From Thermoanaerobaculia bacterium (lineage in GTDB: Bacteria; Acidobacteriota; Thermoanaerobaculia; Multivoradales; JAHEKO01), in the NCBI GenBank assembly GCA_945787635.1, contig CALZIK010000044.1:1-36652 (forward strand): 36,652 nt of DNA. Direction: 5' to 3'. The notes under the pieces are model-generated. The model searched no databases. It worked only from the letters and a program-made list of their open reading frames with translations, and was not told where the DNA came from. Made by a program: the position numbers and the translations under genes. Positions 1 through 36,652 of the stretch are shown here, in pieces. Positions within the stretch are counted from its first letter, which is position 1, and each line of letters starts with the position of its first letter.

Positions 1-75
1 CCCGGCGCGGCCCGGCCCTGGTGCCCTGCCTCGCCTGCCGTGCCTGCCTGTCGCTCGCGATGGCTCACGCGGGCC
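1..75. other. Non-coding edge of window
   Basis: This stretch lies downstream of the SGNH hydrolase stop codon and is very GC-rich, with an irregular run of TGCC/CCTG units. I see no gene, hairpin with a T-tract, or promoter here. The next gene to the left lies outside the window. Confidence 0.5.
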
Positions 76-2202
76 TCAGGGCGCCCGTTCGGCCAAAGGC
101 ACCACTTTCCTGGAACGGTCCCAGCCAATTTCGGCCCCGAGTACCGACCCGTTGACCATGTCGGCGAAGCGCAAGAGAGCGCCATCTTCGCCCCATTCGG
201 TGTGGACCCCGAGCGACGCGGAGCCGCCGGACGGATCGGGCCAGACTCCCCTGGCGGTGCGCACCGCTCCCGAGGGGTACCTCTCGATCTCGAGATGCGG
301 CTCTCCGGCCGACCCGAAGGCGACCCCGGCGTGGCGCTCGATTCGCGCGATCAGGTCGTCGATCGAGGGCCGCCCGGGGTCGCGCCGCTTCGCCTCGGTC
401 AGGCTGGCGACAGCAAGCCCGTAGCGGCCCCGCTCCGCCATGACCAGACCGAGCTTCTCGTGGGCCTTGGCGTCGGGCGGCCAGAGCACCGTGGCGAGAA
501 AGAAACGGGCGGCTGCGGCCTCGAGCCTACCGAGCTCGATCGCGAGGAGCCCCAATTGATAGTGCGGCGTCGGGCTCAGAGGATCGGCCCGGACGGCTCG
601 CCGATACAGGTCGAGGGCGCGCTCGCCGTCGCCGTCGAGCGCTGCATGCTTGCCCGCGATCAGCAGGACTCTCGGCGACTCGACACCCGACTCCAAGGCC
701 TCGAGCGCGAGCCGGCGCGATTCCTCCCGCTGGCCGGCCCAGTCCAGCGTCCAGGCGAGCGACGCCAGAGCCTCGGCGTGTCTCTCGTGATCCACCCCTT
801 CTTCCACCCGGCCCTCGATCTGCGCCAGCCGAGCATCGCTCAGAACCGCCTCCGCGGGCACCAGCCGCATCTCGCGCAAGGCTTCGGTGAGAGCGAGCGC
901 CAATCGGCGATGGCCGTCGATGGTCGGATGCACGTGGTCGAGGAAGTCCTCTTCACCGAGGATGGTGTGACCCTCGCGACTCTCGAGGTCTCGTTCCAGC
1001 AGACCGTTGAAGTCCACCAACCGGGTGCCGGTCTCTGCCGCGACGGTCACGAGAGCGGCTTCCAACTCAGAAAGAGCGCGCAGCGGGCAGACATCCTCGT
1101 CGCGAGCTCGACGCAGGGCTTGCTTGGCCTTCGCGTGACGCCCGAGAGAGAAAAGCGCGCGACCTCGCTCGAAGTGCAGCTCGGCGAACCTGGGGTCCAG
1201 CGCCAACCCCTGATCGAGAGTCGCGAGAGCTTGCGTCCAGTTCCCTTCCTGGTTCTGTCGCCGGCCGACCTCGAGCAGCTGCCGCGAACGGGCTGACTGT
1301 TCGGGTGCGAGCCCATCGGTGTGCTCGCTCTTGAACGGTGAGCAGCTTCTCAGGTTCGATGCCGGCGTGACGAAAACCAGTTCAGAACCCGCCGATCGAG
1401 ACAGAGAGACGATTCGCTCGAGGCTCGATCGGTAGTGTTCGAGAACCTGCTCTCGAAGGCGATCGTCTCGTGCGTAGAGATCCAGCCCGGCCGCTCGATC
1501 GAGCTTGGCAGCGACCGCCTCCGGAAGAAGGAATCGATTGTTCGTGTCCTGGCGCTCGAGCAGGCCCACCTCGGCCATCACAGCTCCCATGAACGTCGCG
1601 ACCCGCGTCTTCGCCAGCAGCGCCGACAACCCTCTGACCGGCCGCGGAAGTTCCTTGATGGACGAATACGTTCTCTCCTCCAGAAACTCGTTGTGCCCGG
1701 TGTAGACGATAAAGAGGTCGGGCTCGTAGCTCGCGAGCTCCTCCATGAGCTCGGCCACCCGATAGCTGGCGTAGCTGATGCCGCCGGCGTTGATCACCTC
1801 CCAGCGTCGCGCGGGATCGAGTGCAGGGAGAATCAATCGCAGCCAACCGGCGAAGGAGGTGTCGTCGCGGTACGGGCGGCCGTAGGCGGTCGACCCGCCG
1901 AGGCAGAAAATGCGAAACGTCCCCGGTGCCTTGCGTCTGGGAAAGCGCTGTGGGTTGAAGAGCTCGAGCTTGCCGCTCGACGTCGCCAGCCACTCTTCGC
2001 CGTCGGCGGTTTCCGGCACGAACAGCGGGATGTTGCCGGCAAATCCCACGAAGGGGTCTTCGCGCTCCACCGCCGGCGCCACCCCGCCGAGAGCGAGCAG
2101 CAGCTCGAGAGTGGCAAGAAAGGCAACCGGCGCCGCGATGGCCAGAGCCGCCTTGGCCCCGAGCCGGCGTCTTTTCTCGCCTGCGTCCGACACGTCCCTC
2201 AA
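76..2202 (-). CDS. Membrane-anchored SGNH/GDSL hydrolase with TPR repeats
   Basis: 708 residues. A single N-terminal membrane segment (about residues 20-42) probably anchors the protein with the enzyme outside the cytoplasm. The SGNH fold is recognisable from a GGST block with the likely nucleophile Ser near 104, an NAGG block near 138-141, a GHNEF block near 169-173 and a DHVHP block near 422-426 carrying the Asp-His pair. Between the GHNEF and DHVHP blocks is a TPR-like helical stretch (about 305-375), and further TPRs follow at about 470-640, so the repeats both interrupt and follow the hydrolase. The C-terminal 60 residues are unassigned. SGNH enzymes deacylate or deacetylate lipids, glycans or small esters; the substrate cannot be told from the sequence. 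The start is a TTG with GGAGAGG just upstream; a GTG three codons later is the alternative. It follows the degenerate receiver gene by 106 bp. Confidence 0.85.
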   Translation of the reverse strand: MRDVSDAGEKRRRLGAKAALAIAAPVAFLATLELLLALGGVAPAVEREDPFVGFAGNIPLFVPETADGEEWLATSSGKLELFNPQRFPRRKAPGTFRIFCLGGSTAYGRPYRDDTSFAGWLRLILPALDPARRWEVINAGGISYASYRVAELMEELASYEPDLFIVYTGHNEFLEERTYSSIKELPRPVRGLSALLAKTRVATFMGAVMAEVGLLERQDTNNRFLLPEAVAAKLDRAAGLDLYARDDRLREQVLEHYRSSLERIVSLSRSAGSELVFVTPASNLRSCSPFKSEHTDGLAPEQSARSRQLLEVGRRQNQEGNWTQALATLDQGLALDPRFAELHFERGRALFSLGRHAKAKQALRRARDEDVCPLRALSELEAALVTVAAETGTRLVDFNGLLERDLESREGHTILGEEDFLDHVHPTIDGHRRLALALTEALREMRLVPAEAVLSDARLAQIEGRVEEGVDHERHAEALASLAWTLDWAGQREESRRLALEALESGVESPRVLLIAGKHAALDGDGERALDLYRRAVRADPLSPTPHYQLGLLAIELGRLEAAAARFFLATVLWPPDAKAHEKLGLVMAERGRYGLAVASLTEAKRRDPGRPSIDDLIARIERHAGVAFGSAGEPHLEIERYPSGAVRTARGVWPDPSGGSASLGVHTEWGEDGALLRFADMVNGSVLGAEIGWDRSRKVVPLAERAP

Positions 2203-2223
2203 ACCTCTCCACCGATCCAGGCT

Positions 2224-2242
2224 CCAAAATAGCGGATTTTGG
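2224..2242. repeat. Short perfect hairpin upstream of the SGNH gene
   Basis: CCAAAAT and ATTTTGG form a perfect 7-bp inverted repeat around a 5-nt AGCGG loop, 22 bp before the TTG start of the SGNH gene. There is no T-tract on either strand, so a classical intrinsic terminator is unlikely. It could be an operator or a 5' UTR hairpin. Confidence 0.35.
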
Positions 2243-2308
2243 CCCTCTTCACTGGCGGACCTGAGGAATATTTCCCTGGACGGGCCTCTCTGCGCAGCCC
2301 TGGCTGGC

Positions 2309-2716
2309 TCACGGGCGCGGACGTGATCCCGGTTGCTGGGATTCCGAATCCCGATCGAAGTGCTCGGCGAGAAGCCGGGCGAGCTCTCCTCGCAAGGCCT
2401 CCAGCTCGTAAGGCTTGGGCAGAAAAGCCGCCGAGTGATTGAGATTGCCGAGACCGGCCTCGAGTGGAGTCTGGTACACGCACGACTCGAAGATCACCGG
2501 AATCTTGGGCTCGTGGCGCTGGCAGACGGCTTTGAGCTCTCCCCAGGGGTGGTCGGCCGGCGTCACGTTGACGATCAGAGCGTCCGGAGGGTCCCGCATG
2601 AGGACGGCCAGGGCCTCCTCGAAGCTGTCCGCCACTTCGACGTCGATCGGTTCTCGGACCAAGCGACGAACCAGCGAGACCAGGAGCCGACTCCCATCAA
2701 CTACCAGAAGGCGCAT
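2309..2716 (-). CDS. Degenerate (pseudo-)receiver domain protein
   Basis: 135 residues, made of a lone CheY-like receiver fold with a short tail. The start is ATG at 2716 because a strong SD (GGAGGAGGAAAGG) lies just before it and the fold begins at MRLLVVD; a longer reading frame upstream is not supported. The beta1 acidic pocket is reduced to one Asp (D7 in VVDG). The position normally holding the phosphorylated Asp is Asn (N50 in LIVNVTP). The conserved Lys is kept (K101 in FLPKPYE). Family knowledge says an Asn here cannot take phosphate, so the domain probably works by protein-protein contact or has lost function. It lies 62 bp downstream of the NtrC-type regulator on the same strand, so it may modulate that pathway. 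It has no output domain. Confidence 0.75.
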   Translation of the reverse strand: MRLLVVDGSRLLVSLVRRLVREPIDVEVADSFEEALAVLMRDPPDALIVNVTPADHPWGELKAVCQRHEPKIPVIFESCVYQTPLEAGLGNLNHSAAFLPKPYELEALRGELARLLAEHFDRDSESQQPGSRPRP

Positions 2717-2778
2717 ACGCCCCCTTTCCTCCTCCCCTGGCTGCAATAGGTGTTCCAGCCGGCGGGGACGTCCGGATC

Positions 2779-4143
2779 TCAATCGCCGCGGATGTCGAAC
2801 TTCTTCAGCCGATAGCGCAGCTGATCGCGTGTCACGCCGAGGATCTCGGCGGCGCGAGTCTGGTTTTCGCCCGTCGCCTTCATCGCCCGGGTTACCATCT
2901 CTCGCTCGAGCGCCTCCAATGGCACGATTCCAACCGACGATCCGCCGAGCTCCGGCTCCGGCGCATTCGCCTCGAGTCCGACCTGATCCAGAATCAACGC
3001 GTCGGCCTGCAACTTCTTTCCCCGCTCCAGGATCAAGGCGCGCTCGATGACGTTGCGCAGCTCGCGGACGTTGCCCGGCCAGGAGTAGGACAGCAAACGG
3101 TTCTCGGCGTCCCGCGTCAACCCTTCGAAGCTCCTTCCCACCTTGGGCTGAAGCATCGCTACGAAGTGACGCGCCAGAGGCAGGATGTCCTCTACGCGAT
3201 CGCGTAACGGGGGGACCGCGATCGGAAAGATATTTAGACGGTAGAAGAGATCTTCACGGAAGGAGCCATCACGCACCATCTTCGCCAGATCCCGATTGGT
3301 CAGACTGATCACCCTGACGTCGACAAAGATCTCACGGCTGCCACCGACTCGGCGCAACCGGCGTTCCTCGAGGACGTGCAGGAGCTTGGCCTGCAGCTCG
3401 AGCTTGAGCTCACCGACCTCGTCAAGCACGACCGTTCCGCCATCGGCCAGCTCGAAGGCGCCTCGGCGCGTGGTCTTGGCGTCGGTGAACGCCCCACGCT
3501 CGTGTCCGAGCAACTCGCTCTCGATGAGATTGTCGGGGATCGAGGCGCAGCTCACCTCGACAAGCGGCTTGCCGCTGCGCTTGGAGATCGCGTGAACATG
3601 GCGAGCCAGCACGTTCTTGCCGGTGCCACTGGCGCCCAGTAGAAGAACGGTGTCGACGTCGGAGCGCGCGACGTCCTCGGCGATCTCCACGACCCGGCGG
3701 AACTGCGCCGACTCCGACACCAGATCCGTCTTCAGGTCTCGCTCCCGGCTTCTGCGCGCCGCTTCGGCCTCGAGCCGGTCGCTGCGAACCGACACCGAGC
3801 GCTCGATCTGCGCGAGCAAATCCTGCTGGTTCACCGGCTTGGTCAGGAAGTCGAGGGCACCGAGTTTCATGGCTCGCACCGCATCCTCGACCTGCCCGAC
3901 CGCCGTCATCACGATCGTGGCCGTATCTTCCAGCCGCGACACATGCGTCTCATAGAAGTCGAGCCCGTGGCCGTCCGGCAGTGAAAGATCGAGCAGCATC
4001 ACGTCCGGTTGCCGCTGCTCGAGATACCGCGCCGCGGCAGCCAGGTCTGCGGCGTCGTCCACGGCGTGCCCGGCCCGCTTGAGCTGCTCGGTCAGCGCCC
4101 AGCGCAAGAGCTTCTCGTCCTCGACCAGCAGTATCAAAGCCAT
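2779..4143 (-). CDS. NtrC-family sigma54-dependent response regulator
   Basis: 454 residues from the ATG at 4143, 4 bp after the sensor kinase stop codon. The N-terminal receiver has E8/D9, phosphoacceptor D52 (LLDLSLPDG), T80 and K102. The AAA+ domain has a Walker A motif GASGTGKN at about 170-177, the sigma54 contact loop at 217-222, and a Walker B-like region GGTVVLDEVGE. A Fis-type helix-turn-helix (NQTRAAEILGVTRDQLRYRL) ends the protein. The contact loop reads GAFTDA rather than the usual GAFTGA. Family knowledge: phosphorylation by the partner kinase drives hexamer formation and ATP-dependent opening of sigma54 promoters. The target genes are unknown. A longer N-terminal reading frame runs into the kinase gene and is unlikely. 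Confidence 0.95.
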   Translation of the reverse strand: MALILLVEDEKLLRWALTEQLKRAGHAVDDAADLAAAARYLEQRQPDVMLLDLSLPDGHGLDFYETHVSRLEDTATIVMTAVGQVEDAVRAMKLGALDFLTKPVNQQDLLAQIERSVSVRSDRLEAEAARRSRERDLKTDLVSESAQFRRVVEIAEDVARSDVDTVLLLGASGTGKNVLARHVHAISKRSGKPLVEVSCASIPDNLIESELLGHERGAFTDAKTTRRGAFELADGGTVVLDEVGELKLELQAKLLHVLEERRLRRVGGSREIFVDVRVISLTNRDLAKMVRDGSFREDLFYRLNIFPIAVPPLRDRVEDILPLARHFVAMLQPKVGRSFEGLTRDAENRLLSYSWPGNVRELRNVIERALILERGKKLQADALILDQVGLEANAPEPELGGSSVGIVPLEALEREMVTRAMKATGENQTRAAEILGVTRDQLRYRLKKFDIRGD

Positions 4144-4147
4144 GTCG

Positions 4148-5692
4148 CTAGTCCGCCAGAGCCATGTCGGCATCTCGCGCCGGCAGCACACAGGTGGGGG
4201 GCGGCAGCAGAATATAGAAGGTCGTGCCGCGCCCCGGCTCTGAGTCGACCTGCAGGGATCCGCCGTGCTGGTCCACCAGACGCTTGGCGATCGCCAGACC
4301 GAGGCCGGTGCCGCTGAACTTGGTGGTGAAGAACGGCTCGAAGATCTTGCTCTGCGCGTCCTCTGAGATGCCCGGACCGTCGTCCTCGACGGCCAGGATC
4401 AAGCCCTGCGCCGACTCGGGGAAGGGACCCGCGCGAACCACGATCTTGCCTCCGTTCACCATCGCCTCGGCGGCATTCTGGATCAGGTTGATCAGCACCT
4501 GGCGCATCTTCGAGCCATCCATCATGGCCTCGCGGGTGCCGGGAGCAATTTCGTACCTGAGAGTGACGCCGCGACCGGCGAATCCCGGCCGAAGAAGGTA
4601 GATGGTCTCCTTGATCAGACGCTCGGGATGTGTCGGTACCAACCGGGGCTCCGAGGGTCTCGCGGATTCGAGCAACAGCCGCAGCGTTGTGTTGACACGC
4701 CCGAGCTCGCCCAGCATATCGTCGTAGAGTTGCACATTGGCTTTCTCGATACTGTCCTCGCGGAGGATCTCGAGCGCACCCTGGATGCCGGCGAGCGGGT
4801 TCTTGATCTCATGCGCCAGGCCTGCCGCGAGCCCACCGAGCGAGGCGAGCTGATCGCTGTGCTCGAGACGCGTGGCGAGCTCGGCCTGCCGCCGACGGCG
4901 GCGATCCAGGAACTCCTGCAGCGAGCGGTTCAGCCGAGCCGAGGCCGGGTCGAGAACCAGCGCCGGCCCGTCTGTTGCCTCCGGCTCGCCGGCCTCGACG
5001 GCCGCGAGCTGAGCCTCGAAGCGCTCGCCGAGCCGTTCCACCGATCGCCGGACCAGGACGTTGATGCCACCCAGGAGCATCGCCCAGGCCAGGATCAGCA
5101 GACCCAGGTTGCGTCTCGAGTCCGACCGCACGCGGGCCACCATCAGGGTGAGGTCGAGACTCATCGCCGCCACGGCCATGGTCTTTCCCGGCTCGTGGCA
5201 GCGAGCGCATTGCTCCCCGGCGGTGATCCGCCGCAGAGCCCGCAGCCTCTCTTTCTCCCCTTCGCTGCTCATCCACAGCCTTTGGGTTTCGTTTCCGGAA
5301 AAGAAGCGGGCGATGTCGTCCCGCACGCGCTCCGGAAGCTCGAGCGGCGGCCCGATGAAGGTCGCCGGCGTGGTAAACAGCTGGAGGTTGATGTCCCGCT
5401 TCGAGGCGATCAGAGCGCGCAGACCGTGCGCCCTCGCCGGATCCTCGACCGGTGCCAGCATCACACTCTCGAGCTCGCGATTCAACCGCTCCAGGCGCTC
5501 TCCGGCGGCGATGCCGGCCAGGGACATGATCTCCCTCTCCATGATGCGAGCGCTCGCCAGATAGAGCACGACGAAGGCCAGAAGATGGAGCGGCACCGTG
5601 AGCAGCCAGGTTCTCGCTCGCGGCGACAGCAGGAAGGCGAAGCGCGACCTCTTGACGGTCGCGTCCGCGATCGACTCGGACAACGATGCCAT
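4148..5692 (-). CDS. Membrane sensor histidine kinase with a CxxCH heme motif
   Basis: 514 residues from ATG 5692. Two membrane segments (about 30-49 and 196-215) enclose an extracytoplasmic domain of about 145 residues. This domain carries EQCARCHEP with C162, C165 and H166, a classical site for covalent heme c, which resembles heme sensor domains of the DUF3365/Tll0287-like group. The cytoplasmic part has a linker (RRRRRQAELATRLEHSDQLASLGGLAAG), the phosphorylated H294 in LAHEIKNPL, an N-box NLIQNAAEA, and ATP-binding motifs DDGPGIS and GTGLGLAI. It should phosphorylate the adjacent NtrC-type regulator. If heme is bound, the signal may be redox state, oxygen or NO. I preferred ATG 5692 over ATG 5701, three codons earlier, because TACTAT lies 7 nt upstream as expected for a leaderless message. 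Confidence 0.9.
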   Translation of the reverse strand: MASLSESIADATVKRSRFAFLLSPRARTWLLTVPLHLLAFVVLYLASARIMEREIMSLAGIAAGERLERLNRELESVMLAPVEDPARAHGLRALIASKRDINLQLFTTPATFIGPPLELPERVRDDIARFFSGNETQRLWMSSEGEKERLRALRRITAGEQCARCHEPGKTMAVAAMSLDLTLMVARVRSDSRRNLGLLILAWAMLLGGINVLVRRSVERLGERFEAQLAAVEAGEPEATDGPALVLDPASARLNRSLQEFLDRRRRRQAELATRLEHSDQLASLGGLAAGLAHEIKNPLAGIQGALEILREDSIEKANVQLYDDMLGELGRVNTTLRLLLESARPSEPRLVPTHPERLIKETIYLLRPGFAGRGVTLRYEIAPGTREAMMDGSKMRQVLINLIQNAAEAMVNGGKIVVRAGPFPESAQGLILAVEDDGPGISEDAQSKIFEPFFTTKFSGTGLGLAIAKRLVDQHGGSLQVDSEPGRGTTFYILLPPPTCVLPARDADMALAD

Positions 5693-5699
5693 GACGGGC

Positions 5700-5705
5700 A
5701 TAGTA
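5700..5705 (-). promoter_or_regulatory. Putative -10 box of the sensor kinase operon
   Basis: TACTAT on the minus strand ends 7 nt before ATG 5692. No SD is visible, so transcription would start at or next to the start codon. No convincing -35 is seen. Confidence 0.35.
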
Positions 5706-5809
5706 CAAGGTCACGGGCGCATCCCGCGACGACAAGGCGGCCATACCGTGTAGAATCTTGCGACCGGGCTGCGCGGAGCCTGTTCCAACCAAAAAAAGAG
5801 GATATGAGG

Positions 5810-6499
5810 ATGATCAAAACGACGACTGTCTGCTCGGCGGCGGGTTTCGCGCTGCTCTTGCTGTTCACAGCCTGCTCCGAGTCGGGCGGGGAGAACCCAC
5901 CGGCCGGCGAGCAAACCGCCGGTCCCATCTCGCCCGAAGCCGAGCTTCCACCGGATCATCCCCCGCTCTCCCAGACGCAGGAACAGCTGATTGCTCCGGT
6001 GGATCCCACGGCCGGCACCGGCGCGAGCGGACTGGCCTGGGACGTTCCCAAGAACTGGATTGCCGAAACCCCCGCCAACAGCATGCGCCGGGCGCAGTAC
6101 AGAGTGCCGGGACCCGACACTGATGCCCGCTCGGCCGGCGAATGCGTGGTGTTCTATTTCGGACCGGGGCAGGGCGGCGACGCCATGAGCAATGCCGTGC
6201 GCTGGGCCAATCAGTTCATCCAGCCCGACGGGTCGCCGTCAGCCGAGCGGCTCGTGACCGAGAAGGTCGAAGTCGCCGGCATCCCGGTCCTCAAGGCCGA
6301 GGTCACCGGCACGTACCAGAGCGGCAGCCCGATGATGGGCGGCTCCGGTGAGCTGCTGCCCGACTACATGCTCCTTGGCGCCGTCGCGGAAGGCGCCGAT
6401 GCCAACTGGTTCTTCAAGCTGACCGGTCCGCGCGCGACCGTCGAGGCGAACCGCGCGGCGTTCGAGAGTATGCTGGAATCGCTGAGACCCGGCGGCTAA
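5810..6499 (+). CDS. Putative lipoprotein of unknown function
   Basis: 229 residues. The N-terminus is a lipoprotein signal (hydrophobic segment, then LLLFTAC with the lipidated Cys at 22). A Ser/Pro/Glu-rich linker to about residue 55 precedes a globular domain that starts near GLAWDVPKNW and ends near FESMLESLRPGG. The domain contains motifs such as RRAQYRVPG, VFYFGPGQGG, RWANQFIQPDG and WFFKLTGP. I recognise this as a type of conserved secreted domain but cannot assign a function. ATG 5810 is chosen because AGAGG sits 8 nt upstream; ATG 5804, two codons earlier, is too close to that SD. It is divergent from the sensor kinase with a 117-bp gap, and convergent with the transporter gene. Confidence 0.8.
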   Translation: MIKTTTVCSAAGFALLLLFTACSESGGENPPAGEQTAGPISPEAELPPDHPPLSQTQEQLIAPVDPTAGTGASGLAWDVPKNWIAETPANSMRRAQYRVPGPDTDARSAGECVVFYFGPGQGGDAMSNAVRWANQFIQPDGSPSAERLVTEKVEVAGIPVLKAEVTGTYQSGSPMMGGSGELLPDYMLLGAVAEGADANWFFKLTGPRATVEANRAAFESMLESLRPGG

Positions 6500-6547
6500 C
6501 CGGCGCCTGTCGCGGCCGGCTTTGGATGCTGCCTCTGAAGCTCCAGC

Positions 6548-7438
6548 CTACCTTTGGCGCCAGCCGACTCGGCTAGCGATCCCTACCCCGGCCAGAACGA
6601 GGACGCACCCGAGCGCGCTCCGGATCGAGAACGGCTCGTCCAAAAGCGCGGTGCCCACCAGGACCGCTACCACCGGGATGGCCAGAGTGATCAGCGCGAG
6701 CCGCACGGCGGCGACGCGCTCGAGGGTCCAGTAAAAGAGCGTGAAGGCCACCGCCGACGCCGCGACCGCGAGATACAAGAGTGCAGCGACCGCCTGGGTA
6801 TCGAAAGTAAACGCTCTGCCGCGCTCGAGCGCCAGCGATGCACCGCCCATGACCAGGCCGGTAACCAGCATCGGCACCCGGATCACGTTCAGAGGGTGGA
6901 TGCCTCTACCCCACCTCTTGATGTAGACATGGGCGATGGCGGCCGCGATCGGAGCCGCGAGCAGAACGAGCGCCGGGAACAGGACACGCGAGTCGGTCGC
7001 CAGAGTGACGTCGTCCGAGAAGATGAGGACGACGCCGGCAAACCCGACGACGACGCCCACCGACTGCACGACTCTCAACGGCTCGGCCACCAGCCACCAG
7101 TGCGCCAGAACCGTGACGAAAAGCGGCATGGTGGCGAACACGATCGAGGCAAGCCCCGATGGCACCCACTGCTCGGCCCAATAGACCACGCTGTACGGAA
7201 TCAAGAGCGAGAACACTGTCTCCGCAGCCCAGATTCGGTAGAGCCTCGGGCCACGCTGGTCGGGAACGCGCCAGAACCTGGCGAACAGGAACAGAAGCGC
7301 CGCCGCGATCGTGAACCGCATCGCGACACCGGCAAACGGCGGAATCCCTTCCAGGCCCAGCCGAATCGCCGCCCAGGAGGTCCCCCAGATGAGGACCATC
7401 AGGACGATCGCGCCGGCGACCAGAGGTCTGTGAGACAC
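6548..7438 (-). CDS. EamA/DMT-family transporter
   Basis: 296 residues with about ten hydrophobic segments in two repeated halves, the usual layout and length of the drug/metabolite transporter (EamA, formerly DUF6) family. The N-terminus (VLIWGTSWAAIRLGLEGIPP) is the characteristic first helix, and the second half ends with LLDEPFSIRSALGCVLVLAGVG. Members export amino acids, sugars or other metabolites at the cytoplasmic membrane; the substrate cannot be predicted. The start codon follows the asnS stop codon with no spacer, so the gene is almost certainly co-transcribed and perhaps translationally coupled with asnS. Confidence 0.9.
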   Translation of the reverse strand: MSHRPLVAGAIVLMVLIWGTSWAAIRLGLEGIPPFAGVAMRFTIAAALLFLFARFWRVPDQRGPRLYRIWAAETVFSLLIPYSVVYWAEQWVPSGLASIVFATMPLFVTVLAHWWLVAEPLRVVQSVGVVVGFAGVVLIFSDDVTLATDSRVLFPALVLLAAPIAAAIAHVYIKRWGRGIHPLNVIRVPMLVTGLVMGGASLALERGRAFTFDTQAVAALLYLAVAASAVAFTLFYWTLERVAAVRLALITLAIPVVAVLVGTALLDEPFSIRSALGCVLVLAGVGIASRVGWRQR

Positions 7439-8725
7439 CTACGGATAGATCTTGTTCAGCATGCGCGGGTACGGGATGGTCTCGCGCAAGTGCTTGACCC
7501 CCGACATCCAGGCCACGAATCGCTCGATGCCCATGCCGAACCCACTGTGCGGGCAGGTGCCGTAGCGGCGCACGTCGAGGTACCACTCGAAGGCCTCGCG
7601 GGGCAGCTCGTGCTCGGCCAACCTACGCTCGAGCAGCTCGAGGTCGTGGATTCTCTGGCTGCCGCCGATGATCTCGCCATAGCCTTCCGGAGCGATCACG
7701 TCGAGGCCCAACACGACCTCCGGATTGTCGGGATCGGGCTCCATGTAGAAGGCCTTGATCTTGGTGGGGAATCGACTGATCTTAACCGGGCGGTCGAAGT
7801 CGGCGGTGATCTGGGTCTCGTCGTCGGCGCCGAAGTCATCTCCCCACGCAATCGGATTTCCCTTCGCCTGCAGCCGCTCGATCGCCTCGGTGTAGCTGAT
7901 GTGCGGGAACGGTTTCTGAACCGCCTCGAGCGCCTTGGTGTCGCGCTCGAGCACCTCGAGATCCTCGGCGCAGCGGTCGAGCACCCGCGTCACCAGGCTG
8001 CACACGAAGTCCTCGGCGAGGTCGCAGAGGGCCTCGAAGCGCATGAACGCGATCTCGGGCTCGACCATCCAGAATTCCATGAGATGCCGGCGGGTCTTGG
8101 ACTTCTCAGCCCTGAAGGTGGGGCCGAAGCAGTAGACCTTGCCAAGGGCGGCGATCGCGGGCTCCAGATAGAGCTGTCCCGACTGGCTCAGGTACGCCTT
8201 GTCTCCGAAGTAGTCAGTCTCAAAAAGCGTCGAGGTGCCCTCACACGCGGCCGGGGTCAGGATCGGTGAGTCCACCAGGGTGTAGCCGCCGTCGTAGAAG
8301 TAGTCCCGGATCGCCTGGCAGACCTCACTTCGGACCCTGAGCGCCGCCCGCTGCTTGCTCGAGCGCAGCCATAGGTGCCGGTGCTCCATGAGGAAGGCGG
8401 TCCCGTGCTCCTTGGGCGAGATCGGAAACTCTTCCGATAGCGCCAGCAACTCGAGCTCGGAGGCGTGGATCTCGTAGCCGCCCGGAGCCCGATGGTCCTC
8501 GTTGACCCTACCCACCACCCGCACCGTCGACTCCTGCACGGCCTCCTGGATCGCCTGCCAGCTCGCGTCGTCGACTTCGGAGCGGCTGGCCACGACCTGC
8601 GCGGTGCCGCTGCCATCACGCACCTGCACGAAGGCAATCTTGCCGCTCGATCGCTTGTTGGCCAGCCAGCCCTCGAGCGTGACCTCCTCGTTCACGTGCT
8701 GGCTCAAGTTTCTGATCTCGGTCAT
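7439..8725 (-). CDS. asnS: Asparaginyl-tRNA synthetase
   Basis: 428 residues. The N-terminal OB-fold anticodon-binding domain (VTLEGWLANKRSSGKIAFVQVRDGSG) is followed by a class IIb catalytic core. Motif 2 (FRAEKSKTRRHLMEFWMVEPE) fits AsnRS rather than AspRS, and motif 3 is GFGMGIERFVAWMSGVKHLRE with the C-terminal YPRMLNKIYP. It charges tRNA-Asn with asparagine in the cytoplasm. ATG 8725 is supported by GGGGGAAGAG 5 nt upstream and by the start of the OB fold; a reading frame extending about 60 codons upstream crosses the promoter region and lacks conservation. The gene leads a two-gene unit with the transporter and is divergent from the aminotransferase gene. Confidence 0.95.
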   Translation of the reverse strand: MTEIRNLSQHVNEEVTLEGWLANKRSSGKIAFVQVRDGSGTAQVVASRSEVDDASWQAIQEAVQESTVRVVGRVNEDHRAPGGYEIHASELELLALSEEFPISPKEHGTAFLMEHRHLWLRSSKQRAALRVRSEVCQAIRDYFYDGGYTLVDSPILTPAACEGTSTLFETDYFGDKAYLSQSGQLYLEPAIAALGKVYCFGPTFRAEKSKTRRHLMEFWMVEPEIAFMRFEALCDLAEDFVCSLVTRVLDRCAEDLEVLERDTKALEAVQKPFPHISYTEAIERLQAKGNPIAWGDDFGADDETQITADFDRPVKISRFPTKIKAFYMEPDPDNPEVVLGLDVIAPEGYGEIIGGSQRIHDLELLERRLAEHELPREAFEWYLDVRRYGTCPHSGFGMGIERFVAWMSGVKHLRETIPYPRMLNKIYP

Positions 8726-8754
8726 GAAATCTCTTCCCCCGGTCGAATCGTGGA

Positions 8755-8760
8755 TTGTAT
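8755..8760 (-). promoter_or_regulatory. Putative -10 box of asnS
   Basis: TACAAT on the minus strand, 29 nt before the asnS ATG, which would give a leader of about 23 nt containing the SD. It is a 5/6 match to TATAAT. The region where a -35 would sit overlaps the palindrome at 8769-8788. Confidence 0.45.
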
Positions 8761-8768
8761 GGCATCGG

Positions 8769-8788
8769 GGACACGATCCCTCGTGTCC
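8769..8788. promoter_or_regulatory. Perfect palindrome in the asnS/aminotransferase divergent promoter region
   Basis: GGACACGA and TCGTGTCC form a perfect 8-bp inverted repeat separated by TCCC. It covers the expected -35 region of the putative asnS promoter. No T-tract follows, so an operator is more likely than a terminator, though a dispersed repeat is possible. Confidence 0.45.
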
Positions 8789-8830
8789 GCTCCCGGCTGG
8801 TATTGCCACGCCCTTCTGTTCCGCCCTTGG

Positions 8831-8836
8831 TAGTCT
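8831..8836 (+). promoter_or_regulatory. Putative -10 box of the aminotransferase gene
   Basis: TAGTCT lies 7 nt before the GTG start codon. It fits TANNNT and the gene has no visible SD, which is consistent with a leaderless transcript. The match is weak taken alone. Confidence 0.25.
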
Positions 8837-8843
8837 TCCGGCC

Positions 8844-10130
<1,287 letters not shown>

Positions 10131-10155
10131 ACTCCATGTCGCGAAGGGAAGCTTG

Positions 10156-10701
10156 ATGGCTGACACACGAATCTCGATCGCCCGCACGGCGACAATCGTG
10201 GTCGCGGTCCTCGCCGTCGGTTGGCTCGCCGCCGTGCTGGGATGCTCCCCCGCCGCGCCCCCCGAGCCGGAGGCCGAAGTCGCCGACGCCCCTGACGCGG
10301 CACCGCAGCCGGAGGTTCCCAAGCCCCTTTGGCAACAGCATGTCGACGAGCTCCAGCCCGAGGTCGAATCCTGGGCGAGGGCGTGGTCGAATCAGGACGT
10401 CGAGGCCTATCTCGCGCACTACTCGCCGGACTTCAAGGTCCCGGGCGGCATGTCGCGCGAGGGCTGGGAGGCGCAGCGCCGCGACCGGCTCACTCGCCCG
10501 TCCAGCATCACCGTCGAGCTGACCGGCTTTCAGAACGTCGGATTCAACAAGGGGTTCATGGGCGGCAGGGAGCGCCAGCTGGTCAGGGTTCAATTCCGGC
10601 AGAAGTACTCGTCGGACACCTTCAGCGACGAGGTCGACAAGGAGCTTCAGCTTGAGCTGGTCGATCTGACCTGGAAGATCATCACCGAAACCTCGCTCTA
10701 G
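10156..10701 (+). CDS. Lipoprotein with NTF2-like (Cds6/SnoaL-type) domain
   Basis: 181 residues. A long N-terminal hydrophobic segment ends in LAAVLGC, the lipidated Cys being residue 30, followed by a Pro/Glu/Ala-rich linker. From about residue 70 an NTF2-like alpha+beta domain begins (VESWARAWSNQDVEAYLAHY, then FKVPGG, VRVQFRQKYSS, LTWKIITE). This pattern occurs as a C-terminal domain in L,D-transpeptidase-associated and Cds6-like envelope proteins, so a role near the cell wall is possible but not proven. ATG 10156 has AAGGGA 8 nt upstream. The stop codon TAG lies inside the terminal inverted repeat of the element at 10698-10977, so the original C-terminus may have been altered by that insertion. 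Confidence 0.8.
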   Translation: MADTRISIARTATIVVAVLAVGWLAAVLGCSPAAPPEPEAEVADAPDAAPQPEVPKPLWQQHVDELQPEVESWARAWSNQDVEAYLAHYSPDFKVPGGMSREGWEAQRRDRLTRPSSITVELTGFQNVGFNKGFMGGRERQLVRVQFRQKYSSDTFSDEVDKELQLELVDLTWKIITETSL

Positions 10702-10977
10702 GAGCTTGCTGAAGAACCCTGGCGGGTCGCGCGCCAAGGGCTTGTGGTGCAGATGCGAGGCGCGAGGAGGAGTCGATGCGGTGCCATCGCCTACGACGAG
10801 CAACGCTGCAGATGCGCCGCAACCCCTTGGCGCCCTTCGGGTTGCGGCGGCGTGGACCGATCTGCCACGTTGCGACTCCTCGCCGATGCTACGGCATCGA
10901 CTGCGGAGTCGACGCTTCGCAGCTCGACCCACGGCGCTCGCAACGCGACCTGCCAGGGTTTTTCAGCAAGCTCCTAG
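10698..10977. mobile_element. MITE-like palindromic element with 34-bp terminal inverted repeats
   Basis: The ends 10698-10731 and 10944-10977 are inverted repeats matching at 32 of 34 positions. Both begin with CTAGGAGCTTGCTGAA reading inward. The interior holds further inverted repeats, including a perfect 11-bp stem (10815-10825 with 10839-10849) and a pair of related 19-mers (10771-10789 and 10884-10902). There is no transposase gene. A 280-bp non-coding unit with long TIRs fits a miniature inverted-repeat transposable element or large palindromic repeat. The TIR ends carry CTAG, which may include a target duplication. It fills the gap between the convergent lipoprotein and rnc genes, where it may also stop transcription from both sides. 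Confidence 0.75.
10815..10849. repeat. Internal hairpin of the MITE-like element
   Basis: CGCCGCAACCC and GGGTTGCGGCG form a perfect 11-bp stem around a 13-nt loop near the centre of the element. Such a structure would fold on either strand. Confidence 0.7.
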
Positions 10978-10991
10978 GTCGTCGCGGACTC

Positions 10992-11690
10992 TCAATTGGC
11001 CTGCAGGCTCTCCAGAGCCGCCGCCGCCGCGAGCTGCTCGGCTCGCTTTTTCGACCCGCCCTCTCCGGCGCCCTCGACCTCGTCGCCGACCAGGCACTCG
11101 ACGATGAACACCTTCTCGTGATCCGGGCCCTGCGAGTCCGCCAAGCGGTATTGAGGGAGTCCCTGGCCGCGCGCTTGGAGAAACTCCTGGAGCCGCCCCT
11201 TGGGATCCTTGAGCTCGCTGTCGCCCGAGTCCGCGGCCGCCCCATCGAGCATCCGGCGCACCAGGCGCCGGGCGGGCTTCCACCCGCCATCGAGGAACAC
11301 CGCACCGATGACCGCTTCGACGACATCCGAGAGAATCGAGTCCTTCTCCCGTCCGCCGGAGCGGGCCTCGCCGACGCCAACTCGAATAAAGTCGCCGAGC
11401 CCGAGGTCGCGCCCGAAATCGGCGAGGACCGGACCGGAGACGAGCCGCCCCTTGAGCGCCGAGAGCCTGCCCTCGGAGACTCCGCGGTGCTCCGTGAACA
11501 GCCACTCCGCCGTCACCAAGCCGAGCACCGAATCCCCCAGGAACTCGAGCCGCTCGTAGTTCGAGCCCAGCCCCTTCTCGTTGGCGTATGACCGGTGAGT
11601 GAGCGCGGTCTTCAAGAGCTCCCGCCTTCGAAAGCGGCGACCGAGCCGGCGCTCGAGCTCTCGGAGCGGGTTCTTGGTTCTCGAGAACAT
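10992..11690 (-). CDS. rnc: Ribonuclease III
   Basis: 232 residues, the normal length. The catalytic domain has the RNase III signature NYERLEFLGDSVL (E46, E49, D53) and the second metal-binding site SDVVEAVIGAVFLDGG (D122, E125). A C-terminal double-stranded RNA-binding domain runs from DPKGRLQEFLQ to KKRAEQLAAAAAL. It cleaves double-stranded RNA in rRNA precursors and in some mRNAs and sRNA duplexes. The ATG at 11690 has GGAGG 8 nt upstream. It is the last gene of the rlmN-mutL-rnc unit, 22 bp after mutL. Confidence 0.97.
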   Translation of the reverse strand: MFSRTKNPLRELERRLGRRFRRRELLKTALTHRSYANEKGLGSNYERLEFLGDSVLGLVTAEWLFTEHRGVSEGRLSALKGRLVSGPVLADFGRDLGLGDFIRVGVGEARSGGREKDSILSDVVEAVIGAVFLDGGWKPARRLVRRMLDGAAADSGDSELKDPKGRLQEFLQARGQGLPQYRLADSQGPDHEKVFIVECLVGDEVEGAGEGGSKKRAEQLAAAAALESLQAN

Positions 11691-11712
11691 CCGACTCGCC
11701 TCCGGTGAACGG

Positions 11713-13551
11713 CTAGCGCCGCCCGAAGCGGCTCTCCAGGTCGGCGTCGCTCATCTTGAGCACGATCGGTCGCCCGTGCGGGCAGGCATAGGGGTTCTCG
11801 GCGGCGAAAAGCTCGGCGATCATCGCCTCCATCTCGTCCGCCGACAACGGCTCGTGCATTTTGACTGCTTGCTTGCAGGCCATAGACGCCGCCAACGAAT
11901 CGAGCAGGCGCTCGGCCAGATCGGTTTCGGCGTCGCGCTCCTGGAAAGCCGCGAGTGACTGAAGGACTCCCTCGGCCTGGCGACCGCTCAGTACCGTCGG
12001 CACCGCCGACACCGCCACCGACCCGCCGGACAGAAACGAGACCGTGAATCCGGCTCGGTCGAGCTCTTCGGCCGACTCCTCGAGACGCGCCGCCTCGCTC
12101 GGCGACAGCTCGAGCAGCACCGGCTCGAGCAGGGGCTGGCGCTTGGGGACCTCCCTTGCCAACTCGGCGCGGAGGCGCTCGAAGAGGATTCGCTCGTGGG
12201 CCACGTGCTGATCGATGAGGTAGAGGCCGTCGGGCCCCTCGAGCAGCACCAAGGTCGCCTTGTACTGCCCGAGGATCCGGAAGGTCCTTTCCCGGCCGGG
12301 CCGACCGCTCAGTCGCACATGTACGGACTCGAGCGGAGCGTAGGTCGCGCCCGCGATCCGCGACGAGCCCGCATCGGCCTCGCGAACTTCGGCCGCCCTG
12401 GCCAGGGACCGACGGCCCAGACCTTCCCACGAGAGCCTCCCTCCGGCGAGCTCGCCGGCGGAATATCCCACCTGGCCGAGAAAACTCGGATCACCCGCCG
12501 CGGCCCAGTCACTCGCCTCCCCCGGCCCGCTCAGTGCGCGAGCCGGAGCCGCCGACTCGCCCAGGCCGGCTTCGAGGGCGCGACGCACGGCCCGATACAC
12601 ATCACCCACCACCTCGCCGTCCCGGAAACGGACCTCGGCCTTCTGTGGATGGACGTTGACGTCCACCCCTCGCGGGTCCAGCTCCAAGAAAAGAAACAGC
12701 GCCGGAAACCGGTCTGCTTTCCGGACGTCCCGAACAGCCCGGTAGAATGAGGACAGGATCGATTTGTCTCTAAGCAACCTGCCGTTGACGTAGGAAAAGT
12801 AACGGCGTCCCCTGGTGGTCTCTGGACCGCCGACGAAGCCGGTGACGCGGCAGCGCGAGCTTTCGAAAGCGAGCGGTGTCAGCGCGTCGCCGACGGAAGG
12901 ACCGAACACCTGACCGATCCGCCGCTCGAGGCCCGCGGCGCCCTCGCCGGCCGGCAGCGCTTCGAGCAGCCGGCGCGACGCCGTCTTGAGCTCGAAGCGA
13001 ACTTCGGGCCGGGCCAGTGCATAGCCCTGGACCACCTCCACCACCCGCCGGGTCTCGGTGGCCGGCGCTTTCAGGAACTTGCGCCGCGCCGGCACATTGT
13101 AGAAAAGCGACGACACCTCGACGGTGGTGCCTCGAGATCTCGCCGAGGGCTCGGCCAGAACTTCGACACCCGCTTCGACCCGTACCTTGAAGCCCTCACC
13201 GGGTTCACGTGCGGTCTCGAGCTCGACACGAGCCACCGACCCGATCGAGGCCAGAGCCTCGCCTCGGAACCCGAGGGTCGCGACCTCGAGCAGATCTTCG
13301 AACTCGGCGATCTTGCTGGTCGCATGCCGGGCAAAGGCCAACCGGGCGTCGTCGGCGCTCATGCCGGAGCCGTCGTCCTCGACCAGAACGCGCGCCTTGC
13401 CGCCGTCGTCGAGCCGGATCGCGACCGACCCGGCGCCGGCGTCGAGGGCGTTCTCGACCAGCTCCTTGACGATCGACGCCGGTCGCTCGACGACCTCGCC
13501 CGCAGCGATCTGGCTGACCAGCTTCTCGGGCAGTCGGTGAATCGTGGCCAT
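11713..13551 (-). CDS. mutL: DNA mismatch repair protein MutL
   Basis: 612 residues. The N-terminal GHKL ATPase has IAAGEVVERPASIVKELVENALDA-type sequence, the DDGSGM motif, and ATSKI and GFRGEALASI motifs. The C-terminal domain keeps the endonuclease signature set: DQHVAHER near 442 (usually DQHAxxxR-like), ACKQAVKMHEPL, CPHGRP near 588 and the terminal FGRR. It is therefore probably a nicking MutL, as in bacteria that lack MutH. It couples MutS mismatch recognition to strand incision. The central linker is Pro/Gly/Ala-rich. There is no SD before ATG 13551, but TACAAT lies 8 nt upstream. It follows rlmN by 56 bp. Confidence 0.97.
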   Translation of the reverse strand: MATIHRLPEKLVSQIAAGEVVERPASIVKELVENALDAGAGSVAIRLDDGGKARVLVEDDGSGMSADDARLAFARHATSKIAEFEDLLEVATLGFRGEALASIGSVARVELETAREPGEGFKVRVEAGVEVLAEPSARSRGTTVEVSSLFYNVPARRKFLKAPATETRRVVEVVQGYALARPEVRFELKTASRRLLEALPAGEGAAGLERRIGQVFGPSVGDALTPLAFESSRCRVTGFVGGPETTRGRRYFSYVNGRLLRDKSILSSFYRAVRDVRKADRFPALFLFLELDPRGVDVNVHPQKAEVRFRDGEVVGDVYRAVRRALEAGLGESAAPARALSGPGEASDWAAAGDPSFLGQVGYSAGELAGGRLSWEGLGRRSLARAAEVREADAGSSRIAGATYAPLESVHVRLSGRPGRERTFRILGQYKATLVLLEGPDGLYLIDQHVAHERILFERLRAELAREVPKRQPLLEPVLLELSPSEAARLEESAEELDRAGFTVSFLSGGSVAVSAVPTVLSGRQAEGVLQSLAAFQERDAETDLAERLLDSLAASMACKQAVKMHEPLSADEMEAMIAELFAAENPYACPHGRPIVLKMSDADLESRFGRR

Positions 13552-13559
13552 CGCGCGTC

Positions 13560-13565
13560 ATTGTA
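13560..13565 (-). promoter_or_regulatory. Putative -10 box of mutL
   Basis: TACAAT on the minus strand ends 8 nt before the mutL ATG. With no SD present, this fits a leaderless mutL-rnc message made in addition to read-through from rlmN. Confidence 0.4.
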
Positions 13566-13566
13566 G

Positions 13567-13588
13567 CGTCGGGCACCCCTGCCCGACG
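13567..13588. repeat. Perfect 9-bp palindrome between rlmN and mutL
   Basis: CGTCGGGCA and TGCCCGACG pair perfectly around a CCCC loop. It begins 1 bp upstream of the putative mutL -10 box and 19 bp downstream of the rlmN stop codon. It could be an operator, a transcription attenuator after rlmN, or a copy of a small dispersed GC-rich palindrome. Confidence 0.5.
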
Positions 13589-13607
13589 TCCCTCTGCAGC
13601 GAACCCG

Positions 13608-14675
13608 TCATCCCGACGCGGCTCCACCCGCTGCGCTGCGACGCCGCAGCTGCCCGCAGGCCGCATCGGCCTCGATCCCCCGACTTTCCCGCAGATGGAC
13701 GTTCGCGCCACGCTCGCGCAGTCCCTTCAAGAACGCGACGGCCAGCGACCGCACGGGCCGCTCGAACGGCAGCTCCGCGACCGGGTTGTACATCATCAGA
13801 TTGACATGGGCCCGGAGGTCGCGCGCGATCCGGGCGAGATCGTCGAGGTCTCGTTTGCGGTCATTGACACCCGCGAGCAGGCAGTACTCGAGGGTGATCT
13901 CGCGCCCGGTCTTGTCGAGATACAGCTTGCATGCCGCCAGTAGCTCCGCCAGCGACAGGCGCCGAGCCCAGGGGATCAGCCGGGCGCGCAGCTCCTCGCT
14001 GGCGGCGTGCAGGCTCAGGGCGAGCGTCGTCTGCAGGCCCTCGCCGGCAAGGCGGACGATCTGCTTTGGCAGGCCGACCGTCGAGATCGTGATCTTTCGC
14101 TGGCCGATCCCAAGCCCCCAGCCGGCGTTCAGTCGGCGAACAGCTTCTACGGTCGCGTTGTAGTTGGCCAGCGGCTCGCCCATTCCCATGAACACCACGT
14201 TCGAGAGCCGCTCGCCGCGGAGAGCGAGAATCCTCGACACCGCGAGCGCCTGGCCCAGGATCTCACCAACAGAGAGATTCCGGAGCACGCCATCGAGTCC
14301 GCTGGCGCAGAACCGGCATCCTACGTCGCAACCGACCTGGGTGCTGACACAAAGCGTCCGCCGACCGGAATCGCCCGCGGCCGGAATCATCACGCTCTCC
14401 GTGGTCGCGCCGTCCTGCCAGGCCAGGAGCAGCTTGAGAGTGCCGTCCGGGGACTCCGAGCGAGCGATCTCGCGGCCGCTCGACAGGTCGAAGCTCTCTG
14501 CGAGGCGCCCTCGGAGACCCTCCGACAGGTTGGTCATCACCGCGAAATCCGAAGCGCCCTCCCGGTACACCCAATGCAGAACCTGGTCGGCGCGGTAGGC
14601 CGGCTCACCCAGCTTCGCAAGCTCGGCGGCGAGCTCGGATGGGGTCAGCTCGAGAAGAGAGCGAGGCTCGGTCAT
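13608..14675 (-). CDS. rlmN: Dual-specificity 23S rRNA/tRNA adenine-C2 methyltransferase RlmN
   Basis: 355 residues, a radical SAM enzyme with the CxxxCxxC cluster in GCDVGCRFCAS (C116, C120, C123). The two catalytic cysteines typical of RlmN are present: C109 in TLCVSTQVGC and C340 in EADAACGQL. The motif VVFMGMGEPLANY is also diagnostic. The enzyme methylates C2 of A2503 in 23S rRNA and A37 of some tRNAs, supporting translational fidelity. I chose ATG 14675; a GTG directly before it (14678) is also possible. There is no SD, but TATACT sits 7 nt upstream. It leads the rlmN-mutL-rnc unit. Confidence 0.97.
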   Translation of the reverse strand: MTEPRSLLELTPSELAAELAKLGEPAYRADQVLHWVYREGASDFAVMTNLSEGLRGRLAESFDLSSGREIARSESPDGTLKLLLAWQDGATTESVMIPAAGDSGRRTLCVSTQVGCDVGCRFCASGLDGVLRNLSVGEILGQALAVSRILALRGERLSNVVFMGMGEPLANYNATVEAVRRLNAGWGLGIGQRKITISTVGLPKQIVRLAGEGLQTTLALSLHAASEELRARLIPWARRLSLAELLAACKLYLDKTGREITLEYCLLAGVNDRKRDLDDLARIARDLRAHVNLMMYNPVAELPFERPVRSLAVAFLKGLRERGANVHLRESRGIEADAACGQLRRRSAAGGAASG

Positions 14676-14682
14676 CACTGCA

Positions 14683-14688
14683 AGTATA
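14683..14688 (-). promoter_or_regulatory. Putative -10 box of the rlmN-mutL-rnc unit
   Basis: TATACT on the minus strand (5/6 match to TATAAT) ends 7 nt before ATG 14675. The first transcribed base would fall at or next to the start codon. No SD is seen. Confidence 0.45.
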
Positions 14689-14783
14689 GGTGTGGCGGGC
14701 TCGGCTCGATCACCTCAGGGTCGCGCAGAACAGGCGGTCGACGGGGATTTCGACGCTACAGTCAGCAGCCGTTAGCGGCGCGC

Positions 14784-15401
14784 TTACGGCGACAGCCGCG
14801 CGAGGACCCAGCGGTCCCCCTCACGGCGGTAGCGAAAGCGATCGTGGAGACGGCTCGGGCGACCCTGCCAGAACTCGATCGCCTCCGGCACGATCCGGAA
14901 ACCGCCCCAGTGGGCCGGCCGCGGGACCTGGCCGCCCGCGAACCGCGCCTCGGCGTCGTGGAAGCGCCTTTCGAGGGCCTCGCGATTCGGCAGCTCCGAG
15001 CTTTGCTCCGACGCCCACGCGGCCAGACGGCCGCCGGGCGGTCGGGTCAGGAAGTACGCGTCCGACTCGTCCTCCCCGACCTGCTGGACGGCGCCCTCGA
15101 TTCGCACCTGCCGCTCGAGGCGATCCCACCACAGAGTCATCGCGGCCCAGGGATTCTCCAGAAGCTCGCGTCCCTTGCGGCTCCGGTAGTTGGTGTGGAA
15201 GACGAATCCACGCGCGTCGAAGCTCTTGAGGAGCACCATCCGGCACGAGGGGCGCCCCTTGGCCCCGGCGGTCGCCAAGGCGGCCGCGGTCGGCTCGATC
15301 AGCCCCGAGGAATTTGCCCGATCGAACCACTGCGCGAACTCGACCAGGGGATCGGGATCGAGATCGGCCCGCCGTATTGGGCAGCCTCGGTAGTCGGTCA
15401 C
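14784..15401 (-). CDS. pdxH: Pyridoxamine/pyridoxine 5'-phosphate oxidase
   Basis: 205 residues. The FMN-binding split-barrel features are clear: RMVLLKSFDARGFVFHTNYRSRKG, WWDRLERQVRIEG, then SEQSSELPNREALE and the PRPAHWGGFRIVPEAIEFWQG substrate-binding segment. It ends with the typical RLSP tail. It makes pyridoxal 5'-phosphate, the cofactor of enzymes such as the aminotransferase encoded nearby. The GTG start at 15401 has GGAGG 10 nt upstream. A longer frame would overlap ppdK and is not supported. It lies 19 bp after ppdK, as the last gene of the glyQ-glyS-ppdK-pdxH train. Confidence 0.95.
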   Translation of the reverse strand: MTDYRGCPIRRADLDPDPLVEFAQWFDRANSSGLIEPTAAALATAGAKGRPSCRMVLLKSFDARGFVFHTNYRSRKGRELLENPWAAMTLWWDRLERQVRIEGAVQQVGEDESDAYFLTRPPGGRLAAWASEQSSELPNREALERRFHDAEARFAGGQVPRPAHWGGFRIVPEAIEFWQGRPSRLHDRFRYRREGDRWVLARLSP

Positions 15402-15420
15402 CCCGGAGTCGCCTCCACTT

Positions 15421-18144
15421 CTAGTCGACCGGCGCCCCGCCCTGAATCCGCGCGCGCGCCGCCGAAAGTCGAGCGACCGGTACGCGATACGGAGAGCAGG
15501 AGACATAGTCGAGGCCGCAGGTCTCGAAAAACTCGATCGACGAGGGCTCGCCGCCGTGCTCGCCGCAGACACCGATCTTGAGATCCGGCTTCGCTTCGCG
15601 CCCCCTGCGGCATCCCAGCTCGACCAGTTGACCGACGCCCTCCTGATCCAGCTTTTCGAACGGGTCGAACGGCAACACCCCATCCTCGACGTACTTCGGC
15701 AGAAACCGGCTGGAGTCGTCCCGGGAGTAGCCGAAAGCCATCTGGGTCAGATCGTTGGTTCCGAAGCTGAAGAAATCCGCGTACTTCGCGATCTGATCCG
15801 CGATCAGCGCCGCCCGCGGAATCTCGATCATCGTGCCGATCGGAATATCGAGCTTGGCTTTCTGCTCTTCGAGCACCCGCTCCACCACGGCGGCGGCGCG
15901 ATCCCTGAGGCTCTCCATCTCGCCGCGGCTCCCGACCAGCGGGACCATGATCTCGGGTCGCGGGTTCTTGCCTGCCTTGGCGAGCTTCGCCGCGGCCAAG
16001 GTGATCGCCTCGACCTGCATGTCGTAGATCGCCGGGCTGGTCAGACCCAGCCGGCAGCCTCGGTTGCCGAGCATCGGATTGAACTCGGCGAGCGACTCGG
16101 CGGCCCGTTCGATCTCCTCGATGCTCACGCCCATCTGCTCGGCGAGGCCCTTGCGGCTCTTGTCATCGTTCGGAAGAAACTCGTGGAGCGGCGGGTCCAG
16201 CAGTCGCACGGTCACCGGCAAGCCGTCCATCGCCGCGAAGATCCCCTCGAAGTCGCCCTGCTGCATGGGCAGGAGTGCCGCCAGCGCCTTGGCCTCATCC
16301 GACTCGCTTTGCGACAGAATGAGCCGCCTTACCCACGAGATCCGGTCCTCCTCGAAGAACATGTGCTCGGTGCGGCAAAGGCCGATACCCTCGGCGCCCA
16401 AGGCCCTCGCGACACGCGCGTCCTCGGGGGTGTCCGCGTTCGCGCGCACCCGCATTCGGCGCTCTTTGTCGGCCCATTCGAGAAGCCCGACGAACGCCTT
16501 GACCGAGGGCGACGCCTCTTGTTGCGCACCGGCCGCCCCGTCTCCTCGCTTGACGACCGCCTGAATCACCTCCGACGCCCGCGGGTGGAGCTGCCCCTCG
16601 AGGACCTGCCCGGTGGTTCCGTCCATCGAAAGAAAGTCGCCTTCCTTGAAGACCTTGCCCGCCACTCGCAGCTCGCCACCGTGGATATCGAGGTCTCCGG
16701 CGCCGACAATGCAGGGCTTGCCCAACCCGCGGGCCACCACCGCCGCGTGAGAGGTCATGCCTCCCCGCGACGTCAAGATGCCCGCCGAGGCATGCATGCC
16801 GACAATGTCCTCGGGTGAGGTTTCCTCGCGGACCAAGAGCACCGGCCCCGTGGGCGCCATCTCCGCTGCGCTGTCGGCGGTCAGGGCGATCCGTCCGGAC
16901 GCCGCTCCCGGCCCAGCCGCCAGCCCCTTGGCCAGCAGACCGCCTCCATCGACGACCGCCTGCTTCTCCTTCGGGTCGAACGACGGCGCCAGCATCTGCA
17001 CGAGCTGCTCGCCCTCGACGCGTCGCAGCGCTTCGACCTCGTCGATGCGGCCCTCGCCGACCATCTCGTGAGCGATCCGCACCGCGGCCAGGCCGGTTCG
17101 CTTGCCGTGACGAGTCTGGAGCATGTAGAGCTTGCCACCCTCGATCGTGAACTCGACGTCCTGCATCTCGTGGCGATGGTCCTCGAGCACGTCGCAGATC
17201 CGCGCGAGCTCCGCGAACGCGTCGGGAAAGTCCTTGCCGAGATTCGACTCGCCGTCGTCGGCCAGGATCGCAATCGGCGTACGGATGCCTGCGACCACGT
17301 CTTCGCCTTGCGCATTGACCAGGTACTCGCCGTACAGCCTGCGCTCGCCGGTCGCCGGATCGCGACTGAAAGCAACCCCGGTCGCGCAGTCGAGGCCACG
17401 GTTGCCGAACACCATCGCCTGCACGTTGACGCCGGTTCCGGAATCCTCAGGCAGGTGGTGGATACGCCGGTATTCGATCGCGCGGCGGTTGTTCCAACTC
17501 TCGACGACCGCGAGAGTCGCGCCGGCCAGCTGGTCTCTAGGATCTTGAGGAAACTCTTGGCCCTGCTCGCTGATGTACTCGAGATAGCTCTCGGTGAGCC
17601 GGGCCAGTCCGGCGGCGGAGATCTCGGAGTCGACCTTGACTCCCTCGCGCTTGCGGGCTTCGGCCAGCAGCCTTTCGAAGCCGTCATGGGGCGCGCCCAG
17701 AACAACGTCGCCGTACATCGAGACCAACCGCCGGTAGCAATCGCGCACGAAACGCTCGTCGAACCCGTGGCCGATCATTCCCTCGACGGTCGCGTGATTG
17801 AGCCCCAGGTTCAACACGGTGTCCATCATTCCCGGCATCGACACCGGTCCACCGGAGCGAACCGACAGCAGCAAGGGATCCGAGGCCTGGCCGAATTTGC
17901 GCCCCTGCAGCTCCTCCAACCGAGCCAGCGCCTCGTCGATCTGGCTCTCCACCCCGTCAGGGTACTTGCCGCCGATCTTGTGGTACCGGATGCAGACATC
18001 GGTCGTGATCGTAAAGCCGGGTGGCACCGGGAGGCCCAGCCCGCTCATTTCCGCCAAGCCGGCGCCCTTGCCTCCGAGCAGCTCCTTCTGGTCACCCCGG
18101 CCTTCAGCCGTGCCCCCACCGAACGAATACACATACTTAGCCAT
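15421..18144 (-). CDS. ppdK: Pyruvate, phosphate dikinase
   Basis: 907 residues, near the usual length. The N-terminal nucleotide-binding domain begins MAKYVYSFGGG with GGKGAGLAEM. The central swivelling domain carries the phosphorylated His near 466 in GGMTSHAAVVARGLGKPC. The C-terminal PEP/pyruvate barrel has GTNDLTQMAFGYSRDD and the catalytic Cys near 860 in GVCGEHGGEP. It interconverts PEP, AMP and PPi with pyruvate, ATP and phosphate. In a cell using acetate or fatty acids through the glyoxylate shunt encoded in this window, it could feed PEP to gluconeogenesis. I chose ATG 18144, which overlaps the glyS stop by 8 bp and has GGGAAAG upstream; an ATG seven codons earlier is possible. Confidence 0.97.
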   Translation of the reverse strand: MAKYVYSFGGGTAEGRGDQKELLGGKGAGLAEMSGLGLPVPPGFTITTDVCIRYHKIGGKYPDGVESQIDEALARLEELQGRKFGQASDPLLLSVRSGGPVSMPGMMDTVLNLGLNHATVEGMIGHGFDERFVRDCYRRLVSMYGDVVLGAPHDGFERLLAEARKREGVKVDSEISAAGLARLTESYLEYISEQGQEFPQDPRDQLAGATLAVVESWNNRRAIEYRRIHHLPEDSGTGVNVQAMVFGNRGLDCATGVAFSRDPATGERRLYGEYLVNAQGEDVVAGIRTPIAILADDGESNLGKDFPDAFAELARICDVLEDHRHEMQDVEFTIEGGKLYMLQTRHGKRTGLAAVRIAHEMVGEGRIDEVEALRRVEGEQLVQMLAPSFDPKEKQAVVDGGGLLAKGLAAGPGAASGRIALTADSAAEMAPTGPVLLVREETSPEDIVGMHASAGILTSRGGMTSHAAVVARGLGKPCIVGAGDLDIHGGELRVAGKVFKEGDFLSMDGTTGQVLEGQLHPRASEVIQAVVKRGDGAAGAQQEASPSVKAFVGLLEWADKERRMRVRANADTPEDARVARALGAEGIGLCRTEHMFFEEDRISWVRRLILSQSESDEAKALAALLPMQQGDFEGIFAAMDGLPVTVRLLDPPLHEFLPNDDKSRKGLAEQMGVSIEEIERAAESLAEFNPMLGNRGCRLGLTSPAIYDMQVEAITLAAAKLAKAGKNPRPEIMVPLVGSRGEMESLRDRAAAVVERVLEEQKAKLDIPIGTMIEIPRAALIADQIAKYADFFSFGTNDLTQMAFGYSRDDSSRFLPKYVEDGVLPFDPFEKLDQEGVGQLVELGCRRGREAKPDLKIGVCGEHGGEPSSIEFFETCGLDYVSCSPYRVPVARLSAARARIQGGAPVD

Positions 18145-20245
18145 TGACTGCTTTCCCATTCCCATCTCCCGTCTTTTCCACGACCACGGCGGTCAGCCCC
18201 GCGGTCCGCGACAGAGATCTTTGGATGGCCTGCAAAAGCGCCACCCGGTTGTTGCGCACATCGGGGTTCTCGTCCATGACCAGAACCTCGACGAAGAAGC
18301 GATCGAGTACATCAGCGAACGAGGTCATCGTTCGCAGGCATGCCTCGTACCGTTTTTCCTGCTCCGCCTTCTTGATGTCGTCCTTGAGATTCTGGTACGC
18401 CTGGTACAGAAGCTTTTCGGCGGGCTCAGAGAGGAGATCCGCTCGCAGCTCTTGCTCGGGGGCGTCGCGCAGAATGTTCGCGATCCGCTTGGCGGCAAGC
18501 ACCACCGAGCGAAAACCCGGCTCTTCACGAACCATATGAATGGCCGCGACCCGGGCGCGCAGATCCGGCAGGTTGGTCGCGCCCACCTCCAGAGCCGCCT
18601 CGATCTCGTCGTAGGCGAAATCGGAAAGACCCAAGATGTGCCGTATCCGATCGAACAGAAAGGGCCTCCAGACGCTCAACACGTCTTCGGCATCCCGCTC
18701 CAGACGGCTGCCGTACTGCTGGTACGCGCGTGCCGCCACCAGGTCCAGATCGAGCTCCATCTCGCCCTCGAGAGCGATTCGCACGACGCCCTGGGCCGCG
18801 CGCCGCAATCCGAAGGGATCCTTGCTTCCGGACGGTGTCATGCCAATTCCGAGGATCCCGATAATGGTGTCCACACGGTCGGCCACGCCGACGATCCGGC
18901 CGGCTCGGGTGCTCGAGATCGGGTCGCTCGAGCCTTGCGGCATGTACTGTTCGTAGATGGCTCGCCATACGGTCTCGGGCCGGCCCTCTTCGCGGGCGTA
19001 GACGCCACCCATCACGCCTTGCAGGGAGCTGAACTCGTTGACCATCTCGGTGATCAGATCGGCCTTCATCAGCCTCGCAACCCGCGCTGCGTCGCGCGAT
19101 TCTTCCTGCCAGTCGAGCTGCCTCCCGATGAAGCCGCAAAGCTCGACGATTCGTTCGGTCTTTTCGGCGTAGCTACCGAGCTTCTCGTGAAAGCTCAGCC
19201 GGTCGAGGGCCGCGGCGCGCTCCTCTAGAGACTTTCGGCGATCCTCTCCGTAGAAAAACACCGCGTCCTCGAGCCGTGCTTCGACCACCCACTCGTTGCC
19301 TCGCCGCACGTGACCTTCCGGGTCATCGGCGCGATCCATTAATGTCAGGAAGGCCGGCAGCAGGTCGCCGTCTTTCTCGACCGTGAAGGCACTCTGGTGA
19401 TCGCGGAGGCTCGCAATCAGAACCTCCCGCGGCAGCTCGAGGTACTTGTCCGCGACCCTGCCCGCGACAACACCGGGGGTCGCGCACATCGCAGTCAGGC
19501 GGTCGAGGAGCGAAGGATCCTCCACCATCGTGCCGCCCAACTCGGCTGCGGCGGCGGCCAGGCCTTTCGACAACGTCTTCCTGCGATCCTCGAAGTTCAC
19601 CTCGATCGCGCGCTTGCGAAGCTTGCTCTTGTAGTTGGACAGCCCACTGACCGGAATCGACTTCGGCGAGATCACCGGGTGACCCGTGGTCGTATTCCCC
19701 GAAGAGACGCCGAAGAGCTCGAACTCGACGGTCTCGCCTTCGAACAGGGCCAGCAGTCCATGCACGGGCCGAGCCCACGGCCCGATACCATCGCCCCAAA
19801 GCATGACCTTGGCCCAATTGAGCTCGGCGATCGCTTTCGGGACAATCTCGGCCAGAACTCTCGCCGTCGGCCTTCCTTCGGTGCGCACGGTGGCGACCGC
19901 ATACTCGCCCTTCGGGGTCTCGATCCTGCGAAGCTCGTCGGGCTCAACACCGCAGCGACGGGCGAAACCGACGGCCGCCTTGGTCGGCATGCCCTCCGCG
20001 TCGAACGCCACGCTTGCCGGCGGGCCGGTGAGCTCCTCCGATCGGTCGGGCTCTCGCCCCGGAACCTTTTTGAGCGCGACCATCAGGCGCCGGGGGGTGA
20101 AACCGGTCTCGATCTCCCGGGGGGTGAGCTGGCGGTTCAGCAACTCCTGGAAGATCCGGCTACCCAGATCCTGGGTGGCCTTGCGCACCATCCGCGCGGG
20201 GATCTCCTCGCAGCGGACCTCGAGCAGGAACTCGCCCTTGGGCAT
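18137..20245 (-). CDS. glyS: Glycyl-tRNA synthetase beta subunit
   Basis: 702 residues, the expected size. The N-terminus GEFLLEVRCEEIPARMV is diagnostic, followed by TPRRLMVAL, KSIPVSGLSNYKSKLRKRAI, LPREVLIASLRDHQSAF and, further on, SSDPISSTRAGRIVGVADRVDTI and GSKDPFGLRRAAQG (HD-like region). The C-terminal anticodon-binding part ends with VLVMDENPDVRNNRVALLQ. With GlyQ it forms the alpha2beta2 synthetase that charges tRNA-Gly. ATG 20245 has GGAG 8 nt upstream. It is 61 bp downstream of glyQ and overlaps ppdK. Confidence 0.97.
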   Translation of the reverse strand: MPKGEFLLEVRCEEIPARMVRKATQDLGSRIFQELLNRQLTPREIETGFTPRRLMVALKKVPGREPDRSEELTGPPASVAFDAEGMPTKAAVGFARRCGVEPDELRRIETPKGEYAVATVRTEGRPTARVLAEIVPKAIAELNWAKVMLWGDGIGPWARPVHGLLALFEGETVEFELFGVSSGNTTTGHPVISPKSIPVSGLSNYKSKLRKRAIEVNFEDRRKTLSKGLAAAAAELGGTMVEDPSLLDRLTAMCATPGVVAGRVADKYLELPREVLIASLRDHQSAFTVEKDGDLLPAFLTLMDRADDPEGHVRRGNEWVVEARLEDAVFFYGEDRRKSLEERAAALDRLSFHEKLGSYAEKTERIVELCGFIGRQLDWQEESRDAARVARLMKADLITEMVNEFSSLQGVMGGVYAREEGRPETVWRAIYEQYMPQGSSDPISSTRAGRIVGVADRVDTIIGILGIGMTPSGSKDPFGLRRAAQGVVRIALEGEMELDLDLVAARAYQQYGSRLERDAEDVLSVWRPFLFDRIRHILGLSDFAYDEIEAALEVGATNLPDLRARVAAIHMVREEPGFRSVVLAAKRIANILRDAPEQELRADLLSEPAEKLLYQAYQNLKDDIKKAEQEKRYEACLRTMTSFADVLDRFFVEVLVMDENPDVRNNRVALLQAIQRSLSRTAGLTAVVVEKTGDGNGKAVNG

Positions 20246-20306
20246 TATCGAAGCTCCGCCTCGAGACAAAAAAGGCGGCAGGTACCCACGCGATCGAAAC
20301 CGGGCA

Positions 20307-21200
20307 CTAGCCTGCCTCCAGCGCTTCGGTGTCGAGCAGAGGGTGCCCGAGCTCTTCACGGCGGGCGACGTAGGCCTTGGCGCACGCCACCGCTAGCCTG
20401 CGCACGCGCTTGATCAGAGCGACTCGATCGGTGACCGAGATCGCGCCCCGGGCATCGAGAACGTTGAAGAGATGTGAGCATTTGAGCGCGCACTCATAGG
20501 CTGGCAGGACCGCCTCCGCCTCGAGGCAACGACCGGCTTCCGCCTCGTTGCCGTCGAATTGCGCTCGCAGGAACTCGACGTCGGCGAGCTCAAAGTAGTA
20601 ACGAGAGAACTCGACCTCGTCTTGATGACGAACCTGGCCGTAGGTCACCCCGCCAGGGACCCACTCGATGTCGTAGAGGCTGCGCTTGCGCCCGAGAAAC
20701 ATCGTGATCCTCTCGAGCCCGTAGGTGATCTCGGCGCTCACCGGAGCCAGCTCGAGGCCGCCGGCCTGCTGGAAATAGGTGAACTGGGTGATCTCCATTC
20801 CGTCGAGCATGACCTGCCAGCCAACTCCCCATGCGCCGAGCGTCGGGGCCTCCCAGTTGTCTTCCTCAAATCGAAGGTCATGCAACGCAAGGTCGATGCC
20901 CATCGCCTCGAGGCTCTTGACGTAGAGCGCTTGCACATCGCTCGGCGAGGGCTTGAGAATCACCTGCAACTGATAGTGCTTGCCGAGGCGAAACGGATTG
21001 TCGCCGTAGCGCGCGTCGGCCGGGCGCCTCGAAGGTTGAACGTAGACCACCTTCCAGGGCTCGGGGCCAAGCACCCTCAAGAAGGTCTCCGGATGCATCG
21101 TACCGGCGCCGACTTCGAGGTCGTAGGGCTGTTGCAACACACAACCCTGGGCCGCCCAGTATTCGGACAGCTTGAGAATCAGATCCTGAAAGCTATTCAT
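20307..21200 (-). CDS. glyQ: Glycyl-tRNA synthetase alpha subunit
   Basis: 297 residues with the highly conserved class II core: [66 protein letters not shown] and [22 protein letters not shown]. It forms the catalytic part of the heterotetrameric glycyl-tRNA synthetase with GlyS. The ATG at 21200 overlaps the recO stop region by 8 bp, suggesting translational coupling. No glycine riboswitch or T-box is visible in front of it. Confidence 0.97.
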
Positions 21201-22011
21201 GTCGGTGTCCGGGCGCCGTAGGGGAAGGCGTTTCCCGGGGGAGGCCGGCCAGAGTTTCGCGCATAACGCGATAACTCTTCAACTCCTGCTGCAAGAAAGT
21301 TCGTCGAATGCGGCCGCTGACTTCCTCCATCTGGCGCAGAACTCCAGGGTCCGGCGGTCGGGAGCTGAGCTTCGCCAGGCTCGACCGGCTGATCTCACGC
21401 AAAAAAGCCAGCGCCGCCGCCGAGACCTCGAGCCCTGCGGGACCGGCGCATTCGCGACATAGGAGCGTCTCGTCGGACGGCGGCAGGGCCGCCCCCAGGG
21501 GCACTCCACCCTCCGAAAGATCCCCGAAGAGGCGCCCGCAGCTGGGACACTCCTCGGAAATGCCCAAGAGACCGCTCAGCCGCAGCAGCCAGGCCTCGTA
21601 GTAACGCACCGCGAGATCCGGATCGCAACCACCCACCATCGCCGCGAGGGTCGAGTCCAGAAGCCGGAACAGAAGCTCGCTGTCTTCATTGTCCTGCGCG
21701 AAGGCGTTCATCTGGTCGGCCAGGTAGGCACTCTGGAGGATCCCCTCGAGAGTCCGGTGCAGAGGCTCGACGGTTCGAATCAGCTCCGCGCTCGAGATGC
21801 GCACGAGCTCCTTGCCCTCCTTTTCGAACCAGGTCATCTCCACCTTGGCCAGACTCTGCAGCTGCCCCGCGAAGCGACTGTACTTGCGCCGGGCGCCGTT
21901 GGCCACACCCCGCTTCTTGCCGGCTTCGCGGGTCAAGAAGACCACGATCCGGTCGTACTCCTGAAGGTCCATGACATCCAGGATGATGGCCTCTCCGGAT
22001 TGGAGTCCCAT
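21193..22011 (-). CDS. recO: DNA repair protein RecO
   Basis: 272 residues. The N-terminal OB fold ([36 protein letters not shown]) and the helical domain match RecO. A four-cysteine zinc-binding site is present (CPSCG and CREC). RecO loads RecA onto SSB-coated single strands with RecR and anneals complementary strands. The ATG at 22011 lies 5 bp after the mgtE stop codon, with GAGGAG almost touching the start codon, an unusually short spacing. It is followed by glyQ with an 8-bp overlap. Confidence 0.95.
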
Positions 22012-22016
22012 TCTCC

Positions 22017-23435
22017 TCAGGAGACCAGCCGATCGATCAAGAGCGAGGCCAGACCGAAGTAGATGATGATCCCACTGATGTCGTTCGACGTGGTGACCAA
22101 CGGACCGGCGGCCACCGCCGGATCGATGCCGAGCTTCTCGAACACCAGCGGGATGAAAGCCCCGTTGACCGAAGCCACCAGGATCGCCAGAAACAATGAA
22201 ACACCGACAACGAACGCGTAGGGAAGAAGCTCGACTCCGCTACCCAGATCCAGAATGCCGATCTGGGGCAGGAAGAAGGCGCCAATACCGGCGAGCACGG
22301 CGCAGGCGATCCCGATCAAGGTTCCGACCTTGAACTGCTGCCAGAGGAATTGGCGGCTGGTCTTGCGCTGCAACGTGATTCTCCCGGTCGCCAGACCTCG
22401 AACCGCGATCGTCGAGGTCTGGCTCCCGATGTTGCCGCCCATTCCCATGACCACCGGAACGAAGGGCAGCAGGAAGAGCGCTTCGCTCAACCTGAGCTCG
22501 AACCAGTGGATCAAGAGACCGGCCATGGCCAGGCCGACCAGGTTGATCACCAGCCAGGGAAAGCGGATCCCGAAGACTTTGAAGGACCGGTCCTGATAGA
22601 CGATCTCATCGTCGGAGGTGCCGACCATCTTGAAGAAGTCTTCGGTCGCCTCCTCTTTCACCACGTCGATGATGTCGTCGACAGTGACGATGCCGGCGAG
22701 CCTGCCCTCTCCGTCTGTGACGGGTATCGCCAACAGGTCGTACCGGCTCACCAGACTAGCAACCTCCTCCTGATCGGTGTCGATGTCGGCCCGGATGATC
22801 GAGCGCGACATCAGCGCCTCGAGAGGCGTATCGGAGGGATTGAGAAGAAGCTGCCTCAGTGAGGTCACTCCGACGAGGCGCTCCTCGCTGTCAACCACGT
22901 ACAGATAAAAGATGTTCTCGATATCTTTGTCCCGCTGAATTCGTCGGATGGCCTCCCCTACCGAGGTCTTCTCCGGCAGCGCCAGAAAGTGAGTGTCCAT
23001 GATCCGGCCGGCGGAATCGTCCTCGTAGGTGAGGTGCTCCTGCACCTCTTCGAGATCGGGCTGCTCGACCAGAGCCATGACCGAGGCTTGGAGCTCGGGC
23101 GGAAGATCCTCGACAACCGCCACGGCATCGTCCACGGGCATCACCCCGAAAAGAACCGAGGTCTCCTCGGGAGAGAGCTCCTCTAGGACACTTCCCCGCA
23201 GCGACGGCTCGAGCTCGATGAAGACATCGCCAGCGCTCTCCTGGTAGTCGGCGAGCAGCATGCGAAAGACGCTCGCCTGCTCCGAAGGGGTCAGGCCACG
23301 AAGCTGCAAGGCGACGTCTTCCGGCCGGGTCTTCTCCAGCAATTTGGTCACGTGCGCTCGCGCGCCACGGCGCACCATACGCCGGAATGTCGAGCCCAAA
23401 AGCTCGGCCTTGCGAGGAGAAACGGTCGGCTGCAT
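22017..23435 (-). CDS. mgtE: Magnesium transporter MgtE
   Basis: 472 residues. The domains in order are an N-terminal superhelical domain (to about 145), a pair of CBS domains (about 145-265; DTHFLALPEKTSVGEAIRRI and SRSIIRADIDTDQEEV), a plug helix and five membrane helices. The transport signature MGGNIGSQTSTIAVRG is intact and a second half-motif, VNGAFIPLVFEKLGIDPAV, follows. It carries Mg2+ across the inner membrane and is gated by Mg2+ bound to the cytoplasmic domains. It leads the mgtE-recO-glyQ-glyS-ppdK-pdxH train. The 61-bp divergent upstream region is too short for an M-box riboswitch. There is no SD; TACCAT lies 9 nt upstream. Confidence 0.96.
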   Translation of the reverse strand: MQPTVSPRKAELLGSTFRRMVRRGARAHVTKLLEKTRPEDVALQLRGLTPSEQASVFRMLLADYQESAGDVFIELEPSLRGSVLEELSPEETSVLFGVMPVDDAVAVVEDLPPELQASVMALVEQPDLEEVQEHLTYEDDSAGRIMDTHFLALPEKTSVGEAIRRIQRDKDIENIFYLYVVDSEERLVGVTSLRQLLLNPSDTPLEALMSRSIIRADIDTDQEEVASLVSRYDLLAIPVTDGEGRLAGIVTVDDIIDVVKEEATEDFFKMVGTSDDEIVYQDRSFKVFGIRFPWLVINLVGLAMAGLLIHWFELRLSEALFLLPFVPVVMGMGGNIGSQTSTIAVRGLATGRITLQRKTSRQFLWQQFKVGTLIGIACAVLAGIGAFFLPQIGILDLGSGVELLPYAFVVGVSLFLAILVASVNGAFIPLVFEKLGIDPAVAAGPLVTTSNDISGIIIYFGLASLLIDRLVS

Positions 23436-23444
23436 GAGGCCGGA

Positions 23445-23450
23445 ATGGTA
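23445..23450 (-). promoter_or_regulatory. Possible -10 box of mgtE
   Basis: TACCAT on the minus strand ends 9 nt before the ATG. TATGCT immediately upstream (23450-23455) is an alternative giving a short leader. Both lie in the divergent gap shared with the VWA-FHA gene. Confidence 0.25.
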
Positions 23451-23496
23451 GCATAAGCGGCCCTGCTTCCGGCGTTTGAAGGAGTTGGAGAAACCG

Positions 23497-25134
23497 TTGA
23501 TTCATCGCAACTTATCGCCTTCGAATCGACACCTCCCGGCCTCGCTTGCCGGAGGCCTCTGCGTCGCTCTCGCGGTCGCGCTCCTGCTCCTCGTCGCCGG
23601 CCCGATTCTCGGAGCGCTGCGCTCCTTCAGACTCAGCCAGACGGCGATGCTCGACGACTCGCCGACCGCGATCAGGGCGTACGTAAGCGCGCTCGACGAG
23701 CGCAACGAACCGGTCTTCTACCTGGACGGCATGACGGTCACCGCTTCGCTGGGCGAACACGAACTGGCTCTGAACAACCTACGCTCGTTCGAGGCTAGCG
23801 ATGAAGGCGTCGCCTACATCTTTCTGGTGGACATCTCGCGCTCACTCAGCGTCAACGAGTTCAGTCTCATCCAGGCCGCTTTGGAGAATTGGATGGCCAG
23901 CCTGCGTGAGCGCGATCGCGCCGCGGTCCTGGCTTTCGGCGACGAGAGCCGGCTGGTTGTGGACTTCACCAACGACGCCGAGTTGCTGCGCGAGAGCGTC
24001 AGCGCCCTCGGACCGACCGACAACTCGACGGTCTTTTTCGAAGCGCTCCAGAACGGTTTCGAGCTCGCGAGGCGTCGGGATCCGGATCTTCCCGGGCGGC
24101 GTGCCCTTATTGTCCTGACCGATGGTCGCGATGAGGGTAGCGGGTGGTCGCTGGAGGACGTGCTCGCGACCCTCAAGGAGGATCCCACTCCGATCTACGC
24201 GATCGGCTTGAGCAGGCTCCGGGATCCGCAAGAGCGGCAGCAGTTCCTGCAACTCCTTCGCCGGCTGGCGACCAACTCGGGCGGAGCGTTCTTCGAGGGG
24301 TCGACCGACAACCTCACCGCATCGTACGCTGCTATCCGCGAAGCCGTGCACAATGTCTGGGTGCTCGATTTCGTCTGCCCCGAATGCAACCGCGACGGCG
24401 AGAGCTACCGGCTGCAGCTCAACCTTTCCGACGGCGAGCGAGTGCTCTCGGACGGACTGAAGCTGCGGTTGCTTCCACCTGCAGCCGCGCCGGCTACCGG
24501 TGGCGAGCTCGCGCCCGGGGCCGGAATCGGTGAAGAGAGTCCGGCCGCGGACTCTCCGCAGAGAGCTGGATCCACGACCGACTCCGTACCTGATGGCGAC
24601 TCGTCCAACGGCTGGGGTTGGCTGTGGTGGGGACTGCCGCTCGCCGCCGCCGCGGCGGGCGGCTGGCTTGTTTGGAATCGCAAGCACTCCAAGCCGATCG
24701 CGCCGACTATCGGGCTCGACAGCCCGCCCGAGATCGGTCCGGTCGAGAGCGAGAGCTACACCACGCCGACCGGCGTCGTCACCTCGAGGCCGCCGCGCCC
24801 GATCAAGCTGAGGGTAGTCAGACTGGTCGTCGTCCGAGGCAAACAGCCGGGGCGCTCCTACAACATCACTCTGCTCGAGAAGGCCTTGATCGGCTCGCGC
24901 TCGACCTGTGACTGCGTTCTGATCGACGAACCGGGCACCTCGCCCGAGCAGTTTCAGCTCTATCAGATGGACGGCCATGTCTTCATCAAGAACCTCTCGA
25001 ATGAGAATCCGACCTTGGTGGACGGACTGCCTACCGAGCCTCAACAGAGGCTCCAGAGCGAGTCGCTGGTCGGAACACGCGAGTTCATCGTCCGGATCAT
25101 CTTCGGCGAAGGCCGCGCGACTGCGCGGGGGTAG
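23497..25134 (+). CDS. Membrane protein with VWA and C-terminal FHA domains
   Basis: 545 residues. There is an N-terminal membrane segment (about 17-41), then a region of about 60 residues, then a von Willebrand factor A domain (about 105-290) with an intact MIDAS (D112, S114, S116 in VDISRS) and TDGRDE near 208. A Pro/Ala/Ser-rich linker precedes a second membrane segment (about 373-393), and a cytoplasmic-facing FHA-like domain (about 440-535) has LIGSRSTCDCVL, SPEQFQLY and NPTLVDG. Predicted topology puts VWA outside and FHA inside, linking a metal-dependent adhesion module to phosphothreonine reading. CPEC near the end of the VWA domain could form a disulfide. The TTG start has GGAG 6 nt upstream plus AAGGAG. 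The next gene begins 12 bp later. Confidence 0.85.
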   Translation: MIHRNLSPSNRHLPASLAGGLCVALAVALLLLVAGPILGALRSFRLSQTAMLDDSPTAIRAYVSALDERNEPVFYLDGMTVTASLGEHELALNNLRSFEASDEGVAYIFLVDISRSLSVNEFSLIQAALENWMASLRERDRAAVLAFGDESRLVVDFTNDAELLRESVSALGPTDNSTVFFEALQNGFELARRRDPDLPGRRALIVLTDGRDEGSGWSLEDVLATLKEDPTPIYAIGLSRLRDPQERQQFLQLLRRLATNSGGAFFEGSTDNLTASYAAIREAVHNVWVLDFVCPECNRDGESYRLQLNLSDGERVLSDGLKLRLLPPAAAPATGGELAPGAGIGEESPAADSPQRAGSTTDSVPDGDSSNGWGWLWWGLPLAAAAAGGWLVWNRKHSKPIAPTIGLDSPPEIGPVESESYTTPTGVVTSRPPRPIKLRVVRLVVVRGKQPGRSYNITLLEKALIGSRSTCDCVLIDEPGTSPEQFQLYQMDGHVFIKNLSNENPTLVDGLPTEPQQRLQSESLVGTREFIVRIIFGEGRATARG

Positions 25135-25146
25135 CGCGGCCAGAGC

Positions 25147-26175
25147 GTGAGACGGAGGGTGAGCCCGAGAGTGCCAGGAACGACTCGCGTCGCGGCGATC
25201 TGCTTGGCATTGCTGGTCAGCGCGGGCCCCGGCGAGCCGCCGGACGCACTCGCATCGCAGAGCCCGGCAACGGACGCGCCGGCAGCGGAGGCTGCTTCAC
25301 CCTCGCCCCAAGAACCCACTGAAGTCACGCCCGACCCGGCCGCGGCAGCCGCCGATCCCGCAGTCAGCCCCGAAGCCGAAGAGCCCTTTGCCACCCTGGT
25401 TCTCACCGCCGACTCCCCGTGCACCGTCTACCTCAACGACGCGCCGGTCGTCGCCATCGCGTCACCCGATGAATCGCACGAAGTCGCCATACACACCTCC
25501 GTCATCAAGCTCGCCGCTATCTCCTCAGCAGTCCTGGGCGCCCGTTTCGACACCCCGGAAGAGGAATTCCTGGTGCTCGAGAAGGATGAGGTCCGCGAGT
25601 TCGCCATTCCGATGCTCGAGGCGATCGAAGAGCTCCGAAAGGTCGAGCGTCGCGATCGCGTGTTTCGAGACCTGAAGACCGGCTTGATGTGGCAGCGGAC
25701 CGACAACGCGGCGGACGTAACCTGGGCGCGCGCGGAGTCCTACTGCCAGGATCTCGAGCTGGGCGCCTACCTGAACTGGCGGATGCCGAGCGCGCCGGAG
25801 CTCGAGACGCTCGAGGCCATGTGGTCCATCAGGCCGCACAAGATCGCCGATCCGATCTTTCTGTCTTCCTGCTGCATCTGGAGCGATACCAAGCCCAAAG
25901 AGGGAACCGCCTACAGCCTCGACTTTCGCTACCGCCGTCGCTTCGAGACCAATCAGCACCTTTCCTACAGCCTGCGCGCCCTGTGCGCACGAGAGATGAT
26001 GGCCTCCGAGGTAGCCGACGCGCTGCTGGCGGCGGAACCGAAGGAGCAGAAGCGACGCCTCAAGGAAAAGCGGCTGCGCCTCGACGAGAGGAAGCGGCGG
26101 AAAGCGGAGAGGGCCGCAGAAAAAGCCGCAAAACAATCCGCGAAGCAAGCCGCGAAGCAACCAGACGGGCGGTAA
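25147..26175 (+). CDS. Secreted DUF1566 (Lcl C-terminal-like) protein
   Basis: 342 residues. A probable signal peptide (about residues 13-37, ending near ALAS) is followed by a low-complexity Ala/Pro/Glu region to about 80, then a beta-rich part (TLVLTADSPCTVYLNDAPV) that resembles a PEGA-like module. The DUF1566 signature starts near 177 (KTGLMWQRTDNA, SYCQDLELGAYLNWRMPSAPELETLEAMW, IWSDTK, SLRALCARE). The tail is strongly basic and helical, with repeats of AAKQ. The function of DUF1566 proteins is unknown; they are usually secreted or surface-exposed. The start is uncertain: GTG 25147, 25159 and 25171 are all possible. It is probably co-transcribed with the VWA-FHA gene. Confidence 0.75.
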   Translation: MRRRVSPRVPGTTRVAAICLALLVSAGPGEPPDALASQSPATDAPAAEAASPSPQEPTEVTPDPAAAAADPAVSPEAEEPFATLVLTADSPCTVYLNDAPVVAIASPDESHEVAIHTSVIKLAAISSAVLGARFDTPEEEFLVLEKDEVREFAIPMLEAIEELRKVERRDRVFRDLKTGLMWQRTDNAADVTWARAESYCQDLELGAYLNWRMPSAPELETLEAMWSIRPHKIADPIFLSSCCIWSDTKPKEGTAYSLDFRYRRRFETNQHLSYSLRALCAREMMASEVADALLAAEPKEQKRRLKEKRLRLDERKRRKAERAAEKAAKQSAKQAAKQPDGR

Positions 26176-26178
26176 GAT
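26173..26178 (+). promoter_or_regulatory. Putative -10 box of the metalloprotease gene
   Basis: TAAGAT lies 6 nt before ATG 26185 and overlaps the TAA stop codon of the DUF1566 gene. No SD is present, so an additional leaderless transcript is possible. Confidence 0.35.
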
Positions 26179-26184
26179 GTGCGT

Positions 26185-27648
26185 ATGACATTCATGAAAG
26201 TTGTCGGACTTTCCGTTGCCGCCTGCGCTGCCTTCTTCGCGGCCGAGGCTGCCGCGCTGACCTACGTACCCGTGCCCGATCATCTATTGGTCGATCGCGC
26301 CGACATCGTCGTTCGCGCCAAGGTGGTCGCTCGATGGGTCGGTGTCGAGACCGGCCGGGTCATGACGACGTACGAAGTCGACGTCATCGACCAGCTCAAA
26401 GGGGCCCACCCCGGGTCCAGACTGATCGTTCGGGTGCCCGGCGGTGTCGATCTCGAGGCCGGATTCGCCGTCAAGATTTTCGGCACGCCGGAGTTTCGAC
26501 CCGGCGATTCACTCCTCCTCTTCCTGTCGAATTCCACCGACTCGTACCGCGTCCTCCACGTCTTTCAGGGCGCATTCTCGGAGCGGCTCTCGGCGAGCGG
26601 CCGTTTCTATGAGCGTCCGGGAACCGACGCCCTCGAGGTCGCGCGCACTGTCTCCGCTACGGGCGAAGCCACCGCGGGCGAGCTCGAGATCCGAGCCGGT
26701 TCGCCCGTTCCCCGAGACGCGGAGCTTTTCGAGCGCTGGATCGTGGACCGACTCAGGGGAAACCAGCGTCCCGCCGACTATTTCCTGCGCAACAGCCCAC
26801 GCGAAGTGGGCGCCTCCTTCTCGCCCTTTACCTACCTTGCCGATGACGAAGTCGTCCTGCGGTGGTTCGAGTTCGACGACGGCAAGAAGGTGCGCTGGGA
26901 TCGACATCGCGACGGGCAGGAGGGATTCCCAGACGGCGGCTCGAAGGCGTTCAAAAGGGCGCGCAAAGCGTGGAAGAAGAAGTTCTCGGGAGTGCCCATC
27001 CGGCTCACCAGCGCGGGAAAGACCTCTTCGACCGCCGGATTCAGTAGCTCCGACGACCGCAACACCCTTCTCCACCGCGACTTCAACGACATGATCAAGG
27101 ACGACTTCGAGTGTCCTGGAGGTGGAGTGCTCGCCATTGGTGGCGTGTCGTCCGCGGACTTCTTCTTCACCTCCTGGAAAGGACTCGATACGGTGGTCGT
27201 CCACGAGGGCGAGATCATCATGAACGACGGCATCGAGTGCTTCGTCGATGGCGACGCCGAGATTCTCGGCCAGATCTACGCCCATGAGCTGGGCCACTCC
27301 TTGGGACTCGGACACTCCTGCGGCGATTCACAGAGCCCAAAGTGCTCGAAGAGCGATTTGCTGGCCGACGCGCTGATGGCCGCCAGCATCGAGCAGGTCT
27401 TCGGTCCCGAGATCCATGACGACGACGTGCTGGCCGCACGCCAGATCTACGACGAAGACTTCTGGGCGGCCGCCTGCGCAACCAGGGTCCCCGGCTCGAC
27501 CAGCTTTTGCCGCAAATGCGGACCATGCGGTGAAGGACAAGGCAACTGCAAGACCAATGGGGACTGCTTCGGCGATCTCGTCTGCGCCAAAGACGTCGGC
27601 GCAGGATTCGGCTTCGACGCCGACGTCAACGTCTGCGTCGAGCCCTAG
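26185..27648 (+). CDS. Secreted matrixin-like zinc metalloprotease
   Basis: 487 residues. A signal peptide (cleavage near AEAAA) is followed by an N-terminal beta-rich region (about 25-170) that contains IVVRAKVVARWVGVETGRVMTTYEVDV, a pattern common in exported proteins of this kind. The C-terminal half has the metzincin zinc site HELGHSLGLGH (H367, E368, H371, H377) and a possible Met-turn in DALMAAS. After the catalytic domain comes a Cys-rich tail (CRKCGPCGEGQGNC, CFGDLVC, VCVE), probably disulfide-bonded. It likely cleaves extracellular proteins. No clear pro-peptide cysteine switch is seen. The start could also be GTG 26179 or ATG 26194. It ends the plus-strand envelope cluster. Confidence 0.85.
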   Translation: MTFMKVVGLSVAACAAFFAAEAAALTYVPVPDHLLVDRADIVVRAKVVARWVGVETGRVMTTYEVDVIDQLKGAHPGSRLIVRVPGGVDLEAGFAVKIFGTPEFRPGDSLLLFLSNSTDSYRVLHVFQGAFSERLSASGRFYERPGTDALEVARTVSATGEATAGELEIRAGSPVPRDAELFERWIVDRLRGNQRPADYFLRNSPREVGASFSPFTYLADDEVVLRWFEFDDGKKVRWDRHRDGQEGFPDGGSKAFKRARKAWKKKFSGVPIRLTSAGKTSSTAGFSSSDDRNTLLHRDFNDMIKDDFECPGGGVLAIGGVSSADFFFTSWKGLDTVVVHEGEIIMNDGIECFVDGDAEILGQIYAHELGHSLGLGHSCGDSQSPKCSKSDLLADALMAASIEQVFGPEIHDDDVLAARQIYDEDFWAAACATRVPGSTSFCRKCGPCGEGQGNCKTNGDCFGDLVCAKDVGAGFGFDADVNVCVEP

Positions 27649-27654
27649 GCCCGA

Positions 27655-27670
27655 CCGCCTTAACGGGCGG
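27655..27670 (+). terminator. Possible weak terminator hairpin
   Basis: CCGCC and GGCGG pair around TTAACG just after the metalloprotease stop codon. The stem is short and no T-tract follows, so this is a weak candidate. Confidence 0.2.
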
Positions 27671-27730
27671 GGCCTTCCACACAGGCTCGCGATATCGTCT
27701 TCCGGGCAGCTTCGGCTTTGAAACGTATTG

Positions 27731-29455
27731 ATGACGACCACCTCCCGGGCACACCGAGCCGCCGACACCGTCCTGCGGGGCTTCGACGATCACCACGAGC
27801 GTTTTCGGGCCGCGACCCGGCGAGCGCGGCAGCGCTTCGTGCGGCGGGACTGGGAAGGAATTCGCTGGGACACGATCAAGCGGCTCGAGCTCTACGACCA
27901 GTGCGTGGTCGAAACCATCAGCGCACTCGACGAACAGCTCGGTGAGCGCCTCAGCGACCGAAACCTCTGGATCGCCACCAAGCTCGCCTACACCCGAGCC
28001 ATTCTCGGGCGCAACGACTTCGAACTTGCGGAGACCTACTTCAACTCGATTACCCGCCGCATCTTCCCCCATATAGGCGTCGATCCGGAGATCGACTACG
28101 TCTCGAGCGACTTTCCCTTGCCGTTCCGTGGTTGGGAGATGGCCAGCGCGAGAATGTACGGCGTCCGCCGGGTCGAGCCCATGTTGCTGCGCAAGATACT
28201 CGAGGACGCCGACTTCGGTGTTGCCTTCAAGGACCTCGACGGAGACGCGAAGCGGGCCGCCCAGCGCGTCGAGCAAGCGATCACCCTAGCTTTCGGCCGC
28301 GAAACCATCGAGGCGATCGACGTCTTGGTGCCGGTTTTCATCCGCAACAAGGCGGCCTACGTCGTGGGGCGGATCCGCCGCGGCGACGCGGTCTTGCCGA
28401 TGGTCCTCGCGATCCTCAACGGCGACCAGGGCCTTGAGGTGGACGCGGTGCTCCTGACCGAAGAATCCGCCAGTATCCTCTTCAGCTTCGCGCGCTGGTA
28501 CTTGCACGCCGATCTTGCCAGCCCGCGAGAAGTCATCGGTTTCCTTCATTCCGTGCTGCCTCGCAAGCGAGTCTCCGAGCTCTACATCTCACTGGGTTAC
28601 AACAAACACGGCAAGAGCGAGTTCTTCGCCGACCTGGTCGCCTGCATCCGTGAAACCCACGAGCAGTTCGTCGTAGCGCCCGGGGAGCCGGGTCTGGTCA
28701 TGGCGGTGTTCACGCTCCCGTCGTTTGAGTTTGTTTTCAAGGTGATCAAAGACGTGTTCCCGTCATCGAAGCGCACCACTCGAGACGAGATTCGCGACAA
28801 ATACCGCCAGGTCCTGCTCCACGATCGGGTCGGCCGTCTGGTGGACTACCAAGTGTTCGAGCACGTCCGCTTTCCGCGAGCACGATTCAATGACGACCTG
28901 CTCGCCGACCTGCTCGCAACGGCCGGAAACACCGTCGAGCTGGCCGGCGACGATGTCGTGGTCCACCACATGTACATCGGTCGGCGGGTCACGCCACTCG
29001 ACGTTTTCCTGCCGACCGCGGCGCCCGAGCCGGCCGAGGCGGCGGTGCTCGACTGGGGACGGACGCTCAAGGATCTCGCCGCCGCCGATATCTTCACCGG
29101 CGATATCCTGCTCAAGAACTTCGGCCTGACCCGGCACGGCCGCGTCGTCTTTTACGACTACGACGAGGTCAGCCGGGTGAGCACGCGCAGTTTTCGGCGC
29201 CTTCCGCAACCCCGCGACGAATTCGAGACGATGTCAGCAGAGCCCTGGTACTCGGTCGCCGACGAGGACGTTTTCCCGGAGGAGCTCAACTCGTTTTTGG
29301 GTTTCTCGGGAGCGTTGCGCGATGCCTTCCTGCGGACGCACGGCGATCTGACGACAGTCGAGTTCTGGCGGCAGACCCAGGAGCGCATCCGCGCAGGCGA
29401 GGTGATCGAATTCTCGCCCTACGCCGACGAATTCCGGCTGCGCCCGGTGGGGTGA
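27731..29455 (+). CDS. aceK: Isocitrate dehydrogenase kinase/phosphatase AceK
   Basis: 574 residues, the usual length. Conserved AceK blocks are present: DFPLPFRGWEMASARMYGVRRVEPML, GYNKHGKSEF, the nucleotide-binding Lys near 337 in FEFVFKVIKD, YIGRRVTPLDVFL, and the catalytic segment GDILLKNFGLTRHGRVVFYDYDEV. AceK phosphorylates and so inactivates isocitrate dehydrogenase, sending isocitrate to the glyoxylate shunt, and also reverses this. Isocitrate lyase and malate synthase lie 4 kb downstream on the opposite strand, so the regulatory logic is kept together though not as one operon. ATG 27731 is chosen over the TTG just before it; neither has a clear SD. Confidence 0.96.
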   Translation: MTTTSRAHRAADTVLRGFDDHHERFRAATRRARQRFVRRDWEGIRWDTIKRLELYDQCVVETISALDEQLGERLSDRNLWIATKLAYTRAILGRNDFELAETYFNSITRRIFPHIGVDPEIDYVSSDFPLPFRGWEMASARMYGVRRVEPMLLRKILEDADFGVAFKDLDGDAKRAAQRVEQAITLAFGRETIEAIDVLVPVFIRNKAAYVVGRIRRGDAVLPMVLAILNGDQGLEVDAVLLTEESASILFSFARWYLHADLASPREVIGFLHSVLPRKRVSELYISLGYNKHGKSEFFADLVACIRETHEQFVVAPGEPGLVMAVFTLPSFEFVFKVIKDVFPSSKRTTRDEIRDKYRQVLLHDRVGRLVDYQVFEHVRFPRARFNDDLLADLLATAGNTVELAGDDVVVHHMYIGRRVTPLDVFLPTAAPEPAEAAVLDWGRTLKDLAAADIFTGDILLKNFGLTRHGRVVFYDYDEVSRVSTRSFRRLPQPRDEFETMSAEPWYSVADEDVFPEELNSFLGFSGALRDAFLRTHGDLTTVEFWRQTQERIRAGEVIEFSPYADEFRLRPVG

Positions 29456-29508
29456 GGTCCGGAGAGGGCTCTCATCAGACGAGTGCTGCAGAAGGTCACT
29501 CGGCCAGC

Positions 29509-32472
29509 TCAGGCCTCGACCGTCTTCAGCAGTTCCTCGAGCTCCGCCCGGCGTTGCCCGCCGAACGCCTGGTCCAGTTTCGGTTTTGCGGCGTCCATCA
29601 CCTCGATCGCTTCCCGCAAGAGCCTGGCGGCTTCCTCTCTCCCCGCCCGTCGCTCGCTCAGCAGCTCCCCGAGCATCCCCAGGCCGCCGGCCAGTCCGCG
29701 GGGGTTCTTCTGCCCGCGGACGATCTCCAGGCCCTGTCGCAACCTCTCCTCCGCTGGCCCCCTGTCTCCCAGCCCGCGCAAGGCCTTGGCCTCCCAGCAG
29801 TGCGCCCAGAAGAGCGGAATCGGCGCGTCGACCTCCCTGGCGATGCCTTTCGCGCGAAGCGCTTCGGAGAGGCCTTCCTGGAATTGCTCCAGGTCACAGA
29901 GGGTGCCTGCGATGTTGGAGCGAGTGATGCTCTCGAGACGGCGGTTGCCCAGCTGAAGATGGAGCTCGAGTGATTCTCTGAACCGACCGAGGGCGATGGC
30001 CGGCTCGTCGAGATAGCGATGGGCAGCGCCCATATCGTTCAAGTCCTCCGCCTCCATGCTCCGATTCCCGACCCGGCGATGCAGATCGAGCGCCTGCTGA
30101 AACATCTCGATCGCCTGGCGATGACGCCCCGAGTTGAACTCGACGGAACCGAGCTTGTTCAGGATGTCCGCCTTTCCTGACATCGAGCCCACCGCTTCAT
30201 AGAGCGCTTGCGCTTCGTGGTAGGACGCGACCGCGTCGTCGTGCCGGCTCATTCGCCAGAATACCTCGCCGCGGTATTTCAGAGTCGAGGCCTGGAGCCG
30301 CTGGTTGCCCAGCTCACGGTGAATCTCGAAAGCTTCGTTGAGCCGAGCCAAAGCGTCTTCCGCCTTGCCCTGGGTGCGCTCGAGCTCGCCGCTGTAGCTC
30401 AGGATTCCGCCCTCCTGCTCGCGATTGCCCTCCGCCCGGGCCAGGGCGAGGGCGCTCGCCAGATAGCGACGCGCGCGGTTCGGGTCGCGGCGCGCAAGGG
30501 CTCCGCCGAGGCGTTTGAGAAACTCTATCTCCTCGGTCTTTTCCCCTCCGGCGCGGGCGCACGCGAGGCCGAGCCGCAGAACCTTCAGCCCCTCCTCCCG
30601 CTCGGGCCTCCGGATGTAGTACTCCTTGAGCGAGTTCGCCAGCCGTAGACCAAGGTCGATCGTCTCGCGAGCGACGGCGCGAAGCTCCTCCGCTTCTTCG
30701 TCGACCAGGGGCTCGGGCTTTGCCGCCTCGTTGATGGGCAGCCCCTCGGCCGCAACCGCATCGATGATGTTGAAAGAGACCCGGCGGATGTGCGGTACGA
30801 GCGGCCATAGCTTTGTCCATTCCGTCTGCGGTCTGGCGAAGCCCTCGCTCGCTTCCTCGATCACCCATCGCCAGTACCGACTGCGAGCTGCCTCGCGCTC
30901 CGCCGGCTGGTCGGCCAGGAGACCCGTCGCGTAGGCACGGATCACCGGGTGGTTGTAGTAGAGATTCGACAGCAGCTCGACCCGCAGCATTGCCCGGAGC
31001 ACGAGTCCGCTCAAGGCGTCCAGCCCCTGCTGGCGAGTGGCGTCGCCGTCGCCCCAGACCGCGAGGATCAGGTCGCGAGGAATCTTTGAACCGTCCGGGA
31101 AAAGGCCGAGCGCGCGGAAGCGCCTCTCCCAGTTCGTACCCTGCTGCTCGTCGTTGCGCTCGAGCTCATCCAGGCTCAACGCCAGGCTGTGCGCGAGACT
31201 GTGGTTCTTGTCAGCGGCCTTCAGAGCCGTTTTGAGCTTGAAGCTCTCCACGCCTCGCTCCAGGCTCTCGGTGAGCATCTCGACTCTCTCTTCGATCCCA
31301 CCGAGATTGTCCAGCGTGGAGACGCCGAGATGGAGCGCCAGGGGGTGGCCCTCGACCTTCTCGATCAGGGTCAGAAGTACGCTCTTGCGCTCGTCCAGCA
31401 GGCGATCGAACTCCTCTCTCGAGGGTGCTCCCTCCCCCGCCCCGAACCGGTCGCGAAGACGAGCATGCACCATCTCCAGCGCATCTTCCTCGTCGAGTCG
31501 CTTGAGAGGGTAGCTAACGCCCAACTCGTTGCTGAGGTCCTCGGAGCGGGTAGTCAGAAGCTTGGTCGCGCCGGGGGGTACGGCTTCGAGGAGCTGCTGT
31601 ATCTCGGCGAAGTCGCTCGCCGCGACGTCGTCGAACAGGAACAGCAGTTCTCCGTAGCGGTCGGCCAGCACCGGAAGCACCTCCGACGGCTCGTATTCAC
31701 GCGGCGCCGGTTCCTTCAGATGAGTGCTCATCCATCGTCGCAAGACGCCGAGCGCCCGGGGTGGATCGGTGCCGCGCTCTTCGACCACCACTCCGCCCGG
31801 GTAGCGCGAAGCGAGCCGTCGAACGAGCTCCTGGGCCAGCACCGTCTTTCCCATCCCGCCGATGCCGTGGATAGCGATCAGGCGACGGGCGGACGGGGTA
31901 CGTGCCTCGTTGTCGATGAGGCCCTTGAGAGCTCTGAGGTCCTTCCTGCGGCCGACGAATCCGTGCTCGATCCCCCGAGCCTGGTTGACGAACTCCTTCC
32001 CCCACTTCGGCAGGCGATCGCCGATCGAGTTGATCAGCCGCCGCAGCCCGGCCTCGCGATCCTCGAAGAACGGGATGACGCTCTTGCTGTCGAGGCGCTC
32101 GGGGAGGAGACCTTCGGCGAAAAACTCTTTTTCCGGCTCGAAGAGACACGGAATGACCGTCTGCAGCAGATCGACCGCGCGCTGCTGCTCATAGTCGACC
32201 CACTTGTGTTTCTCCGTATCGACCGAGTTGCGCGTCATCACGGCGATCACCATCTGACTTCCGAGCAGACCCTGGTCGATCTCCGTCAGCCATTCGTCGC
32301 CGCCGCGAATGTTCTTGCTATCCCACCAGACACTGAGAGCTCCCGCGTCCTGCAGAGCTTCAAAGAGCTCCTCGGCGATCTCGCGATCCTCGCTGGCGTA
32401 GTTGATGAAGAGGCGAGCCGGCAGCTTCGGCGCGCCAGAGGTGGCCAGCGGGGGCTGCTGCGGTTCAGGCAC
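29509..32472 (-). CDS. TIR-NB-ARC-TPR (STAND) protein, probable defence receptor/effector
   Basis: 987 residues. An N-terminal TIR domain (about 18-150) has ARLFINYASEDREIAEELF, the BB-loop-like WWDSKNIRGGDEWLTEI and a candidate catalytic Glu E95 in WVDYEQQRA. An NB-ARC ATPase (about 170-400) follows, with GFVGRRKDL, Walker A GIGGMGKT (203-210), Walker B LLFLFDD, TKLLTTRS and GHPLAL. A winged-helix part ends with NHPVIRAYA (507-515), where NLRs have the MHD motif. TPRs run from about 640 to 960. In known relatives the repeats sense a trigger, NB-ARC oligomerises, and TIR cleaves NAD+ or makes a nucleotide signal. Here this is inference. The GTG start at 32472 has AGGAGA 6 nt upstream and lies 29 bp after the GGCT-like gene. 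Confidence 0.9.
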   Translation of the reverse strand: MPEPQQPPLATSGAPKLPARLFINYASEDREIAEELFEALQDAGALSVWWDSKNIRGGDEWLTEIDQGLLGSQMVIAVMTRNSVDTEKHKWVDYEQQRAVDLLQTVIPCLFEPEKEFFAEGLLPERLDSKSVIPFFEDREAGLRRLINSIGDRLPKWGKEFVNQARGIEHGFVGRRKDLRALKGLIDNEARTPSARRLIAIHGIGGMGKTVLAQELVRRLASRYPGGVVVEERGTDPPRALGVLRRWMSTHLKEPAPREYEPSEVLPVLADRYGELLFLFDDVAASDFAEIQQLLEAVPPGATKLLTTRSEDLSNELGVSYPLKRLDEEDALEMVHARLRDRFGAGEGAPSREEFDRLLDERKSVLLTLIEKVEGHPLALHLGVSTLDNLGGIEERVEMLTESLERGVESFKLKTALKAADKNHSLAHSLALSLDELERNDEQQGTNWERRFRALGLFPDGSKIPRDLILAVWGDGDATRQQGLDALSGLVLRAMLRVELLSNLYYNHPVIRAYATGLLADQPAEREAARSRYWRWVIEEASEGFARPQTEWTKLWPLVPHIRRVSFNIIDAVAAEGLPINEAAKPEPLVDEEAEELRAVARETIDLGLRLANSLKEYYIRRPEREEGLKVLRLGLACARAGGEKTEEIEFLKRLGGALARRDPNRARRYLASALALARAEGNREQEGGILSYSGELERTQGKAEDALARLNEAFEIHRELGNQRLQASTLKYRGEVFWRMSRHDDAVASYHEAQALYEAVGSMSGKADILNKLGSVEFNSGRHRQAIEMFQQALDLHRRVGNRSMEAEDLNDMGAAHRYLDEPAIALGRFRESLELHLQLGNRRLESITRSNIAGTLCDLEQFQEGLSEALRAKGIAREVDAPIPLFWAHCWEAKALRGLGDRGPAEERLRQGLEIVRGQKNPRGLAGGLGMLGELLSERRAGREEAARLLREAIEVMDAAKPKLDQAFGGQRRAELEELLKTVEA

Positions 32473-32501
32473 GATCGGTCTCCTCTCTGGGTCTGCGGCT
32501 C

Positions 32502-33071
32502 CTAGGGAACCGGAGCTCCGTTCAGGTGCTCGCGGTAGCGCTCGGTCACCAGGGTGGTCCCGTCGCCGAGAAAGGTCGTCTTGTCGAAGTACTCGCCGAA
32601 TCGACGGGAGATGCGGTAGGCGCCTTCGCGCGCCCATTCGATGTCCCGCCACAGCGGCAGGAGCGCCGCCAGGTCGCGCTCGATCCATCGCGCATCGCGC
32701 TCCGAGGAGTAGACCCAACCCTCTCCCAGCGGCTCGTCGGTGTCGAAGTGCCTCAGTCGAACTCGCTTCCGCAGATAGTAACGCTCCCGCCGGTCGAGAT
32801 CGGGCAGCTGCTGGTGGTCTACCCTGAACGCAAGACCGTTGAAGCTGTGTTCTGACGCCGGTTCCACGTTCATAGCCGCGTTCTCTATTCCGGCATCGCT
32901 GAGAACCGAGCTGGTCAGGGGCAGGTAGTGATCGGGCCGGAGGTTGAAGAGACGCTGATAGGCGTCGACGATGACCGGGAGCATCTCGATCGAGTTCCCC
33001 GCCTCGTCACCGATCGTGTGTCCGAGGGACGGGCGATAGAGAAGCGTGCCGTATCCGACCAGTAACTCCAA
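32502..33071 (-). CDS. Gamma-glutamylcyclotransferase-like (GGCT/AIG2-fold) protein
   Basis: 189 residues. The GGCT fold is suggested by the substrate-loop motif LVGYGTLL at the N-terminus, FNGLAFRVDHQQLPDLDRRERYY with the position of the catalytic Glu at E96, and GEGWVYSSE. Enzymes of this fold cyclise gamma-glutamyl groups to 5-oxoproline in glutathione or modified-peptide metabolism, but many small relatives have unknown substrates. The TTG start has a strong SD (GGAAGGAG, 5 nt). It is the first gene of a two-gene unit with the TIR-NB-ARC-TPR gene, with a 29-bp gap that contains that gene's SD. I infer it acts with, regulates or is guarded by the TIR protein; the chemical role is open. Confidence 0.75.
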   Translation of the reverse strand: MELLVGYGTLLYRPSLGHTIGDEAGNSIEMLPVIVDAYQRLFNLRPDHYLPLTSSVLSDAGIENAAMNVEPASEHSFNGLAFRVDHQQLPDLDRRERYYLRKRVRLRHFDTDEPLGEGWVYSSERDARWIERDLAALLPLWRDIEWAREGAYRISRRFGEYFDKTTFLGDGTTLVTERYREHLNGAPVP

Positions 33072-33102
33072 GAAGACTCCTTCCCGCGTGGAACTTTCCC
33101 CG

Positions 33103-33108
33103 AGTCTA
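33103..33108 (-). promoter_or_regulatory. Possible -10 box of the GGCT-TIR operon
   Basis: TAGACT on the minus strand, 31 nt before the TTG start, would leave a leader of about 25 nt carrying the SD. No clear -35 is seen. Confidence 0.25.
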
Positions 33109-33158
33109 CCAGCCCGCCAGTACCGAGCGAGGCGGTGAGGGCGAAGCCGCCGTCACGT

Positions 33159-33174
33159 CACGAGTAGACTCGTG
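33159..33174. promoter_or_regulatory. Palindromic operator-like site in the divergent region
   Basis: CACGAGT and ACTCGTG form a perfect 7-bp inverted repeat separated by AG. It lies between the divergent GGCT-TIR operon and the potassium-channel remnant, upstream of the putative -10 at 33103. The size and symmetry fit a dimeric regulator site. Confidence 0.4.
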
Positions 33175-33267
33175 CCGGTCGGGGACGCGCGCTTCACCTG
33201 CCTCCCAACGGCCGAAATGAAACCGAGAAGCCCATGAAACTCGCCGATCTCGACCAAGGAGCACATC

Positions 33268-33546
33268 ATGACCGTCGAAACAAACCTCAGCGCTGACGAG
33301 AAGGAAGCCGCTGACAAGCGCAACGACCGGGATCTCGGGTTCGGCGCGGTGGTGGCGAGCGAGAGCCGGCGGCGGTTGCTCAATCGCGACGGCAGCTTCA
33401 ACGTGCAACGCCACGGCCTGGGCTGGCGATCGACTGTCAGCTGGTATCACTCCCTGCTGGAGATGTGGTGGCCACGTTTTATTCTGCTCGCGCTCGCGGC
33501 TTACATGGCCGCCAACCGCGGACGCGCCACTGGCGATCGATGTTAG
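33268..33546 (+). pseudogene. Truncated inward-rectifier potassium channel (KirBac-type) N-terminus
   Basis: 92 codons with an excellent SD (AAGGAG, 6 nt before ATG). The product matches the start of bacterial Kir channels: a DLGFGAVVASESRRRLLNRDG slide-helix approach, SFNVQRHGLG, STVSWYHSLLEMWWPRFILLA and the first part of the outer membrane helix (ALAAYMAAN). After this the sequence becomes unrelated (RGRATGDRC, stop). The pore helix, selectivity filter, inner helix and cytoplasmic immunoglobulin-like domain are absent, and I find no continuation in another frame before the convergent aceA gene. It is probably a deletion remnant. A functional small membrane peptide is possible but less likely. 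Confidence 0.7.
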
Positions 33547-33590
33547 TCGCATTCACGAGACCAAGCCGGCCGCTTGATCTGATCGGCGCC

Positions 33591-33603
33591 CGGGGTGTCC
33601 CCG
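33591..33603. terminator. Possible bidirectional hairpin between channel remnant and aceA
   Basis: CGGGG and CCCCG pair around TGT immediately before the aceA stop codon, in the gap between convergent genes. There is no T-tract, so confidence is low. Confidence 0.25.
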
Positions 33604-33604
33604 A

Positions 33605-35881
33605 TTACGCCGGCACCGGGACCGGCGCACGCCGCTTGTCGATCAGCCTGGTCAGCTCGACCCGGTCGGGCTCCAGAAGCTCGGCGACGCCGTCGTCGTC
33701 CACGGTCGCCACGATGATGTGCCCGACCTCGGTGTGAACGTCGGAGAACAGCCCGTGGGTCTTCATCTTCTGGGTTTGATACTGGTTGTCCTCCGTGGGG
33801 CTCACATAGTGCACTGAGCTCACCCGGTAGCGGTGAATCAGAAAAAGGTGAACCAGGGTCATCAGCCGCTTCTTGCGCAACGACATATCAAAGGTGTTCT
33901 GGTCGCGCACCGACAGGATGTTGCGCTCACGGCGGTCCCGAATGATCGCGAAGACGACGTTGGCGACGTTCTCGCCCGCTTCATTGGCGATCCGAAGCTC
34001 GAGCAGCTCCGATCCGGCGGTGTGGGGGCGCAGCTCGACCGACAAGCGCCCAAGATCGTAGTGCGCTGTCCACATCCCGACCCACTCCTCCAGCAGCGCT
34101 CTGGGCACCTCTGTCTGGACCAAATGCTGAAACTGGGTCGAGCCCCTGCCCATCGCCTTGGTGGTCGCCGTGCGGCCCGACGAGGCCATGAGGGCTCCGT
34201 CCAGCCGGGGCCCGCCGACCAGGGTCTGCGGAGTCTTGTAGGGCGACTGCAGCAACCGGAACTTTCGCTGCAGCCGGGCCAGCGCCAACATTCCATCCTC
34301 TCGCAGCGCCGTCGCGAACTCCTCACCGGCGAGGCCGTCGATCTGATGTCCGCCGTAGGTGATGAAGTTGAAGACGAAACCGAGCTTGCCCAGTTCGACC
34401 GGAAAGCGTTTCATCTCGTCTTCGCTCATGCCGGTCGTGTCCCAATTGAAAGAGGGCGACAGGTTGTAGGCCAGCATCTTGTCGGGGAAGCGTTCGTGAA
34501 TCGCGGTCGCGAACCTGGCGGCGTCCTCGAGGTCCGCGGTCTTGGTTTCCATCCAGAGCAGATCCGCAAAGGGCGCGACCGCCAGCGACTTGGCGATGGC
34601 GTACTCGATCCCACCCTTGATCTGGTAGTAGCCCTCGGGGGTCTTGGAGAGCTCGCAGTCCCAGATCGGGTTGATGCCGAGCGCTCTGGCTTTCTCGCGG
34701 GCGGCAAAGAACGAAGCGTTCAGAGCGAAGCGATTCCATTCCTCGAACGTCCAGTCGAAACGCTCGCCCTCGCTCCAGCGGAACTCGAGCTCGTCGGCGA
34801 CCGCCTGGCCGTAGGTCTTCAACCCGGCCTCTACCTCCCACAGGTCCAGGTAGCTGGAGACCACGCCGTCCAGAACGGTCTCGGCGCCACCCTTCCCGTT
34901 GCTCGCAAACGCCCTGGCACTCTCGGTGATGGCCTCGTCGAGACCGGTACGCTCCAGCCACGCGTTGGCCGCCGCGTATTCCTCATCGGAGAGCTCGAAT
35001 AGAAGGTGTCCCCTGATGTCTCCCAGCCCGGCTTCGGAGAAACGCCGCGAGATCGCCACGAAGCCGGCCTTGTAGCTGGGCAGATCGAGATTGGTCGCGC
35101 CCAGGATGAACGGCTGATCGCGCTCGTCGGAGCGGCTTTCGAGAAAGGTCGCCGACTCCGCGTCGGTTCTCGCCACGATCAGACCCGGCACGCCCATCAC
35201 GTCGAGCTGAAAGCGGGAGGCGTTCAAGCGCTTGATCTGCTCATCGACCGCCACCAGGACCTTGCCGCCCTGGTGACCGCACTTCTTGACTCCCGGCTTC
35301 TGATCTTCGATGTGGTAGCCCGGCACGCCGACCTCGACGAACCGGCGAATGAGATTGCGCACGTGGGCGTCACCACCGTGCCCTGTGTCGGCGTCGGCGA
35401 CGATAAACGGCCGGTAGTCGATCTCGGGCTGGCTCCGAAGCTCCTCCTCGGTCATGCGCGCGCGCGCGAACTGATCGTTCTTGTCCGCGGTGAGCAGCGC
35501 GCGAACGATCGGCGCGGCTTCATCGGGCACCTGGCTCAGAGGATAGCTGGCCAGATCGGCGCCGGGGTCCTCTTCGATCGAACCCTTTGCCGAGGTCGCC
35601 CAGCCGCCGAGGTAGATCGCCTCGATTCCCTTGCGCTTCATGGTGACGGCCTGACCCGGGGAGTACGGTCCGAAGGTCGTGATCTGCGCCCGTTGGTCGA
35701 ACAGTTCCCGCAGGCGGGCGTAAAACCCCTCGGCTGCGACCCGGGCGACCGTGTAGTCGTTCTCGATTAAACCCTGCTGCTCGGCGATCTGGCGAGCCGA
35801 ATAGAGCCGAATGATGCCCTCGAAACGTTTGGCGGACATCCATACCTCGAGCTCCGCGATTCTCTCTTCCAGTTTCTTCAT
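33605..35881 (-). CDS. aceA: Isocitrate lyase, long ICL2-like type
   Basis: 758 residues, much longer than the common type of about 430-550. The catalytic barrel carries [23 protein letters not shown], the active-site [12 protein letters not shown] with Cys near 201, [16 protein letters not shown], and NLSPSFNWD. From about residue 590 a separate C-terminal domain follows ([32 protein letters not shown], ending before a basic tail). This layout matches the ICL2 group known from mycobacteria, in which the C-terminal domain binds acyl-CoA and activates the enzyme. It cleaves isocitrate to glyoxylate and succinate. It overlaps the malate synthase stop by 4 bp (ATGA), so the two are translationally coupled. 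Confidence 0.93.
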
Positions 35882-36652
35882 GCTGACTCCTTGCCGTGGT
35901 TCGCGCCGACGTGAAAATCCAGATTCTCGGTGATCCGGGTGGCATCGCGCCGGAACGCGCCGAGAAAGCGCTGGATTCGCTCCCTCGCGACCGCGAGATC
36001 GTTGAGATCGAGGTTGATGTTCAGAAAATCGATGTACCAGGGCGGCTTGACCGCGTCCATCACGTAGGCGGCGATAATCTCTCGGACGATCGGCAGCGTG
36101 GTGGTTTTGGAGATTTCGTGCACATCCCGGTTATCCGCCGCGAGCAGCTTGTCGAACTCCTCCGACAGTATCTTCTTGAAAAGCGGGGAGCTCAGCCGGT
36201 CTCCAGCCGCCACTCCGCTCTCGGCGTCGTCTTCGGTGAACCTGGCGCTCTTGTGGAGCCACTCCCAGAGGATGCTGAGACGGATCTCTCCGGTCGCCAT
36301 GTCCTCCATGAGATAGAGCACGTCCGGATCGCCGAAGAAATCCGCCGGCTTGAGCGCTGCCGCCTGGAAACCCTGCGCGAAGGCGTTCCCGTACTGGAGG
36401 GACACGCTCAAGAGATCGCGCGCGCCCCGCACCGTCCGCGGCGCCGGCTCGAGGCCGACCAGAGCCTTTGCGTCCTCGGCGCCATAGGTCAACCGGGGGA
36501 ACTCGCGGCCGAGCTGGTTGTCTTCTCCCGCCTCCGCCCAGACGGGCCTCACGATCTGGACCATCTTCCAGTGCGCCACCCACTTACCGCTCGCGCCGGC
36601 CTGCTGCTCGCGCCGGGCGCCCGCGACCGCCCGCTCCATGCCGCTCGCCACG
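35878..36652 (-). CDS. aceB: Malate synthase, C-terminal part (gene runs off the window)
   Basis: About 257 codons are present; the N-terminal part lies beyond the right edge. The segment [19 protein letters not shown], then [28 protein letters not shown] and [23 protein letters not shown] match malate synthases of the A-like type. The Asp in LMED is the expected catalytic base. The enzyme condenses glyoxylate with acetyl-CoA to malate, completing the shunt begun by the downstream isocitrate lyase, with which it overlaps by 4 bp. The in-frame ATG near the edge is not the true start. Confidence 0.88.

Follow-up and report, generated by a model that had tools for sequence, protein, structure and literature searches.

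A GGCT-fold protein paired with a TIR-NB-ARC-TPR receptor in a mobile two-gene cassette of an acidobacterium: a candidate enzyme on the input side of the receptor

We have analysed a window of 36,652 nt (the whole stretch of DNA under study, contig C44 of the Thermoanaerobaculia genome G000, whose assembly has 4.36 Mb), in which a gene for a GGCT-fold protein lies next to a gene for a TIR-NB-ARC-TPR receptor (Table 1). The two genes are read in the same direction; 29 bp separate the stop codon of the GGCT gene from the GTG at 32472 that starts the TIR gene, and both genes have good ribosome-binding sites. The original prediction that the GGCT gene leads a TIR operon, with a Shine-Dalgarno sequence of its own, is borne out by this arrangement. 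Its further suggestions, that GGCT is made at least as abundantly as the receptor and that a redox or modified-amine signal is involved, are conjectures; the Shine-Dalgarno sequence of the receptor gene is good as well. In the orthologue from G002, a genome of the same genus, both the TTG start and the AAGGAG of the GGCT gene are retained, while the GTG start of the receptor gene is backed by its Shine-Dalgarno sequence and by the aligned N-termini of orthologues. The promoter scan of the window yielded no sigma-70-like promoter, a result of little weight in an acidobacterium.

Table 1. Features of the GGCT/receptor locus (positions within the window)
Feature	Position	Strand	Remarks
GGCT-fold protein, 189 aa	32502..33071	-	TTG start, TAG stop; ORF, Pfam, AlphaFold2 and structure search
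Shine-Dalgarno AAGGAG of the GGCT gene	33077..33082	-	5 nt 5' of TTG; kept in the G002 orthologue
YGTL motif, residues 7-10; GGCT-fold substrate-loop motif	33042..33053	-	Kept in relatives
E96 codon, predicted catalytic acid/base	32784..32786	-	Aligned to human GGCT E98, ChaC2 E83
TIR-NB-ARC-TPR receptor, 987 aa, GTG start, Shine-Dalgarno AGAGGAG	29509..32472	-	Pfam and sequence
TIR domain (residues 22-147), with Glu95 of KWVDYE as candidate NADase glutamate	32032..32409	-	Aligned to AbTIR WTNYE
NB-ARC domain, residues 196-407, P-loop GIGGMGKT	31252..31887	-	Pfam and sequence
TPR region, ~residues 640-987	29512..30555	-	Pfam and sequence
Two-gene mobile cassette, stretch shared with G002 (82.6% nt)	29499..33121		Unrelated flanks in G002
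Insertion of 4.1 kb that separates the convergent genes aceK and aceA	29456..33604		Absent in G001, G008

The receptor carries profile matches to TIR_2 (4e-19), NB-ARC (4e-12) and TPR_12 (4.6e-24), all in one chain. A candidate NADase glutamate of the WxxYE type is common to its TIR domain and AbTIR in the alignment. PADLOC assigned neither the GGCT protein nor the receptor to a named system.

The Pfam family GGACT (PF06094) matches the GGCT protein of the window marginally, at 23.9 bits (cut-off 22.8), and the G002 orthologue more clearly, at 28.3 bits. Searches of PDB sequences with phmmer and with profiles gave no match to the protein; the fold was assigned from Pfam and the structural model. 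The AlphaFold2 model has a mean pLDDT of 79.5 and a pTM of 0.79, with residues 48-64 modelled poorly. A Foldseek search against PDB returned 18 GGCT-fold chains at probability 0.99-1.00, including the Arabidopsis AIG2-like proteins At3g28950 and At5g39720 (at the top of the list), human GGCT, ChaC2, YkqA, PH0828 and mouse A2LD1, after which the score dropped sharply (0.06 for the next match). The original prediction had set the presence of a GGCT barrel as its own structural check and had proposed comparison with ChaC, GGACT and GGCT; the model gives the barrel, and all three match it, with VIA-align structural Z of 12.3 (ChaC2), 11.7 (GGCT) and 8.5 (human GGACT). As modelled, the window protein carries a GGCT barrel.

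The fold motifs, YGTLL and the glutamate of RRERYY, had been described as intact, and the relatives agree with this: YGTL and E96 are identical in all relatives covering those positions, and H48, Y98/Y99, Y121 and Y152 are also kept in the relatives covering them. In alignments with human GGCT and ChaC2, whose sequences were checked against PDB, E96 falls in register with E98 and E83, respectively; the E-values are weak and the two registers agree. The pocket residues of ChaC2 are Y6, G7, S8, H39, Y87, Y109 and Y144 (PMC7022552). Their plausible counterparts in the window protein are Y7, G8, T9, H48, Y98 or Y99, Y121 and Y152; E96 alone was placed by alignment, and the counterparts in the pocket list, including H48, Y121 and Y152, were assigned by motif and order. 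Since the family is small (7 sequences), the conservation of residues in part reflects shared ancestry. From these motifs we infer that the GGCT protein of the window is probably a catalytically competent enzyme.

The genes aceK and aceA are convergent and almost abutting in G001 (same genus) and in G008 (same family), and lie 4.1 kb apart in the window. In G002 neither flank of the GGCT and receptor genes is related to its counterpart in the window, over the length that the window and the G002 contig allow us to compare, so that these two genes alone make up the shared unit. The GGCT and receptor genes move as one cassette. Clear terminal repeats were not seen at the ends of the cassette, and we recognised no defence genes directly beside it; its surroundings are a glyoxylate-bypass cluster.

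Several observations concern the site itself. A 92-aa ORF at 33268-33546 (+ strand) resembles the N-terminus of the inward-rectifier K+ channel KirBac3.1 (E 1e-5) and stops near the first transmembrane segment; this truncated channel remnant beside the cassette is missing from the G002 match. The gene at 33605-35881 (- strand) encodes a long isocitrate lyase of 758 aa, which the ICL profile matches in two stretches; it adjoins malate synthase and is convergent with aceK, and the cassette interrupts this glyoxylate-bypass cluster. Between aceK and aceA, G001 has a hairpin-like sequence, GGGGACACC...GGTGTCCCC, of which the window retains the right half only.

Within the class, 5 of 149 genomes carry the GGCT subfamily; it was also found in 4 of 396 genomes sampled in the phylum (one of the four being weak) and, as one clear case, among 298 genomes of the gemmatimonadete phylum. 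Searches of plasmids, phages and viral contigs found no relatives of the GGCT protein. Each clear member of the subfamily has a TPR protein as its neighbour or as its fusion partner. The neighbour is a TIR-NB-ARC-TPR gene in G000, G002 and G011, and every genome with a full orthologue of the window receptor has the GGCT gene as well. In G023 and G031, which belong to another family, the GGCT protein shares 53% identity with that of the window and its gene stands second, after a TIR/SEFIR-STAND-TPR gene, so that the order is reversed; in G023 the start of the GGCT gene overlaps the stop of the receptor gene (ATGA). The receptors of these two genomes are only 21-30% identical to the window receptor, which implies either much faster evolution of the receptor or receptor exchange. 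In the gemmatimonadete, the GGCT gene precedes a gene for a membrane-anchored TM-TPR protein without TIR, and the frame of this partner is broken (one apparent frameshift). In a Vicinamibacterales contig (L021, 8001-9125) GGCT residues 1-134 are fused in frame to the TPR tail, and neither the remainder of GGCT nor the TIR-NB-ARC portion is present; this fusion is probably what a deletion left behind, or else an error of assembly.

Many bacteria and archaea have stand-alone GGACT-family genes, which are present in 9 of 14 control genomes, and a common housekeeping or gamma-glutamyl repair enzyme could have come to lie beside a TIR gene by chance. We consider such a chance neighbourhood very improbable and strongly disfavour it: exactly two genes are co-mobile, the pairing recurs with a different STAND receptor and in reversed order, the subfamily is rare and other GGACT genes are found without the pairing. 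Among GGACT-family genes of 59 relatives (with two more in G000 itself), only the orthologues adjoin a tblastn match to either receptor.

In close pairs the GGCT gene has dN/dS values of 0.14-0.20; those of the receptors are 0.14-0.26. Purifying selection acts on both genes. Decay of the GGCT gene was rejected on the grounds of dN/dS and motif conservation.

Which side of the receptor the GGCT protein goes with can be judged from G023 and G031, which were compared at the same locus (the downstream gene is shared). Identity between the two is 45% in TIR/SEFIR, 92% in STAND, 86% in TPR and 87% in GGCT. The turnover of TIR/SEFIR with GGCT, STAND and TPR constant, together with the existence of a TIR-less partner, favours an input-side role; this one genome pair gives moderate evidence that GGCT tracks the sensor side of the receptor and not the TIR domain. 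The two receptor genes (L009, 5750-8527, and L010, 10212-13124), with their low identity in TIR/SEFIR and 86-92% elsewhere, point to rapid turnover or a swap of the output domain.

Related genera have a GshB-strength match (~215 bits). All five bearers of the class lack one, and in these the GshB search gave ATP-grasp matches of 54-62 bits or none. Bacillus subtilis, which lacks GshB, also gives a match in this search, so the weak ATP-grasp matches are probably RimK-like. As bearers of the class have no GshB-strength match, glutathione looks, on this indirect ground, like an improbable substrate of the GGCT protein, with the caveat that the MAGs are incomplete and that there are other synthesis routes.

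This bears on the possibility that GGCT works on the output side, where it would act on the product of the TIR domain or serve as a second effector; for instance, it might cleave an ADP-ribosyl or glutamyl conjugate, or deplete gamma-glutamyl thiols while TIR depletes NAD+. The catalytic residues needed for such a role are intact, and at two unrelated places (L053 and plasmid pTBMP1) GGCT-fold genes adjoin ADP-ribosylglycohydrolase genes, a hint of ADP-ribose chemistry. Still, we judge the output side to be unlikely, given that GGCT keeps its 87% identity where TIR/SEFIR is down to 45%, that one TPR partner is entirely without TIR, that glutathione looks improbable as a substrate in the bearers and that the ADP-ribosylglycohydrolase pairing was not seen again in 249 genomes. 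At L053 (3160-4517) the gene overlapping the ADP-ribosylglycohydrolase gene is another GGCT-like gene. GGCT with ADP-ribosylglycohydrolase was rejected as a general pair, the L053 case being non-recurrent and the plasmid case having a much shorter GGCT.

The GGCT fold may instead act without catalysis, as a binding module, a lid, an antitoxin-like inhibitor or a bait on the TPR/NB-ARC part, with the site merely holding a ligand. A fixed operon in which reversed order is tolerated would fit such a partner, as would the family-specific invariant stretches (FNLRPDHY) outside the classic motifs and the Vicinamibacterales ORF with its TPR tail. The catalytic glutamate and the Tyr/His set are, however, fully retained in all relatives, which binding alone would not require, and the Vicinamibacterales fusion resembles a remnant or a fault of assembly rather than a selected protein. 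A non-catalytic role is unlikely in our estimate.

The reading that we tentatively prefer, as somewhat likelier than any of these and still short of probable, is that the GGCT protein is a competent enzyme on the input side of an NLR-like TIR receptor and makes up half of the mobile two-gene cassette. From the class of the receptor and the mobility of the cassette we infer an immune role, in which the GGCT gene would behave as an accessory to a TIR-STAND receptor. The TPR/NB-ARC part would sense an invader or a damage signal, the receptor would oligomerise upon nucleotide exchange, and the TIR domain would then consume NAD+ or make an ADP-ribose signal, so that the cell stops. GGCT would be a working cyclotransferase on the input side. 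It might set the level of a gamma-glutamyl-type ligand or modification such that the receptor is off, the receptor being released when infection disturbs that level; or GGCT, perhaps itself bound to the TPR/NB-ARC part, might produce the activating molecule. More specifically, the ligand of the receptor might itself be a small gamma-glutamyl-type molecule or modification, which the enzyme would produce or remove; this proposal is a good deal less likely than an input-side role as such, and we offer it as speculation.

In the literature covered, which included few subscription journals, we found no TIR or STAND system described with a GGCT/AIG2 partner, and no such protein described as an antitoxin; the pairing of GGCT with a TIR receptor suggests an unreported two-gene immune cassette. 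Activators are known for few bacterial TIR-STAND receptors, and an enzyme with a known fold and a clear active site that stays with the sensor half of a receptor whose TIR half varies offers a testable handle on the input. If the more specific proposal on the ligand is true, there would be an immune input chemistry built on cyclotransferase activity.

The window receptor resembles bacterial TIR-STAND and NLR-like receptors in its TIR domain, NTPase, repeat sensor, candidate NADase glutamate and P-loop, and differs from them in having a GGCT partner gene. With Thoeris (ThsA/ThsB) it shares a TIR domain and a weak ThsB profile match. The cassette is not Thoeris, however: it consists of the GGCT and TIR-NB-ARC-TPR genes, flanked by aceK and aceA, it has no ThsA-type receptor and no separate ThsA effector in which a domain senses a ligand, and TIR, NTPase and TPR are joined in a single protein.

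Likewise, the GGCT protein shares with the GGCT-fold superfamily of PF06094 (human GGCT, GGACT and plant AIG2-like proteins) the predicted barrel, the YGT motif, the catalytic glutamate and the pocket Tyr/His residues. In structural alignment it is only 7-19% identical to solved members of the fold, and it stands apart from PF06094 members by its own C-terminal helices, the FNLRPDHY stretches, the tie to a receptor gene and the marginal Pfam score. The glutathione-specific ChaC family (PF04752) gives the best structural Z and has the LDxRE register in common with the window protein; in contrast, PF04752 does not match the window protein at E-values up to 0.1 and the class bearers have no GshB-strength match, and by profile the protein is not a ChaC. 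The plant gene AIG2 (avrRpt2-induced gene) has the GGCT fold and is induced in NLR immunity, and Arabidopsis AIG2-like chains lead the Foldseek list. The likeness is one of fold, and the immune link is suggestive only; since the fold is immune-induced in plants, its shared use would have wider interest.
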